Below, piece by piece: positions 1 to 64,000 of a DNA stretch of 64,000 bases. The notes beneath the pieces were generated by a model that saw only the letters and a program-made list of their open reading frames with translations, was not told where the DNA came from and did not search any database. Origin of the DNA: Betaproteobacteria bacterium (GTDB lineage Bacteria > Pseudomonadota > Gammaproteobacteria > Burkholderiales > CAIKXV01); NCBI GenBank assembly GCA_947458265.1, contig CANGYF010000007.1, positions 1 through 64,000 of the forward strand, in the 5' to 3' direction. Both the position numbers and the translations under genes were made by a program. The stretch's first letter is position 1; each line of letters opens with the position of its first letter.

Positions 1-118
1 ACTGCGAGTACTCCAGCGTGTTGCTCTGGATCTGCCGTGTGTTGAACTGCTGGAAAACGGTCATCAGCACAAGGGCTATGACCAGCCAGATCGCGACGTT
101 CTTCACCAGGTTGTTCAA
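1..118 (-). CDS. ftsH: FtsH ATP-dependent zinc metalloprotease, N-terminal fragment
   Basis: Only the first 39 codons lie in the window; the gene continues off the left edge. They encode the amino-terminal membrane segment of FtsH: a short polar start (MNNLVKN), a hydrophobic helix and the start of the periplasmic region. FtsH is the inner-membrane AAA+ protease that degrades SecY, LpxC and sigma-32. The start is TTG at 118, supported by an AGGAG sequence about 6 nt upstream. It lies downstream of rlmE on the same strand, the usual rlmE-ftsH pairing. The AAA and protease domains are not visible. Confidence 0.9.
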   Translation of the reverse strand, partial: MNNLVKNVAIWLVIALVLMTVFQQFNTRQIQSNTLEYSQ

Positions 119-366
119 GCGCTGCTCCTGCTGGGGTCACGCGCGGGGAGTGCCTCGCGCGAAAGGAAACATTCTAAACCCGAAACAAGCCCGGGACGGC
201 TCCGTTCCTGTCCCGACCAACACGGCTGCCCTGCCGGGACGCCGGGAGGCTGCCGACCTGCGGGCTGGCGGCGACCCTGGCCTGCCACGGCAGCGTGGCG
301 TCCGGGCCACCTGCCGTCCATCCATATCGGCGCAAAACGCCGGAAACTTGTGCCGCGCGCCCGGTT
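119..366 (-). promoter_or_regulatory. rlmE-ftsH intergenic region with a possible -10 element
   Basis: About 250 bp separate rlmE from ftsH, more than expected for simple read-through. On the minus strand a TAGAAT hexamer (171-176) lies about 53 nt before the ftsH start and could be a -10 element. I find no convincing -35 for sigma-70 and no CTTGAA for sigma-32. The rest shows no coding signal. Confidence 0.3.
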
Positions 367-999
367 TCAGCCGCCGGCGGCCGCCTTCAGCTGACGCCCC
401 AGCAGGAACTGCTCGCTGCTGCGGTCGCGCGAGGCCGCCGGCTTGCGGCTGGCGACCGTCCTGAAGGTGTCCATCATCTGCGCCCGGAAATCCGGGTACC
501 CCGCACCCTGGAACGTCTTCACCAGGAACGCGCCCTCCGGCGCCAGCCTGCCGCGCGCGAAGTCCAGCGCCATTTCCGCCAGGTTCACCGCACGCGCCTG
601 GTCCATCAGCGCGATACCGGAGATATTGGGGGCCATGTCGGAAAGCACAAGGTCGACCGGCCGGCCGCCGAGCCGGGCATCGATCTGCGCCAGCACTGCA
701 TCGTCGGTGAAATCGCCCTGGATGATCTCCACGCCGGGCAGCGGTGCGATCTCGAGCAGGTCGACCGCGATCAGGCGGCCGCCCGGCTGGATGCGCTTCA
801 CCGCGTACTGGGCCCAGCTCCCCGGCGCGGCGCCCAGGTCGACCACCGTCGCGCCTGGCCGTAGCAGGCGGTCCTTGCCGTCGATCTCTGTCAGCTTGTA
901 GACCGCACGTGACCGGAAACCTTCCTTGCGCGACAGCAGGACATAGGCGTCGTTCTCGTGTTCCCTGAGCCACGTATTGCTGCTGTTGGAGCGCTTCAT
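367..999 (-). CDS. rlmE: 23S rRNA 2'-O-ribose methyltransferase RlmE (FtsJ/RrmJ)
   Basis: RlmE methylates the ribose of a uridine in the 23S rRNA A loop on the assembled 50S subunit, using S-adenosylmethionine. The 210-residue protein matches the family length. It shows the SAM-binding motif VDLGAAPGSWAQY (about residue 53), the LSDMAPNISG motif and the KTFQG segment that supplies the conserved K-D-K-E catalytic residues. The reading frame opens upstream, but the ATG at 999 gives the normal N terminus (MKRSNSS). It is divergent from yhbY and upstream of ftsH, a standard proteobacterial arrangement. Confidence 0.95.
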   Translation of the reverse strand: MKRSNSSNTWLREHENDAYVLLSRKEGFRSRAVYKLTEIDGKDRLLRPGATVVDLGAAPGSWAQYAVKRIQPGGRLIAVDLLEIAPLPGVEIIQGDFTDDAVLAQIDARLGGRPVDLVLSDMAPNISGIALMDQARAVNLAEMALDFARGRLAPEGAFLVKTFQGAGYPDFRAQMMDTFRTVASRKPAASRDRSSEQFLLGRQLKAAAGG

Positions 1000-1088
1000 T
1001 GCCGTGCCGGTCCGTCGCCGATCCCGCGCGGGATGCGCTGACCGGCCGTGCAGATTACACTCCGCCACCCTGCCGTGCCGGAGCACCG

Positions 1089-1451
1089 ATGCCCGCAATC
1101 GAACTCACCCCCGCCGAGCGCAAGGCGCTGAAGGCCGAAGCCCATGCCCTGTCGCCAGTTGCTGCGATCGGCAAGGCCGGCATCACGCCGGCCGTCCTGA
1201 AGGAAATCGACCTCTGCCTGCGCAGCCATGCGCTGATCAAGGTGCGCGCCGGCTCCGATGAACGCGAGGAGCGTGCCGGCTGGTTGATCGAACTCGCAGC
1301 GCAGCTCGACTGTGCCCCGGTGCAGTCGATCGGCCGTGTGCTCGTGCTCTGGCGGCCGAAACCGGACGAACCGGCGGCCGCACCGTCGCGCGAGCGCAAG
1401 CCGGCTGGACCAGCGCGCAAGCGCACCAAGCGCGCCTACCAGTCGCGCTGA
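1089..1451 (+). CDS. yhbY: YhbY-type CRM-domain RNA-binding protein
   Basis: A 120-residue protein with one CRM (chloroplast RNA splicing and ribosome maturation) domain. The family binds pre-50S ribosomal particles and acts in large-subunit assembly. The GxxG-type loop is visible as AIGKAGIT near residue 26, and the ALIKV strand follows at about 47. The C-terminal 25 residues are basic and Pro/Ala-rich. Start at ATG 1089, since the upstream part of the open frame has no conserved sequence. It is divergent from rlmE, with 89 bp between the starts. Confidence 0.92.
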   Translation: MPAIELTPAERKALKAEAHALSPVAAIGKAGITPAVLKEIDLCLRSHALIKVRAGSDEREERAGWLIELAAQLDCAPVQSIGRVLVLWRPKPDEPAAAPSRERKPAGPARKRTKRAYQSR

Positions 1452-1519
1452 TCCACTGGCGGGCGGTTGCAGCACGCAAGCGGTCCCGCGGCCAAGGGAT
1501 GCCGCCTGGAGCCGCGCGT

Positions 1520-1981
1520 TCAGCGAAGGCCAGTGCGCTGCAGCAGCACCATCGCGACCGCCAGCACGCACTGCACCAGGTAGAGCACGCTGGATACGCC
1601 GTGCCAGGTTCCGAAGCGCTCCCGGAACACGCTCTCGACGATCTCCTTCGCCAGTTGCTGCTCGCGCAGCCCGGCCAGGATCGGCTGCACGCCGAACTTG
1701 CCGACCAGCACCAGGGCCAGCATCAGCAGTACGACCCAGGTGAACCCCTGGCGGAAGGCCGAACCACCAAAGCGCACGGTGCGGAACAGCAGCAGCCAGG
1801 CTGCGCAGCCGATGCCGATCCAGGCGACGCTGTTGAACAGCGCGCCCGCAAGGCGTCCGGCCAGCGCGCGGTCCTCCAGCACCGAGAACAGGGTCGGCGC
1901 GACCAGCAGGCCGACGGTCCACAGTGCGCCGGCCCAGGCAGCGACGGCCAGCCAGTGAAGCGATTCCGCGAGCCGCTTCAA
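1520..1981 (-). CDS. DUF4149 family inner-membrane protein
   Basis: A 153-residue integral membrane protein with four predicted hydrophobic helices (about residues 8-28, 48-68, 80-100 and 130-150). It matches DUF4149, a family of unknown function regularly found downstream of greA in betaproteobacteria. Only 10 nt separate it from the greA stop, so it is probably the last gene of the carA-carB-greA transcript. No enzymatic motif is visible. Confidence 0.85.
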   Translation of the reverse strand: MKRLAESLHWLAVAAWAGALWTVGLLVAPTLFSVLEDRALAGRLAGALFNSVAWIGIGCAAWLLLFRTVRFGGSAFRQGFTWVVLLMLALVLVGKFGVQPILAGLREQQLAKEIVESVFRERFGTWHGVSSVLYLVQCVLAVAMVLLQRTGLR

Positions 1982-1991
1982 TCGGAGCGCC

Positions 1992-2468
1992 TCAGACGTA
2001 CTTCACGTCGAGCACTTCGTACTCGCGCGCGCCGCCCGGTGCCTGCACCTCGGCGATGTCGCCGGCGTACTTGCCGATGAGCGCGCGCGAGATCGGTGAC
2101 GAGATGCTGATCTTGTGCTGCTTGATGTCCGCCTCGTCGTCGCCGACGATCTGGTAGGTGACGACGTCGCCGGAGGCGAGGTCTTCCAGTTCCACCGTCG
2201 CGCCGAACACGATCCGGCCTTCGGCGTCGAGCAGCCGGGGGTCGATCACCTGTGCATTGGACAGCTTGCCCTCGAGTTCCGCGATGCGGCCCTCGATGAA
2301 GCCCTGGCGCTCCTTGGCCGCGTCGTACTCGGCGTTCTCGGAGAGGTCGCCATGGGCGCGCGCTTCGCTGATCGCAGCGATCACTTCATGCCGCGCCACC
2401 GTCTTCAGGTGGTGGAGTTCGGCGCGCATCTTTTCGGCGCCGATCACGGTCACCGGAACAGTAGCCAT
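1992..2468 (-). CDS. greA: Transcription elongation factor GreA
   Basis: GreA binds the RNA polymerase secondary channel and stimulates cleavage of backtracked transcripts. The 158-residue protein has the N-terminal coiled-coil with the acidic tip region [17 protein letters not shown] (about 40-56) and the C-terminal FKBP-like domain with the [12 protein letters not shown] segment. Length matches the family. It lies 60 bp downstream of carB and upstream of the DUF4149 gene, probably in one operon. Confidence 0.97.
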
Positions 2469-2528
2469 CGGGACAGCCTCGGAAAGGTATGGATCGAAGG
2501 GTTTGGAGGAAAGCAGGCAGTAACCGGA

Positions 2529-5742
<3,214 letters not shown>

Positions 5743-5750
<8 letters not shown>

Positions 5751-6891
5751 TGCGCGCCTCCATCAGGCGGATGAAGCGATCGAAAAGGTAGTCGACGTCG
5801 TGCGGCCCCGGGCTCGCCTCGGGATGGCCCTGGAAGCAGAACGCCGGGCGGTCGGTGCGCTCGAAACCCTGCAGGCTGCCGTCGAACAGCGAGACATGAG
5901 TCACCCGTGCGGTCGCCGGCAGCGTGTCGGCATCGACCTGGAAGCCATGGTTCTGGCTGGTGATCATCACGCGCTTCGTGTCGAGGTCCTGCACCGGATG
6001 GTTCGCGCCATGGTGGCCGAACTTCATCTTCCGCGTCTTCGCCCCGCTCGCCAGGCCGAGCAGTTGGTGCCCGAGGCAGATACCGAACATCGGCACCTCG
6101 CGATCGAGCAGCGTACGGATCGCGGCGATCGCGTAGTCGCAGGGTTCAGGATCACCCGGCCCGTTGGACAGGAACACGCCATCGGGCTTCATCGCGAGCA
6201 CGTCGGCCGCGGGCGTCTGCGCGGGCACCACGGTCAGGCGGCAGCCACGCGAGGCAAGCATGCGCAGGATGTTGCGCTTCACGCCGAAGTCGTAGGCGAC
6301 GACATGGAAGCGCGGGTCGGTCGGCATCGAATGCCCGGTACCGAGTGCCCACTCGCCCTCGGTCCAGGCATAGGGCGCGGCGCAGGTAACGTCCTTCGCC
6401 AGGTCCATGCCGGAGAGGCCGGGGAACGCGCGTGCGGTGGCGACCACACGGTCGGCGTCGATCGTGGCACCAGGACTGGCGGCCGCGACCAGGCAACCAC
6501 CCTGCGCGCCCTTCTCGCGCAGCACCCGGGTCAGCTTGCGGGTATCGATCTCGGCGATACCCGGCACACCGGCGGCCTCGAGGCAGGCGGTGAGCGACTG
6601 GGTCGAACGGAAGTTGCTGGCGACCATCGACAGGTCGCGCACCACCAGGCCGGCGGCCGATACGCGTGCCGACTCGACGTCTTCGGGATTGACGCCCACG
6701 TTACCGATGTGGGGATAGGTCAGCGTGACGATCTGACCGGCGTACGACGGGTCGGTCAGGATCTCCTGGTAGCCTGACATCGACGTGTTGAACACGACTT
6801 CCCCGGTCGATTCGACCGGCGCGCCGATCGAAATGCCGTGGAAAATCGTTCCGTCGGCAAGCGCAAGCAAGGCGGGCGGACGGGTGGACAC
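5743..6891 (-). CDS. carA: Carbamoyl-phosphate synthase small (glutaminase) subunit
   Basis: CarA hydrolyses glutamine and channels ammonia to CarB. The 382-residue product has the N-terminal CPSase_sm domain and a class I amidotransferase domain with the nucleophile in [10 protein letters not shown] and the His/Glu pair in [12 protein letters not shown] near the C terminus. The open frame extends to 7092, but the upstream part is Arg-rich and unconserved. GTG at 6891 (reading [14 protein letters not shown]) matches the family start and has a GGAG about 10 nt upstream. Confidence 0.96.
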
Positions 6892-7154
6892 GACAGAACA
6901 TCTCCAGACTAGGACGGCAGGCACGCTTGGGGGGCGCGCGCTTCTGCCCACCGCCGGAAGGCAGCGTGCAACGGGCGCGGACAACCTCCCCTGCAGTGGC
7001 CCTCTGGGCCGTATACATGGCAAGCGGGACTGGCACGTGCACGTCCGGCGAGATTCGCCCGGACATTCACGCCGTCCCGCGGAATATTTCAAGAATTATA
7101 CGCGAACGGCCGCCCCTTCGCCTACCGCTTCGACAGCCCGCACTGCCGGCCGCC
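6892..7154 (-). promoter_or_regulatory. carAB upstream region with a consensus -10 hexamer
   Basis: The 263-bp gap between dapB and carA contains an exact TATAAT on the minus strand (7095-7100), giving a leader of roughly 195 nt before the carA start. No good -35 lies 16-18 bp upstream. carAB is commonly controlled by pyrimidines and arginine through long leaders, but I cannot identify an operator or attenuator here. Confidence 0.45.
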
Positions 7155-7970
7155 TCAGCGCTCGCGCAACCCCAGCACGTCCTGCATGTCGTAGACGCCG
7201 GGCGCGCGCCCGTCGAGCCAGCGTACGGCACGCAGTGCGCCGAGCGCATAGTTGGCGCGGCTCGATGACCGGTGGGTGATTTCCAGCCGCTCGCCCGCGC
7301 CCGCGAAGAACACCGTATGGTCACCCACGATGTCCCCGCCGCGCGCCGAATGGAACCCGATCTCGCGGGTGGTGCGCTCGCCGGTGACACCCTCCCGCCC
7401 ATGCACCGCATCGGACGCGAGATCGCGCCCGAGCGCCGCGGCGGCCACCTCGCCCAGGCGCATCGCGGTGCCGGAGGGCGCATCGATCTTGTGCCGGTGG
7501 TGGATCTCGAACACTTCGACGTCATAGGCATCGCCGAGGATGCGTGCCGCCGTCTCGACCAGCTTGAACGCCACGTTGACACCTACGCTCATGTTGGGGG
7601 CGAACACCAGCGGGATCGTGCTGCCGGCGGCGGCCAGCCGGTCGCGGCCGGCAGCGTCGAACCCGGTGGTGCCGACCACCATCGACACCCCGGCAGCGCT
7701 GCAGGCGTCCAGATGGAGGAGCGTCGCGACCGGCAGCGTGAAATCGACCAGTGCATCTGCACCCTCGAGCGCGCGCGCGACATCGCTGCCGATCGCCACG
7801 CCGGTATGCACGCCGGCCCCGTCGCCGGCATCGCGTCCGATCGCGGGGCAGTCGGCGCGGTCGAGTGCGGCATGCAGGCGCATGTGCGGCGCGCGCGTCA
7901 CCGCCTCGATCAGCGTGCGCCCCATCCGGCCGGAAGCGCCGGCGATCACCACATTGAGGGTGCGTTCCAT
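7155..7970 (-). CDS. dapB: 4-hydroxy-tetrahydrodipicolinate reductase
   Basis: DapB carries out the NAD(P)H-dependent reduction step of the diaminopimelate/lysine pathway. The 271-residue protein shows the N-terminal Rossmann motif VIAGASGRMGR, the VVGTTGF strand and the signature EIHHRHKIDAPSGTA, which holds the catalytic His and Lys. ATG at 7970 gives the family N terminus (MERTLNVVIAG). It follows bamE by 11 nt on the same strand, so the two are probably cotranscribed. Confidence 0.97.
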   Translation of the reverse strand: MERTLNVVIAGASGRMGRTLIEAVTRAPHMRLHAALDRADCPAIGRDAGDGAGVHTGVAIGSDVARALEGADALVDFTLPVATLLHLDACSAAGVSMVVGTTGFDAAGRDRLAAAGSTIPLVFAPNMSVGVNVAFKLVETAARILGDAYDVEVFEIHHRHKIDAPSGTAMRLGEVAAAALGRDLASDAVHGREGVTGERTTREIGFHSARGGDIVGDHTVFFAGAGERLEITHRSSSRANYALGALRAVRWLDGRAPGVYDMQDVLGLRER

Positions 7971-7981
7971 GTGCAGTTCCT

Positions 7982-8635
7982 TCAGAAACCGATGCGATCG
8001 AGCATGCGCCCGAAGAAGCCGCGTTGCGGAGCGTCCGGGCCGGGATTCACCGGCTCGGCCTTCGGTGCGTCGGCCTTCGCCGGAGCCGGTGGCGCCGGCG
8101 GCGCGGCGGCGGCCGACGGCTTGTCCGCGCCAGCGGCGACGGCCGGTGGCTTGTCCGCGCCGGCGCTGGCGGCCGACCTTGCCATATCGGCCTTCGCCGC
8201 TTCGGCACGGGCAGCATCGGCCTTCGCGGCCGGGCTGGGCACGACCGTGCCAGACCCGGGCAGCACGTCGCCCTCGATACGTGCCAGCTGGTCGCCATCG
8301 AAGATCACCGTCACGCGCCGCTGCTGCGGTGCCTGCCCCTGCCGGCGGAGGAAATACACGTAATCCCAGCGGTCGTTGCGGAACACGTCGACCACCAGCG
8401 GCGTGCCGAGCAGGAAGCGCACCTGCGAGCGGGTCATGCCGGGCTTGAGCCTGGACAGCGATTCCTGCTCGATCACGTTGCCCTGCTGCAGCGGCGGCGT
8501 ATAGGCGGTCGGCATGCGCGCGCCGCAGCCGCCGAGCGCGAGCATCACTGCGCCGGCAAGCATCCAGGCGCGCAGTGACCGGCGGTCGGTGCGGTCGTTC
8601 GGCGAAGCCGTTTCGATGGAGGGACAGGACGGCAT
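7982..8635 (-). CDS. bamE: Outer-membrane assembly lipoprotein BamE (SmpA/OmlA) with a long C-terminal tail
   Basis: BamE is a lipoprotein of the BAM complex that inserts beta-barrel proteins in the outer membrane. A signal peptide ends in the lipobox ALGGC (Cys about residue 37). The BamE core follows, with the conserved segments IEQESLSRLKPGMTRSQV and LLGTPLV and the WDYVYFLRR strand. The protein is 217 residues, far longer than the roughly 110 of E. coli BamE. The extra C-terminal 90 residues are Ala/Pro/Lys-rich, with a duplicated AGADKP element, and end in RGFFGRMLDRIGF. Start is ATG 8635. It is divergent from fur. Confidence 0.92.
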   Translation of the reverse strand: MPSCPSIETASPNDRTDRRSLRAWMLAGAVMLALGGCGARMPTAYTPPLQQGNVIEQESLSRLKPGMTRSQVRFLLGTPLVVDVFRNDRWDYVYFLRRQGQAPQQRRVTVIFDGDQLARIEGDVLPGSGTVVPSPAAKADAARAEAAKADMARSAASAGADKPPAVAAGADKPSAAAAPPAPPAPAKADAPKAEPVNPGPDAPQRGFFGRMLDRIGF

Positions 8636-8728
8636 GGCGCAGGCTGGCCGAGGCAGGACGCGCCGGCGGTGGATTCGGGTCGTATATGATACCCAACCCG
8701 GCCAGACGACCGCACGGATGACGTGTCC
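8636..8728. promoter_or_regulatory. Divergent bamE/fur promoter region
   Basis: A 93-bp region drives both genes. A near-palindromic GTATATGATAC at 8682-8692 offers TATGAT (8685-8690) as a -10 for fur and TATCAT (minus strand, 8686-8691) as a -10 for bamE, so the two promoters would overlap. Neither has a recognisable -35. In Pseudomonas aeruginosa omlA and fur are known to be divergent with overlapping promoters, which fits. Confidence 0.45.
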
Positions 8729-9163
8729 ATGGGCAAATCGCAGGAACTGAAGACGATCGGCCTCAAGGTGACCACGCCGAGGCTGCGCATCCTGAACCTG
8801 TTCGAGACGAGCCCGGTTCGGCACATGACCGCGGAAGAGGTGTACCGGCAGCTGACGAAGGACGGCATCGACATCGGGCTGGCCACGATCTACCGCGTCC
8901 TCACCCAGTTCGAGCAGGCAGGGCTCCTCGAGCGGCACCACTTCGAGGGCGGTCGAGCCGTGTTCGAACTCAAGCAGGGTGGGCACCACGACCACCTCGT
9001 CTGCCTGCAGTGCGGCCGGGTCGAGGAGTTCTATGACCCGCAGATCGAGCGGCGCCAGGAGAAGGTGGCGACGGAACGCGGTTTCGCGATCGTCGACCAC
9101 TCGCTCTACCTGTATGCAGAGTGCCGTACCAAGGACTGCCCGCACCGTACCGCGGCGGCCTGA
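8729..9163 (+). CDS. fur: Ferric uptake regulator Fur
   Basis: Fur is the Fe(II)-dependent repressor of iron-acquisition genes. The 144-residue protein has an N-terminal winged helix (AEEVYRQL and LATIYRVLTQFEQAGL), the metal-site motif GGHHDHLVCLQCGRVEEF (about 84-101) and the second Cys pair in CRTKDCPH at the C terminus. The start is ATG 8729 or the in-frame GTG at 8723; ATG gives the usual N terminus. It is divergent from bamE and convergent with recN. Confidence 0.96.
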   Translation: MGKSQELKTIGLKVTTPRLRILNLFETSPVRHMTAEEVYRQLTKDGIDIGLATIYRVLTQFEQAGLLERHHFEGGRAVFELKQGGHHDHLVCLQCGRVEEFYDPQIERRQEKVATERGFAIVDHSLYLYAECRTKDCPHRTAAA

Positions 9164-9181
9164 TCGCCCAGGCCGCCGGCT

Positions 9182-11020
9182 TCAGTCGGCGGCGGCATCT
9201 TCGCGCGCCTGGCGCAGCAGTTCGTCCGCATGCTGGCGGGTGGTGGCCGTGATGCGCACGCCACCCAGCATCCGGGCGATCTCGTCCAGGCGCGCGGCGT
9301 CGTCCAGGCGTTCGACCCGGCTCACCGTCTGCCCATCGGCCACGCGCTTCGCCACCTGATACTGGCACGCGGCGCTGGCGGCGACCTGCGGCAGGTGCGT
9401 CACGCACATGACTTGATGCGTGCGACCCAGCTCCCGCAGCAGACGGCCGACGATCTCGGCCACACCGCCACCGATGCCGGCATCGACCTCGTCGAACACG
9501 AGCAGCGGCACGCGGGTAGCGGCACTGGTGACCTTGCGCAGGGCGAGGCTTATCCGGGACAGCTCACCGCCGGAGGCGACCGACGCGAGCGGCGCAGGCG
9601 GCATGCCAGGATTGGCGGATACACGGAACTCCACCGCCTCGTCGCCATGCGCACTGCCGGCAGCCTCGGCCGACACCGCTACGGAGGCTGCACCCTGCCC
9701 CTTTGCAGCCGCGGCAGCACCCTTGCCGCGGGCAGGCGTGGCGGCTGTCGCGCCCTCGGGCGCCGGCGAAGGGGTGGCGCCACCGCCTACGGCCTGCAGC
9801 ACGACCTCGAAGCGGCCGCCGGCCATCGCCAGCGTCTGCATCCCTTCGGTCACCGCCGTGCCGAGCCGGGTCGCCACGCGCTGGCGCGCCCGCGTCAGCA
9901 GGGCCGCCGCCTCCTTGTAGGCGGTACGCGCCGACGCCTCGGCCGCCGCCAGTGCACGCGGGTCCGCGTTGCGGTCGAGCTGGCGCAGTTCGTCTTCCAG
10001 CCGGCGCTGAAGCACGCCGAGTTCCGCCGGCGGCACGCGGAACTTCCGCGCCGCCCCCTGCACGGCATCGATCCGGGCATCGAGCTCACGCAGCCGGGCC
10101 GGATCGATGTCCAGGCGGTCACGATAATGGCGCAGCTCGCGGACCGCCTCCTTGAGCTGCGCGTCGGCGCCGGCCATCAGTTCGAGCACCGCTTCCGCAT
10201 CGCGGTCGACGCTGGCGCTGTCGCGCAGCCGCGCGAGCACCGCAGAGACCTGCACCAGTGCCGACTGCTCGCCGTCGCCGAGCGCCGCGAGTGCGAACTC
10301 GGCCGACTCGATCAGTGCCGCGGCATTGCCCAGGCGGGCATGCTCCTGGTTCACCGCCTCCCATTCGTCGGCCTCGAACGCCAGGGCAGACAACTGCGCG
10401 GTCTGCCATTCGAGTTCCTCCCGGCGCTGCGACAGCTCGGCCTGGCCGCGCTCGGCGTCCTGCCGCGCGCGCCGTGCCGCCTGCCAGGCCTGCCAGGCCG
10501 TGGCCACGCGAGCCACCAGTTCCTGGTGGCCGCCGAAGCCGTCGAGGATCGCCCGCTGCTCGGCTGGACGCGCCAGCGACTGATGCGAATGCTGGCCGTG
10601 GATGTCGACCAGCTGCTCGCCCAGTTCCCGCAACTGGCCGAGCGTGACGCCGTGCCCGTTGATGAATGCGCGCGAGCGCCCGCCGGCATCGATCGACCGT
10701 CGCAGCAGGCAGGCACCACCATCCGGATCGGACAGCTCGTGCGCCTGCAGCCACTGCGCGATGCCTGCCTCGCCGTCGATATCGAACTCGGCCGACAGTT
10801 CGGCCCGGTCGCGCCCGGGGCGCACGACCCCGGGATCGGCGCGTCCGCCGAGCAGCAGTCCGAGCGCATCGATCAGGATCGACTTGCCGGCGCCGGTCTC
10901 CCCGGTGAGCGCGGAGAAGCCCGCCCCGAACTCGAGCTCGAGGCGATCGACGATGACGAAGTCGCGGATCGCGAGCGCGCGCAAGCCGCCGACCCGGTTG
11001 CCGTGCGGACGGGCTGCCAT
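9182..11020 (-). CDS. recN: DNA repair protein RecN with an Ala-rich insertion
   Basis: RecN is an SMC-like ATPase used in double-strand-break repair. It shows Walker A GETGAGKSILIDAL (about residue 41), two long coiled-coil stretches, the ABC signature ASGGELSRISLALR and Walker B LLVFDEVDAGIGGG. At 612 residues it is about 60 longer than usual. The excess is a low-complexity Ala/Gly/Pro segment (around residues 420-465) just before the C-terminal head. ATG 11020 leaves 2 nt after the nadK stop, whereas the upstream GTG at 11041 would overlap nadK. ATG is preferred. Confidence 0.95.
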   Translation of the reverse strand: MAARPHGNRVGGLRALAIRDFVIVDRLELEFGAGFSALTGETGAGKSILIDALGLLLGGRADPGVVRPGRDRAELSAEFDIDGEAGIAQWLQAHELSDPDGGACLLRRSIDAGGRSRAFINGHGVTLGQLRELGEQLVDIHGQHSHQSLARPAEQRAILDGFGGHQELVARVATAWQAWQAARRARQDAERGQAELSQRREELEWQTAQLSALAFEADEWEAVNQEHARLGNAAALIESAEFALAALGDGEQSALVQVSAVLARLRDSASVDRDAEAVLELMAGADAQLKEAVRELRHYRDRLDIDPARLRELDARIDAVQGAARKFRVPPAELGVLQRRLEDELRQLDRNADPRALAAAEASARTAYKEAAALLTRARQRVATRLGTAVTEGMQTLAMAGGRFEVVLQAVGGGATPSPAPEGATAATPARGKGAAAAAKGQGAASVAVSAEAAGSAHGDEAVEFRVSANPGMPPAPLASVASGGELSRISLALRKVTSAATRVPLLVFDEVDAGIGGGVAEIVGRLLRELGRTHQVMCVTHLPQVAASAACQYQVAKRVADGQTVSRVERLDDAARLDEIARMLGGVRITATTRQHADELLRQAREDAAAD

Positions 11021-11022
11021 CG

Positions 11023-12045
11023 CTACAGTGTTTCGCTCCACTTGAGCTTCTCGCGCAGCATATGGAAGTAGTCGTAGTCGTCCGGATGCAGCAGCATCAC
11101 GTCGTGGTCGGACCGTCGCACCCGCAGGCGATCGGCGCTGCTGATCGCCGCATCGGAATGGCTGTCGAAGCGCACTACCGCTTCGCTGCCGGCGTGCATG
11201 CGTACGTCGATCGACGAGCTTGCGGAGACGATGATCGGCCGGTTGGACAGCGTGTGCGGACAGATCGGGACCAGGCTCATCACCGACAGCGACGGATGCA
11301 CGATCGGTCCGCCGGAGGACAGCGCATAGGCCGTCGACCCGGTCGGCGAGGCGATGACCAGGCCATCGGCACGCAGGCTGGTCACGAACTGGCCGTCGAC
11401 CGACACGTCGAATTCGATCATGCCACGGCGTTCGCCCTTGCTGATCACCACGTCGTTGAACGCCAGCACGGTGGCTGGGGGCTCCGCGGCGGCCACGGTG
11501 GGATCGACCGGTGCGCCGGTATCCGGGCCGACCGTGGCCTCGAGCAGCATGCGCGACTCGGCGAGGTAGCGGCCGTCGAGGATCGCATCGATCGCAGCCG
11601 CCATCCGGTCGACCGAAAGATCGGTCAGGAAGCCGAGACGCCCCTGGTTCACGCCGACCAGCGGCACGCCGAACGGCGCCAGCGTGCGCGCAATGTTCAG
11701 CATCGTGCCGTCACCGCCCAGCACCACCGCCAGGCCCGCGCGGCGGCCGATCTCTTCCAGCGACAGCGCCCCGGCCGCGTCGCTGCCGACATGCGCCGCG
11801 GTCAACCGGTCGATCAGCACCTCGACCCCGCGCGCAGCCAGATGCCGCGCCAGGTCGGCCAGCGGCTCGGCGATCAGCGGGCTCTTGTACTTGCCGATCA
11901 GCGCCACGGTGCCGAAGGTACGCGAGGGGGTGCGCGGTGCCGCGCGACCGCCGGGCAGCACCCGGGTGGCGGCCCCGCCGCGCGACGGCGCCCCGGATGG
12001 CTGGTCGGGCCGGGAAGGTGCGGGTGGGGTGGCTTGATCGTTCAT
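11023..12045 (-). CDS. nadK: NAD kinase
   Basis: NadK phosphorylates NAD to NADP. The 340-residue protein carries the diagnostic GGDGTML motif (about residue 109), the NQGRLGFL segment, the NDVVISKG motif and the Gly-rich SPTGSTAYALSSGGP region. About 45 residues at the N terminus are Pro/Arg-rich and absent from most family members. ATG 12045 begins this extension. nadK lies directly upstream of recN, probably in one transcript, and is divergent from hrcA. Confidence 0.96.
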   Translation of the reverse strand: MNDQATPPAPSRPDQPSGAPSRGGAATRVLPGGRAAPRTPSRTFGTVALIGKYKSPLIAEPLADLARHLAARGVEVLIDRLTAAHVGSDAAGALSLEEIGRRAGLAVVLGGDGTMLNIARTLAPFGVPLVGVNQGRLGFLTDLSVDRMAAAIDAILDGRYLAESRMLLEATVGPDTGAPVDPTVAAAEPPATVLAFNDVVISKGERRGMIEFDVSVDGQFVTSLRADGLVIASPTGSTAYALSSGGPIVHPSLSVMSLVPICPHTLSNRPIIVSASSSIDVRMHAGSEAVVRFDSHSDAAISSADRLRVRRSDHDVMLLHPDDYDYFHMLREKLKWSETL

Positions 12046-12159
12046 GGACGGATTAGAACACACGCATTCGGGCGGGAAGCGGCGGTCCGGGTTGACCCCG
12101 ACACGCCCGGGCAATCCGAGGGTTACCCCGGCGGGGTGTCCGGTAGGTAGAATCAGGCC
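12046..12159. promoter_or_regulatory. Divergent nadK/hrcA region with a possible leaderless hrcA promoter
   Basis: A TAGAAT hexamer at 12148-12153 sits only 6 nt before the hrcA ATG. If it is the -10, transcription would begin at about the start codon. A possible -35 (TTACCC, 12123-12128) is 19 bp away, so support is weak. Two similar elements, GGGTTGACCCCG (12089-12100) and GGGTTACCCCG (12120-12130), occupy the middle. No CIRCE inverted repeat is visible. Confidence 0.35.
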
Positions 12160-13176
12160 ATGCTGAACGAACGCGCACAACTGCTGCTGAAGACGCTTAT
12201 CGAGCGATACATCGCCGATGGCGACCCGGTGGGCTCGCGTACGCTGTCGAAGTATTCCGGCCTGGAACTGTCGCCGGCCAGCATCCGCAATGTCATGGCC
12301 GACCTCGAGGAGATGGGGTTCATCACGAGCCCGCACACCTCCGCCGGGCGAGTGCCGACCGCCCGCGGCTACCGTTTCTTCGTCGACACCCTGCTGCGGG
12401 TGAAGCCGCTCGACCAGGTCGAGATCACCCAGCTCGAGGGCCAGCTGGAAGTAGACAACCGCCAGCGCCTGGTGACCTCCGCGTCGCACATGCTGTCCGA
12501 ACTCACTGCGTTCGCGGGCGTGGTGATGACGCCGCGGCGCCAGGACCAGGCCTTCCGCCACCTCGAATTCCTGCGTCTGTCCGAGAAGCGGGTGCTGCTG
12601 ATCGTCGTCGCGCCCGACGGCGATGTGCACAACCGGATCCTCACCACGGCACGCGACTACACCCCGACGGAACTGATCGAGGCTTCGAACTTCGTCAACC
12701 AGCACTATGCCGGCATGGGCTTCGACCAGATCCGCCTGCGGGTGCAGGGTGAACTGGTTGCGCTGAAGCAGGACGTGTCGGCGCTGATGAACGCAGCCAT
12801 CGAAGTCGGCAGTGCGGCAATGACCAGCCCGGAAGACCTCGTCGTGTCCGGCGAACGCAACCTGCTGGGCATCCCCGACCTGTCCACCGACATGGGTCGG
12901 CTGCGCGAAATGTTCAACGTGTTCGAACGCAAGACCGCGCTGCTGCACCTGCTCGATACCAGCCTGCATGCGCACGGCGTGCAGATCTTCATCGGCGGCG
13001 AGTCCGGCATCCTGCCCCTCGACGAGTGCAGCATCGTCACCGCCCCGTACGAAATCGATGGCCAGGTCGTCGGCACGCTGGGCGTTATCGGCCCGACCCG
13101 GATGGCGTACGAGCGGGTGATCCCGATCGTCGACATCACCGCAAAGTTGATCGGCAGTGCGCTCAGCCACCGCTGA
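12160..13176 (+). CDS. hrcA: Heat-inducible transcription repressor HrcA
   Basis: HrcA represses groESL and related chaperone genes by binding CIRCE operators, with GroEL as its modulator. The 338-residue protein has the N-terminal winged helix ([18 protein letters not shown], then [16 protein letters not shown]) and the conserved [17 protein letters not shown] segment, followed by the GAF-like effector domain. ATG 12160. It is upstream of hemH by 69 bp and 3 kb from grpE-dnaK-dnaJ. Confidence 0.96.
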
Positions 13177-13245
13177 CAGTCGCCACCCCGGCCGCGCTTG
13201 CCCGGCAGCGCCGGCGCACGCGCGCCCGCAGCCCATGAGTGCCAC

Positions 13246-14340
13246 ATGAGTGTCGTAACCTATCGCCACGGCACGCAGCCGCGCGTCGGCGTGCTGCTGG
13301 TCAACCTCGGCACGCCCGCGGCGCCGACCGCGCGCGCATTCCGGCCGTACGTGAAGCAGTTCCTGTCCGATCCCAGGGTGATCGAGATCCCGAAGCTGAT
13401 CTGGTGGCCGATCCTCAACCTGATCATCCTCAACACGCGGCCGAAGAAGTCAGCCGCCAAGTACGCGATGATCTGGACACCGGAAGGCTCGCCGCTGCGG
13501 GTCTACACCGAACGGCAGGCGAAACTGCTGGCCGGTTACCTCGGTGAGCGGGTGAAGTCTCCGCTGTCGGTCGACTACGCCATGCGTTACGGCAAGCCCT
13601 CGATCGAGGAACGCATTCAGGGAATGGTGGCGGAAGGCTGCGACCGCATCCTGGTGATGCCGCTCTACCCCCAGTATTCGGCGAGCGCGACCGCGACGGT
13701 GTTCGACGCCACCTTCGAGGTGCTGAAGAAGATGCGCAACCCGCCGGCGCTGCGCACCGTGAAGCACTTCCATGACGACCCGGCATACATCCAGGCGCTG
13801 AAGTCCAACGTGCAACGCTACTGGTCGGAAAACGGCAGGCCCGACCTTCTGGTGATCAGCTTCCACGGCATCCCGCGCTTCGCCCTGGACCGTGGCGATC
13901 CGTACCACTGCGAATGCCACAAGACCGGGCGCCTGCTGGCCGAGGCGCTCGGACTGCCGCCCGAGAAGTACCGGGTCACGTTCCAGTCGCGCTTCGGCCA
14001 GGCGGAATGGCTGAAACCGTACACCTCGGAGACCCTGGAAGAACTTGGCCGGGCCGGTACGCGCCGCGTCGACGTTTTCTGCCCCGGTTTCGTGGCCGAC
14101 TGCCTCGAGACGCTGGAAGAGATCGGCATCGAGGGCAAGAGCACGTTCCTGTACGCCGGCGGCAAGGAGTACCACAACATTCCCTGCCTGAACGACCGCT
14201 CCGACTGGATCCACGCACTGACCGGGCTGGTCGCCAACCACCTCGCAGGCTGGGTGGACACGGCGTTCGACCCCGGGGCCGCTGCCGCGGCAGGCGAGGC
14301 GAGCCGGCAGCGGGCACTCGCGCTGGGCGCACGCGACTAG
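13246..14340 (+). CDS. hemH: Ferrochelatase
   Basis: HemH inserts Fe(II) into protoporphyrin IX, the last step of protoheme synthesis. The 364-residue protein begins with the family motif [10 protein letters not shown] (about 14-23), has the catalytic His in [10 protein letters not shown] (about 205), the TFQSRFG segment and the acidic helix around [17 protein letters not shown]. Start is ATG 13246, chosen because it places the first strand at the normal distance. It is the second gene after hrcA and is convergent with the kinase gene. Confidence 0.97.
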
Positions 14341-14381
14341 GCGTACACCGCAACCGCCTGCCGTCGTCGCGCCAGGTCGAT

Positions 14382-14396
14382 CACGGCCGCGCCGTG
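14382..14396. other. Short inverted repeat between convergent hemH and kinase genes
   Basis: CACGGC-CGC-GCCGTG forms a perfect 6-bp stem with a 3-nt loop in the 75-bp gap between the two convergent genes. There is no U-run on either side, so a terminator role is only possible. Confidence 0.25.
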
Positions 14397-14415
14397 GCCC
14401 GCTGCAGCACGACGC

Positions 14416-16050
14416 TCAGGAGCCTTCGCCGCTCCGGCTGGGGTGGGCGGGAGCCGTGGTCGGTACATCCAGCCCGCGCGGCAGCACCATGGTGCGCGAG
14501 GCGTCGCCGAAAATCGAACTGGCCGCCGAGACGAACAATTCGGGCAGGTCGCCTGGTTTCGTCGTGCCTGCCTTCTCGTCTGCCTTCTCGCCCGCCGTCC
14601 CGTCCGCCTTGCCCTCTGCGGCGCCGATCGGGCGGCCGGTCCAGGGAATGGCGTCGTACTCGGCGAGCGGGTCCAGACCGGACTCCGGGACCCGTGCCAG
14701 GTCGGCCGGGTCGGAGATCGGGACGCGCGCCAGCGGTGCATGCTGGATGACAGTTGCGTTGGCGCTGCGCAGACGCCGGAGCAGGGCATTGACCAACAGG
14801 GTCTGGAAGTGTCCCTTGCACTCCTCGGAAGCCAGCTCGAAGGCCGCCAGGTTGACTTCCAGGAAGGTGATGTCGCCGATGGCGACGACGGTTGCCGTAC
14901 GCACCGACTGGGTCGGCGAGAGGAAGGCCATCTCGCCCAGAACCTCGCCCGGACCGAGGCGGGCCAGCAGGCGAGCGTCGAGCGACACTTCGACCTCGCC
15001 GTCGATCAGCACCCCGAAGGTGCGATTCTCGTCGCCTGCCTCCATCAGTGCGATGCCGTCACCGACCTTGCGCCAGGTCGTGATGCGCAGCACCTCCCAC
15101 AGCTCGACCCGCTCGAACTGCGCAAAGACCGGCAGCGAACGCAGCCGTTCGAAGCGGTCGTTCAACTTCTCGACCTCCTCGTCTTTCAGCTGGTAGCGCG
15201 CGGCGGCGAGGTCCTTGCCGAAGTCCGCGCCGGTCTTGTAGCGGGAGTACAGGTCCTTCTCGAGCGCACGCTTGACGATCGGGTCGAGTTCCGGCGGGAT
15301 CGCAGGGTTCAGCGAGCTCACTGCGGGGGAGTCGGAGTTGATGATCTTGTAGATCAGCTCGGGGTAGTGCTTGGCACGGAACGGAACGCGGCCGGTGAGC
15401 ATCATGAACAGCACGACGCCCAGCGAGTACAGGTCGGTCTGCTGGTTCAGTGCATAGCCCTTGACCTGCTCGGGCGACATGTAGGCCGGCGATCCGACGC
15501 CCATGACGAAGGTGGAGTCGTGCTCGGACCGCTTCTGCATGTTGAGCGCGAGCCCGAAGTCCATGATCTTCGGGGTGTCGTCCGGGCCGACCATGATGTT
15601 CGCCGGCTTGATGTCGCGGTGGACGACGCCCTGGCGATACGCGTAGTCGAGCGCCAGGCAGCACTTGAAGATGATCCCGACGACCCGTGGCAGCGGCAGC
15701 AGGCGGTCGAACGCGCAGAAATCGGCGAGCGTCGGCCCTTCGACGTACTCCATCGCCATCAGCGCGGTGTTGTCGTCGACCACGGTGTCGTACACCTTGA
15801 CGATGTTCGGATGGTCGAGCCGGGCCGCGACTGCACCTTCGGTCTGGAACAGCTTGCGCAGCCGGCGGTGCTGCTTCACCCGCGCCTCGCCCTCCTCGAG
15901 GTCACCGCCGAACTTGATTACCTTCAGCGCGATCTGGCGCTCGTGGCGCGGATCATGGGCGAGGTAGACGGTCGCGGTCGCGCCCCGACCGAGCGGGCGG
16001 ATGATCTGGAAACGTCCGATCCGGACCGGTTTCGACTCGGCTTCGGACAC
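14416..16050 (-). CDS. Serine/threonine protein kinase with C-terminal cyclic-nucleotide-binding domain
   Basis: A 544-residue soluble protein. Residues about 12-280 form a Hanks-type kinase: Gly-rich loop GRGATATV (21-28), Lys43 in ALKVIK, catalytic loop HRDIKPAN (144-151), DFG (164-166) and SPEQ (192-195). Residues about 313-415 form a cNMP-binding domain with the phosphate-cassette-like GEMAFLSPTQSVRTA. The last 100 residues are low-complexity, rich in Ala, Lys, Asp and Pro. All key kinase residues are present, so activity is likely; the ligand (cAMP, cGMP or none) is unknown. Start is GTG 16050. No transmembrane segment. It is divergent from grpE. Confidence 0.93.
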   Translation of the reverse strand: MSEAESKPVRIGRFQIIRPLGRGATATVYLAHDPRHERQIALKVIKFGGDLEEGEARVKQHRRLRKLFQTEGAVAARLDHPNIVKVYDTVVDDNTALMAMEYVEGPTLADFCAFDRLLPLPRVVGIIFKCCLALDYAYRQGVVHRDIKPANIMVGPDDTPKIMDFGLALNMQKRSEHDSTFVMGVGSPAYMSPEQVKGYALNQQTDLYSLGVVLFMMLTGRVPFRAKHYPELIYKIINSDSPAVSSLNPAIPPELDPIVKRALEKDLYSRYKTGADFGKDLAAARYQLKDEEVEKLNDRFERLRSLPVFAQFERVELWEVLRITTWRKVGDGIALMEAGDENRTFGVLIDGEVEVSLDARLLARLGPGEVLGEMAFLSPTQSVRTATVVAIGDITFLEVNLAAFELASEECKGHFQTLLVNALLRRLRSANATVIQHAPLARVPISDPADLARVPESGLDPLAEYDAIPWTGRPIGAAEGKADGTAGEKADEKAGTTKPGDLPELFVSAASSIFGDASRTMVLPRGLDVPTTAPAHPSRSGEGS

Positions 16051-16082
16051 TATCTGGCGACGGCCCTGTAGTTCATGGAGTC

Positions 16083-16110
16083 ATTATGCCCGGCTTTACG
16101 GCAGTGACAA
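16083..16110 (-). promoter_or_regulatory. Sigma-70-type promoter for the kinase gene
   Basis: On the minus strand TTGTCA (16105-16110) and CATAAT (16083-16088) are separated by 16 bp, each matching consensus at five of six positions. The predicted start of transcription is near 16076, on an ATG that opens an 8-residue ORF (MNYRAVAR). Its TAG stop overlaps the GTG start of the kinase. Confidence 0.55.
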
Positions 16111-16120
16111 TCCAACTTTG

Positions 16121-16190
16121 ACCCATTCATGTCGACCTGGGCCCATTCTGGTCCATTCCGGTCCATTCCGGTCCATTCCGGTCCATTCCG
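16121..16190 (+). repeat. Helically phased 10-bp tandem repeat upstream of grpE
   Basis: Four identical units GTCCATTCCG run from 16151 to 16190, preceded by a variant unit GCCCATTCTG (16141-16150). A further degenerate unit ACCCATTCAT (16121-16130) is in the same 10-bp register. The array stops exactly where the sigma-32 -35 element begins, and the next ten bases (GCCCTTGAAT) resemble another unit. The 10-bp period puts each copy on about the same face of the helix. Confidence 0.9.
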
Positions 16191-16193
16191 GCC

Positions 16194-16219
16194 CTTGAAT
16201 ACCGGCGGACAGTCCCCAT
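16194..16219 (+). promoter_or_regulatory. Sigma-32 (RpoH) heat-shock promoter of grpE
   Basis: CTTGAA (16194-16199, within CCCTTGAA) and CCCCAT (16214-16219) match the RpoH -35 and -10 consensus exactly, with a 14-bp spacer inside the known range. Predicted transcription start is near 16226, about 105 nt before the grpE ATG. The gene downstream is a classical heat-shock gene. Confidence 0.87.
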
Positions 16220-16330
16220 CAACCCGGGGCGGGTTGATTCAGGAATCGTATCCTGACCGGATCGACCGCTGCGCCGGACGCCCGGGACGGGCCGGATCCG
16301 GTATCGAACATGCCAAGGAGAGCCAGACCG

Positions 16331-16909
16331 ATGTCGCAACAGGATCCATCCCAGGCCGGCAAGCCGGACACGCCGGACAGCCCGGCCACCGCCACGGACG
16401 GCGCACCGCCGGCCGATGCCGCCAGCCTGGCCGAGGCGCTCGCGAAGGCCGAGGCCCTGGCGCAGGAGCACCAGGAGAACTGGCTGCGTGCGCGGGCGGA
16501 GGCTGACAACATCCGCAAGCGCGCCCAGATGGATGTCGCGAGCGCCCACAAGTACGCGATCGACAACTTCGCGGGCGAACTGCTGCCGGTATACGACGCG
16601 CTGGACGCCGCGCTCGCCACCGGCAACGCCACCGCCGAGTCGCTGCGCGACGGGGTGGAACTGACCCGCAAGCAACTGCGCACCGCGTTCGAGAAGTTCG
16701 GCCTGACCGTGCTCGACCCGGCGGGCGAGAAATTCGACCCGCACCACCACCAGGCGATGACCGCGATCGAGTCGGACGCCCCGGCCCAGTCGGTACTGCA
16801 GGTGTTCCAGAAGGGCTTCAAGCTGCACGACCGGGTGGTCAGGCCAGCCCTGGTCGCGGTAGCGAAGCCGAAGGCCGACGCGGGCGAAGCCGGCACGGCG
16901 CCTGCTTGA
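16331..16909 (+). CDS. grpE: Nucleotide exchange factor GrpE
   Basis: GrpE releases ADP from DnaK. The 192-residue protein has an acidic, Ala/Pro-rich N-terminal tail, the long coiled-coil helix (ENWLRARAEADNIRKRAQ near 58-75) and the C-terminal beta domain with the signature FDPHHHQAMTAIES. ATG 16331 is chosen because AGGAG (16316-16320) lies 10 nt upstream; an earlier in-frame ATG at 16310 lacks this. First gene of the grpE-dnaK-dnaJ cluster. Confidence 0.97.
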   Translation: MSQQDPSQAGKPDTPDSPATATDGAPPADAASLAEALAKAEALAQEHQENWLRARAEADNIRKRAQMDVASAHKYAIDNFAGELLPVYDALDAALATGNATAESLRDGVELTRKQLRTAFEKFGLTVLDPAGEKFDPHHHQAMTAIESDAPAQSVLQVFQKGFKLHDRVVRPALVAVAKPKADAGEAGTAPA

Positions 16910-16930
16910 AAAGCGGGCCCTCTATCCCAA
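16905..16930 (+). promoter_or_regulatory. Possible second sigma-32 promoter for dnaK
   Basis: CTTGAA (16905-16910) contains the grpE TGA stop and is followed after 14 bp by TCCCAA (16925-16930), which matches CCCCAT at four of six positions. The spacing equals that of the grpE promoter. It would give dnaK its own heat-shock start about 90 nt upstream of its ATG. Confidence 0.45.
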
Positions 16931-17028
16931 GCTTCGACACATCCGCCGGGTCCTGACCGATCCGAACTGTCCCCGGCAAGCCATACCCCACACGACAGAA
17001 TCCACGAAATCCCCGAGAGGAACAGCAA

Positions 17029-18969
17029 ATGGGCAAGATCATCGGCATCGACCTGGGCACCACGAATTCCTGCGTGTCGATCATCGAGAACGGGCAACCG
17101 AAAGTGATCGAGAACGCCGAGGGCGCGCGTACGACGCCGTCGATCATCGGCTATGCCGATGACGGCGAGATCCTGGTCGGCGCCCCGGCCAAGCGGCAGG
17201 CGGTGACCAACCCGAAGAACACCCTCTACGCGGTGAAGCGCCTGATCGGCCGCCGTTTCGAGGAAAAGGAAGTGCAGAAGGACATAGACCTGATGCCCTA
17301 CTCGATCGCCAAGGCCGACAACGGCGATGCGTGGGTAGAGGTGCGCGGGCGCAAGATCGCCCCGCCGGAAGTGTCGGCGCAGGTGCTGATGAAGATGAAG
17401 AAGACGGCCGAGGACTACCTCGGCGAGCCGGTCACCGAGGCGGTGATCACGGTTCCGGCCTACTTCAACGACTCGCAGCGCCAGGCGACCAAGGACGCCG
17501 GTCGCATCGCCGGCCTCGAAGTGAAGCGGATCATCAACGAGCCGACCGCGGCCGCGCTCGCCTTCGGCATGGACAAGAAGAAGGGCGACCGCAAGATCGC
17601 GGTGTACGACCTCGGCGGCGGTACCTTCGACGTGTCGATCATCGAGATCGCCGAGGTCGAGGGCGAACACCAGTTCGAGGTGCTGTCGACCAACGGCGAC
17701 ACCTTCCTGGGCGGCGAGGACTTCGACCAGCGCGTGATCGAATACCTGGTCGACGAGTTCAAGAAGGATTCCGGCATCGACCTGAAGAAGGACATCCTCG
17801 CGCTGCAGCGGCTGAAGGACGCCGCCGAGAAGGCGAAGATCGAACTGTCGAGCGCGCAGCAGACCGAGGTCAACCTGCCCTACATCACCGCCGACGCCAG
17901 CGGCCCGAAGCACATGGCGGTGAAGATCACCCGCGCCAAATTCGAGAGCCTGGTCGACGACCTGATCCAGAAGACCATCGAGCCGTGCCGCATCGCGATC
18001 AAGGATGCCGGCGTCAAGATCTCCGACATCGAGGACGTGATCCTGGTCGGCGGCCAGACCCGCATGCCGAAGGTGCAGGACGTGGTGAAGGAGGTGTTCG
18101 GCCGCGAGCCGCGCCGTGACGTCAACCCGGACGAGGCGGTGGCCGTGGGTGCAGCGATCCAGGGCGGCGTTCTGCAGGGCGACGTGAAGGACGTGCTGCT
18201 GCTCGACGTGACGCCGCTGTCGCTGGGCATCGAGACGCTGGGCGGCGTGATGACCAAGCTGATCCAGAAGAACACCACCATCCCGACCAAGGCCTCGCAG
18301 GTGTTCTCGACCGCCGACGACAACCAGTCGGCCGTGACCATCCACGTGCTGCAGGGCGAGCGCGAGATGTCCGCCGGCAACAAGAGCCTCGGCCAGTTCA
18401 ACCTGACCGACATCCCGCCGTCGCCGCGTGGCATGCCGCAGATCGAGGTCACCTTCGACATCGACGCCAACGGCATCCTGCACGTGTCGGCGAAGGACAA
18501 GGCCACCGGCAAGGAGAACAAGATCAAGATCCAGGCGAGCTCCGGGCTCACCGAGGACGAGATCCAGCGCATGGTGAAGGACGCGGAAGCCAATGCCGAG
18601 GAAGACAAGAAGATCCTCGAACTGGTGACCACGCGCAACCAGGCCGACGGCATGCTGCACACGGTGAAGAAATCGCTCGCCGAACACGGCGCATCGCTCG
18701 ATGCAGCTGAGAAGGAGAAGATCGAGGCCGCGGTGAAGGACGCCGAGGAAGCGATCAAGGGCAGCGACAAGGAGAAGATCGAGGCGGCCACCCAGGCGCT
18801 CGCGATGGCTTCCCAGAAACTGGGCGAGAAGATGTACGCAAAGGAACAGGGCAACGCTTCGGGCAACCCCGCGGGCGGCGCGGATGCGGGGCCGGCCGGC
18901 GCCGCCGGCAAGGACGATGGCAACGTCGTCGATGCCGAGTTCGAGGAAGTGAAGGAAGCGAAGAAGTAA
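17029..18969 (+). CDS. dnaK: Molecular chaperone DnaK (Hsp70)
   Basis: DnaK is the ATP-dependent Hsp70 chaperone. The 646-residue protein has the N-terminal phosphate motif [12 protein letters not shown], the [10 protein letters not shown]-type loop (read here as [12 protein letters not shown]), the EEVILVGG-like segment ([15 protein letters not shown]), the interdomain linker [13 protein letters not shown] and the C-terminal EEV-like end [14 protein letters not shown]. Length is typical. A GAGAGGA ribosome-binding site precedes ATG 17029. It lies 119 bp after grpE. Confidence 0.99.
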
Positions 18970-18990
18970 TCCGGCACCACCCCCGGGCGA

Positions 18991-19014
18991 AGGCGGCTGA
19001 GCGATCAGCCGCCT
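18991..19014 (+). terminator. Strong hairpin between dnaK and dnaJ
   Basis: AGGCGGCTGA and TCAGCCGCCT form a perfect 10-bp stem closed by a GCGA tetraloop (GNRA type), 22 nt after the dnaK stop. Only TTCGC follows, without a long U-run, so it is probably a partial terminator or an RNA-stability element that lowers dnaJ relative to dnaK. Nothing else is seen in the 122-bp gap. Confidence 0.6.
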
Positions 19015-19091
19015 TTCGCATATGGTGATCGCCCCCCGACACGATCGTCCAACCCGAACCCTGCCCCTGCAGCAGTCGAAGAGAAAGACCG

Positions 19092-20207
19092 ATGGCCAAG
19101 CGTGACTACTATGAAGTACTCGGCGTCAACCGGGACGCCGACGAGGACACGCTGAAGAAAGCGTATCGCCGGCTGGCGATGAAGCACCATCCCGACCGCA
19201 ACCCGGACAACCCGAAGTCGGAGGAGGCATTCAAGGAGGCGAAGGAAGCCTACGAGATGCTGTCCGATCCGAACAAGCGTGCCGCCTACGACCAGTACGG
19301 CCATGCGGGCGTCGACCAGTCGATGGGCGGCGGTGGCGCCGGCATGGGCGGCTTCGCCGACGCATTCGGCGACATCTTCGGCGAGATCTTCGGTGGCGGC
19401 GGACGTGGCCGCAACGGCGTCTACCGCGGGGCCGACCTGCGCTACAACCTCGAGATCACGCTCGAGGAGGCAGCGCGCGGCACCGACACCCAGATCCGCA
19501 TCCCGACCCAGGCCAGGTGCGATGTCTGTGAAGGCAGCGGCGCCAAACCCGGGACGAAGCCGGTCAACTGCCCCACCTGCGATGGTCACGGGCAGGTACG
19601 GATGCAGCAGGGCTTCTTCTCGATCCAGCAGACCTGCCCGCGCTGCCACGGCACCGGCAAGGTCGTGCCCACGCCCTGCACGAACTGCAACGGCGCCGGG
19701 TTCGTGAAGCAGCAGAAGACGCTGTCGGTAAAGATCCCCGCGGGCGTCGACGATGGCGACCGTATCCGGCTGTCAGGCGAGGGCGAGGCCGGGGCGAACG
19801 GGGGCCCGCCGGGCGACCTCTACGTCGTGATGCACCTGAAGCCGCACTCGATCTTCAAGCGCGACGGTACCGACCTGCACTGCGACATGCCGGTGAGCAT
19901 CGCCACTGCGGCGCTCGGCGGCGAGATCGAGATCCCCACGCTGGACGGCCATGCAAAGATCCGGATCCCGGCGGAGACCCAGACCGGCAAGGTGTTCCGG
20001 CTGCGCGGCAAGGGCATCAAGCAGGTGCGCGGCACCGGCTTCGGCGACCTGATGTGCCATGTGTTCGTCGAGACACCGGTGAACCTCACCGCCCGCCAGC
20101 GCGAACTGCTCGAGGAGTTCGAGTCGATCGCGAAACAGGATCCGTCGCGCCACAACCCGCAGGCGAAGGGCTGGTTCGACAAGGTCCGCGACTTCTTCGG
20201 CGGATAG
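19092..20207 (+). CDS. dnaJ: Molecular chaperone DnaJ
   Basis: DnaJ (Hsp40) delivers substrates to DnaK and stimulates its ATPase. The 371-residue protein has the J domain with HPD in MKHHPDRNP (about 31-39), a Gly/Phe-rich linker (about 75-115), four zinc-binding CxxCxGxG repeats ([32 protein letters not shown]; about 142-206) and the C-terminal substrate-binding domains. ATG 19092 has AGAGAAAG upstream. All J-domain and zinc residues are intact. Confidence 0.98.
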
Positions 20208-20214
20208 CCGCAGC

Positions 20215-20229
20215 CAGCCGAAGCGGCTG
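20215..20229. terminator. Hairpin after dnaJ
   Basis: CAGCCG-AAG-CGGCTG forms a 6-bp stem with a 3-nt loop, 7 nt after the dnaJ stop, in the gap before the convergent DUF2076 gene. No U-run follows, so termination would be weak. Confidence 0.3.
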
Positions 20230-20259
20230 CCACACGATCGCTACCGGTGGCCGCGTCGA

Positions 20260-20700
20260 CTAGATCAGGTCGCCGGGATCGAAATCGGCACCGGTATCCG
20301 GCGCATCTCCGTCGAACAGCGCAGCCGCGCCGTTGACCAGGAGGTTGCCGCCGAGCACGCCGGCGCTGATCACTGCCGCGTCGCGCAGGAATCCACGCGC
20401 AGGCAGTGCCGCCGCGATCCGCGTGGCGATGTCGGTTCCATCTGCCGCGACGCCCGCCGCGACGCCAGGATCGTTGGCGGCGGTCGCCGTGCCGCCCCGC
20501 AGGCGGTCGACTTCCGCACGCACCTGCGCCAGCGCGACCTCCAGCACCAGCGCACGCTGGAGCAGCAGATAGCCCGCATCCTGGCGCGCCGCGACCAGCC
20601 GCTGCAGCGCGCGTTCCGCGTCGATGTCCTTGGGTTCATCGGGGTGGCGCAGCACCCGGTTCACCAGGCTGGCCAGCAGTTCGCGCTCTTGTGCATCCAT
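20260..20700 (-). CDS. DUF2076 family protein
   Basis: A 146-residue protein beginning MDAQERELLASLVNRV, the usual DUF2076 opening, with an alpha-helical N-terminal half and a C-terminal hydrophobic segment FLRDAAVISAGVLGGNLLVN typical of the family. The function is unknown. It is shorter than most members, which have a long Pro/Gln-rich linker. ATG 20700 has a strong GGAGG 7 nt upstream. It follows the quinone reductase gene by 17 nt on the same strand. Confidence 0.75.
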   Translation of the reverse strand: MDAQERELLASLVNRVLRHPDEPKDIDAERALQRLVAARQDAGYLLLQRALVLEVALAQVRAEVDRLRGGTATAANDPGVAAGVAADGTDIATRIAAALPARGFLRDAAVISAGVLGGNLLVNGAAALFDGDAPDTGADFDPGDLI

Positions 20701-20717
20701 CGGGACCTCCTGTGCGA

Positions 20718-21692
20718 TCAGGGCAGGTCGACGATAACCTGTCCGATCTTGCCGCCCCGTTCCACCGCCTGGTGCGCTTCGACCGCCTGTGCCAGCGGAT
20801 AGCGCCCGGCGATGGTGAACTGCGCACCACCGGCCTCGATCCAGCTGGTGATGTCGGCGATCGCCTCTTCCTTGGCGTAGTCGGGCATCGTGTAGACGAA
20901 CACCTGGCGCAGCGTCGGGTTCTTCCACAGCCACGCGCCGTAGGGCAGCTCGGGTACCGGCTTGCCGGTGCTGGCATAGGCGGCGATTGCTCCGTGCGGC
21001 TTGAGCAGTTCAGAGGTGACCGGCAGGTTGCTGCCCAGGTCCACATCGACTACGCGGTCGATGCCGCCGATCGCGGCGCGCACCTCCCGCACCACGTCCG
21101 AGCGCCGGTAGTCGACCACCACGTCCGCGCCTGCGGCGCGTGCATGGGCGGCCTTCTCCGGTGAGCTGACCGTCGCAGCCACCCGTGCACCGCCCCACTT
21201 CGCGAGCTGGATCGCATAGTGGCCGACCACGCCGGCACCACCGGTGACCAGCACGTTCAGCCCGGCGACCGGGCCGTCGGCGAACAGGCAGCGGTGCGCG
21301 GTCATGCAGGGTATGCCGAGGCAGGCACCCTGCGCGAAGTCGAGCGAGGCAGGCAGCGGCACCACCAGCGCTTCGGGCAGACAGACCCACTGCGCGCTGG
21401 CCCCGAATGACCGGCCCCACTGTGCGTTGTAGACCCAGGCGCGCTCGCCGACCCGTCCTGGGTCGACATAGGGACCGACCCGGTCGATGACGCCTGCACC
21501 GTCGCTGCCCGGGATCACGTAGGGCGGGATCACCTTTCGCGAACCGCCACGCGCCTTGACGTCCGACGGATTGACCGCGGCGGCCTGCAACCGTACCCGC
21601 ACCTCGTGCGGACCCGGCTCTGGGTCGGGACGTTCGCCGACGTGCAGCACATCGGCGGCCGGGCCGTTCGTCTCATACCATGCAGCAAGCAT
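20718..21692 (-). CDS. MDR-family NADPH:quinone oxidoreductase
   Basis: A 324-residue zinc-independent medium-chain dehydrogenase/reductase. The GroES-like N-terminal half has AAAVNPSDVKARGG and PGSDGAGVIDRVG, and the Rossmann half has VLVTGGAGVVGHYAIQLAKW (about 145-164). No structural or catalytic zinc cysteines are visible, as in quinone oxidoreductases (QOR/zeta-crystallin). The substrate is unknown. It is followed by the DUF2076 gene and preceded by a Bug receptor on the same strand (24-bp gap). Confidence 0.85.
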   Translation of the reverse strand: MLAAWYETNGPAADVLHVGERPDPEPGPHEVRVRLQAAAVNPSDVKARGGSRKVIPPYVIPGSDGAGVIDRVGPYVDPGRVGERAWVYNAQWGRSFGASAQWVCLPEALVVPLPASLDFAQGACLGIPCMTAHRCLFADGPVAGLNVLVTGGAGVVGHYAIQLAKWGGARVAATVSSPEKAAHARAAGADVVVDYRRSDVVREVRAAIGGIDRVVDVDLGSNLPVTSELLKPHGAIAAYASTGKPVPELPYGAWLWKNPTLRQVFVYTMPDYAKEEAIADITSWIEAGGAQFTIAGRYPLAQAVEAHQAVERGGKIGQVIVDLP

Positions 21693-21716
21693 CGTCGCTC
21701 CGTCCGTTCGTCAGAG

Positions 21717-22718
21717 TCAGTTCGGCTGGATGTTCGCAGTCTGCACGACCTGCTTCCAGCGCGAGATCTCGCCACGCAGGAACGACTCGAATTCTGCGCC
21801 GGTGTTGGCGACCACCTCGAAGCCGAGTTCATCCATCGACTGGCGCACCTGCGGCAGCTTGAGGGCAGAGACCACCGCGCCTTCCATCCGGCCGCGGATG
21901 TCCTTCGGCAGCCCGCGCGGGGCGGCGAACGCCTGCCATGAATACACCTCGAAGCCCTGGAAGCCGAGTTCGAGCATCGTCGGTACCTCGGGCAACTGCG
22001 GCGAGCGGCGGTCGCCGGTGACCGCGAGCGCGCGCAGCCGGCCGGCCTTGATGTGGCCGGTGGCCGCCCCGAGGTTCTGGAACGATGCATCGACCTGGCC
22101 GCCGACCATGTCCGCCATCGCAGCCGCACCGCCCTTGTACGGCACATGGATGCCGGTGGTCTTCGTGCGCTGCCAGAACAGTTCGGCCGACAGGTGGTCG
22201 GACGACCCGGTGCCCGACGACACGAAGGTCAGCTTGCCGGGGCTCTTCTGCAGCAGGCCGATCAGGTCCTTCACGCTCGCGGCGGCGACCTTCTGGCTGG
22301 TGATCAGCACGTTCGGGTTGCGCACCGCGACGGTCAACAGGTCGTAATCGCGCAGCGGGTCGTACTGCAGGTCCTTGAACAGCGCGACATTGATCGCGAA
22401 CACTCCGATCGACCCGACCATCAATGTATAGCCGTCCGGATTGGCCTTGGCCAGCATCTGCCCGGCGATCGCGCCATTGGCGCCGGGCCGGTTGTCGACG
22501 ATCACCGTCTGGCCGAGCGCATCCTGCATGCGCACGGCGACGCTTCGTCCGACGATGTCGGAGGATCCCCCGGCGACGAACGGCACCAGCATCCGGATCG
22601 GCCGGTTCGGCCAGGCAGCACCCTGGGCGGACGCAGATGTCGCCTCGAATGCCATCAAGAGCGGGATCGACAGCAGGACTGCGGCTCGGGCCGCGACAGC
22701 AAGGGTCTTGCGCTTCAT
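21717..22718 (-). CDS. Bug-family (TctC-like) periplasmic solute receptor 1
   Basis: A 333-residue secreted protein with a Sec signal peptide (about 1-32, ending ATSASAQ) and the Bug-fold features WPNRPIRMLVPFVAGGSSD, VDNRPGANG and HVPYKGGAAAM. Such receptors serve tripartite tricarboxylate transporters or act as stand-alone sensors of carboxylates and amides. No tctA or tctB genes are nearby. ATG 22718 has GGAGGAGGAG upstream. It is divergent from puuD. The ligand cannot be inferred. Confidence 0.9.
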   Translation of the reverse strand: MKRKTLAVAARAAVLLSIPLLMAFEATSASAQGAAWPNRPIRMLVPFVAGGSSDIVGRSVAVRMQDALGQTVIVDNRPGANGAIAGQMLAKANPDGYTLMVGSIGVFAINVALFKDLQYDPLRDYDLLTVAVRNPNVLITSQKVAAASVKDLIGLLQKSPGKLTFVSSGTGSSDHLSAELFWQRTKTTGIHVPYKGGAAAMADMVGGQVDASFQNLGAATGHIKAGRLRALAVTGDRRSPQLPEVPTMLELGFQGFEVYSWQAFAAPRGLPKDIRGRMEGAVVSALKLPQVRQSMDELGFEVVANTGAEFESFLRGEISRWKQVVQTANIQPN

Positions 22719-22853
22719 CGGTTCTCCTCCTCCGTTTCGGCCGCACGACGATCGCGCGCGGTCCGCGTTTACTGCACCAGCGTTCGCAGCGTACCGCAAA
22801 GCCCGCCCGGGACGCGTAGTACCATCACTGCACTGCAACGCGGACTCTACTCC

Positions 22854-24038
22854 ATGGAAGCTTACCTTCTCGACTGGGCCAGCCTGCTGCTGCGCTGGCT
22901 GCACGTGATCGCTGGCATCGTCTGGATCGGCGCGTCGTTCTATTTCGTCGCGCTCGACAACTCGCTCGATCCGCCGAACCCGCCGAAGAAGGGCGTACTC
23001 GGCGAGAACTGGTCGATCCACGGCGGCGGCTTCTATCACAAGCAGAAATACGTGGTCGCGCCCGACCAGCTGCCGGAAAGGCTTCACTGGTTCAAGTGGG
23101 AGGCCTACTGGACCTGGATCAGCGGCTTCGCGCTGTTCGTCGTCACCTACTACATGCACGCAGAGACCATGCTGGTCGATCGCGCGGTGCTCGACATCGC
23201 ACCCTCGACCGCCATCCTGGCCAGCCTCGGGCTCATCGTTGCCAGCTGGCTGGTCTACGACGGACTGTGCCGGTCGCCGCTGGGCCGGCACGACGGCTGG
23301 CTCGCCGCGGTGGGCTTCCTGCTGATCGCACTCGCTGCCTGGGGCTGCGCCCAGCTGTTCGGCGGGCGCGGTGCCTACCTGCAGGTCGGCGTGATGGTCG
23401 GCACGATCATGGTCGCCAACGTGGCGATGGTGATCATCCCCGGCCAGCGGAAGATGGTCGCGGCGATGTCCGCTGGCCAGGTCCCGGACCCGAAGTATGG
23501 GCGCTGGGGCAAGCAGCGCTCCGTGCACAACAACTACGTGACCCTGCCGGTGGTGTTCATCATGCTGTCGGGCCACTACCCGATGACCTACGGGCACCCC
23601 CATGCATGGGCGGTGCTGGTCGCGGTGTTCTTCATCGGCGGCGTGGTGCGCCACTACTTCAACCGGCGCAACGCCGGGCAGACGATCGGCTGGCTGCCTG
23701 CCGCAGCGGCGGCGATGGTGGTGGTGCTGGCGGTGCTGATCATGCCGCGCGCCCCCGAGGGCAGTGCCGGTCGCAGCGCGACGCTGGCCGACGTGCAGCA
23801 GGTGATGGCGCTGCGCTGCGCGTCCTGCCACGCGGCTACGCCCACCCAGCCCGGCTTCGCGCAACCGCCCGGCGGCATCATGCTCGACACGCCGGAGCGC
23901 ATCACCCAGCTGGCGCAGAAGATCCACCAGCAGACCGTGCTCGCCAGGGTGATGCCCCCGGGCAACCTGACCGGCATCACCGAAGACGAGCGTGCGATCA
24001 TCGCGGCCTGGTACCGCGACGCCGCCCCCGGGCGCTGA
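22854..24038 (+). CDS. puuD: Urate hydroxylase PuuD (membrane urate oxidase with cytochrome c domain)
   Basis: PuuD oxidises urate to 5-hydroxyisourate and passes electrons to the respiratory chain. The 394-residue protein has about eight hydrophobic helices (from LLDWASLLLRWLHVIAGIVWIG onward in shorter pieces), the conserved HGGGFYHKQKY segment near residue 62 and a C-terminal c-type cytochrome domain with the haem motif CASCH (about 322-326) and a distal Met in VMPPGN. ATG 22854. No other purine-degradation gene lies in the window. The SDR gene follows on the same strand. Confidence 0.92.
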   Translation: MEAYLLDWASLLLRWLHVIAGIVWIGASFYFVALDNSLDPPNPPKKGVLGENWSIHGGGFYHKQKYVVAPDQLPERLHWFKWEAYWTWISGFALFVVTYYMHAETMLVDRAVLDIAPSTAILASLGLIVASWLVYDGLCRSPLGRHDGWLAAVGFLLIALAAWGCAQLFGGRGAYLQVGVMVGTIMVANVAMVIIPGQRKMVAAMSAGQVPDPKYGRWGKQRSVHNNYVTLPVVFIMLSGHYPMTYGHPHAWAVLVAVFFIGGVVRHYFNRRNAGQTIGWLPAAAAAMVVVLAVLIMPRAPEGSAGRSATLADVQQVMALRCASCHAATPTQPGFAQPPGGIMLDTPERITQLAQKIHQQTVLARVMPPGNLTGITEDERAIIAAWYRDAAPGR

Positions 24039-24053
24039 CCGGAAAGGCAGGCC

Positions 24054-24070
24054 CCGGGGTCTGACCCCGG
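24054..24070. repeat. 17-bp palindrome between puuD and the SDR gene
   Basis: CCGGGGTC-T-GACCCCGG is a perfect 8-bp inverted repeat around one base, 15 bp after the puuD stop. Its core GTCTGACCC recurs in the intergenic repeats at 40429-40492. It may be a dispersed intergenic element or a small hairpin. Confidence 0.5.
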
Positions 24071-24103
24071 ACGCGGCGGCAGCCAACACAGGAGGAGACT
24101 CGG

Positions 24104-25015
24104 ATGGGAATGCTCGACGGCAAGGTCGTCGCGGTTACCGGTGCAGGAGGCGGGATCGGCCGCGACCTGGCGCTGGCGTGCGCCGCGGCAGGCGCCTCGG
24201 TAGTGGTGAACGATATCGGTGCCTCGCTCACCGGTGAAGGACTGGACGGTGGCCCGGCGCAGCAGGTGGTCGGCGAGATCGTCGCCGCCGGCGGCAGCGC
24301 AGTGGCCAACACCGACAACGTCGCCGACCCGAAGGGCGGCGAAGGCATCATCGGCAGCGCGCTTTCCGCCTTCGGTCGCATCGACGGCGTGATCAACAAC
24401 GCCGGCATCCTGCGCGATCGCTTCTTCCACAAGATGAGCGAAGTCGAGTTCGACGCCGTGGTCAAGGTACACCTGTACGGCTCCTACCATGTCGCGCGAG
24501 CGGCTGCGAACCACTTCAAGGAGCAGGGTAGCGGCGCCTATGTGTTCATGACGTCCACCTCCGGACTGGTCGGCAACTTCGGCCAGGCGAACTACTCCGC
24601 CGCCAAGCTCGCACTGACCGCGCTGTCGAAGTCGATCGCGCTCGACATGCAGAAGTTCAACGTGCGTTCGAACTGCATCGCACCGTTTGCCTGGAGCCGG
24701 ATGATCGCGTCGATCCCGACCGACACGCCCGACCAGGTAGCGCGGGTGGCCAAGCTGCAGCAGATGACGCCGGCCAAGATCGCGCCGCTGGCGGTCTACC
24801 TGCTGTCGGACGCAGCGAAGGACGTCAACGCGCAGGTGTTCGGCGTGCGCAACAACGAGGTCTTCCTGTTCAGCCAGCCGCGTCCGGTACGCAGCGTGCA
24901 CCGGTCGGAAGGCTGGACGCCGGAGTCCATCGCCGAGCATGCGATGCCCTCGCTCGCGAAGTCGTTCTTCCCGCTGGATCGCTCGCAGGACGTGTTCAGC
25001 TGGGATCCGGTCTGA
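24104..25015 (+). CDS. Short-chain dehydrogenase/reductase, MFE-2-like
   Basis: A 303-residue classical-type SDR: cofactor motif TGAGGGIG (about 13-20), NNAG (about 97-100), catalytic Ser in FMTSTSGLVGNFG, and YSAAK (about 165-169). The length and the Asp after the second strand (VVNDIG) fit the 3-hydroxyacyl-CoA dehydrogenase domain of peroxisomal-type multifunctional enzymes, which prefer NAD. The substrate is not determined. GGAGGAG precedes ATG 24104. The amidase gene follows by 11 bp, so the two probably share a transcript. Confidence 0.87.
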   Translation: MGMLDGKVVAVTGAGGGIGRDLALACAAAGASVVVNDIGASLTGEGLDGGPAQQVVGEIVAAGGSAVANTDNVADPKGGEGIIGSALSAFGRIDGVINNAGILRDRFFHKMSEVEFDAVVKVHLYGSYHVARAAANHFKEQGSGAYVFMTSTSGLVGNFGQANYSAAKLALTALSKSIALDMQKFNVRSNCIAPFAWSRMIASIPTDTPDQVARVAKLQQMTPAKIAPLAVYLLSDAAKDVNAQVFGVRNNEVFLFSQPRPVRSVHRSEGWTPESIAEHAMPSLAKSFFPLDRSQDVFSWDPV

Positions 25016-25026
25016 GGCGCTCGGCC

Positions 25027-26484
25027 ATGCGCGAGATCGCGTTCGACTCCGCAGCCTCGATCGCGCGTCGCATCGCGCGCGGCGAGTTCAGCGCACGCGA
25101 TGCGCTCGAGTACTTCCTCGACCGCCACAAGCGGCTGCATCCGTCGCTGAACGCGATCGTCGCCACCGACATCCCCAAGGCCCGGCGCCGGGCGGGCGCG
25201 ATCGACGCTGCACTCGCCCGCGGCGAGCGACCGGGACCGCTGGCCGGCGTGCCGATGACGGTGAAGGAATCGTTCGACGTGGCCGGCTTGCCGACCAGCT
25301 GGGGACTGGAGGCACACCGCGGCAACATCGCCGCGCGCGATGCCCTGGTCGTCGAACGGTTGCGCGCCGCCGGCGCAGTCGTCTGGGGCAAGAGCAACGT
25401 GCCGGTCATGCTGGCCGACTGGCAGACCTTCAACCCGGTCTATGGCACGACGAACAGCCCGTGGGGCGAGGGCCTGACGCCGGGCGGCTCGTCCGGCGGC
25501 GCGGCCTCGGCGCTGGCCGCCGGCGTCAGCGCACTCGAGTACGGCTCCGACATCGGCGGCTCGATCCGCGGCCCGTCGCAGCTGTGCGGCGTATACGGCC
25601 ACAAGACCAGCTATGCGATCGTGCCCGGCCGCGGCCATGCCCTGCCCGGCTTCTGGTCACCGCCGGAGATCTCCGTGGTCGGCCCGCTCGCCCGCTCGGC
25701 CGGAGACCTCGCCCTCGCGCTGAAGGCGACGGCAGGCCCTGACGGCAACGATGCACTGGCCTACCGGCTTTCGCTGCCGGCACCGGCGTTCAACGGCTTC
25801 CGCGGGCTGCGCATCGCCGTCCTGCCCTCACATCCGGCCACCCGCGTGTCTCGCGTCGTGTCCGACGAGATCGTCGCGCTCGGCCGCTTCCTCGCTCGAC
25901 AGGGTGCACGGGTGAAGATGCCGGTGGCGCTGCCGTTCGATGCCGCCGAGCACGACCGGCTGTACGTGCTGCTGCGGCGCGCGGCCACCTCGATGCGCGC
26001 GTTCGACGACGCCGGCTTCCGGCGCGCGGTGGCCGAGCGCGAGACGCTGTCGCCGGACGACCACGGCTATGCCGCAGAGCAGTTGCGCGGCAACACGCTC
26101 GCGCACCGCGAATGGATGCTGCTCGAGAACGAGCGCCAGCGGTTGCGCCTGGCGTGGAACGATTTCTTCCGCGACCACGACTTCCTTCTGTGTCCGGGTG
26201 CGGCCACGGTTGCCTACCCGCAGAACACGGCCGGCCGGCGCTGGGAACGCATGATCGACATCGATGGCGAGCCGATGGCCGACGTACAGCAGATCTTCTG
26301 GATGGGGTTTGCCAGCCTCGGCTGCCTGCCGGCGACCATGGCACCGATCGCGATCACGCCAGGCGGGCTGCCCACCGGCGTGCAGATCATCGGCCCGCAG
26401 TATGCCGACCTGTCCACGCTGCGGCTGGCCTCCCTGATCGAACGCCAGTACCACGCCTTCGTACCACCGCCCGGCCTCTCATGA
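25027..26484 (+). CDS. Amidase-signature family amidase
   Basis: A 485-residue member of the amidase signature family (aryl- or acyl-amide hydrolases, including GatA-like enzymes). The catalytic Lys lies in PMTVKESFD, the Gly/Ser-rich signature is TPGGSSGGAAS, and the nucleophile region is GSDIGGSIRGPS, giving the Ser-cisSer-Lys triad. No signal peptide is seen, so it is cytoplasmic. It does not accompany gatB or gatC, so a catabolic role is more likely. Its TGA overlaps the ATG of the next Bug gene by 4 nt, suggesting transport-linked use of an amide. Confidence 0.9.
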   Translation: MREIAFDSAASIARRIARGEFSARDALEYFLDRHKRLHPSLNAIVATDIPKARRRAGAIDAALARGERPGPLAGVPMTVKESFDVAGLPTSWGLEAHRGNIAARDALVVERLRAAGAVVWGKSNVPVMLADWQTFNPVYGTTNSPWGEGLTPGGSSGGAASALAAGVSALEYGSDIGGSIRGPSQLCGVYGHKTSYAIVPGRGHALPGFWSPPEISVVGPLARSAGDLALALKATAGPDGNDALAYRLSLPAPAFNGFRGLRIAVLPSHPATRVSRVVSDEIVALGRFLARQGARVKMPVALPFDAAEHDRLYVLLRRAATSMRAFDDAGFRRAVAERETLSPDDHGYAAEQLRGNTLAHREWMLLENERQRLRLAWNDFFRDHDFLLCPGAATVAYPQNTAGRRWERMIDIDGEPMADVQQIFWMGFASLGCLPATMAPIAITPGGLPTGVQIIGPQYADLSTLRLASLIERQYHAFVPPPGLS

Positions 26485-27491
26485 TGAACGCACCTGACGC
26501 CCGGTCTCTTCTCGTCCGGTCTCTTCTCGTCCAGTCTTTCCTCGTGCTGTCGGGCGCCGCGGCCATCCCGTCTGCGCAGGCCCAGGCCTGGCCGGCACGT
26601 CCGGTGCGCATGATCATTCCGTTCACGCCCGGTGGCTCGACCGACCTGCTGGCCCGTGCGGTCGGTGCGCGCATCGCGGACGGCATCGGCCAGCCGGTCG
26701 TGTTCGACAACCGCCCGGGCGCGAACACCATCATCGCGTTCGAGCTGCAGGCAAAGGCTGCGCCGGACGGCTATACCCTGCTGATGGGCGGCTTCAACGG
26801 CATGGTGATGAACCCGATCTTCTACACAAAGCTGCCCTACGACGTCGAGCGCGACCTGGCACCGATCGGCATGGTCGGTGCATCGCCCCTGATGGTGGTC
26901 GTGCATCCGTCGCTGCCGATCCGCTCGATGCGCGAGCTGGCCGACTACGCCCGGGCCAACCCGGGCAAGCTCGATTTCCAGTCCTCCGGCAACGGCAACA
27001 TCACCCATGTGTCGGTCGAGCTGTTCATGACCCTGGCCGGCGTGAAGATGCAGCACATCCCGTACAAGGGCGGCTCGGCCGGGCTGCCCGACCTGCTGTC
27101 GGGCGCGGTGCCGCTGAAGTTCGACGTACCGCTGTCCGCCCTGCCGCACGTGAAGACCGGCAAGCTGCGTGCGCTGGCAGTCACCTCGCCGAAGCGGCTG
27201 TCGATCGCCCCGGAACTGCCGACGGTGGCCGAGGCCGGCTACCGGGGCTACGAGGCAGCGACCTGGTTCTCGCTGGTCACCCGGCGCGGCACACCGAAGG
27301 AGATCGTCGAACGGTTGAACGCGGAGATCCGCCGCTTCGTCGACTCCGCAGAGGCCCGAACACAGTTCGCCGCCCAGGGCATCGAACTCGAGGCCGGATC
27401 ACCGGCCGACCTGCAGGCCCGCATCGCACGCGACCGCGCGACCTGGAGCGGCGTGGTCCGCAAGGCGGGCATCACGGTCGAGCCGCTCTGA
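26481..27491 (+). CDS. Bug-family (TctC-like) periplasmic solute receptor 2
   Basis: A 336-residue secreted receptor. Its signal peptide contains three 5-residue repeats (SLLVR, SLLVQ, SFLVL) encoded by three 15-bp units, and cleavage is expected after AQAQA. The mature part has WPARPVRMIIPFTPGGSTD, FDNRPGAN and HIPYKGGSAGL, all family hallmarks. It starts at ATG 26481, overlapping the amidase stop. No TctA/TctB membrane genes are nearby. Its coupling to the amidase and SDR suggests that the ligand feeds that pathway. Confidence 0.9.
   Translation: MMNAPDARSLLVRSLLVQSFLVLSGAAAIPSAQAQAWPARPVRMIIPFTPGGSTDLLARAVGARIADGIGQPVVFDNRPGANTIIAFELQAKAAPDGYTLLMGGFNGMVMNPIFYTKLPYDVERDLAPIGMVGASPLMVVVHPSLPIRSMRELADYARANPGKLDFQSSGNGNITHVSVELFMTLAGVKMQHIPYKGGSAGLPDLLSGAVPLKFDVPLSALPHVKTGKLRALAVTSPKRLSIAPELPTVAEAGYRGYEAATWFSLVTRRGTPKEIVERLNAEIRRFVDSAEARTQFAAQGIELEAGSPADLQARIARDRATWSGVVRKAGITVEPL
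26501..26545 (+). repeat. Three 15-bp tandem units inside a signal peptide
   Basis: CCGGTCTCTTCTCGT occurs twice in tandem (26501-26515, 26516-26530), followed by a diverged third unit CCAGTCTTTCCTCGT (26531-26545). The unit adds five hydrophobic residues each time, so copy number would alter signal-peptide length without a frameshift. Confidence 0.85.
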
Positions 27492-27508
27492 AGGCAGCGC
27501 GGCACACC

Positions 27509-28801
27509 ATGATGAACCGTCTGGCGGAACCCGCAGGAACTGGAACTGCGCGCAGCGGCAAGGGCCGGGCGCTGCGCGCCATGCTGTTGCTGCTGCTGTT
27601 CGCCGGTTGCGCACAGCGCGACAGCAGCGACACCCGGGTCGACAGCGACGTCGCCACGCCGTGGCAGGAGGTGATCGCGCAGGCCAAGGCCTTCACCTAC
27701 CGCATCGGCTTCGTGCCGACGGCGAACTTCACGCATGCCAGCCAGGACCTGCGCGACTTTCCGTTCTGCGGCCGTGCCTCGCGTCTGTTGCTCCCCTACT
27801 CGTACGAGGATCCGGCGATCGAATGGGTAGAGGCGGCGACGCCACAGGAGTGCCGGGAGGCGGCTGACACGCTGGACATCTATCACGGCATGTCCGAGGC
27901 GGTCGGGGAGGTCGCCACGCCGGTGACGGCGGCGATGATCGCCAGCGGCGTACCGCGCATGGTCTACCTGGTGGTGCACGAGGACTGCCACGACCAGTTC
28001 ACCCTGCCCTACGGCATCGAGGAACCCTTGTGCGAGCTCATCAGCTACAGGGCGATGACGGCGATCGCCGCCCTGCCAGGGCCCTGGAGCGCGGCCGAGC
28101 GGCGCGCTATCAAGGACTACGCGCTGCGCAACTCAGGCCGCATCCCGCTCAACCTGCGCTATTACCAGCAGGCCGCCGAACTGTATGCCCGGCATGCGCG
28201 TAGCGAACTGACCGAGCAGGCACTGCTGCGCGAACGCGCAGCGCTGTTCGCCCGGGCAGAAACCTCGACCGCTTCCCCGGCCGGCAGCCTCAACAATGTG
28301 GTGCTGGCGAACCGGATGACCTATGCACGCCACCATCCGTCGATCGAACGGATCTTCGAGCGGCTGGGATCGGATATCGGCCGGCTGGTCGCGTTCTTCC
28401 AGCAGGTCGATGCGGTGGTCGCCGCGGCGCCAGCCGTTGCAGGAAAGGATGTCCCCGTGATCGAGCCGGACTCCCGCGCCGATCCGGCGAGGTCCGGTCC
28501 GCGGCAGCGGGCGACGACACTCGCGCCGACCAGCAGCCCCGCTGGCCGCAGTACCGGTGGTTTCCGCCAGCCGCGGCCCGCGGACAAGGCGACCGCACGT
28601 AATTCGACGGGCACCGTCAGGCCTGGCGGCGACGCCGCAGGCACGAGGCCCGGCGTTGCCGCACCGCAGGCAGCGCGGCCTGCTGCGGAGCCCGACGACG
28701 CGTCTCAAGGCGTGGAGAGCCCGGCCGTGCTGCTGGCGCGCATCCAGGCAGCCGAGGCCGCCGTACTCGATACTGCGCAACGGCTCCTCGACGCGCGCTG
28801 A
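27509..28801 (+). CDS. Lipoprotein with a putative zinc-metallopeptidase HExxH motif
   Basis: A 430-residue protein with a lipoprotein signal (LLLLLLFAGC, Cys about residue 34). The central part has VVHEDCHDQF, an HExxH motif near residue 158, followed about 14 residues on by EEPLCELISYRAM, where a Glu could be the third zinc ligand. This resembles the predicted aminopeptidase group COG4324 (HELAH...ESFA). The last 130 residues are disordered, rich in Arg, Pro, Ala and Thr, ending in a short helix. The substrate is unknown. It lies 17 bp after the Bug gene and is convergent with the kelch gene. Confidence 0.65.
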   Translation: MMNRLAEPAGTGTARSGKGRALRAMLLLLLFAGCAQRDSSDTRVDSDVATPWQEVIAQAKAFTYRIGFVPTANFTHASQDLRDFPFCGRASRLLLPYSYEDPAIEWVEAATPQECREAADTLDIYHGMSEAVGEVATPVTAAMIASGVPRMVYLVVHEDCHDQFTLPYGIEEPLCELISYRAMTAIAALPGPWSAAERRAIKDYALRNSGRIPLNLRYYQQAAELYARHARSELTEQALLRERAALFARAETSTASPAGSLNNVVLANRMTYARHHPSIERIFERLGSDIGRLVAFFQQVDAVVAAAPAVAGKDVPVIEPDSRADPARSGPRQRATTLAPTSSPAGRSTGGFRQPRPADKATARNSTGTVRPGGDAAGTRPGVAAPQAARPAAEPDDASQGVESPAVLLARIQAAEAAVLDTAQRLLDAR

Positions 28802-28808
28802 AACGTGC

Positions 28809-29909
28809 TCAGGCGAGCGTGAAGGCCTCGTGTATGGACGACTGGATCGATCCACCGACGATCGGGCCACCGCCAGCCACGTAGAGCGTGTCGCCGATCG
28901 CCACCGCGCCCAGGCCATGCCGCGGCGTGGTCATCGGTGCATGCGATTCCCAGCGGTCGGCGCGGAAATCGTAGCTCTCGTTCTGGCCGAACACCCGGCG
29001 CGTACCCTCGCCGCCGACCACGTGCAGGCGACCACCGATCAGCCCGACGCCATGGCCGCTGCGCGGCGTCGGCAGCGGGGCGCGCTCGCTCCAGCGGTCG
29101 GCCTTCGGGTCGTACACATGGTGCAGGCCGGTGTTGAAATGGAAGGTGTCCATCCGGCCGCCGATGCAGTGGATGCGCCCCTCGTGCGCGATGTGTCCGA
29201 TGTGGTCGCGCTGGGCGGGCAGCGGAGCCGCGTTATCCCAGCGGTCGGCCTTCGGGTCGTAGACCTCGTGCCAGTCGACCGAGCGCGAGTCGCGGCCACC
29301 GATCGCATGCACCCGTCCGGCATGCACCTCGACCGCGATCGCGCCGCGCGGCCGCGGCAGCGGACGGATCGTGCGCCACTGGTTGCTGTCGGCATCCCAC
29401 ACATGGCACTGGGAGTGCGGCGCACGGTTCTGCTCGATGAAGCCGCCGATCGCGTAGATGTAGCGGTCGTCCATCGTGGCCACGCCGATATGGTTGGCGC
29501 CGAACGGGATCGCTGCTGCCTGTTCCCAGCGATCGGCCTTCGGGTCGTACACATGGTGGTAGTTGCGGTCCACCCGCTGCAGACCGTAACCGCCGACGAT
29601 GTGCATGCGGCCCCGGCAGACCGTTGCCCAGGCCATCTCGCTGCGCGGGATGGGCAGGTTGGCGCGGGCGACCCAGCGGCCCTGACGGGCAGCCGGCGGG
29701 GCGGAACTGGTACTGAACCGCACCTCTGCCGCCGCTGCCGGCAGGTCGCGGATCTTCGGGTCGAACAGGTGCGAGTAGGGGCTGTCGTGGTGCGGGATCG
29801 CATCCACCGCGGCTGTGCCATGGTGCCCGGCGTGCTGCGCGCGGACCGGCGCAACGGCGGCCATGCCGGCCGCCAGCGCACCCAGGAAGTGGCGTCGCGT
29901 CGTGCTCAT
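28809..29909 (-). CDS. Tat-exported kelch-repeat protein
   Basis: A 366-residue protein with a twin-arginine signal (TTRRHFLGA, cleavage expected near PVRAQ) and about six kelch blades. The motif YDPKADRW occurs three times and YDFRADRW once, each before a P-rich turn and after paired Gly (IVGGYG, AIGGRD, CIGGRM, VVGGEG). It should form a beta-propeller in the periplasm. No catalytic residues can be assigned. It lies 22 bp downstream of the 2-hydroxyacid dehydrogenase gene. Confidence 0.85.
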   Translation of the reverse strand: MSTTRRHFLGALAAGMAAVAPVRAQHAGHHGTAAVDAIPHHDSPYSHLFDPKIRDLPAAAAEVRFSTSSAPPAARQGRWVARANLPIPRSEMAWATVCRGRMHIVGGYGLQRVDRNYHHVYDPKADRWEQAAAIPFGANHIGVATMDDRYIYAIGGFIEQNRAPHSQCHVWDADSNQWRTIRPLPRPRGAIAVEVHAGRVHAIGGRDSRSVDWHEVYDPKADRWDNAAPLPAQRDHIGHIAHEGRIHCIGGRMDTFHFNTGLHHVYDPKADRWSERAPLPTPRSGHGVGLIGGRLHVVGGEGTRRVFGQNESYDFRADRWESHAPMTTPRHGLGAVAIGDTLYVAGGGPIVGGSIQSSIHEAFTLA

Positions 29910-29931
29910 TGCTGTCTCCGGGTCGTGGTTT

Positions 29932-30909
29932 TCAGAGATTGAAGGCGTCGGGATTGAGCAGGTTCGGCGGACGCTCGCCCGCCAGCGCAGCCAGTGCATT
30001 GCGCGCGGCGAGCATCGCCATCGCACGCCGGGTCGCCACGGACGAGCTGGCGATATGCGGCGCGAGCACCACGTTGTCGAGTTCGAGGAAGTCGCGGTCG
30101 AAGGCCGGCTCGCCTTCGAACACGTCGATGCCGGCGCCGGCGATGGTGCGCTGGCGCAGGGCTTCGACCAGCGCACGGTCGTCGACGACCCCGCCGCGGG
30201 CGGTGTTGACCAGGATGGCACCGGGCTTCATGCGCGCCAGTTCGGCTGCACCGATCAGGTGGTGCGTGGCCGGCGAATACGGGACCATCAGCACCACGAA
30301 ATCGGCCGCCGCCAGAAGTTCGTCGCGCGCGACCCAGCGCGCGTTCAGGCTGCGCTCGGTCGCCTCGTCGAGGCGGCTGCGGTTGCAGTAGAGCACCTGC
30401 ATCGAGAACCCGAGCGCGCGCCGGGCGATGGCCTGACCGATGCGGCCCATGCCGATGATGCCGAGCGTCGCATGGTGCACATCGGTGCCCAGCAACTGCT
30501 TGAGCTGCCAGCCGGTCCAGCGACCGTCGCGCAGGTAGCGCTCGGCCTCGGTGACCCGTCGCGCGGCACCGAGCATCAGTGCCCAGGCGAAATCGGCCGT
30601 GGTCTCGTCCAGCACCCCGGGCGTGTTGGTCGCCATCACCCGGCGCGCACTGCAGGCGGCGAGATCGATGTTGTTGTGCCCGACCGCGATGTTGGCCACC
30701 ACCTTGAGCCGCGGGCACCGTTCGAGCAGCGCCGCATCGACGCGGTCGGTCAGCGCGCACACCAGTGCGTCGGCGTCGGCAGCGCGGGCCGCCAGTTCAC
30801 CCGCGTCAAGCTGCACGTCGGACTGGTTGTCGACGACCGTCGCGCCGGCTCGCAGGCGATCCAGCACATCGTCGAACACCCCCCGCGTCACCACCACCTT
30901 GTGAGTCAT
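29932..30909 (-). CDS. D-2-hydroxyacid dehydrogenase (glyoxylate/hydroxypyruvate reductase-like)
   Basis: A 325-residue NAD(P)-dependent D-isomer-specific dehydrogenase. The cofactor motif is GIIGMGRIGQAIA (about 150-162), the catalytic Arg is in NTARGGVVDD, Glu in FEGEP and His in APHIASSS. The motif VGHNNIDL in the N-terminal half is typical of glycerate and glyoxylate reductases. ATG 30909. The product is cytoplasmic, unlike the exported kelch protein encoded just downstream. Confidence 0.9.
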   Translation of the reverse strand: MTHKVVVTRGVFDDVLDRLRAGATVVDNQSDVQLDAGELAARAADADALVCALTDRVDAALLERCPRLKVVANIAVGHNNIDLAACSARRVMATNTPGVLDETTADFAWALMLGAARRVTEAERYLRDGRWTGWQLKQLLGTDVHHATLGIIGMGRIGQAIARRALGFSMQVLYCNRSRLDEATERSLNARWVARDELLAAADFVVLMVPYSPATHHLIGAAELARMKPGAILVNTARGGVVDDRALVEALRQRTIAGAGIDVFEGEPAFDRDFLELDNVVLAPHIASSSVATRRAMAMLAARNALAALAGERPPNLLNPDAFNL

Positions 30910-31020
30910 TCCGCCATCCTGTCGTCTGCACGCCGTGCGAACTATATAGCAGGCAGCGCCCTTCGATCCCGGCCAGGGAGCCGCTGGACTCCGGGGTGGA
31001 TCCCGCGGCTGGCGCTTTCG

Positions 31021-32322
31021 CTACTGCGCTGACGGTACGTTCACGGCCGCTGGATCGACCGGTACCGCGAGGGCGATCGGTACCGGCGCTGCATCGCTGC
31101 GCCGGTGCGGCTCGTGCGGATGCCATCCCAGCACCAGCAGCATCACCGTGAAGCCGACGACATAGCCCAGCGCCACATGCCAGCCATGGCGTACCCAGGC
31201 GACGACCGAACGCGCCTGCGGGAACTGGTTGGACAGCGCGACGCCGGCCGTCGAGCCGAACCAGAGCATCGATCCGCCAAAGCCGACGGCGAATGCCAGG
31301 AAGCCCCAGTCGTAGCCGCCCTGCTCCAGCGCGAGCTTGGTGAGCGGTATGTTGTCGAACACCGAGGACACGAAACCCAGCCCGAACGCGGTCTGCCAGC
31401 TCGCCACCGGCAGGTGCTCGACCGGCATCAGCGACGCACACAGCACCAGCGACAGCAGGAACACCGCGCCTTTCGCCGCCTCGGGCACGACACTCCAGTC
31501 GGGCCGCCGCAGCAGCGAGCAGAGCAGGATGGCAACGAACACCGCGGTGCCGATGAACGGGAAGCGGTCGGCGAGCTCGACATGCCACAGGTTGACGTAG
31601 ACGTTCGTGCCGATGGCGGCGACCAGGATGAAGGCGACCATGCCCAGGCACACCCAGTCGATCCGTACGCCAGGCTCGACATCGGCGGCGATCGGCTGGT
31701 GGCGATGCTGCTGCAGCGCAGCCGGGATGCCGAACACCACCAGCGCCACCACGGCGGCGACATAGGCATGCAGGACATCGCGCGGGTCGACGCCATCGAT
31801 CCACATCATGGTGGTCGTGGTGTCGCCGACCACGCTGCCGGAACCGCCCGCATTCGAGGCGGCCACGATCGCAGCAAGGTAGCCGATGTGCACCCGCCCC
31901 TTGAACACGCTGGCGGCGACGGTGCCACCGATGATCGCCGCCGCGATATTGTCGAGGAAGCTCGACAGCACGAAGATCAGCACCAGCAGCACGAAGGCGC
32001 CCTTCCAGTCGTCGGGCAGGAAACGCGGCAGCATGGCGGGTACCCGGCTCGCATCGAAGAAGCGGGCGAGCAGCCCGAACCCGACCAGCAGCATCAGCAG
32101 GTTGGCGAGCAGCACCCACTCATGGCCCAGGTGCGCCATCAGGCCCGGCAGCCCCGGTCCATCCGGGAATCCGGCATACCCGAACTTGTAGGCACCGATC
32201 ACCGCGAGGCCGGTGAGCGCCACCTTCAGCGTATGTGCATGGAACAACGCGACGCCGAGCAGCGTGCAGGCAAACAGCAGGAACTCGACCGGGATGCCGA
32301 GCAGGGTCAGGGTCTGGGTCAC
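31021..32322 (-). CDS. NhaD/citrate-type ion transporter
   Basis: A 433-residue integral membrane protein with about eleven hydrophobic helices, a member of the ArsB/NhaD ion-transporter superfamily. Signature segments are FLDNIAAAIIGGTVA (about 122-136), SNAGGSGSVVGDTTTTMMW (about 156-174) and VFDNIPLTKLAL (about 333-344), where the Asn/Asp residues usually bind Na+. It may be a Na+/H+ antiporter or a citrate-family carrier. The start is GTG 32322, with a duplicated GTGACCCA just upstream. Confidence 0.82.
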   Translation of the reverse strand: MTQTLTLLGIPVEFLLFACTLLGVALFHAHTLKVALTGLAVIGAYKFGYAGFPDGPGLPGLMAHLGHEWVLLANLLMLLVGFGLLARFFDASRVPAMLPRFLPDDWKGAFVLLVLIFVLSSFLDNIAAAIIGGTVAASVFKGRVHIGYLAAIVAASNAGGSGSVVGDTTTTMMWIDGVDPRDVLHAYVAAVVALVVFGIPAALQQHRHQPIAADVEPGVRIDWVCLGMVAFILVAAIGTNVYVNLWHVELADRFPFIGTAVFVAILLCSLLRRPDWSVVPEAAKGAVFLLSLVLCASLMPVEHLPVASWQTAFGLGFVSSVFDNIPLTKLALEQGGYDWGFLAFAVGFGGSMLWFGSTAGVALSNQFPQARSVVAWVRHGWHVALGYVVGFTVMLLVLGWHPHEPHRRSDAAPVPIALAVPVDPAAVNVPSAQ

Positions 32323-32396
32323 TGGGTCACTCGATCAGGGCAATACGAGCCGCCACCGGGCACGCGACCGGCTTGCCGCCGGCGCACCCGGTGCAG

Positions 32397-33137
32397 CTAG
32401 TTGAGGGAAGCGCTGGCTCCGCAGCATTGCGAGAAGCGGCGACCACTGCAGCAGGGACAGGGGTCAGCCGGCTTCAGCCGCGGCGGCTTGCGCACTGGCG
32501 CGCGGGCATCCGGATCGGTGCCGCGCTGATGCCAGAACTGGTGCAGTTCGAGCGTGACATCGGGCAGTTGCTCGATCAGAGCCTCTACCTGCGGCACCGA
32601 CAGCGGCTGTTCCACGATCTCGCGGTCGTCGGCATGGGCCAGCGTGACGATCGGCGTCAGCGATTCGGACGCATCTTCGTCGTCGAACGCTTCCTGCCAA
32701 TCGTCGGCATGCACGCCGACCGCACGCATGAAACCGATCGCCCACGTACTTCCCGGCACCAGTTCCTGCGCCCGTTCTGCCGGAGCAGTGGACGTCCCCG
32801 CCTTGTACTCGAACAGGATCGGCATCGTCGGCATGTCCGCATGCAGCGTCCAGGCGATGGTCTCCCAATGGCGGTCGAGCAGTTCCAGGATGCGACGGCA
32901 CTGCGCCGCCGAGCCGAAGCGCACCGGGCGCCGGCCGTCCTCGGTATCACCCCAGACCAGCGACAGCCACTCGCTGGCGCCGACCACCACCGGGCTGCAC
33001 ACCAGCCCGGTGATGAAGCCGTCGAGTTCCTCGAGGTCCATCGAGTCTTCCGGCGTCGCACTCGACAGCAGGAAGCGGTCAAGCTCGTCGAGTTCGCTCT
33101 CGGTGAGCGGATCTACACGGGGCTTGCGGGCGGCCAT
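32397..33137 (-). CDS. UPF0149 (YecA-type) protein with C-terminal SEC-C zinc motif
   Basis: A 246-residue cytoplasmic protein. The UPF0149 domain (about 10-190) contains SMDLEELDGFITGLVCSP, typical of the YgfB/YecA family. The C terminus has a SEC-C motif CPCCSGRRFSQCCG, which keeps the CxCx8CC zinc pattern although the usual Gly after the second Cys is Cys here. SEC-C motifs bind zinc and can contact SecB or ribosomes. The role here is unknown. ATG 33137. Confidence 0.87.
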   Translation of the reverse strand: MAARKPRVDPLTESELDELDRFLLSSATPEDSMDLEELDGFITGLVCSPVVVGASEWLSLVWGDTEDGRRPVRFGSAAQCRRILELLDRHWETIAWTLHADMPTMPILFEYKAGTSTAPAERAQELVPGSTWAIGFMRAVGVHADDWQEAFDDEDASESLTPIVTLAHADDREIVEQPLSVPQVEALIEQLPDVTLELHQFWHQRGTDPDARAPVRKPPRLKPADPCPCCSGRRFSQCCGASASLN

Positions 33138-33165
33138 CGGCGGTGACGGGGGAGCGAAAGCGGTG

Positions 33166-33594
33166 CTACTTGATCAGCGTGACCGGGACGGCCGCTGCGT
33201 GGATCACCTGCGTGGCGACCGAGCCCAGCACCAGGCCGGTAACGCCGCCGAGCCCGCGGGTGCCCATCACGACGCTGTCGCATCCGTTCTGCGCGGCGAA
33301 GTCGGCGATCGACTGGCCGATCGGACCGAGCAGGATATGCGGCGTGTAGGCGATCTTCGCTGCATCGAGCGCGTTGCGCGCCGAGGCGAGGCACTTGTCG
33401 CCCTCCTCGCGCTGGTAGGTCTCGATCGCCTGGTCGCCGACGAAGCTACGGATGCCGGCGGTTTTGATGGCCGGTTGCACGGTCACCACCTCGAGCCGGG
33501 CCGGCTTGTTCATTGCCGAGATCACGTCGATCACCCAGCGCACTGCACGATCCGAACATTCGGAACCGTCGACAGCCAACAGCACCTTATCCAT
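33166..33594 (-). CDS. Universal stress protein A
   Basis: A 142-residue single-domain UspA protein, with the N-terminal strand KVLLAVDGSE and the C-terminal ATP-binding motif GTRGLGGVTGLVLGSVATQV (G-2x-G-9x-G-S pattern). ATP binding is likely. AGGAGA lies 7 nt before ATG 33594. A second Usp gene is upstream on the same strand (112-bp gap with a GC-rich hairpin CGCCCT/AGGGCG). Confidence 0.92.
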   Translation of the reverse strand: MDKVLLAVDGSECSDRAVRWVIDVISAMNKPARLEVVTVQPAIKTAGIRSFVGDQAIETYQREEGDKCLASARNALDAAKIAYTPHILLGPIGQSIADFAAQNGCDSVVMGTRGLGGVTGLVLGSVATQVIHAAAVPVTLIK

Positions 33595-33706
33595 CTGAGT
33601 CTCCTGTTGCTGCGCCCTGCGGGCAGGGCGGTGAAGCGATTACATGGCCGCCAGCTGCGGCACGCGCCTGCGCCACCGCCCGCTCGCCGTCCCCGGCTGG
33701 CGCCGG

Positions 33707-34108
33707 TCAGCGAACCAGGAGGATCGGCACGTTCGACGACTCGATCACATGCTTCGCGACCGAACCCACCAGGACGGTGTTCACCCAGCCAAGGCCCTTC
33801 GTGCCGAGCACGATCAGTTCGAAGCCACCAGCGTCGGCGAACTCGCAGATTCTAACGCCGGCGGGCCCCATTGCGATATGGGTGACATAAGGAATACCGG
33901 CCGCATCGAGCTTGGCCCGGGCCGATTTCATCGATGCCTCGCCGTAGGACTGCAGGTGCATGGCCTGCGCCTCTATGCTCATGAACGGCTGCACCTGGAT
34001 CACCGTCACCTCGAACGGCGCGCCGCTGCGCCCGAGCGCGACCAGCCGTTCGGTCGCGCGATCGGACACTTCCGAACCATCGACTGCCAGCAGTACCTTG
34101 ATCGACAT
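33707..34108 (-). CDS. Universal stress protein B
   Basis: A 133-residue UspA-domain protein, starting IKVLLAVDGSEVSD and ending with the nucleotide-binding motif GTKGLGWVNTVLVGSVAKHV. It shares the general fold with the neighbouring Usp but is clearly divergent. ATG 34108 has GGGAGG 6 nt upstream, so the longer upstream frame is not needed. An FNR-type site and a matching -10 lie upstream, suggesting oxygen-limited expression. Confidence 0.92.
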   Translation of the reverse strand: MSIKVLLAVDGSEVSDRATERLVALGRSGAPFEVTVIQVQPFMSIEAQAMHLQSYGEASMKSARAKLDAAGIPYVTHIAMGPAGVRICEFADAGGFELIVLGTKGLGWVNTVLVGSVAKHVIESSNVPILLVR

Positions 34109-34179
34109 CGCATCCTCCCTTGGATGGCCGCCCGGCATACACCCCTGCATGCCCGCATCGCCACGGTTATGAGGACTCG

Positions 34180-34222
34180 ACTGTAGTGCCGCCAATCCTT
34201 ACGGGATATTGACGAAGATCAA
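34180..34222 (-). promoter_or_regulatory. Probable FNR/Anr-dependent class II promoter of the usp pair
   Basis: TTGAC-GAAG-ATCAA (34209-34222) matches the FNR box TTGAT-N4-ATCAA at nine of ten positions. On the minus strand TACAGT (34180-34185) is a plausible -10; transcription would start near 34173, placing the site centre at about -42, the class II position. Usp genes are known FNR/Anr targets in other proteobacteria. Confidence 0.55.
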
Positions 34223-34249
34223 GGTCGATGCAGATCGTGGTCGGCCCGC

Positions 34250-35758
<1,509 letters not shown>

Positions 35759-36122
35759 CGGCGGACTCGCTCGAGGCATGGAGGGGGCCCGCGCCACGGG
35801 CACGGGCCGAAGGCTGAAAGTATAACCGCCACCGCCCATCCCACTGGCGCACCGGCAGCCGGAGCCGGGCGGGCAGTGCCTGTCCTGCCAAGGTCAAGGC
35901 GCGGCCGCCAGCGCCGATATCAGGACCATCCTGCGTGCCGATCGGTACCCGTGCGGCCGCAAGGCCTGCGCCGGCGCCCTGCTTTCCCTCGTTCCCCTCT
36001 TTCCCCTCCCTCCCTGGAAAGCCCCACCTCATGAGCGACAAGCGCTGCAACCGTCCACGCGTGCCCCGGCTGCGCGGCTGCCACCAGTCCGAAGTACGAA
36101 GTGCAGGCTGGAGCCACCGACC
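35759..36122. other. 364-bp intergenic region with a polypyrimidine tract
   Basis: This lies between the divergent mmsA and glycine-rich-domain genes. On the minus strand TATACT (35819-35824) could be the mmsA -10, without a good -35. A strand-asymmetric run of C and T spans about 35978-36016 (pieces such as TTTCCCTCGTTCCCC and TTTCCCCTCCCTCCC), ending 106 bp before the plus-strand gene. No convincing ORF. Confidence 0.5.
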
Positions 36123-36827
36123 ATGAGCGTCTGGCTGATGCTGCTCGCGGCCGGGCTCGGCCTGGCGCTGCTGGTTGTCTACACGCTGTGGCGCCAGCAG
36201 GTACGCGCCGCCTTCATCCGGGAAACCCTGCTGCCACCGGGACTGCTGGACACCCTGGTCGAGCCGTTTCCCCACCTTGGACTGAAGGAGCGGCAACTGG
36301 TGGCACGCGGCCTGCGCAAGTTCTTTCTCGCACAGCTGAAGGCCGGGCGGCAACCGGTGGCCATGCCGTCGCGCGTGGTCGGTGCCCTCTGGTCGTCCTT
36401 TGCGCGGCGCGGTGCGGCGTACGACGCCTACTGCCGCCAGGCGCTCGGACGCACCCTGCCGCCCAGCGCCCCGGTGGCACTGTCGGCCGAGCGGGAAGCC
36501 AATGCCGCGCTGCGCCGCTGCTGGTGGCACTGCTGCCGCGAAGAGAACCTGGACCCTGCGGCGCCGACGCGGGTGCCACTCCTGTTCGCCCTCGATTCGA
36601 AGCTCAGGATAGCGAACGGCCACTTCTACTTCGTCGACCAGGCCGCCCGCCTGCAACGCCTGCGCAAGGATCACGGCGGCGACGGGGGCGGCGGCGATTT
36701 CACCTACGAACACGAGCGCAGCTGGACGTCGGACGACCTGCGCGACACGTCGTGGGACGGCGGCACCGACGGCTTCGGCGACAGTGGCGGGGGCGACGGT
36801 GGCGGGGACGGCGGCGGCGGCGACTGA
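36123..36827 (+). CDS. Membrane-anchored glycine-rich-domain (DUF1399-like) protein
   Basis: A 234-residue protein with one N-terminal membrane helix (about 3-23). The middle part has MPSRVVGALWSSF followed by YDAYCRQALGRTLPP, which resembles the conserved core of bacterial glycine-rich domain (GRDP/DUF1399-like) proteins, although the family's usual LW-H is replaced by WSS. The tail is a run of Gly and Asp (about 198-234). Function is unknown. ATG 36123 follows GGAG by about 9 nt. It is convergent with the SLC13 gene. Confidence 0.6.
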   Translation: MSVWLMLLAAGLGLALLVVYTLWRQQVRAAFIRETLLPPGLLDTLVEPFPHLGLKERQLVARGLRKFFLAQLKAGRQPVAMPSRVVGALWSSFARRGAAYDAYCRQALGRTLPPSAPVALSAEREANAALRRCWWHCCREENLDPAAPTRVPLLFALDSKLRIANGHFYFVDQAARLQRLRKDHGGDGGGGDFTYEHERSWTSDDLRDTSWDGGTDGFGDSGGGDGGGDGGGGD

Positions 36828-36876
36828 AGCCCGCGCGCGACCGGTCGCTGCCCTGCCCCGGCCACAAGCCGCGCGT

Positions 36877-39210
36877 TCAGGTGCCGACGAGCCCCATCAT
36901 CCGCCACACCGGGACCGACAGCGCGATCGACACCAGCACCAGGAGCCCCCAGAGCCAGGCCAGCGCACGCGCATGGCGGTGCGAGAAGCACTCGCCGGAA
37001 CCGTGGTAGAGCGCGAGGTAGACCGTGCTCTGGTACGGCAGGAACCAGACCTGGGTCGAGACCAGCGCGACCAGCGCGACCAGGAACGGATGCACCTGGG
37101 CGGCACCGGCGGCCGGCAGCGCGACCAGCGTGAGCAGGGGTGCCGCTGCCTGCCAGCGAACGATGAACGACAGGCAGAAGCCGACCAGCGCCAGCAACAG
37201 GCAGAACGACAGGCTGCCCAGGGCCATCGACTGGATCAGACCGGCCAGACGCGCGCCGAGCCAGGTACCGACGCCGAGCGTGTTGAACACGGTGGCGAGG
37301 CTGGAGATCGCCCCGAAGAACAGCAGGAACGGCCAGTTCACGCCGGTGCGCACCATGGTCGTGTCGAGGGCGCGACCCAGCGCCAGCATCACCAGTGCCC
37401 CGACGCCCAGCCATGCGCCGTTGATGCCGTGCCACGGCTCGGTCAGGAAGCCCGCGATCAGGCCGACCAGCACCGCGAGGCAGAGCTTCTCGTCGGCGCG
37501 CATCGGCCCCAACACCGCACGCTGCAGCGCGAGCCTGTCGCCCGGGTTCTCGGCTGCAGTCGTCGGCCGGTACAGCCAGACCACCGCGGAAAGCCCGCCG
37601 GCGAACAGCAGCAGGTGCAACGGCAGCGCGGCGATGAACCAGCCGGCGAAGCCGAACTCACCGCGTACCGCGTCGGGAAGCAGGCCGTGCACCAGCAGGC
37701 CGACCGAGGAGCCGGTGAGGAACAGCCCTGCCATCTGCCCGAAGCCGATCAGTGCCGCCAGTGCGAGGCCGGTCGCGGCGCGGCCGCCCGGTTCGAAGCC
37801 GAGCGCCTCCGCGATCTCGCGCACCATCGGTGCGGCCAGCGCGGTGCGGCTGGTGGCGTTGGGCAGCGTCGGCGTGACCGCGGTGCCGACCAGCCCCAGC
37901 GTGATGCAGCGGCTGGCGAAGCCGGCGGGCCTGCGGCCGAGTGCAGCCAGCGCCACACGGTACATCAGCCCGGTATTGCCGACCGCGACCCCGACCGCCA
38001 GCACGGCGAGCACCAGAATCCAGGGCTGGCTCGCGAACCCGTCCAGTGCAACCCGCGGTGCGACCAGGCCGGTGACCACCCAGGAGGCGACCAGTGCCAG
38101 CGCGATCACTTCCTCTGCCAGCGCTTCGGTCGCGAACAGGATGGCCGCGGCGACCACCGTGAGCAGGGCCTGCCAGCCCGCCGGGCTCAACCCGTCCGGA
38201 GGGGTCATCGTCCACAGGCTCAACGGCAGCAGCGCGAGCAGCAGCCCGGCCAGCCGGCGCAGCGGCAGCGGCCGGCGCACCGGCAGGACAGGCTCGGGCG
38301 CACCCGGGTCCGCGGCGGCCCCGGACGCTGCATCCGCGCTCGACGGCTCGAGTTCGCCCGGCGAGCGCACGGCAGCGGTGCTGCGCACACGCATCCGGGC
38401 AGCATCGCTCTCGGCCCCGGCGGCGCGGTATGCGGCAGCGGCCGGATTGCGCTGGCCCAGTTGCTCGAGTTCGGCGGCGACCGCGCAGACGCGCGCGGCG
38501 AGCGCGGTATGCCGATGCTCGGCCTGAAGACCGCGCTGCAGCGACCGGGCGATCGCCACCGGCACCCGGTAGCCATCGGGCTCGTCGCGCAGCAGAGGCG
38601 ACTGGCGCGCAAGCGAGGCCAGGCGGATGCGCGCGCGGTCCTCGTCGACGCAAGCCAGCCGTGCCAGGACCGCCAGCGGCGCTCGTTCGAACAGGGCGGC
38701 CGCCTCGACCAGGTCGCGCTGGCCGGGATCGAGTTCGCGCAGGCGCCCCGCCACCCAGGTATCGACCTCGCGCTGCAGTTCCCCCAGTGCGCGCCGCGTA
38801 CGCGCAAGGTCCATCCCGATGGCGGCGCTCAGGTGCAGCATCAGGTCGGGCTCGCCGCGCAGCAGCGCATCGAAGCGCACGCGCGGCAGCATCCAGACGC
38901 GTACCGCGGTCACCGACACCACGCTCGCCGAGCGCGGCTCGTCGGTCAGCAGCGACAGCTGGCCGAAGCTCTCGTACGGCACGATACGGTCGATCGCAGA
39001 CCCGGACACCCGCCGCTCTGCGACGCCCTCGCGCATGATGTACAGACCATCGCCCTCGCCACCGGCCTCGAACACGACCGAGCCGGCATCGAACCAGCGT
39101 TCTTCGAGCACGCCCGCGAGCTTCGCCAGGTCGACCGGATCGAGCCCGGCGAACATCGGTACGGCAGCCAGCGCCTGTGCCGCAGCGAGCGATTCCTGGC
39201 CTTCGCTCAC
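36877..39210 (-). CDS. SLC13/DASS-type anion transporter fused to an N-terminal cyclic-nucleotide-binding domain
   Basis: A 777-residue three-part protein. Residues about 18-130 form a cNMP-binding domain (GEGDGLYIMREGVAE, FGQLSLLTDEPRSASV). Residues about 150-215 form a helical, winged-helix-like segment similar to those of STAND ATPases. Residues about 310-777 form a DASS/SLC13 transporter with eleven or so helices; the PNATSRTALA and LTGSSVGLLV hairpins carry the SNT-type substrate/Na+ motifs. It probably carries dicarboxylate or sulfate under control of a cytoplasmic ligand. Start is GTG 39210 with no ribosome-binding site; the TGA of a 17-codon ORF overlaps it. Confidence 0.88.
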   Translation of the reverse strand: MSEGQESLAAAQALAAVPMFAGLDPVDLAKLAGVLEERWFDAGSVVFEAGGEGDGLYIMREGVAERRVSGSAIDRIVPYESFGQLSLLTDEPRSASVVSVTAVRVWMLPRVRFDALLRGEPDLMLHLSAAIGMDLARTRRALGELQREVDTWVAGRLRELDPGQRDLVEAAALFERAPLAVLARLACVDEDRARIRLASLARQSPLLRDEPDGYRVPVAIARSLQRGLQAEHRHTALAARVCAVAAELEQLGQRNPAAAAYRAAGAESDAARMRVRSTAAVRSPGELEPSSADAASGAAADPGAPEPVLPVRRPLPLRRLAGLLLALLPLSLWTMTPPDGLSPAGWQALLTVVAAAILFATEALAEEVIALALVASWVVTGLVAPRVALDGFASQPWILVLAVLAVGVAVGNTGLMYRVALAALGRRPAGFASRCITLGLVGTAVTPTLPNATSRTALAAPMVREIAEALGFEPGGRAATGLALAALIGFGQMAGLFLTGSSVGLLVHGLLPDAVRGEFGFAGWFIAALPLHLLLFAGGLSAVVWLYRPTTAAENPGDRLALQRAVLGPMRADEKLCLAVLVGLIAGFLTEPWHGINGAWLGVGALVMLALGRALDTTMVRTGVNWPFLLFFGAISSLATVFNTLGVGTWLGARLAGLIQSMALGSLSFCLLLALVGFCLSFIVRWQAAAPLLTLVALPAAGAAQVHPFLVALVALVSTQVWFLPYQSTVYLALYHGSGECFSHRHARALAWLWGLLVLVSIALSVPVWRMMGLVGT

Positions 39211-39260
39211 CGGCGCATCCGGTGGCGGCGGGTGCGGCGCGCGAGGCCAGGTCGGGTCAT
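39207..39260 (-). CDS. Arg-rich 17-residue micro-ORF linking the trypsin-like gene and the SLC13 gene
   Basis: The frame reads MTRPGLARRTRRHRMRR and stop. Its ATG overlaps the TGA of the trypsin-like gene (ATGA), and its own TGA overlaps the GTG start of the transporter gene (GTGA). A good ribosome-binding site, GGAAGG, lies 7 nt before its ATG, while the transporter start has none. Translation could couple the two genes. The peptide is strongly basic (eight Arg). Whether it has a function of its own is unknown. Confidence 0.5.
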   Translation of the reverse strand: MTRPGLARRTRRHRMRR

Positions 39261-40342
39261 GATCGAACCTTCCAGGGATGGAAGAACTCGACGCGGTCGA
39301 TGGAATTCACCAGCGCATCCAGCACCAGCCGCCCGCGCAGCACGCGCAACCGGATCCGGGTGCCGGCGGCCCCGGCCGCCCACAGCTTCTCGTAGAACTC
39401 GCGCGGGGTCGCGACCGGGTCGGCCGCCACGGAGATGATCACGTCGCCCTCGCGGATGCCCACCCGCTGCGCCGGCGAACGGTCCATCACGTGCGCGACC
39501 ACGACCTTGCTGTTCTGCTCGGCGGTGTAGACCCCCAGCCAGGGGCGGGCCGGCTCCGGCCCGCGGCCATGCGCGATGAGGTCGGGCAGCAGGGGCCGCA
39601 GCAGGTCCGTCGGCACGAACATGTTCCCGGGCAGTGCGCTGCCCTGGTCGAGCGCGTCGCCGACCCAGAGCGAGGCGACGCCCAGCAGCCGTCCCTCGGC
39701 ATCGACCAGCGCAGCACCGCTGTGGTCCGAGCGCCCGGGAACGGTGAACAGCGCTTCGCCGAGCATGTACTCCCAGTAGCCGACGAACGGCCGGCGCGAC
39801 ACCACCGCGGCAGCGCTCGCTCCGCCGGCGCCCTCGTGGGCGACGAAGAACACCGGCTGCATCTCGCGCACCGATGATGAATCGCCCAGTTCCAGCGGCT
39901 GATCGGTGACCCGCCCGCTGGCGCGCAGCAGGCCGAAGCCGGTCGAATGGTCGAAGGCGATGACGCTCGCCGCGAGTACCCGGTTGTCGCGCGTGATCAC
40001 GAGCACCGACTGCGCCTCGATCACCAGGTAGCCGATGGTCAGGATCAGCGCACCACGGTCGGTATCGCCATCGGCACGGATGACGATGCCGGTACCCTCG
40101 CGCTCGGTGCCCAGCGTCTGCCCGGTACGCGCGTCGGCGATGGTGCGCACGCTGAGCTTGACCACCGCATCCTGCACGGCATCGGGCAGCACGCGCGTGG
40201 CGGCCGGATCGTTGACCGCACGCCACGCAGCCACGCTCGCCAGGACGAGCGGCACGCTTTCGGGCAGCGGCACGGCGGACGCGACCGACAGAGACGATCC
40301 GGGCTGCTCGCCCGGATCCGGTGATTTGGAGGGATCCGACAC
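39257..40342 (-). CDS. S1C (HtrA-like) trypsin-fold protein with PDZ domain, catalytic triad degenerate
   Basis: A 361-residue protein with a trypsin-like domain (about 70-250) and a PDZ domain (about 265-355, PWLGVY...GIREGDVIISV). Aligned to DegP, the catalytic His position is Tyr (ILTIGYLVIEA) and the Asp position is Gly (DHSTGFGLL); the Ser is kept (DHSGAAL). It is therefore probably not a classical protease. No clear signal peptide or membrane helix. Start is uncertain: GTG 40342 is preferred, but an in-frame GTG at 40411 also exists. Upstream of the SLC13 transporter gene. Confidence 0.8.
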   Translation of the reverse strand: MSDPSKSPDPGEQPGSSLSVASAVPLPESVPLVLASVAAWRAVNDPAATRVLPDAVQDAVVKLSVRTIADARTGQTLGTEREGTGIVIRADGDTDRGALILTIGYLVIEAQSVLVITRDNRVLAASVIAFDHSTGFGLLRASGRVTDQPLELGDSSSVREMQPVFFVAHEGAGGASAAAVVSRRPFVGYWEYMLGEALFTVPGRSDHSGAALVDAEGRLLGVASLWVGDALDQGSALPGNMFVPTDLLRPLLPDLIAHGRGPEPARPWLGVYTAEQNSKVVVAHVMDRSPAQRVGIREGDVIISVAADPVATPREFYEKLWAAGAAGTRIRLRVLRGRLVLDALVNSIDRVEFFHPWKVRS

Positions 40343-40428
40343 CCCGCTACTGTACCGCTCTGCGGCCCCGGATGCGCGCCCCGCGGGCAGCGCTGCGCGA
40401 GCGGCATGCACGCTGCCTCGTGGCGGAG

Positions 40429-40492
40429 AAAAGCGTATCTGACCCGGATTTCAGGGAAAAAGCGTGTCTGACCCGGGTTTTGACCCGGGTTT
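40429..40492. repeat. Direct repeats between the FAH-family and trypsin-like genes
   Basis: Two 23-bp copies starting AAAAGCGT and continuing TCTGACCCGG (40429-40451 and 40458-40480, about 29 bp apart) are followed by a truncated third copy, TGACCCGGGTTTT (40480-40492), next to the FAH-family stop. Only a few positions differ. The core TCTGACCC is shared with the palindrome at 24054-24070. Confidence 0.75.
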
Positions 40493-40495
40493 TGG

Positions 40496-41482
40496 TCAGG
40501 CGCGGGCGACGGTGTTGCGCAGCACGCCGATGCGTTCGAGTTCGCACTCGACGACGTCGCCGGGCTGGCAGTAGCCTTTCGCTGGCACCAGGGTCTCTTC
40601 GCCTTCGCCGGCACCGATCCACTTGCCGCCGAGTTCGGCATCGGTCGACCAGGCCGTGCCGCCCGGCGTGCCGGTGATGATGACCATGCCGGGCTGCAGC
40701 GTGAGGTTGGTCGAGAAGAAGTGGATCAGCTCGGCACACGACCAGATCATGTTGCCGGTCGACGCCGACTGCCGCAGCTCGCCGTTGATGCGGGTGCGCA
40801 GCCGCAGCGCCTGCGGGTCGGGGATCTCGTCGGCGGTGGTGATCCACGGGCCGAGCGGCGCCGCGCTGTCGAACACCTTGCCACGGCCCAGTTCGTACCA
40901 GGTCGTGCCGTCGGGCTTGCGCCGCACCTGCCGGTCGCGCGCGGTGACGTCGTTCACGATCGTGTAGCCGAACACATGTTCCAGCGCACGCTCGACCGGG
41001 ATGTGCCGCCCGGGCCGACCGATCACCACCGCGAGCTCGGTCTCGCAGTCGAGCTTCTTCGTGAGCTTCTCGTCGTAGACGATGTTCGCCTCCGGCCCGA
41101 CCACGCAGTCGGCCGTCTTCAGGAAGAACTCCGGCTCCTTGCCGGAGATCGGTGCACCGGCCTTCTCGCGGTTGTGGTCGTGGTAGTTGCTGCCGCTGCA
41201 GAGGATGGTCGAGGGCAGCAGCGGCGCAGCCAGGCGCACGGTCTTCAGCGCACGGATCGCCGGGGCCGGCGCCATCGACAGCAGCGACGCGGCCAGTGCG
41301 CGCGCAGGCTCGCCCGCGCGGATGAACGACAGGCAGTCCGCGAACCAGGTCACCCCTTCGGCGGGTGCGCTGCCGCCACCGGCCAGGTGTGCCTCGAGCG
41401 CGCGCAGCGCATCGACCATGCCGGCGCCGTTGACGAAACCCAGGCGCGTGCGCCCGTCTTCCAGGTAGCTCAGGACTCTCAC
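40496..41482 (-). CDS. Fumarylacetoacetate hydrolase-family enzyme
   Basis: A 328-residue FAH-fold protein. The metal-binding Glu/Asp residues are in LDCETELAVVIG (about residue 170), with the conserved YTIVNDVTARDRQ and VIITGTPGGTAW segments. Members hydrolyse C-C bonds of beta-diketo acids or isomerise oxo-acids such as 2-hydroxyhepta-2,4-dienedioate. The substrate cannot be inferred. The start is GTG 41482. It lies 30 bp after a Bug receptor gene on the same strand, so the receptor may bring in its upstream compound. Confidence 0.88.
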   Translation of the reverse strand: MRVLSYLEDGRTRLGFVNGAGMVDALRALEAHLAGGGSAPAEGVTWFADCLSFIRAGEPARALAASLLSMAPAPAIRALKTVRLAAPLLPSTILCSGSNYHDHNREKAGAPISGKEPEFFLKTADCVVGPEANIVYDEKLTKKLDCETELAVVIGRPGRHIPVERALEHVFGYTIVNDVTARDRQVRRKPDGTTWYELGRGKVFDSAAPLGPWITTADEIPDPQALRLRTRINGELRQSASTGNMIWSCAELIHFFSTNLTLQPGMVIITGTPGGTAWSTDAELGGKWIGAGEGEETLVPAKGYCQPGDVVECELERIGVLRNTVARA

Positions 41483-41512
41483 GTCATCGCCTCGGGTTGG
41501 ACGGCAACCGGT

Positions 41513-42499
41513 TCATTCCAGCTTGCCCATGCGGCGGATCACTTCGGCCAGCCGCTTCGAATCGCGCTGCAGGAAATCGTCGAACTCGGCGCCCTGCAGG
41601 TGCATGATCGGTGTCTCCATCGCGGACATCGCCTTGATGAAACCGGCATCGGCGACCGCCTCCTTCACCGAGCCGCGCACCCGCGACAGCACCTCGGACG
41701 GCAGCCCGGCCGGTGCGAACACGCCCGACCAGATGTAGAACTCGGCCTCGTAGCCGGCCTCGCGCATCGTCGGCAGGTCGGGGAAGGCCTTCAACCGCTG
41801 ACCACCCCACGAGCCGAGCAGGCGCACCTTGCCCGCCTTCACGTGCGGACTGGCCACGCCAGGCGCCTGCGCGGTCACCTCGACCTGGCCGCCGAGCAGC
41901 GCACTCATCGCCGGACCACCGCCGCCGAACGGCACGTGCAGCATCTGTGCACCGGCCGACTGCGCAAGCATCTCGACCGCGACATGCAGCGTGCCGTAGA
42001 TGCCAGAGGATGAATAGGTGATCTTGCCCGGGCGGCTGCGCGCATCCTTCATCAGGTCGGCGACCGTCTTCCACGGACTGTCGGCGCGAACGATGAGCAC
42101 CGTCGGATCGGCGGACACCAGCGCCACCGGCGTGAACTCCTTCATCTGGTAGCTCGGCGCACGGCCATTCACCCGGTCGGCTTCCGGGATGGTGACGATG
42201 CTCGACAGCGCCATCAGCAGCGTGTAGCCGTCGGGCTTCTGCCGCGCCACGTGGACCATGCCGACGCCGCCGCCCGCACCGGGGCGGTTCTCGATCACGA
42301 TCGGCTGGCCGAGGTTGCGCGTCATCGCCTGCGCCAGCGGGCGCCCGGTGATGTCGGCGATGCCCCCGGGCGCGAACGGCACGACCATGGTGATCGGACG
42401 GCTGGGCCAGGCGGCAGGCGCCTGTGCGCTGGCCGTACCGGCGCAGAGAACGGACGCGGCGGCGACGGCGACCGCCGCGGTGATGAAGCTGTGGCTCAC
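41513..42499 (-). CDS. Bug-family (TctC-like) periplasmic solute receptor 3
   Basis: A 328-residue protein with a signal peptide (about 1-26, ending GTASAQ) and the family features WPSRPITMVVPFAPGGIAD, ENRPGAGGG and HVPFGGGGPAM. Start is GTG 42499, preceded by AGGAGGAG. It is probably cotranscribed with the FAH-family enzyme downstream. No TctA/TctB partners are in the window. Confidence 0.9.
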   Translation of the reverse strand: MSHSFITAAVAVAAASVLCAGTASAQAPAAWPSRPITMVVPFAPGGIADITGRPLAQAMTRNLGQPIVIENRPGAGGGVGMVHVARQKPDGYTLLMALSSIVTIPEADRVNGRAPSYQMKEFTPVALVSADPTVLIVRADSPWKTVADLMKDARSRPGKITYSSSGIYGTLHVAVEMLAQSAGAQMLHVPFGGGGPAMSALLGGQVEVTAQAPGVASPHVKAGKVRLLGSWGGQRLKAFPDLPTMREAGYEAEFYIWSGVFAPAGLPSEVLSRVRGSVKEAVADAGFIKAMSAMETPIMHLQGAEFDDFLQRDSKRLAEVIRRMGKLE

Positions 42500-42625
42500 G
42501 ATGCGCTCCTCCTGGAAGATCGACCGACGGGACGGACTCTGCCGCCCTCTGTCGCTGCATGCTGCAGGACGCTGCAACCGCGGCGACACGAGGGTCGCCG
42601 GCCTGCGCGCATGCCGGGGCGTCGA

Positions 42626-45268
42626 TTATGCCGTGCGCAGCGCGGCCAGGGTCGCCTCCACGATCGACTTCGCATCCACGCCGAAGAACGCCCGCAACGC
42701 CTGCCGGGTGTCGCTGCGGCCGAAACCATCGGTCCCGAGCGTCACGTACGGCGCGGGTACCCAGCCGCGCACCAGGTCGGGCAGCGCGCGCACGTAGTCG
42801 GTCGCGGCGATGACCGGTCCCTGCCCGCCCGCGAGCGCGGCTTCGATCCAGGGCACGCGCGGAGCCCCAGGGTTCGCCCGGTTCCAGGCATCGCAATCCA
42901 GGCCGTCGCGTCGCAGCTCGGTGAAGCTGGTCACGCTCCATACCTGCGCGTCAATGCCATGGGTGGCTTCGAGCACCTCGGCCGCGGCCAGCACCTCGCG
43001 CAGGATGGTGCCGCTGCCCAGCAGCCGCACCGGCAGCGCACCCGGCGCACCGTTACCGGCGCGCACCTGGTGCATGCCGCGCAGGATGCCCTCCTCCGCC
43101 CCGGACGGCATCGCCGGCTGCGGGTAGTTCTCGTTCATCACGGTGACGTAGTAGAAGACGTCCTCGCGCGCCTCGAGCATCCGGCGCATGCCCTCGCGCA
43201 CGATCACGGCGACCTCGTAGCCCCAGCACGGGTCGTAGGCCACGCAGTTCGGGTAGGTCGACGCGATCAGGTGGCTGGTCCCGTCCTGATGCTGAAGGCC
43301 CTCGCCCGACAGCGTGGTGCGGCCGGCCGTGGCACCGACCAGGAAGCCGCGCGAGCGCATGTCGGCCGCGGCCCAGATCAGGTCGCCGATGCGCTGGAAA
43401 CCGAAGATCGAATAGAAGGTATAGAACGGCAGCATCGGCAGGCCGTGCGTCGAATAGCTGGTGGCCGCCGACAGCCAGGACGAGATCGCCCCGGCCTCGC
43501 TGATGCCCTCCTCCAGGATCTGCCCCCCGCGCGCTTCCTTGTAGTAGACCAGCTCGTCGCGATCCTCCGGCTCGTACAGCTGGCCGACGGCGGAGTAGAT
43601 CGCCACCTGCCGGAACAGCGACTGCATGCCGAACGTGCGCGCCTCGTCGGCCACGATCGGCACGATGCGCGGACCGAGCAGCGCATCCTTCAGCAGCTGG
43701 CCGAGCATCTGCACGAACACCATCGTCGTCGACTGCTCGCGGCCGCCGGAGCCCTCCAGCAGCCGGCTGAACGATGCCAGCGGCGGCACCGGCAGCGCAG
43801 CGGCGTCGCTCGACCGCTGCGGCAGGTAGCCGCCGAGCGCGGCACGCCGCTGGTGCAGGTAGCGCATCTCGGGGCTGTCCGCGTCCGGGCGGTGGAAGCG
43901 CAGCTGCGCCACGTCGTCCTTCGACAGCGGCAGCGCGAAGCGGTCGCGGAACGCGAGCAGCGCCTCCTCGTCGAGCTTCTTCTGCTGGTGGGTACCCATA
44001 CGGCCCTGCCCCCAGTGGCCCATGCCGTAGCCCTTCTTCGTCTGCGCCAGGATCACCGTCGGCTGGCCACGGTGGCGCACGGCCGCGTGGTAGGCGGCGT
44101 GGATCTTTACCGGGTCATGGCCGCCGCGGCGCAGCCGGTCGATGTCGGCATCGGTCAGGTGCGCCACCAGCTGCTGCAGTTCGGGATAGCGGTTGAAGAA
44201 GGCCTCGCGGTTGAACGCGCCGTCGGTCGCGGCATACTTCTGGAACTCGCCGTCGACCGTCTCGTGCAGCCGGCGCAGCAGGATGCCCTCGTGGTCGCGC
44301 GCGAACAGCGGGTCCCAGTCCGAGCCCCAGAGCAGCTTGACCACGTTCCATCCGGCACCGGCGAACAGCCCTTCCAGTTCCTGGATGATCGAGCCGTTGC
44401 CGCGCACTGGGCCATCCAGCCGCTGCAGGTTGCAGTTGACGACGAACACGAGGTTGTCGAGCCCCTCGCGGCCGGCCAGCGACAGGCCGGCGAGCGACTC
44501 CGGTTCGTCCATCTCGCCGTCGCCGACGAACGCCCAGACGCGGCGGCCGCGCGTTTCGAGCAGCCCGCGATGCTCCAGGTAGCGCAGGAAGCGCGCCTGG
44601 TAGATCGCGTTGATCGGGCCCAGTCCCATCGAGGCGCAGGCGAACTGCCAGAACGCCGGCATCAGCCAGGGATGGGGATACGACGGCAGGCCACGGCCAC
44701 CGGTCTCGCGCCGGTAGTGGTCGAGCTGGTCCTCGTCGATGCGCCCCTCGAGGAAGGCGCGCGAATAGACACCGGTGGACGAATGCGGCTGAAAATAGAC
44801 CAGGTCGCCGTCCTGCCCACCCCGGAAGAAATGATTGAAGCCGACCTCGAACAGGTCCGCGGCCGATGCATAGCTGGCGATGTGGCCACCGAGTTCCGGA
44901 TGCGCGCGATTGGCGCGCACCACCATCGCCAGCGCATTCCAGCGGATGATCGCCGACAGCCGGTTCTCGATGTCCAGGTCACCGGGATACTGGGGCTGCG
45001 CCTCGAGCGGTATCGAGTTCACATAGGGCGTGTTCAGCACCGGCGGCAGCGGCACCCGCTTCGAGCGGGCCAGGTCGAACAGCCTGCGCAGCAGGAAGGT
45101 CGCGCGCTCCGGACCTTCCCGGGCGATCGTCTGTTCGAACGCCTCCAGCCATTCGGCCGTCTCCTCCGGATCCTGGTCCGGCGGCGCGACGCGCAGGAAG
45201 GCGCGCGCGGCCGGCAGTCCCGGGACGTCCTCGTCGATATTCGGAAGCCTGTCGTCCATGTTCTGCAT
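42626..45268 (-). CDS. aceE: Stand-alone homodimeric pyruvate dehydrogenase-type E1 component
   Basis: An 880-residue thiamine-diphosphate enzyme of the AceE type. The ThDP motif runs from GDGEMDEPES (about 232) to NCN (about 262). The second half carries the transketolase-like pyrimidine domain, and the DGTSHL and WSVTSFTEL segments follow. The E2 and E3 genes (aceF, lpd) are absent. The divergent gene is an Lrp/AsnC regulator, a layout like Pseudomonas putida mdeR-mdeB, where the E1 acts on 2-oxobutyrate. Start is ATG 45268 or 45259; neither has a clear ribosome-binding site. Confidence 0.92.
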   Translation of the reverse strand: MQNMDDRLPNIDEDVPGLPAARAFLRVAPPDQDPEETAEWLEAFEQTIAREGPERATFLLRRLFDLARSKRVPLPPVLNTPYVNSIPLEAQPQYPGDLDIENRLSAIIRWNALAMVVRANRAHPELGGHIASYASAADLFEVGFNHFFRGGQDGDLVYFQPHSSTGVYSRAFLEGRIDEDQLDHYRRETGGRGLPSYPHPWLMPAFWQFACASMGLGPINAIYQARFLRYLEHRGLLETRGRRVWAFVGDGEMDEPESLAGLSLAGREGLDNLVFVVNCNLQRLDGPVRGNGSIIQELEGLFAGAGWNVVKLLWGSDWDPLFARDHEGILLRRLHETVDGEFQKYAATDGAFNREAFFNRYPELQQLVAHLTDADIDRLRRGGHDPVKIHAAYHAAVRHRGQPTVILAQTKKGYGMGHWGQGRMGTHQQKKLDEEALLAFRDRFALPLSKDDVAQLRFHRPDADSPEMRYLHQRRAALGGYLPQRSSDAAALPVPPLASFSRLLEGSGGREQSTTMVFVQMLGQLLKDALLGPRIVPIVADEARTFGMQSLFRQVAIYSAVGQLYEPEDRDELVYYKEARGGQILEEGISEAGAISSWLSAATSYSTHGLPMLPFYTFYSIFGFQRIGDLIWAAADMRSRGFLVGATAGRTTLSGEGLQHQDGTSHLIASTYPNCVAYDPCWGYEVAVIVREGMRRMLEAREDVFYYVTVMNENYPQPAMPSGAEEGILRGMHQVRAGNGAPGALPVRLLGSGTILREVLAAAEVLEATHGIDAQVWSVTSFTELRRDGLDCDAWNRANPGAPRVPWIEAALAGGQGPVIAATDYVRALPDLVRGWVPAPYVTLGTDGFGRSDTRQALRAFFGVDAKSIVEATLAALRTA

Positions 45269-45393
45269 GGCGCGCCGGGCGCGCCCTCCCAGTGGCATGC
45301 CGGCACGGGATCGCCGACTGCATGCATGGTATCGGCAGCGTCGCGGCATGGGGTGCCGAAGGTGGGCGCCAGCTTCTGCCGCGTCGGCATATC

Positions 45394-45409
45394 ATGCTGT
45401 CATCAGCAT
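45394..45409. promoter_or_regulatory. Candidate operator of the Lrp/AsnC regulator
   Basis: ATGCTG-TCAT-CAGCAT is a perfect 6-bp inverted repeat with a 4-bp centre, 15 bp upstream of the regulator ATG and 126 bp from the aceE start. Lrp-family proteins bind short dyads of about 15 bp and usually regulate themselves and the divergent gene. The site was assigned by position and symmetry only. Confidence 0.4.
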
Positions 45410-45424
45410 CCTTGACGATAGATC

Positions 45425-45934
45425 ATGCCTGAAACAGCGCTCGACACAAAAGACCTGCGCATCCTGGATCGCCTGCAGCGCGATGCCCGGATCTCCAACG
45501 TGGACCTCGCACAGGCGGTCAACCTGTCGCCGTCGCCCTGCCTGGCCCGGGTGCGTGCACTGGAGGCTTCCGGCGTCATCGCACGCCATGTGACGCTGCT
45601 CGATCCGTCCGCAGTCGGTCTGGATGTCACCGTATTCATCCAGGTGACACTCGACCGCCAGGTCGAACCGGCGCTGGACCGGTTCGAGAAGGCGGTACGG
45701 ACACGACCCGAGGTGATGGAGTGCTACCTGATGACCGGCGACTCCGACTACCTGCTGCGCGTCGTGGTGCCCGACGTGCGGGCACTCGAACGCTTCATCG
45801 TCGATGTGCTGTCGCGCCTGCCGGGCGTGGGCAACATCCGGTCGAGCTTCGCGCTGAAGCAGGTGAAGTACGAGACCGCACTGCCGCTGCTGCCGGCGCC
45901 GGTCAGTCGGTCGCGCGCGCGCCGGAACGCTTGA
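45425..45934 (+). CDS. Lrp/AsnC family transcriptional regulator
   Basis: A 169-residue protein with the N-terminal winged helix [20 protein letters not shown] and the recognition helix [16 protein letters not shown], followed by an AsnC-type ligand domain with [13 protein letters not shown] (about 108-120), which forms the amino-acid pocket in homologues. It probably senses an amino acid and controls the divergent aceE gene. Its 3' end overlaps the convergent Bug gene by 32 nt. Confidence 0.93.
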
Positions 45935-46877
45935 CCAGTTCGGCGTACTTCGCGACTTCCTTCTTCAGGAAGACCGCGAACTCGGCCGGCGGCAGGAATA
46001 TGCCCTCGGCACCGTCGCGCTCGAAAGCCGCGCGCACGTCGGGATGGCCATGCACCTTGCGCAGTTCATCCACCCAGCGGTCGAGCACCGGCTTCTGCAC
46101 GCCGGCCGGCAGCCAGGCGCCATACCAGATGTCGGTGTCGAATCCGGGCACGAAGTTGGCCATCGGCGGTATGCCCGGCAGCGCGCTGGCCGGCCGTGCG
46201 GTGGTTACCGCATGCACCCGCAGCTTGCCCGAGCGGATGTGCGGCAGCGCGCTGATGCTGGCGACGAAGCCCATGTCGACCTCGCCGCCGATCAGTGCCG
46301 CGATCACCCCGCCGGCGCCCTTGTAGGGGATATGGGTGAGGTCGGCCTTGCCCGCCAGCTTGAACAGTTCGCCCGACAGGTGGCTGGTAGTGCCGGTGCC
46401 ATTGGAGCCGAAGTTCAGCCCGCCACTGCGCTTCTGCGACAGCGCGATCAGTTCCTTCACCGATTTCGCCGGCACGAGCGGATGGGTCACCAGCGTCAGC
46501 GGCGCGCTCGCCAGGAAGGCGACCTGCTGGAAATCGGTGAACAGGTTGTAGTTCAGCTTCGGGTACAGCGTGACGTTCACCGCGATCGAATTGGTGGTGA
46601 ACATGATCGTGTGTCCGTCGGCTGGCGCCTTCGCGACGATCTCGGCGCCGACGTTGCCGCCAGCCCCTGCACGGTTGTCGACCGCGACGGTCTGACCGAG
46701 CGATTCGCCGAGCCGGGCGGCGAACTGGCGGGCGATGATGTCCGTGCCGCCGCCGGGTGCAAACGGCGCGACCATCCGGACCGGACGGCTGGGAAAGGAC
46801 TGTGCCTGCACGCTGACGGCACCGAGCAGCAGCAGGAACGCACAGCCGGTGCGCACGGCAGTCATCCGGTCGGACAT
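45903..46877 (-). CDS. Bug-family (TctC-like) periplasmic solute receptor 4
   Basis: A 324-residue secreted receptor: signal peptide (about 1-25, ending VSVQAQ), [29 protein letters not shown] and [17 protein letters not shown] precedes ATG 46877. The last 11 codons overlap the convergent regulator gene. No TctA/TctB genes are near. The 2-hydroxyacid oxidase gene upstream is on the same strand, about 107 bp away. Confidence 0.9.
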
Positions 46878-46983
46878 GGTCCACTCCTTGGTAATGGGCG
46901 CCGGATTCTACGGCAGTCGGCGCATGCGCGGTGTCAGCTGACTGCAGCGTCAAGCACCTGATGCAGCCGGGACCTGGGCCGGC

Positions 46984-48129
46984 TCAGGGATGCCGCGGCA
47001 GCAGGATCGATCGGTCGACCTGCCGGACGTCGGTCCTGCCGCAGAACGCCATGGTGATGTCCAGTTCCTTGCGGATGATCTCCAGGCAGCGCGTGACGCC
47101 CGCCTCGCCCATCGCACCCAGGCCGTGCAGGTAGGCGCGGCCGATCATCGTCGCCTTCGCGCCCAGCGCCAGCGCACGCAGCACGTCCTGGCCCGACCGG
47201 ATGCCGCTGTCGAACCAGACCTCGATGCGCGGGCCGACGGCATCGACGATCGCCGGCAGCGCCTCGATCGTCGATGGCGCCCCGTCGAGCTGGCGTCCGC
47301 CATGGTTGCTCACCACCAATGCATCGGCGCCCGAGTCGGCCGCATGGCGGGCATCCTCTGCGTCCATGATGCCCTTGAGCACCAGGGGCCCGCCCCAGCG
47401 GCGCTTGATCCACTCGACGTCGCTCCAGTCGAGCGTCGGGTCGAACTGTGCGCTGGTCCAGGATGCAAGACTGGAGGTGTCGCCGACCCCGTCGACATGG
47501 CCGACGATATTGCCGAACTGGCGGCGCGGCGTGCCCAGCATGTTGCGGCACCAGCGCGGCCGGCGCAGCAGGTCGAGCAGGTTGGCCACGGTCGGCTTGG
47601 GCGGCGTCGACAACCCGTTCTTCACGTCCTTGTGGCGCTGGCCGAGGATGGTGAGGTCGAGCGTGAGTACCAGCGCGGAGCAGCGCGCCGCGCGCGCACG
47701 TTCGATCAGGCGCTCGATGAACGCGCGGTCGCGCAGCACGTAGAGCTGGAACCAGAACGGCTTGGTCGTGTGCGCGGCCACGTCCTCGATCGAGCAGATG
47801 CTCATCGTCGACAGCGTGAACGGCACGCCGAACGCCTCCGCCGCACGCGCGGCGAGGATCTCGCCGTCCGCCCATTGCATGCCGGCCAGCCCGGTCGGCG
47901 CGAGCGCGACCGGCATCGCCACCGGCTGGCCGAGCATGGTCGATGCGATGGAACGCCGATCCACGTTCATCGCCACGCGCTGGCGGAACTTCAGGTCCTG
48001 CAGGTCGGCCTGGTTGGACCGGTAGGTGCGCTCGGTCCAGGCTCCGGAATCGCAGTAGTCGTAGAACATGCGCGGGGCGCGCTTCTTGTGCAGCACCCGC
48101 AGGTCTTCGATGTCGGTGATGACGGTCAA
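46984..48129 (-). CDS. FMN-dependent alpha-hydroxyacid oxidase/dehydrogenase
   Basis: A 381-residue member of the lactate/mandelate/glycolate oxidase family. The active-site motif VVSNHGGRQLDGAPS (about 275-289) contains the catalytic His and Arg. The conserved start is EDLRVLHKKRAPRMFYDY, and FMN-binding residues are in LAPTGLAGMQ and FWFQLYVLRDR. Start is TTG 48129; no in-frame ATG or GTG lies near the conserved N terminus. It stands next to an enolase-superfamily gene, as mdlB stands next to mdlA, but the substrate (mandelate, lactate or other) is not settled. Confidence 0.9.
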   Translation of the reverse strand: MTVITDIEDLRVLHKKRAPRMFYDYCDSGAWTERTYRSNQADLQDLKFRQRVAMNVDRRSIASTMLGQPVAMPVALAPTGLAGMQWADGEILAARAAEAFGVPFTLSTMSICSIEDVAAHTTKPFWFQLYVLRDRAFIERLIERARAARCSALVLTLDLTILGQRHKDVKNGLSTPPKPTVANLLDLLRRPRWCRNMLGTPRRQFGNIVGHVDGVGDTSSLASWTSAQFDPTLDWSDVEWIKRRWGGPLVLKGIMDAEDARHAADSGADALVVSNHGGRQLDGAPSTIEALPAIVDAVGPRIEVWFDSGIRSGQDVLRALALGAKATMIGRAYLHGLGAMGEAGVTRCLEIIRKELDITMAFCGRTDVRQVDRSILLPRHP

Positions 48130-48242
48130 GGCATTTCCCCCGGTCCGGCCAGTGCCGGCTGTCGCCGGCAGGTTCGCTCGACGCGCAGTATCGCTCGATT
48201 GGCCGGCCGCCGGTTGCGCGACCGGCGCTGGTGCCGACGGCG

Positions 48243-49379
48243 CTAGCGCTGGCTGCGGTAGCGGGCGAGCGCCGGCAGGTCCGGCTCGATGCCCAGGCCG
48301 GGCGCCTCGCCCAGGTGCCAGTGGCCCTCGGCAATGCGCCCGAACGGCTGCGCCAGCGCCTCGCGCAGCGGGTTGGGGTTGGAGTCGACTTCGAGCATGC
48401 CACTGCCGCCGACCGCGGCCAGCAGGTGCGCCGAGGCGGTCAGGCCGATGCCGCCTCCAAGGTAGTGTGGACAGTAGGCCAGGCCCGAGGTCACGATGCT
48501 GGCACCGACGTCGAAGCAGCCGCTGATGCCGCCCCACTTGATCACGTCCGGCTGCAGGAACCGGAACGCGCCGGTGGCCAGCGCTGCAGAGAACTCGGTC
48601 TGCCCGCGCATGTTCTCGCCGGCCGCCAGCGGGATCGGCGAACGCTCGGCGAAGGTGCGCCAGGTCTGCGGCCAGGTGTCGGCGCGCAGCGGCTCCTCCA
48701 GCCAGATGGGCCGGAAGCCGGCAAGCCGGTTGGCCATCGCGATACCGCTCTCGAGGTCCCACGCCTGGTTGGCATCGATCATCAGCGTGGCGTCCTCGCC
48801 AAGGGCGTCGCGCAGTTCCTGCAGGTTGCCGACGTCGCGTGCTTCCCCGAACCCGACCTTCAGCTTGAAGGCGCGGAAGCCGAGGGCCCTCTGTTCCAGC
48901 GCGACCCTGCCCGGGCGCGTCGGATTGATGCCGCTGGCATAGGCAGGCACCTGCATCGGTGCAGACGGGTTCAGCAGCCGCGCCAGCGGCAGGCCGGCGC
49001 GCCGGGCGACGAGGTCCCAGGCGGCGATGTCGATGCCGGCGATCGCCTGGGCGAACGGCCCCGGCTCGTCGGTCTGCAGCACCAGCACCCGGGTGCGTGC
49101 GCCCAGGAAATCGAACAGTTCGCGCGGCGAGGCATGGTCGCGCTCCATCGCAAGCGGTGCGAGTACCTCCTCGATCAGGCAGGCACGATGCTCGGCGCCG
49201 TCCGGCGGCCAGTTCGAGAACACCTCGCCCCAGCCATGGGCGCCATCGGCATCCTCGATGCGCACGGCCAGCGCGGCGCGGCTGCGCATCGTCCCGAACG
49301 AGTTGCGCACCGGCTCGTCGAGCGGCACCCGCCAGGTGAAGGCATCGATCCGGGCGATGCGCAGGGCATGGGAGGTCAC
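48243..49379 (-). CDS. Mandelate racemase/muconate lactonizing family enzyme
   Basis: A 378-residue enolase-superfamily protein. The KxK motif lies in FKLKVGF (about 170), Mg2+ ligands are the Asp of MIDANQAWD, the Glu of WLEEPL and the Glu of AAGENM, and a His in CPHYLGGGIG (about 312) is consistent with the Asp-His dyad of the mandelate racemase subgroup. It may racemise or dehydrate a hydroxy acid. Start is GTG 49379, overlapping the egtD stop (GTGA). The FMN oxidase gene lies 113 bp downstream. Confidence 0.88.
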   Translation of the reverse strand: MTSHALRIARIDAFTWRVPLDEPVRNSFGTMRSRAALAVRIEDADGAHGWGEVFSNWPPDGAEHRACLIEEVLAPLAMERDHASPRELFDFLGARTRVLVLQTDEPGPFAQAIAGIDIAAWDLVARRAGLPLARLLNPSAPMQVPAYASGINPTRPGRVALEQRALGFRAFKLKVGFGEARDVGNLQELRDALGEDATLMIDANQAWDLESGIAMANRLAGFRPIWLEEPLRADTWPQTWRTFAERSPIPLAAGENMRGQTEFSAALATGAFRFLQPDVIKWGGISGCFDVGASIVTSGLAYCPHYLGGGIGLTASAHLLAAVGGSGMLEVDSNPNPLREALAQPFGRIAEGHWHLGEAPGLGIEPDLPALARYRSQR

Positions 49380-50383
49380 CGGCTGCCGCCGGTCGATGCG
49401 CCGCCGATCCCGGGTCGTGGCGCGAGCAGGTAGATCGCGAATGCACCCTGTGCATCCATCCAGGTCGAACGGCAGTCGTAGCCGCTCGACGCGGCCAGTG
49501 CGCGGAAGGCGTCCGGCGTGTACTTGTACGAGTTCTCGGTATGGATGGTCTCGCCCCTGCTGAAGTCATGCAGCACGCCTGCGACCTCGACCTGCTGGTC
49601 GACCAGGCTCTCCAGGTGCATCTCGACCCGGCCCGCCACCGGATCGTAGAGGGCACGATGGCGGAAGCGGGACAGGTCGAACGCGCAGCCCAGTTCCGCG
49701 TTGAGGCGAGCGAGCAGGTTGAGGTTGAAGCGTGCGGTCACGCCCCGGCTGTCGTCGTAGGCGGCCTCGAGCACGCGCGCTTCCTTGCGCGTGTCGACGC
49801 CGATCAGGACGCTGCCCTGCGGACCGATCCAGCGCGCGGCGCGCGCGAGGAAGGCGCGCGTCTCCTCAGGGGTGAAGTTGCCGATGGTCGAACCGGGGAA
49901 GTACAGCACCCGGGGCGCCGCGCTCGGCAGGCGATCATCGGGCAACGCATCCAGCCGGGTGTAGTCGGCATGGATCGCCAGCACCTGCAGCCAGGGGAAC
50001 AGCCGTGCCGTGCCGGCTGCGCCAGTCTCCAGCATGGAGCGCGAGATGTCGATCGCGACATAGGCAGACGGCCGGCAGGCGTCGATCAACAGCCGGGTCT
50101 TGGTCCCGGCACCGCTGCCCGGTTCGATCAGGACGGCGCCACCAGGCAGCGCAGCTGCCATGGCATCGAGGTTGGCGCGCAGGATCGCCAGCTCGGTGCG
50201 GGTGACGTAGTACTCGGGCGTGTCACAGATCGCCTCGAACAGTTCGCTGCCCTGTTCGTCGTAGAACCACTTTGCAGGCAGGGTGCGGCGCGGCGCGCCA
50301 AGCCCGGCGAGCACGTCGTCACGCAGCGAGGTCCCGAACGACTCGGCCGCGGCGATCGCGAGGTTTGCGGGGGCAGCATCCAT
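49376..50383 (-). CDS. egtD: L-histidine N-alpha-methyltransferase EgtD
   Basis: EgtD trimethylates histidine to hercynine, the first step of ergothioneine synthesis. The 335-residue protein has the conserved opening PRRTLPAKWFYDEQGSELFE (about 31-50), the SAM motif LIEPGSGAGTKTRLLI, the YFPGSTIGNF segment and the C-terminal ENSYKY motif. ATG 50383. egtB normally lies next to egtD but is absent here; instead egtD overlaps an enolase-superfamily gene. It could modify a related substrate, though all family motifs look intact. Confidence 0.9.
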   Translation of the reverse strand: MDAAPANLAIAAAESFGTSLRDDVLAGLGAPRRTLPAKWFYDEQGSELFEAICDTPEYYVTRTELAILRANLDAMAAALPGGAVLIEPGSGAGTKTRLLIDACRPSAYVAIDISRSMLETGAAGTARLFPWLQVLAIHADYTRLDALPDDRLPSAAPRVLYFPGSTIGNFTPEETRAFLARAARWIGPQGSVLIGVDTRKEARVLEAAYDDSRGVTARFNLNLLARLNAELGCAFDLSRFRHRALYDPVAGRVEMHLESLVDQQVEVAGVLHDFSRGETIHTENSYKYTPDAFRALAASSGYDCRSTWMDAQGAFAIYLLAPRPGIGGASTGGSR

Positions 50384-50515
50384 GCGACGCGATGGTAACC
50401 GGTCGTCGACCGGACGGGGGGACACCGATCCATGACCTGCCGTACAGGCCCGCCAGGCGCGCCCGCGCCGTTCCGGGTACCCCCGGGCGATGCCGGAGGG
50501 TCCGATACCGCAGGG

Positions 50516-51625
50516 TCAGATCAGCCGCAGCGAATAGCCGCTCTCGATCCAGCGACGGATGCGGTTCGCATCGCCGATGCGCGAGGAACGGCCGTCGGAG
50601 TCGAGCAGCACGATCACCATCTGCTCGCCGTTGATCCGGGTCTGCATGACGAGACAGCGCCCGGCCTCGCGGATGAAGCCGGTCTTGGACAGGCCGATCT
50701 CCCAATCCGGGCTCGCCACCAGCTGGTTCGAGTTGTTGAACTGCAGCTGCGCGGCACGGTTGCCCGGGGTATCGACGCGCATGGCGGAGGTCGTCGTGTA
50801 CTCGCGGATCGTCGGATAGGTCATCCCGGCAGTCACCAGCCGGACGAGGTCCTGCGCGGTAGACACATTGCCGCTGTGCAGGCCGGTGGAATCCTCGAAG
50901 CGCGACTGATGCATGCCCAGCGCCTGGGCCTTCACGTTCATCTGCGCAATGAACTCGCGATGGCCACCCGGCGAGGTGCGCGCGAGCGCGGCAGTGGCGC
51001 GGTTCTCGGACGACATCAACGACAGGCGCAGCATCTCGGCACGGGTGAGCGTCGTACCGGCCGCCAGTCGCGAGCCGAGCCGGCGCGTGGCATCGATGTC
51101 TTCCTCGGTGATGGTGACCAGCTCGTCCATCGGCTGGTTGTAGTCGAGCACCACCATCGCGGTCATCACCTTGGTGATCGAGGCGATCGAGCGGATCTTT
51201 TCGTCGTTGCGCGAGAACAGCGTCTGGCCGGTCGCCTGGGATGCAACGAGCACGGCGCTGGAGCGCAGCACCAGGTCGTTCGGAGTCTCGGCCGAACGCG
51301 GGGTATCCGGGCGCTGGCGCATCGACACGGCGCTCGCACCGGCGACGGCCACCGGTGCCGTCCTGGCCACGGCGCGGCCGCTGGCCGGGGTCGTCGTGCG
51401 CACGCGCTCGGGCTTGCGCGCCGCAGCCTGTCGGCCGGGTGCCGGACGCTGGGCCTGGGGTTGCGCGGCAGGGCGGGCCGGCTTCGCAGGCTGTGCCTTG
51501 CGTGCCGCCGCATCGCGCTGGGCAGGAGCCTGTGCATGCGCGGCGGGGAGCGACAGGGTCAGCGACAGGGTCACGGCAACGAGGCCGACGAGCGGAAGCC
51601 AGTTCCTGGATGAGCGGTTCGTCAC
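50516..51625 (-). CDS. pbpG: D-alanyl-D-alanine endopeptidase (PBP7-type, peptidase S11)
   Basis: A 369-residue periplasmic penicillin-binding protein. The signal peptide (about 1-31, ending PAAHAQ) precedes a basic Ala/Pro-rich linker of about 80 residues. The catalytic domain has SITK (SxxK), SEN (SxN) and KTG in their usual order, so it should be active on peptidoglycan cross-links. Start is GTG 51625, with GAGG 9 nt upstream. A TTG at 51658 would add 11 residues before the signal peptide. Confidence 0.9.
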   Translation of the reverse strand: MTNRSSRNWLPLVGLVAVTLSLTLSLPAAHAQAPAQRDAAARKAQPAKPARPAAQPQAQRPAPGRQAAARKPERVRTTTPASGRAVARTAPVAVAGASAVSMRQRPDTPRSAETPNDLVLRSSAVLVASQATGQTLFSRNDEKIRSIASITKVMTAMVVLDYNQPMDELVTITEEDIDATRRLGSRLAAGTTLTRAEMLRLSLMSSENRATAALARTSPGGHREFIAQMNVKAQALGMHQSRFEDSTGLHSGNVSTAQDLVRLVTAGMTYPTIREYTTTSAMRVDTPGNRAAQLQFNNSNQLVASPDWEIGLSKTGFIREAGRCLVMQTRINGEQMVIVLLDSDGRSSRIGDANRIRRWIESGYSLRLI

Positions 51626-51713
51626 GGTGAGGATCCTCGAGCGCTGGGCGCCGGACAATCAACGGCGCCAGGGGCGGCGCCTCGAGCCGGCTCGCCGCAT
51701 GTCTTGACCAACG

Positions 51714-51742
51714 ATTAGATAACGAAAACCGGGGCTTGGCAA
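51714..51742 (-). promoter_or_regulatory. Sigma-70 promoter of the PBP7-type gene
   Basis: On the minus strand TTGCCA (51737-51742) and TCTAAT (51714-51719) are exactly 17 bp apart, each a five-of-six match to consensus. The leader would be about 82 nt. It lies between the ABC transporter stop and the peptidase gene, so the peptidase has its own promoter. Confidence 0.65.
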
Positions 51743-51786
51743 CCTGAGTTGAGAACTTTCCTCGATCGCCGAGCCAGCCCGGCGGG

Positions 51787-53625
51787 TCAGTTACCGGCCT
51801 GTGGTGCCTCGTCGGAACGTTCCTGCTGCTGCAGCGACCACATCTGTGCATAGGACCCGCCCAACGCGAGCAGTTCACGATGGGTGCCTCGTTCGATGAT
51901 CCGCCCCTGCTCCATCACGAGGATCTGGTCGGCGTCGATGATCGTCGACAGCCGGTGGGCGACCACCAGCGTGGTGCGGCCGATCGCGACCTGGTCCAGT
52001 TCGCCTTCGATCGCCTGCTCGGTCTCCGAGTCGAGGGCCGAGGTCGCTTCGTCGAAGATCATCACCTGCGGGTTCTTGAGGATCGCGCGTGCGATCGCCA
52101 CCCGCTGCTTCTCGCCGCCCGACAGCTTCAGGCCGCGCTCGCCGACCGCCGACTCGTAGCCCTGCGGCAGCGATTCGATGAAGGCATGGATGTGCGCCGA
52201 CTGCGCCGCGGCGATCACCTCCTCGGCGCTGGCCGACGGCCTGCCATAGTGGATGTTGTAGCGGATCGTGTCGTTGAACAGCACGGTATCCTGCGGCACG
52301 ATGCCGATCGAGGCCCTCAGGCTCTGCTGCCTGAGGCGCCGCACATCGACCCCGCCCACCGACACGCTCCCGCCCTGCACGTCGTAGAACCGGTAGAGCA
52401 GCCGCGCCAGCGTCGACTTGCCAGAGCCGCTGTGGCCGACCACCGCCACCTTGGCGCCGGCCGGCACCTCGAAACTCACCGCGTGCAGGATCTGGCGTGC
52501 GGGGTCGTAGCCGAAATCGACGCGATCGAAGCGGATCGCCACGCTGCCGTCCGGGACGTCGACTGCGCCGGGCGCGTCCTGCACCTCGCGGTGCTGGCCG
52601 AGCAGCGCGAACATCCGGTCCATGTCGGTGGTCGACTGCTTGATCTCCCGGTATGCCATGCCGAGGAAGTTGAGCGGGATGTAGAGCTGGATCAGCAATG
52701 CGTTGACCAGCACCAGGTCTCCCAGCGTGAGTTCGCGCGAGGCGACGCCCTGCGCGGCGAAGATCATCAGCGCGGTGACACCGCCGGCGATGATCAGGCT
52801 CTGCCCGACGTTGAGCAGGCCGAGCGAGGCCTCGGTCTTCACCGCCGCCGTCTCGTATCGCTCCAGGCTGCGGTCGTAGCGCTGCGCCTCGTATTCCTCG
52901 TTGTTGAAGTACTTCACCGTCTCGTAGTTGAGCAGGCTGTCGACCGCGCGCGTGTTCGCCTTCGAGTCGAGTTCGTTCGCCTCGCGCCGGATCGACGTGC
53001 GCCACTCGGTGACCGAGATGGTGAAGTAGACGTAGAGGCCGACGGCGAGGAAGGTCACGGCGGGGAAACGCCAATCGAACTTCGTCAGCAGCACCGCCGC
53101 GACCAGCACGAACTCGAGGATCACCGGGATGATCGAGAACAGCATGTAGTTGAGCAGGGTACTGATGCCCCGGGTACCGCGTTCGATGTCGCGCGACATG
53201 CCGCCGGTCTGGCGGTCGAGGTGGAAACGCAGGCTCAGGCTGTGCAGGTGGCGGAACACCGACAGCGCGACCTTGCGTACCGCGCGCTGCGCGACGCGCA
53301 CGAACACCACGTCGCGCAGTTCGGCGAACAGCGTGGTCGACATGCGCAGCAGCCCGTAGGCGAGCAGCAGCATGAACGGCACCACCAGGATCGCCCGGTC
53401 CGGCGACAGCGAATCGACGATGTCCTTCAGCACCAGCGGCACGCCGAGGTTGGCCAGCTTCGCACAGACCAGCAGGGACAGGGCCGCGATCACCCGTCCG
53501 CGGTACTCGCGCAGGAATGGCAGCAGGATGCGCACACGCGACCAGTCGAAGAACCTCGCTCCGCCCTGCCCGGGGCTCGCCTGAGGGGCCGGCAGCGCCG
53601 GTCCGGAATGCCCGTGGGGATTCAT
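51787..53625 (-). CDS. Atm1-type ABC exporter (membrane and ATPase fused)
   Basis: A 612-residue half-transporter that should work as a homodimer in the inner membrane. Six transmembrane helices (about 40-330) are followed by the ATPase: Walker A GHSGSGKST, signature LSGGEKQRVAIARA, Walker B VMIFDEATSALD and the H-loop VVAHRLST. The segment from YETVKYFNNEEYEAQRY to NVGQSLII is characteristic of the Atm1/ABCB7 group, which exports glutathione-linked compounds or metals. ATG 53625; the longer open frame upstream overlaps a terminator and is not coding. Confidence 0.92.
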   Translation of the reverse strand: MNPHGHSGPALPAPQASPGQGGARFFDWSRVRILLPFLREYRGRVIAALSLLVCAKLANLGVPLVLKDIVDSLSPDRAILVVPFMLLLAYGLLRMSTTLFAELRDVVFVRVAQRAVRKVALSVFRHLHSLSLRFHLDRQTGGMSRDIERGTRGISTLLNYMLFSIIPVILEFVLVAAVLLTKFDWRFPAVTFLAVGLYVYFTISVTEWRTSIRREANELDSKANTRAVDSLLNYETVKYFNNEEYEAQRYDRSLERYETAAVKTEASLGLLNVGQSLIIAGGVTALMIFAAQGVASRELTLGDLVLVNALLIQLYIPLNFLGMAYREIKQSTTDMDRMFALLGQHREVQDAPGAVDVPDGSVAIRFDRVDFGYDPARQILHAVSFEVPAGAKVAVVGHSGSGKSTLARLLYRFYDVQGGSVSVGGVDVRRLRQQSLRASIGIVPQDTVLFNDTIRYNIHYGRPSASAEEVIAAAQSAHIHAFIESLPQGYESAVGERGLKLSGGEKQRVAIARAILKNPQVMIFDEATSALDSETEQAIEGELDQVAIGRTTLVVAHRLSTIIDADQILVMEQGRIIERGTHRELLALGGSYAQMWSLQQQERSDEAPQAGN

Positions 53626-53949
53626 GCTGCGCCTGCCGTCATCGTTCCAGAATCCTCGATCCTCGTGATCAACCGTCCGCGGTTCCCTGCGCCGGATACC
53701 GGGCAAAAAAAGCGGGCACCGGTTAGGGTGCCCGAAATCCAAAGGAGGAGGATGAAAACAATGAGCGGTTGAGGGCTCGCTGCCTTCGATCAATCTAGAA
53801 GCATGGAGCGTGCCAGAGATGCTCCGTCAAGGAATCAAGCACTTGCAGTCAGTGCCGCTTGACCGCGCCCGGTCGGATGCACCGAGCCCGTTCGCTGCAC
53901 CGGACCGGCGCACCATGGTTGCGCGACGGCGCCAGCGCCCTGCCTCCGG
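53626..53949. other. 324-bp region without a gene, upstream of the ABC exporter
   Basis: It holds the minus-strand terminator at 53705-53734. Just upstream on that strand (53741-53752) is TCCTCCTCCTTT, complementary to a ribosome-binding site. On the plus strand the same bases give an AGGAGGAGG followed by a 6-codon ORF (MKTMSG, 53752-53772), which I do not regard as a gene. The rest (53773-53949) shows no coding signal. Confidence 0.5.
53705..53734 (-). terminator. Intrinsic terminator of the clsB/membrane-protein transcript
   Basis: Read on the minus strand, CGGGCACC and GGTGCCCG form an 8-bp stem with the 6-nt loop CTAACC, followed by one C and seven T (53705-53711). This is a canonical Rho-independent terminator. 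It lies 215 nt after the small membrane-protein gene and 80 bp before the ABC transporter start. Confidence 0.87.
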
Positions 53950-54384
53950 TCAGTACGGCGCCACCCTGCGCGTGCCGCGCTCGAATTCGGCGGCCACTGG
54001 CGACCAGTAAGCGGCGGCCAGCAGCACGCCCCACAGGATCGCCGCGACACTGTCCATCGTATAGGCGAAGCCGGACAGCACCACCGTACTCGACAGCGGT
54101 ATCGGCAGGTAGACCGCGATGGTCGCCACCAGCGTCAGCCAGCGCGCCCACCGCTGGAAGGCAAGCAGGCCGAGCAGGCCGATGCACAGCGCAACGAATG
54201 CAACGAACGACACCATGGCACCGATCGACTGCAGCGGCGTGGCGAGCACCGCACCGCGCGAGGCGATCCAGGCCTGCAGTTCGGGCGGCAGCAGGCGCAT
54301 GTCGTAGGTCGAAACGAACATCGCGGCCGGGATCAGCAGCGCGTTGAACAGCACCAGCAGGCGGAACTCGGCACGGACGTTCAA
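53950..54384 (-). CDS. Small four-helix membrane protein
   Basis: A 144-residue protein with four hydrophobic segments (about 7-25, 50-72, 78-98 and 105-125) and the sequence FALCIGLLGLLAFQRWARWL-like core seen in unnamed membrane proteins. I do not recognise a family with certainty. Start is taken as TTG 54384 (NVRAEFRLLVLFNALL), with GAGG 4-5 nt upstream. It lies 104 bp downstream of clsB and is probably cotranscribed. Confidence 0.65.
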   Translation of the reverse strand: MNVRAEFRLLVLFNALLIPAAMFVSTYDMRLLPPELQAWIASRGAVLATPLQSIGAMVSFVAFVALCIGLLGLLAFQRWARWLTLVATIAVYLPIPLSSTVVLSGFAYTMDSVAAILWGVLLAAAYWSPVAAEFERGTRRVAPY

Positions 54385-54488
54385 GGGACCTCGGGGACAC
54401 TCGATCAGGATCGCACGAGGATGCCATGCGTCAGCGACGGCTGCCGGGAGCAGGGTTCTGTAAACACGGCCATCGACCGCGGCGGCCG

Positions 54489-55679
54489 CTACAGGTAGTC
54501 CTTGCGCGCGCCGTAGCCGGCCCAGCCAAGCAGCACGCGCACGATGCCGTAGCAGGCCCAGCCGGCGATGCGGCCGGCCAGCCCGTGGCGGAATCCGGAG
54601 GCGACCACCGGCCGGGCGCCGGCATCCATCGCGCGCTGCAGGCTCGACATCAGGCCGGCGGCGAACACCGCGTCGCGCACGAACACGTTCGCCTCGCGTG
54701 CGAGCAGCAGCGACAGCGGGTCGATGTTCGAGGAGCCGACCGTAGCCCACTCGCCGTCGATCACCGCGACCTTGGCATGCATGAAGCTCTGGTGGTACTC
54801 GAAGATATGCACGCCCGCATCGAGCAGCTGCCGGTAGAGCGCGCGCGAGGCATGGCGCATCAACACGTACTCCACGCGCGCCTGCAGGAGGATCGTCACC
54901 CGCACCCCCCGCCGGGCCGCATCGACCAGTGCCCGGCGGAACTCGACGCCCGGCAGGAAGTAGGCGTTGGCGATCAGGATCTCGCGATCGGCCAGCGCGA
55001 TCGCCTGCAGGTAGGCGTCCTCGATGTCGCACCGGTGGCGAAGCGTGTCGCGGATCACGAACGCCGCGCGGATCGCACCGGCCCGCGGAGCGCCAGGTTC
55101 GATCGCGGGCGGTGGCAAGGCGCCCGGCAGCGACCGCCACGGCGGCCAGCGCCGGTGCAGGTAGGTACGCGCCACGGTGTCCCAGGACTGCCGGGCCAAG
55201 CGCAGGATCTCGGCCGTCAGCGGCCCGCGTACCTGCACGGCGTAGTCCCAGCGCGGCGGCGTGTGCCCCGGCGTATGCATGTCGTCGATCACGTTGATGC
55301 CGCCGACGAACCCGAGCACGCCGTCCACCGCGGCGATCTTGTGGTGCAGGCGGCGCAGCCGGCTGCGCTGGAAGTCGAACACCGTCACGTCGGGCCGGAA
55401 GAACAGCAGGTCCACGCCGCCGGCACGCAACCGTGCGCGCAGCGGCTGCGGCATGGTGCGCCCGCCGAACCCGTCGACCAGCACGTGCACCGCGACGCCC
55501 CGCGCGGCCGCGCGCACCAGTGCGTCGGCGACCAGCCTGCCCGCGGGATCGTCGGCGAAGATGTAGGCCTGCAGATGGATCTCGTGCAGGGCCGCGTCGA
55601 AAGCCGCCTCGAGTGCAGGGAAGTACGCACCGCCGCCCTCCAGCAGTTCGACCGCATGCCCGTCGACGAAGCGTGTCAT
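54489..55679 (-). CDS. clsB: Cardiolipin synthase ClsB (phospholipase D family)
   Basis: ClsB condenses phospholipid head groups to make cardiolipin. The 396-residue protein carries two HKD motifs: HHKIAAVD (about 113) with GGIN after it, and HAKVAVID (about 308) followed by GSSNIDPLSL. No N-terminal membrane helices are present, as in ClsB/YbhO rather than ClsA. ATG 55679. It follows the YbhP-like gene by 31 bp, the same pairing as E. coli ybhP-clsB. Confidence 0.93.
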   Translation of the reverse strand: MTRFVDGHAVELLEGGGAYFPALEAAFDAALHEIHLQAYIFADDPAGRLVADALVRAAARGVAVHVLVDGFGGRTMPQPLRARLRAGGVDLLFFRPDVTVFDFQRSRLRRLHHKIAAVDGVLGFVGGINVIDDMHTPGHTPPRWDYAVQVRGPLTAEILRLARQSWDTVARTYLHRRWPPWRSLPGALPPPAIEPGAPRAGAIRAAFVIRDTLRHRCDIEDAYLQAIALADREILIANAYFLPGVEFRRALVDAARRGVRVTILLQARVEYVLMRHASRALYRQLLDAGVHIFEYHQSFMHAKVAVIDGEWATVGSSNIDPLSLLLAREANVFVRDAVFAAGLMSSLQRAMDAGARPVVASGFRHGLAGRIAGWACYGIVRVLLGWAGYGARKDYL

Positions 55680-55710
55680 GGTGGCTGCGGCACGCACCGT
55701 CGTCGCCCGC

Positions 55711-56574
55711 TCAGCCGAGGATGAGCGTGGCCGACAGCGGTGCATGGTCGGACAGGCGGGCCCACGCCTGTCCGTGATGCACATGGGCGTGCCGCACCTC
55801 GAAGCCGCGCACGTAGATCCGGTCGAGCCTGAACATCGGCATCCGGGTCGGGAAGCTGCGCGCCGGATGGCCGCGGGTGGCTTCGAACACCTCGACCATG
55901 CCCAGCTCGGTGCTCATGCCATCGCTGGCTTCCTTGCGCCAGTCGTTGAAGTCGCCGGCGATCACCAGCGGCGCACCTTCCGGCACCAGCGTACGGATGT
56001 GCCCGGTCAGCTCGCGCAACTGCCAGCGCCGGCCGCGCGCCAGCAGGCCGAGGTGGACGTTCACGCAGTGCAGCGGATGCGTCCAGCCCGGCACCGCGAT
56101 CTCGCAATGGAGCAGGCCGCGGCTCTCGAAGAAGTAGGCCGACACGTCGATGTTGCCCCACTTCGAGATGGGGTAGCGCGAGAGGATCGCATTGCCGTGG
56201 TCGCCGTGGTCGTAGACGGCGTTGCGCCCGTAGGCGAAGTCGCTCCACACCGAATCGGCGAGGAATTCGTACTGGGGTGCGGCCGGCCAGTGCTCGAAGC
56301 GCGCGGCATGCCGGTCGTGCCGGCCATGCACCTCCTGCAGGAACACCACGTCGGCGGAGAGCGTGTGCATCTGGTTGCGCAGGTCGCGCACCATCATCCG
56401 CCGGTTGAAGGGCGAAAAACCCTTGTGGATGTTGTAGGTGGCCACGCGCAGCGCGTTCGGCGCACGTGCTGCGCCAGCCTCGCGCCCGGTGGCCTGCAGG
56501 CCGCTCACCGTCGGCCCTTCACGGTCGTCGCTGCCGGGCGCAGGCGCCAGGCCGGCACTGGCATGCGCGCTCAC
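55711..56574 (-). CDS. YbhP-like endonuclease/exonuclease/phosphatase-family protein
   Basis: A 287-residue EEP-fold hydrolase. Metal and catalytic residues are visible in VATYNIHKGF (Asn), FLQEVHGR (Glu), VNVHLGLL (His), IAGDFNDW (Asp/Asn) and LSDHAPLSA (Asp-His). In E. coli ybhP stands immediately upstream of clsB, which supports a role with phospholipids or phosphodiesters. The first 40 residues are low-complexity; the start is GTG 56574, but a shorter protein is possible. nadA lies upstream by 18 bp. Confidence 0.85.
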   Translation of the reverse strand: MSAHASAGLAPAPGSDDREGPTVSGLQATGREAGAARAPNALRVATYNIHKGFSPFNRRMMVRDLRNQMHTLSADVVFLQEVHGRHDRHAARFEHWPAAPQYEFLADSVWSDFAYGRNAVYDHGDHGNAILSRYPISKWGNIDVSAYFFESRGLLHCEIAVPGWTHPLHCVNVHLGLLARGRRWQLRELTGHIRTLVPEGAPLVIAGDFNDWRKEASDGMSTELGMVEVFEATRGHPARSFPTRMPMFRLDRIYVRGFEVRHAHVHHGQAWARLSDHAPLSATLILG

Positions 56575-56592
56575 GCGCCGGGCCGGGGTGGG

Positions 56593-57693
56593 CTACGACA
56601 CCTCGAGCATGCGCGTCAGCGCAAGTTTCGCCAGCCCGGCTTCACGCTCCGGCACCGAGATGCGATTAACCACCCTGCCCTCGACCAGGTTCTCGAGGCA
56701 CCAGGCGAGGTGCTGCGGGTCGATGCGCGCCATCGTCGAACACATGCAGACGGTAGGCGCCATGAACTGGACGACCTTGCCCTGCCCCTTGAACTGGTCA
56801 GCCAGCCGGTTCACCAGGTTCAGTTCGGTGCCGACCAGCCAGCGGGTACCCGGCGCACTCTGCGCGATGGTGCGGATGATGAAATCGGTGGAGCCGACGT
56901 AGTCGGACAGCTTGCACACATCGAACTTGCACTCGGGATGGCTGATGACCATGCCGGTCGGATTCTGCTCGCGCCAGCGCAGGATGTGCTGCGGCTGGAA
57001 CATCTGGTGCACCGAGCAGTGGCCCTTCCACAGCAGCACCTTGGCCATCTTGATCTGCTGGGCGGTGAGGCCGCCCATCGGCTCATCCGGATCCCAGACC
57101 AGCATCTCGGACACCGGGATGTCCATCAGGTAGCCGGTCCACCGGCCCAGGTGCTGGTCGGGGAAGAACAGAACCTTGTCGCGCCGGGCGAACGCCCATT
57201 CGAGGATGCCGCGCGCATTGCTGGACGTGCAGACGATGCCGCCATGCTCGCCGCAGAACGCCTTCAGGTCGGCCGCAGAATTGATGTAGGTGATCGGCGT
57301 GATGTGCTCGTCCGGGTCCAGCACCTCGGAGATCTCGCGCCAGGCGCGTTCGACCTTGGCGAGGCTGGCCATGTCCGCCATCGAACAGCCGGCAGACAGG
57401 TCGGGCAGGATCGCGACCTGGTGAGGCTTGGTCAGGATGTCGGCGACCTCGGCCATGAAGTGCACGCCGCAGAACACGATGTATTCCGCCTCGGTCTGCG
57501 CAGCCAGCCGCGACAGGCCGAGCGAATCGCCGGTGAGGTCGGCGTGCTGGTAGACGTCGGCCCGCTGGTAGTGGTGGCCCAGGATGGTCGCGCGGGCGCC
57601 CAGCTTGGCCCGGGCAGCGACGATCCGCGCCTGACAGGCGTCGTCGTCCAGGGTCTTGTAGTCGTCGAATGACAACACTGGGGTCGCGGTCAT
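56593..57693 (-). CDS. nadA: Quinolinate synthase A
   Basis: NadA condenses iminoaspartate with dihydroxyacetone phosphate to quinolinate, using a [4Fe-4S] cluster, in de novo NAD synthesis. The 366-residue protein has ILGHHYQRADVYQHADLTGD (about 38-57), IVFCGVHFMAE with a cluster Cys, and two more cysteines in the MAPTVCMCSTMA and GGIVCTSSNA segments. ATG 57693 has GGAGG 5 nt upstream. nadB and nadC are not in the window. Confidence 0.96.
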   Translation of the reverse strand: MTATPVLSFDDYKTLDDDACQARIVAARAKLGARATILGHHYQRADVYQHADLTGDSLGLSRLAAQTEAEYIVFCGVHFMAEVADILTKPHQVAILPDLSAGCSMADMASLAKVERAWREISEVLDPDEHITPITYINSAADLKAFCGEHGGIVCTSSNARGILEWAFARRDKVLFFPDQHLGRWTGYLMDIPVSEMLVWDPDEPMGGLTAQQIKMAKVLLWKGHCSVHQMFQPQHILRWREQNPTGMVISHPECKFDVCKLSDYVGSTDFIIRTIAQSAPGTRWLVGTELNLVNRLADQFKGQGKVVQFMAPTVCMCSTMARIDPQHLAWCLENLVEGRVVNRISVPEREAGLAKLALTRMLEVS

Positions 57694-57796
57694 TGCATCC
57701 TCCAGGGAACGCGCATCGGGAAACAGCGCCCGATTAACGCTGACGGGGCGGGGAAGTTAACACAACTGTCACCTTCGGGTGCACTGCAGCGAGGTG

Positions 57797-58240
57797 TCAG
57801 CGCGACGCAAGCAGCGGCAGTCGGCGGATGGCGTCGGCATTGGTCGCAGAAAACACCTTGCCGGCGGCCTCCGACCAAGGCAGCCACTCATATCGGGTGT
57901 GTTCGCGCGGGGACAAGACCACCGGCACACGATCATCGAGTTCCAGACCGAACGCATGTTCGATATTCTCGGTGACGCCGGGGCCGTAGCGGGCTCGCCA
58001 GTGCGGGTAGATCTCGTAGCGGCTCGATTGCTTCCAGTCGGCCAGGCGGCCCTGCCCGGAATCGATCCCGGTCTCCTCGAGCACCTCGCGGCGCGCCGTA
58101 TCGTCCAGCGGCTCGTCGAGCCGGTCGAGGCTGCCGGTGACCGACTGCCAGAAGCCGGGGCGGTCGAAACGCTCGAGCAGCAGCACGTCAAGGGCGCGGG
58201 TGTGGATCACCACCAGCACCGATACCGGGATCTTGTACAC
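57797..58240 (-). CDS. nudB: Dihydroneopterin triphosphate pyrophosphohydrolase NudB
   Basis: NudB removes pyrophosphate from dihydroneopterin triphosphate in folate synthesis. The 147-residue Nudix protein starts YKIPVSVLVVIHT, has FWQSVTGSLDRLDEP and the Nudix core REVLEETGI (about 61-69). Start is GTG 58240, which gives the N terminus of E. coli NudB; there is no nearby ATG. It lies 16 nt after the barstar gene and downstream of aspS, its usual neighbour in betaproteobacteria. Confidence 0.92.
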   Translation of the reverse strand: MYKIPVSVLVVIHTRALDVLLLERFDRPGFWQSVTGSLDRLDEPLDDTARREVLEETGIDSGQGRLADWKQSSRYEIYPHWRARYGPGVTENIEHAFGLELDDRVPVVLSPREHTRYEWLPWSEAAGKVFSATNADAIRRLPLLASR

Positions 58241-58256
58241 GCGCGCGGCGCCTCGA

Positions 58257-58724
58257 TCAGCCGGCGTCTGGCGTGCCGGCCGCCGGCAGCGCATCCAGGC
58301 CGAACTCGGCCGGCTCGTCGCTCGCCACCAGCACCCAGCAGGCGATGCCGCGGTCGCGCCAGGCCTCGACCGCATCGTCCAGGATCTCGACCAGCGTCTC
58401 GAACACCTCCGGCACCTCGCGCGCCGCCAGCGCCGCACCGTCGATGCGCCAGAGCAGCCCATGCCGGGCCGCATCGGGCGGTTCGTGCCAGGAATCGTCG
58501 CGCAGGCATTCGTCCAGCGCGTCCCAGTTGCCACCGAAGTATTCCGGCAGGCCGCAGGCATCGGCGAAGGCATCGAGGATCGCGCCCTTGGAGCCACGGT
58601 GTTCAAGGTCCACCCGCACCACCATGAGCCCGGCGGCGGTAGCAGCCGAGGTCCATGCATCGATGTCGTGGTCGCAGGCGTAAAGGCCGGCGGAGGCGGG
58701 ATCGCGCAGCTGGGTCATGTCCAT
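58257..58724 (-). CDS. Barstar-family ribonuclease inhibitor
   Basis: A 155-residue cytoplasmic protein of the barstar family. The central segment LPEYFGGNWDALDECLRD (about 59-76) matches the barstar inhibitory helix and loop, which use acidic residues to plug the ribonuclease active site. It is longer than Bacillus barstar (90), with extra residues at both ends. It lies 27 bp after a gene for a barnase-like RNase, so the two should form a toxin and immunity pair. ATG 58724; an in-frame ATG at 58718 is an alternative. Confidence 0.9.
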   Translation of the reverse strand: MDMTQLRDPASAGLYACDHDIDAWTSAATAAGLMVVRVDLEHRGSKGAILDAFADACGLPEYFGGNWDALDECLRDDSWHEPPDAARHGLLWRIDGAALAAREVPEVFETLVEILDDAVEAWRDRGIACWVLVASDEPAEFGLDALPAAGTPDAG

Positions 58725-58751
58725 GCGTTGGCTCGCTTGTCGGTCACGGGC

Positions 58752-59207
58752 TCATTCACGGATGCGCCTGAAGCTCGCATAGTGATCGTCGGTGTAGTAG
58801 AACTCGCCGGATCGCGCAGCCACGATGCGGCGTGCCCCGCGGTTGCGCACGCCGGGCGTGGCCACGGTGTACTCGCTGTACCAGCCGCGCTCGCGCGCAG
58901 GCAGCAGCTTCTCGCGGTTGTTGAAGACGATGCCGTCACGGTCGTACGGGAAGGGCCCGCCCGCCCGGATCAGGGCGAGCGTGCGCCGCGCCTCGGGCGG
59001 CAGCTCGGCGACGGCCACTTCCGCGAACTGCCCCTTCGCGGCCGGCGGCGACTCGCCGCGCGCGGATGCCTGCGGTGCCGGCAGCAGCAGCGCCGCGAAG
59101 GTGATCAGCGCCAGCAGCGCCGGCAGAAGCCCGGCGGATGCGCATCGCACGGCGCCCCGCAGCGCCGCCCATGGCGACGGCCGGATGCAGATGTCCTGCG
59201 CCCGCAT
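58752..59207 (-). CDS. Secreted guanyl-specific ribonuclease (barnase/RNase Sa family)
   Basis: A 151-residue precursor: a long signal peptide (about 1-49, ending PQASA) and a mature RNase of about 100 residues. The mature part resembles RNase Sa: LPPEARRTL, GGPFPYDRDGIVFNNRE, YSEYTVATPG (catalytic Glu), RNRGARRIV (Arg) and YYTDDHYASF (His). All three catalytic residues are present. Its ATG (59207) shares a base with the aspS stop (TGATG), so it should be translated by coupling. The barstar gene follows. Confidence 0.9.
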   Translation of the reverse strand: MRAQDICIRPSPWAALRGAVRCASAGLLPALLALITFAALLLPAPQASARGESPPAAKGQFAEVAVAELPPEARRTLALIRAGGPFPYDRDGIVFNNREKLLPARERGWYSEYTVATPGVRNRGARRIVAARSGEFYYTDDHYASFRRIRE

Positions 59208-60970
59208 CACCGAACCTTGATGTGCAGTTCACGCAGCTGCTTCTCGTCCACCGGCGACGGTGCCTGCGTCAGCAGGCATTGCGCGCGCTGCGTCTTCGGG
59301 AAGGCGATCACGTCGCGGATCGATTCCGACCCCGCCATCATCGCCACGATGCGGTCGACGCCGAACGCGATGCCGCCATGGGGCGGTGCGCCGTACTGCA
59401 GGGCGTCGAGCAGGAAGCCGAACTTGGTGCGCGCCTCCTCGGTCGACAGGCCGATCGCCGAGAACACCTTCGACTGCACGTCCTCGCGGTGGATGCGCAC
59501 CGAACCGCCGCCGATCTCGGAGCCGTTCAGCACCATGTCGTAGGCCTTGGCCAGCGCCTTGCCGGGTTCCGTGCCGAGGAAGTCCTCGTGGCCGTCCTTC
59601 GGCGCGGTGAACGGATGGTGCATCGCCGTCCAGCCCTTGCTCTCTTCATCGAACTCGAACATCGGGAAGTCGACCACCCACAGCGGCGCCCATGCGCGCC
59701 CGTCGAGGTGGCCCTTCTCGTGACCGACGCGCAGGCGCAGCGCACCCATCGCGTCGTTGACCACCTTTCCGCGGTCGGCGCCGAAGAAGATCAGGTCGCC
59801 CGACTGCGCGCCGGTGCGCTCGAGGATGGCCGCCAGTGCCTGCGCATGCAGGTTCTTCACGATCGGCGACTGCAGGCCTTCTTCGTTCGGCTTCGACGCA
59901 TCGTTGACCTTGATGTAGGCCAGCCCCTTCGCGCCGTACACCTTCACGAATTCGGTGTAGCCGTCGATCTCGCCCCGGGTGAGCGCCGCGCCGCCGGGCA
60001 CGCGCAGCGCCGCGACCCGGCCGCCCGGCGTGGTGGCCGGGCCGGAGAACACCTTGAACGCGACGTCCGTCATCACGTCGGTGAGCTCGGTCAGTTCGAG
60101 CGTGACGCGCAGGTCGGGCTTGTCGCTGCCGAAGCGGTCCATCGCCTCCTGCCAGGTCATGCGCGGGAACTCGGGCAGGTCGACCGACATCACCTCGCGG
60201 AACACGCTGCGGATCATGCCTTCCATGATGTCGTTGATCTCTCGCTCGCCGAGGAACGAGGTCTCGACGTCGATCTGGGTGAACTCGGGCTGGCGGTCGG
60301 CGCGCAGGTCCTCGTCGCGGAAGCACTTCACGATCTGGTAGTAACGGTCGAAGCCAGCCACCATCAGCAGCTGCTTGAAGATCTGCGGAGACTGCGGCAG
60401 CGCGAAGAACTCGCCGTGGTGCACGCGCGAGGGCACGAGGTAGTCTCGCGCGCCCTCGGGCGTCGACTTGGTCAGCATCGGCGTCTCGACGTCGATGAAG
60501 CCCTGCGCATCGAAATAGCGGCGCACCGCCATCGTGAAGCGGTAGCGCAGCTTCAGGTTGTTCAGCATCTGCGGGCGGCGCAGGTCCATCACGCGATGGG
60601 TCAGGCGCACGGTCTCGGACAGGTTCTCCTCGTCCATCTGGAACGGCGGGGTGAGCGACGCGTTCAGTATCTCGATCGACTTCGCGAGCACCTCGATCTG
60701 ACCGCTGACGATGTTCGCATTGGTCGTGCCGTCGGGACGCCGGCGAACCCGGCCGGAGATGCGCAGCACGAACTCGTTGCGCACCTTGTCCGCCGTGGCA
60801 AAGGCCTCCGGCGTATCCGGGTCGATCACCACCTGCACCACGCCCTCGCGGTCGCGCAGGTCGATGAAGATCACGCCGCCATGGTCGCGGCGACGATGCA
60901 CCCAGCCGTTGAGTTCGACCGTCTGGTCGAGGTGTTTTTCGGAGATCAGGCCGCAGTAGTCGGTTCGCAT
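59207..60970 (-). CDS. aspS: Aspartate-tRNA ligase (probably non-discriminating)
   Basis: AspS charges tRNA-Asp. The 587-residue class II synthetase has the OB-fold anticodon domain ([21 protein letters not shown] in part), motif 2 [19 protein letters not shown], the bacterial insertion domain (about 290-420) and motif 3 [16 protein letters not shown] 60970. It is downstream of DUF502 and fmdB genes and upstream of the RNase gene. Whether it also charges tRNA-Asn cannot be told from sequence alone; gatCAB are not in the window. Confidence 0.97.
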
Positions 60971-61059
60971 CGTCGTTCTTCGGTTTCCGGCGGGCATGGG
61001 CCCGCGCTGTGGGGTCGTATCGGGAAAATCGGCGGGGCGACGCGCGCGTCGCGGCCGGA

Positions 61060-61719
61060 TCAGGCCTTCGACGTGGGCTGCTGCACCGCCAGCGGGCCGG
61101 CGCCGCCGGCATCGGCCCGCGCCGTCTCGCGCGGCGGCACTATGCCCATCGAGATGATGTACTTCAGCGCCTCTTCGACGCTCATGTCGAGCTCGATCAC
61201 CTGGTCGGCTGGCACCAGGAGGAAGTAGCCGGCCGTCGGGTTCGGCGTGAGCGGGATGAACACGCCGACCGAGTCTCCTGGCAGGCGCCGCGCGACCTCG
61301 CCGCCCGGCTTGCCGGTGAGGAAGCCGATCGTCCAGCTGCCCGGCTGCGGGAACTGCAGCAGCACCGCCTTGCGGAAGGATTGTCCGTTGCTGGCCAGCA
61401 GCGAGTCGGTGACCTGCTTCACGCCGTAGTAGATGGACCGCACGACCGGGATGCGCGCGAGCAGGCCCTCCCAGAAGGCGAGCAGCCGCTGGCCGATGAA
61501 GTTGGCCGCCACCAGCCCGGTCAGCGTGACGATGGCGAGCGTGACCACCACGCCCATCCCGGGGATATGCGTGCCGATCCACGCCTCGGTGCGCCAGGCC
61601 GGGGGCAACAGTTGCAGCGACTGGTCGAGCGTGCCAACCAGAAAGTCCATCACCCAGAACGTGATCCCGATCGGGATCCAGATCAGCAGCCCGGTGACGA
61701 AGTAGCGGCGCAGGTTCAC
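61060..61719 (-). CDS. DUF502 family membrane protein
   Basis: A 219-residue protein with two N-terminal hydrophobic helices (about 8-30 and 52-78) followed by a soluble domain containing [20 protein letters not shown] and [14 protein letters not shown], both diagnostic of DUF502. Function is unknown. Start is GTG 61719 ([17 protein letters not shown]), the normal family start. It sits between fmdB and aspS, its conserved position in betaproteobacteria, with 34-bp and 89-bp gaps. Confidence 0.9.
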
Positions 61720-61753
61720 TGGCGTCGGTCGAGGGCGTACGGACTGGCGCAGG

Positions 61754-62122
61754 TCACTGGCCGGCCGGCTTGCTGGCGGCCGGCGCGGCCGGCGCCGGGG
61801 CGGCAGGGGCTGCCGCAGGCGCCGCGGCAGCCGGGGCGTCGCCCGAGGCTGCGGGTGAGGGCGCGGCATCCTTGCCCGCCTTCGAGGCGTCGGTCTTCGG
61901 GCTGGGCACCGACGTCGTACCCTCGGCCGGCTTCTTGCCGCTGTCGCGGAAATCGGTGACGTACCAGCCGGATCCCTTCAACTGGAAACCCGCGGCCGTG
62001 ACCTGCTTGGCCAGGGTCGGCTTGCCACAGGACGGACAATCGGTCAGTGGATCCTCGCTCACCTTCTGCAGCACATCCTGTTCGAAGCCGCAGGAGGCGC
62101 ATCGATAGGCGTAGATCGGCAT
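61754..62122 (-). CDS. FmdB-family zinc-ribbon protein
   Basis: A 122-residue protein. The N-terminal zinc ribbon has two CxxC pairs (CASC at about 8-11 and CPSC at about 29-32) and the family opening MPIYAYRCASCG. The ribbon is followed by GSGWYVTDF and a Pro/Ala/Lys-rich tail of about 60 residues. FmdB proteins are small putative regulators with unclear function. ATG 62122. First gene of the aspS block. Confidence 0.9.
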   Translation of the reverse strand: MPIYAYRCASCGFEQDVLQKVSEDPLTDCPSCGKPTLAKQVTAAGFQLKGSGWYVTDFRDSGKKPAEGTTSVPSPKTDASKAGKDAAPSPAASGDAPAAAAPAAAPAAPAPAAPAASKPAGQ

Positions 62123-62163
62123 CACGCTCTCCGGAAAAAAGTTGGAAAAAGCCAAAGGAATCA

Positions 62164-62169
62164 ATTATA
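62164..62169 (-). promoter_or_regulatory. Consensus -10 upstream of fmdB
   Basis: On the minus strand an exact TATAAT lies 42 bp before the fmdB ATG, with transcription expected near 62157. No clear -35 is found 16-18 bp upstream. It is the best candidate for the start of the fmdB-DUF502-aspS-RNase-barstar-nudB block. Confidence 0.5.
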
Positions 62170-62300
62170 GCGCGCACGCCGGCAGAATCCGTGCCCGACA
62201 GGCCCCTGCACGGCCCGGCACCGGTCGGCGGATGCGGCCTCGAGCGGCCTTGCCGGCCCGTCGTGTATGCTGGCCCTCCACGATCGACTCCGAAGCCAGG

Positions 62301-64000
62301 ATGAATCCGAAGCCGTTCGATGCGCCGCCGATGTCTGCAGCCTTTGCCTGGCAGCACTGGTATCAGCAGGTCGCCCTCTCACCGCTGCGCCAGGTACGGC
62401 TCGCGGAACTCGCGGTGCGCAGCGCCCTGCGGCTGGCCTTTGCCGGCGTGGATCCGCTCGCCCGCGGCGATGCCGACCCGGCTGCAACGCCACCGGGTGC
62501 AGGTTCGCCCGCGCCTGCGTCGAACGACCGCCGCTTCGAGGGGCCGGCCTGGCAGCAGTGGCCGTTCAATCTGTATGCGCTGGGTTTCGCCATGCAGCAG
62601 GCCTGGTGGCGCGAAGCGACCCAGCCGCTGCCCGGATTGCCGGAACGCGACCGGCGGCTGGTGGAGTTCGGCGCGCGCCAGATGCTCGAAGCGGCTTCCC
62701 CGGCGAATTTCCCGGCCACCAACCCCGAGGTGATCGAGTCGACCCTGAGGGAACACGGAAGCAACCTGCTGCGCGGTGGCGCGAACCTGTTCGACGACCT
62801 GCTGCGCCTGCAGCGGCGCGAGCCGCCCCCCGGGGCCGAGGTGTTCGAGGTCGGCAAGACCGTGGCTGCAACGCCGGGCCAGGTGGTCTACCGCAACCGG
62901 CTGATCGAACTGATCCAGTATCGTCCGCAGACGCCCTCGGTGCAGGCCGAACCGTTGCTGATCGTGCCGGCCTGGATCATGAAGTACTACATCCTCGACC
63001 TGTCGCCGGCGAACTCGCTGGTCGACTGGCTGGTGAAGCGCGGCCACACCGTGTTCATGGTGTCATGGCTGAATCCGGATGCACGCGACCGGGAGCGTTC
63101 GTTCGAGGACTACCTGTCCGACGGCGTACTGGCTGCGCTGCGCACCATCGGTGAGATCGTGCCAGGACAGCTGGTGCATGCGGTCGGCTACTGCCTCGGC
63201 GGCACGCTGCTCTCGGTCGCTGCCGCCGCGATGGCGCGCGACGGTATCGACCGCATCCGGACACTCAGCCTGTTCGCGGCGCAGACCGACTTCTCCGCCC
63301 CGGGAGAACTGGACCTGTTCATCGACGAGGCACAGTTGCTCTGGCTCGAGCAGCAGATGGCGAAGACCGGCTACCTCGACAGCCGGCAGATGGCAGCGGC
63401 GTTCGCGCTGCTGCGCTCGGGCGACCTGGTCTGGACGCGCGCGGTGCGCGAGTACCTGCTCGGCCGGCGTGCGCCGCTGAACGACCTGATGTCCTGGAAC
63501 GCCGACGGTACGCGCATGCCGGCACGGATGCACGGCGAGTACCTGCGGGCGCTGTACCAGCGCAACGACCTGGCGCACGGCCGCTTCATGGTGGATGGGC
63601 GGCCGGTGTCGCTGGCGGCGATCCGTGTACCGGTGTTCATGGTGGCCACCGTCGCCGACCATGTCGCGCCCTGGCAGTCGGTCTACCAGTTGCATCGGCT
63701 CACCGAGGCACCGATCACCTTCGCACTGACCACCGGCGGCCACAATGCAGGCGTGGTGAACCCGCCGCCGGCCGGCGGTGAACCGGCGCGCAGGCACTAC
63801 CAGATCGCCACCCGCCCGGCTGGCGACACCGGCGCGACGCTCGATCCGCAGCGCTGGCGCGACACCACGCCAAGCACGGCCGGTTCCTGGTGGACGCCCT
63901 GGCAGGCCTGGCTCGCGGGGCACGGCAGCGGCGAAACCGAGCCGCCGCCCATCGGTCACGACGGCCTCGAGTACGGGCGCGCGCCGGGCTGGTACGTGCG
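62301..64000 (+). CDS. phaC: Class I poly(3-hydroxyalkanoate) synthase PhaC, 3' end cut off
   Basis: This frame stays open from ATG 62301 to the right edge (566 codons). PhaC polymerises hydroxyacyl-CoA into polyester granules. The N-terminal domain has NFPATNPEVIES and GANLFDDLLRL. The alpha/beta-hydrolase core carries the lipase-like box GYCLGG (catalytic Cys, about residue 300), DHVAPW with the Asp (about 453) and GGHNAGVVNPP with the His. The last visible residues APGWYVR resemble the family C terminus, so only a few codons are missing. It is divergent from fmdB. Confidence 0.93.
   Translation, partial: MNPKPFDAPPMSAAFAWQHWYQQVALSPLRQVRLAELAVRSALRLAFAGVDPLARGDADPAATPPGAGSPAPASNDRRFEGPAWQQWPFNLYALGFAMQQAWWREATQPLPGLPERDRRLVEFGARQMLEAASPANFPATNPEVIESTLREHGSNLLRGGANLFDDLLRLQRREPPPGAEVFEVGKTVAATPGQVVYRNRLIELIQYRPQTPSVQAEPLLIVPAWIMKYYILDLSPANSLVDWLVKRGHTVFMVSWLNPDARDRERSFEDYLSDGVLAALRTIGEIVPGQLVHAVGYCLGGTLLSVAAAAMARDGIDRIRTLSLFAAQTDFSAPGELDLFIDEAQLLWLEQQMAKTGYLDSRQMAAAFALLRSGDLVWTRAVREYLLGRRAPLNDLMSWNADGTRMPARMHGEYLRALYQRNDLAHGRFMVDGRPVSLAAIRVPVFMVATVADHVAPWQSVYQLHRLTEAPITFALTTGGHNAGVVNPPPAGGEPARRHYQIATRPAGDTGATLDPQRWRDTTPSTAGSWWTPWQAWLAGHGSGETEPPPIGHDGLEYGRAPGWYV

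Follow-up and report, generated by a model that had tools for sequence, protein, structure and literature searches.

In their fuller form, the promoter elements recognized by the heat-shock sigma factor RpoH (sigma-32) are CTTGAA and CCCCAT. The RpoH consensus in print consists of TTGAA and CnATnT, as given in the available part of PMC9866376. Promoter repeats whose copy number varies, and for which effects on expression have been reported or proposed, are described in other bacteria in the accessible portions of PMC3899988 and PMC12817950; thus, a tuning role for such a repeat is possible in principle. Among the best matches in the open-licence PMC literature, as judged by titles and the beginnings of abstracts, we found no description of a tandem array at grpE or at a sigma-32 promoter.

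In the window analyzed here (the whole 64,000-nucleotide stretch of DNA), a 10-bp tandem array is located in the gap between two divergent genes, one encoding a protein kinase and the other one grpE (Table 1), which is followed by dnaK and dnaJ, with hrcA and a ferrochelatase gene nearby. Very probably, this array is a lineage-specific minisatellite that arose by slippage expansion of six 10-bp units and whose effect on grpE is most likely small. The start codon of grpE is most likely the ATG at 16331 rather than the first in-frame ATG at 16310 because the former is kept in all 6 alignable members of the same genus (hereinafter congeners) and the latter is not; across these genomes, the ATG is preceded by AAGGAG or a similar site (AAGGAA in G006 and AAAGAG in G008). 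The open reading frames that overlap the array (16129-16506 and others) look like chance frames in 68% G+C DNA. A coding repeat was rejected because the period is not divisible by 3 and because the location of the array is the kinase-grpE gap.

Table 1. Positions of the features discussed in the text (window coordinates unless a sampled stretch is named)
Feature	Position	Strand	Remarks
Ser/Thr protein kinase with cyclic nucleotide-binding domain	14416..16050	-	divergent from grpE
Putative sigma-70-like promoter of the kinase, TTGTCA-N16-CATAAT	16083..16110	-	predicted from sequence
CAACTTTG block	16113..16120		left landmark; common to G006 and G008; CAAATTTG in G002
Interval between the CAACTTTG block and the -35 element	16121..16193		73 bp here; 13 bp in G006, G008 and G002
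Degenerate unit ACCCATTCAT	16121 (start)	+	6/10 match to GTCCATTCCG in 10-bp register
Degenerate unit GTCGACCTGG	16131 (start)	+	5/10 match to GTCCATTCCG; unrecognisable as a copy
Near copy GCCCATTCTG	16141-16150	+	8/10 match to GTCCATTCCG in 10-bp register
Four perfect tandem copies of GTCCATTCCG	16151-16190	+	units start at 16151, 16161, 16171 and 16181; each 10/10
GCC	16191-16193		sole 3 bases between array and CTTGAA
Predicted sigma-32 (RpoH)-type promoter of grpE-dnaK-dnaJ, CTTGAA-N14-CCCCAT	16194..16219	+	-35 at 16194-16199, -10 at 16214-16219; sequence, conservation, rpoH present
Perfect dyad TCAACCC-N5-GGGTTGA	16219..16237		over the predicted transcription start; first base is the last -10 base
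grpE	16331..16909	+	Pfam GrpE, E 1.7e-47; probable start ATG 16331
Fifth other array of the background sample	L122:3082-3134

The array is real, and chance is excluded: its longest exact self-match run at period 10 spans 32 bases, whereas runs in 200 resamples of the window under a first-order Markov model averaged 8.6 bases and never exceeded 12, and TRF delineates it at 16143-16191 (period 10, 4.9 copies, 97% matches, score 91). Together with direct reading of the register, these results confirm the description in an earlier note on this DNA, namely, four identical copies, a near copy and a degenerate copy, all in a 10-bp register, in front of CTTGAA-N14-CCCCAT. The claim of the same note that the copies are in helical phase holds with respect to the near-helical period but not to exact phasing: DNA has a helical repeat of 10.5 bp per turn, relative to which, by simple arithmetic, a 10.0-bp unit drifts by ~17 degrees per copy. 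The copies beside the promoter are perfect and those upstream decay, the perfect ones being probably the newest. The single GTCCATTCCG unit, with at most 1 mismatch, has 9 matches in the window (4 of these in the array) versus 5.24 expected, a count that was reached in 10 of 100 shuffles, so that the unit as such is not enriched in the window.

The promoter that follows the array appears to be an ordinary, conserved promoter of the RpoH type, an assignment that is well supported. The N14 spacing between the two elements falls within the 13-15 bp criterion, the genome encodes RpoH (406.6 bits for TIGR02392 versus the cut-off of 323.1), and the pair TTGAA..CCCCA is found upstream of grpE in 7 of the 7 congeners read, with GTTGAA in G007 and a different last base of the -10 element in G007, G010 and G001 (CCCCAC or CCCCAA). 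The earlier assignment of CTTGAA and CCCCAT to an RpoH promoter of grpE is thus supported by both the presence of rpoH and the retention of the promoter in all these relatives. The exact pattern CTTGAA-N13-15-CCCCAT has one match in the genome itself, as does the reversed control; genus-wide, 13 matches in 8 of the 11 genomes compare with 7 for the reversed control, so that the pattern is only mildly enriched by count alone. Eleven of these 13 matches precede heat-shock-type frames: grpE (5) and frames that, from their translations, we take to be lemA-like (4) and clpB-like (2). With the spacing fixed at N14 and at most 1 mismatch, there are 11 matches in the genome itself versus 7 for the control, and one of them is a lemA-type string.

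The array itself was detected in none of the relatives. The DNA upstream of grpE was readable in 7 of the 10 congeners (the exceptions are G003 and G005, which lack a grpE match, and G009, where the gene is cut by the contig end); in all 7, the array is absent and the promoter is kept. A 20-base dimer of the unit, with up to 3 mismatches, occurs in its own genome only at the array (0 matches for the reversed-pattern control) and, with up to 2 mismatches, in 1 of the 11 genus genomes, this one, several of the assemblies being 83-89% complete. Across the order, the dimer was found in 2 of 200 genomes, namely, this one and, at a single 2-mismatch site, G125; the latter is at the background level given that the reversed pattern, used as a control, matched 3 times, in 2 genomes. 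The 30-base trimer has 0 exact matches in the genome_contigs collection, which consists of contigs of at least 3,000 bases and may omit this genome. In a wider comparison, 47 of 50 grpE loci had 350 bp of upstream DNA (4 of the 47 are congeners already counted, and in some, where the match starts mid-gene, the 350-bp stretch begins inside grpE); none of the 47 contains a comparable array, the longest exact self-match run at periods 5-30 being 10 bases versus 32 here.

Two of the checks proposed in the earlier note, conservation of the array upstream of grpE in relatives and occurrence of the unit elsewhere in the genome, accordingly came out negative. The note would have abandoned a regulatory array if close relatives lacked it and still regulated grpE normally; such relatives do lack the array, and their normal regulation is deduced from the kept promoter. 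A dispersed repeat family was rejected as well because, even with 3 mismatches allowed, the genome has no further dimer.

Comparison of distances shows how much DNA was gained. The start of the kinase gene lies 150 bp from the sigma-32 -35 element here versus 89-91 bp in all 6 alignable congeners (G002, G004, G006, G007, G008 and G010; G001 is diverged, without landmarks, and was left out). The -10 block of the predicted kinase promoter (ATTATG on the plus strand; this block is what was compared) is present in 6 of the 7 congeners read and is located 112 bp from TTGAA here versus 51-53 bp in congeners (G002 has two such blocks, 68 and 53 bp from TTGAA, and the nearer one was used). The distance from CAAxTTTG to TTGAA is 82 bp here versus 22 bp in G006, G008 and G002; this landmark (CAACTTTG/CAAxTTTG) was not found in G004, G007 and G010. 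Taken together, the three comparisons put the gain at 60 bp, that is, six 10-bp units.

The interval between the kinase and the grpE promoter (16050-16199) is conserved in length in 6 of the 6 alignable congeners despite diverging sequence, and this genome breaks the conserved spacing by 60 bp. In the same genomes, the spacing between the promoter and grpE varies widely: the aligned frame starts 71 to 158 bp after TTGAA. The conserved length of the interval suggests that the two divergent promoters are coupled.

The array itself, its absence in the readable relatives, the difference of 60 bp in length and the retention of the promoter are the observations from which we infer slippage as the process and near-neutrality as the outcome. 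Because the relatives keep the promoter without the repeats, the array is best interpreted as a recent slippage expansion rather than a conserved control element. Under this scenario, a short stretch beside the -35 element of the grpE sigma-32 promoter would have expanded by 60 bp, most likely via replication slippage, after the species split from its congeners. Since the array sits upstream of the -35 element, the geometry of the core promoter is intact, and the effect on grpE expression would most likely be small, apart from a 60-bp increase in the distance to the divergent kinase promoter. The change may nevertheless not be neutral because the kinase-grpE spacing looks length-constrained in the relatives. 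The ancestral seed of the expansion is not recognisable in the congeners: the 13-bp spacers resemble rotations of the unit no more closely than shuffled sequences do (of 5000 shuffles, 4132, 4141 and 465 reached the spacer match for G006, G008 and G002, respectively). Because the seed is unrecognised, insertion of a foreign 60-bp piece instead of slippage is conceivable.

Short arrays are a regular, albeit sparse, feature of this genome, as follows from the presence of 6 distinct arrays, including the one at grpE, in a background sample of 464 kb (the window and 20 sampled stretches), where 22 TRF rows score at least 70 and 7 of these rows, corresponding to the 6 arrays, have a period not divisible by 3. 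Four of the 5 other arrays were placed using an ad hoc codon-composition rule, 2 between genes and 2 touching the 3' end of a gene. Their units are unrelated to GTCCATTCCG and differ from array to array. The grpE array is on the strong side of this background given its exact self-match run of 32 bases versus at most 22 elsewhere in the sample (periods 5 to 40), which counts against the minisatellite interpretation.

Four of these arrays (L137:390-442, L137:16271-16322, L139:3961-4007 and L139:415-469) have periods of 13, 14 or 28 and differing units. Repeats of TGACCCGGGTTTT at 40469-40494 and at L139:415-469, distant from each other and intergenic, share a longer core, AAAGCGTGTCTGACCCGGGTTTTG, and are possibly a dispersed repeat of this genome.

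Several functional interpretations have to be weighed against a recent expansion of little consequence. Slippage could change the number of units and, with it, promoter strength at grpE or the kinase gene, producing reversible expression variants. Both TRF and the self-match run do identify a tandem array in a regulatory region, the four perfect copies suggest recent turnover, and similar promoter repeats are found at nadA, hifA/hifB and porA (available part of PMC3899988) and at dop, lpdA and cysG (available part of PMC12817950). Against such tuning, the array lies outside the spacer between the -35 and -10 elements, so that the number of units is without effect on core spacing, and this number comes from one genome of the species. 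Furthermore, grpE-dnaK is a housekeeping operon rather than a surface or efflux gene. All considered, we regard reversible tuning of this kind as unlikely. A related possibility is that an array of variable copy number sets the distance between the kinase and sigma-32 promoters and hence their coupling, with slippage tuning the chaperone level. The basis for this proposal is the length of the interval, 89-91 bp in 6/6 alignable congeners and 150 bp only here, and we consider it quite improbable.

The earlier note also proposed that the units bind a regulator cooperatively or form an UP-like site for the alpha subunit of RNA polymerase. The copies stop 3 bp short of the -35 element and have a near-helical period, as could be expected of such sites. 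However, the array is missing in 7 of 7 readable congeners and no second dimer exists in the genome, so that the unit is neither conserved in close relatives nor repeated at other promoters, as cooperative sites would be. UP elements are A+T-rich tracts just upstream of the -35 element; here, the A+T content is 33% over the 24 bp before the -35 element and no A/T run exceeds 3 within 40 bp, and an UP element was rejected on this base composition (the corresponding 24 bp of the congeners, with 25-50% A+T, are likewise not strongly A+T-rich). An array hairpin was rejected, too, both strands folding ordinarily as single-stranded DNA (z -0.87 and -1.01). Because the unit is not conserved, the dimer is not found at other promoters, the array is not A+T-rich and its fold is ordinary, a regulatory role of the unit seems unlikely, and a binding array or UP-like site is, in our assessment, very improbable. 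Finally, the array could be an artefact of assembly given that six congener records are, by title, metagenome-assembled genomes and this genome may be one, too. Against this, at 49-73 bp, the array is below common read lengths, and assemblers presumably err more often by collapsing repeats than by creating them; we regard such an artefact as extremely improbable. A recent slippage expansion thus remains our preferred interpretation.

The better-conserved features of the region, as read from the genus-wide comparison, are the predicted promoter, the kinase-to-promoter spacing and the dyad at the putative transcription start. The 7-5-7 pairing of the dyad is complete (7/7) in this genome (G000), G004 and G006, with 6/7 pairs in G008 and 5/7 in G002 and differing loops; hence the dyad is retained at this place, with a loop that varies (at least 5/7 pairs), in 5 of the 8 genus members, including this one. 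At the grpE position of G010, G007 and G001, it is not kept (3, 3 and 0 of 7 pairs, respectively). With at most 1 mismatch, the dyad occurs at 6 places in the 11 genus genomes (the reversed control, at 1), of which the grpE site accounts for 4; with at most 2 mismatches, there are 8 places in the genome itself, one of them at grpE, versus 2 for the control. It is absent among the dyads listed (at most 2 per locus, arms of at least 7) for 43 non-congener grpE loci, and none of the matches listed in a literature search for its letters is, by title, a heat-shock-promoter paper. Because the predicted start, at the distance that we assume for sigma-32 promoters, falls inside the dyad, the dyad is more likely to act as a DNA operator than as an RNA hairpin and is a candidate operator of some regulator.

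The promoter, the kinase-grpE spacing and the start-site dyad therefore appear to be better targets for study than the array. More generally, even a conspicuous array next to a consensus promoter can have arisen by recent expansion in a single lineage; if, in contrast to our preferred reading, its copy number varied and mattered, this would be a slippage-tuned chaperone operon.

In comparison with the RpoH heat-shock promoters covered by the available part of PMC9866376, the promoter described here is alike in the TTGAA -35 element, the C-rich -10 element with AT and the position before grpE-dnaK-dnaJ; it differs from the CnATnT consensus of that source in the final T, which is A here (CCATCA). 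The tandem array directly upstream sets it apart from such promoters, being confined to this genome among those read. The repeats at hifA/hifB, porA and nadA, as described in the accessible part of PMC3899988, are likewise located in or beside a promoter, and hifA/hifB is also a divergent pair; the hifA/hifB and porA repeats, however, alter the spacing between the -35 and -10 elements, whereas the array here is wholly upstream of the -35 element. The repeats at dop, lpdA and cysG of Mycobacterium tuberculosis, as presented in the accessible part of PMC12817950, resemble this array in being tandem, located directly upstream of a gene and attributable to strand slippage. Their units are 54-58 bp long versus 10 bp here, they are not described in that part of the source as sigma-32 promoters, and their copy number was observed to vary, whereas the array at grpE is known from a single genome.
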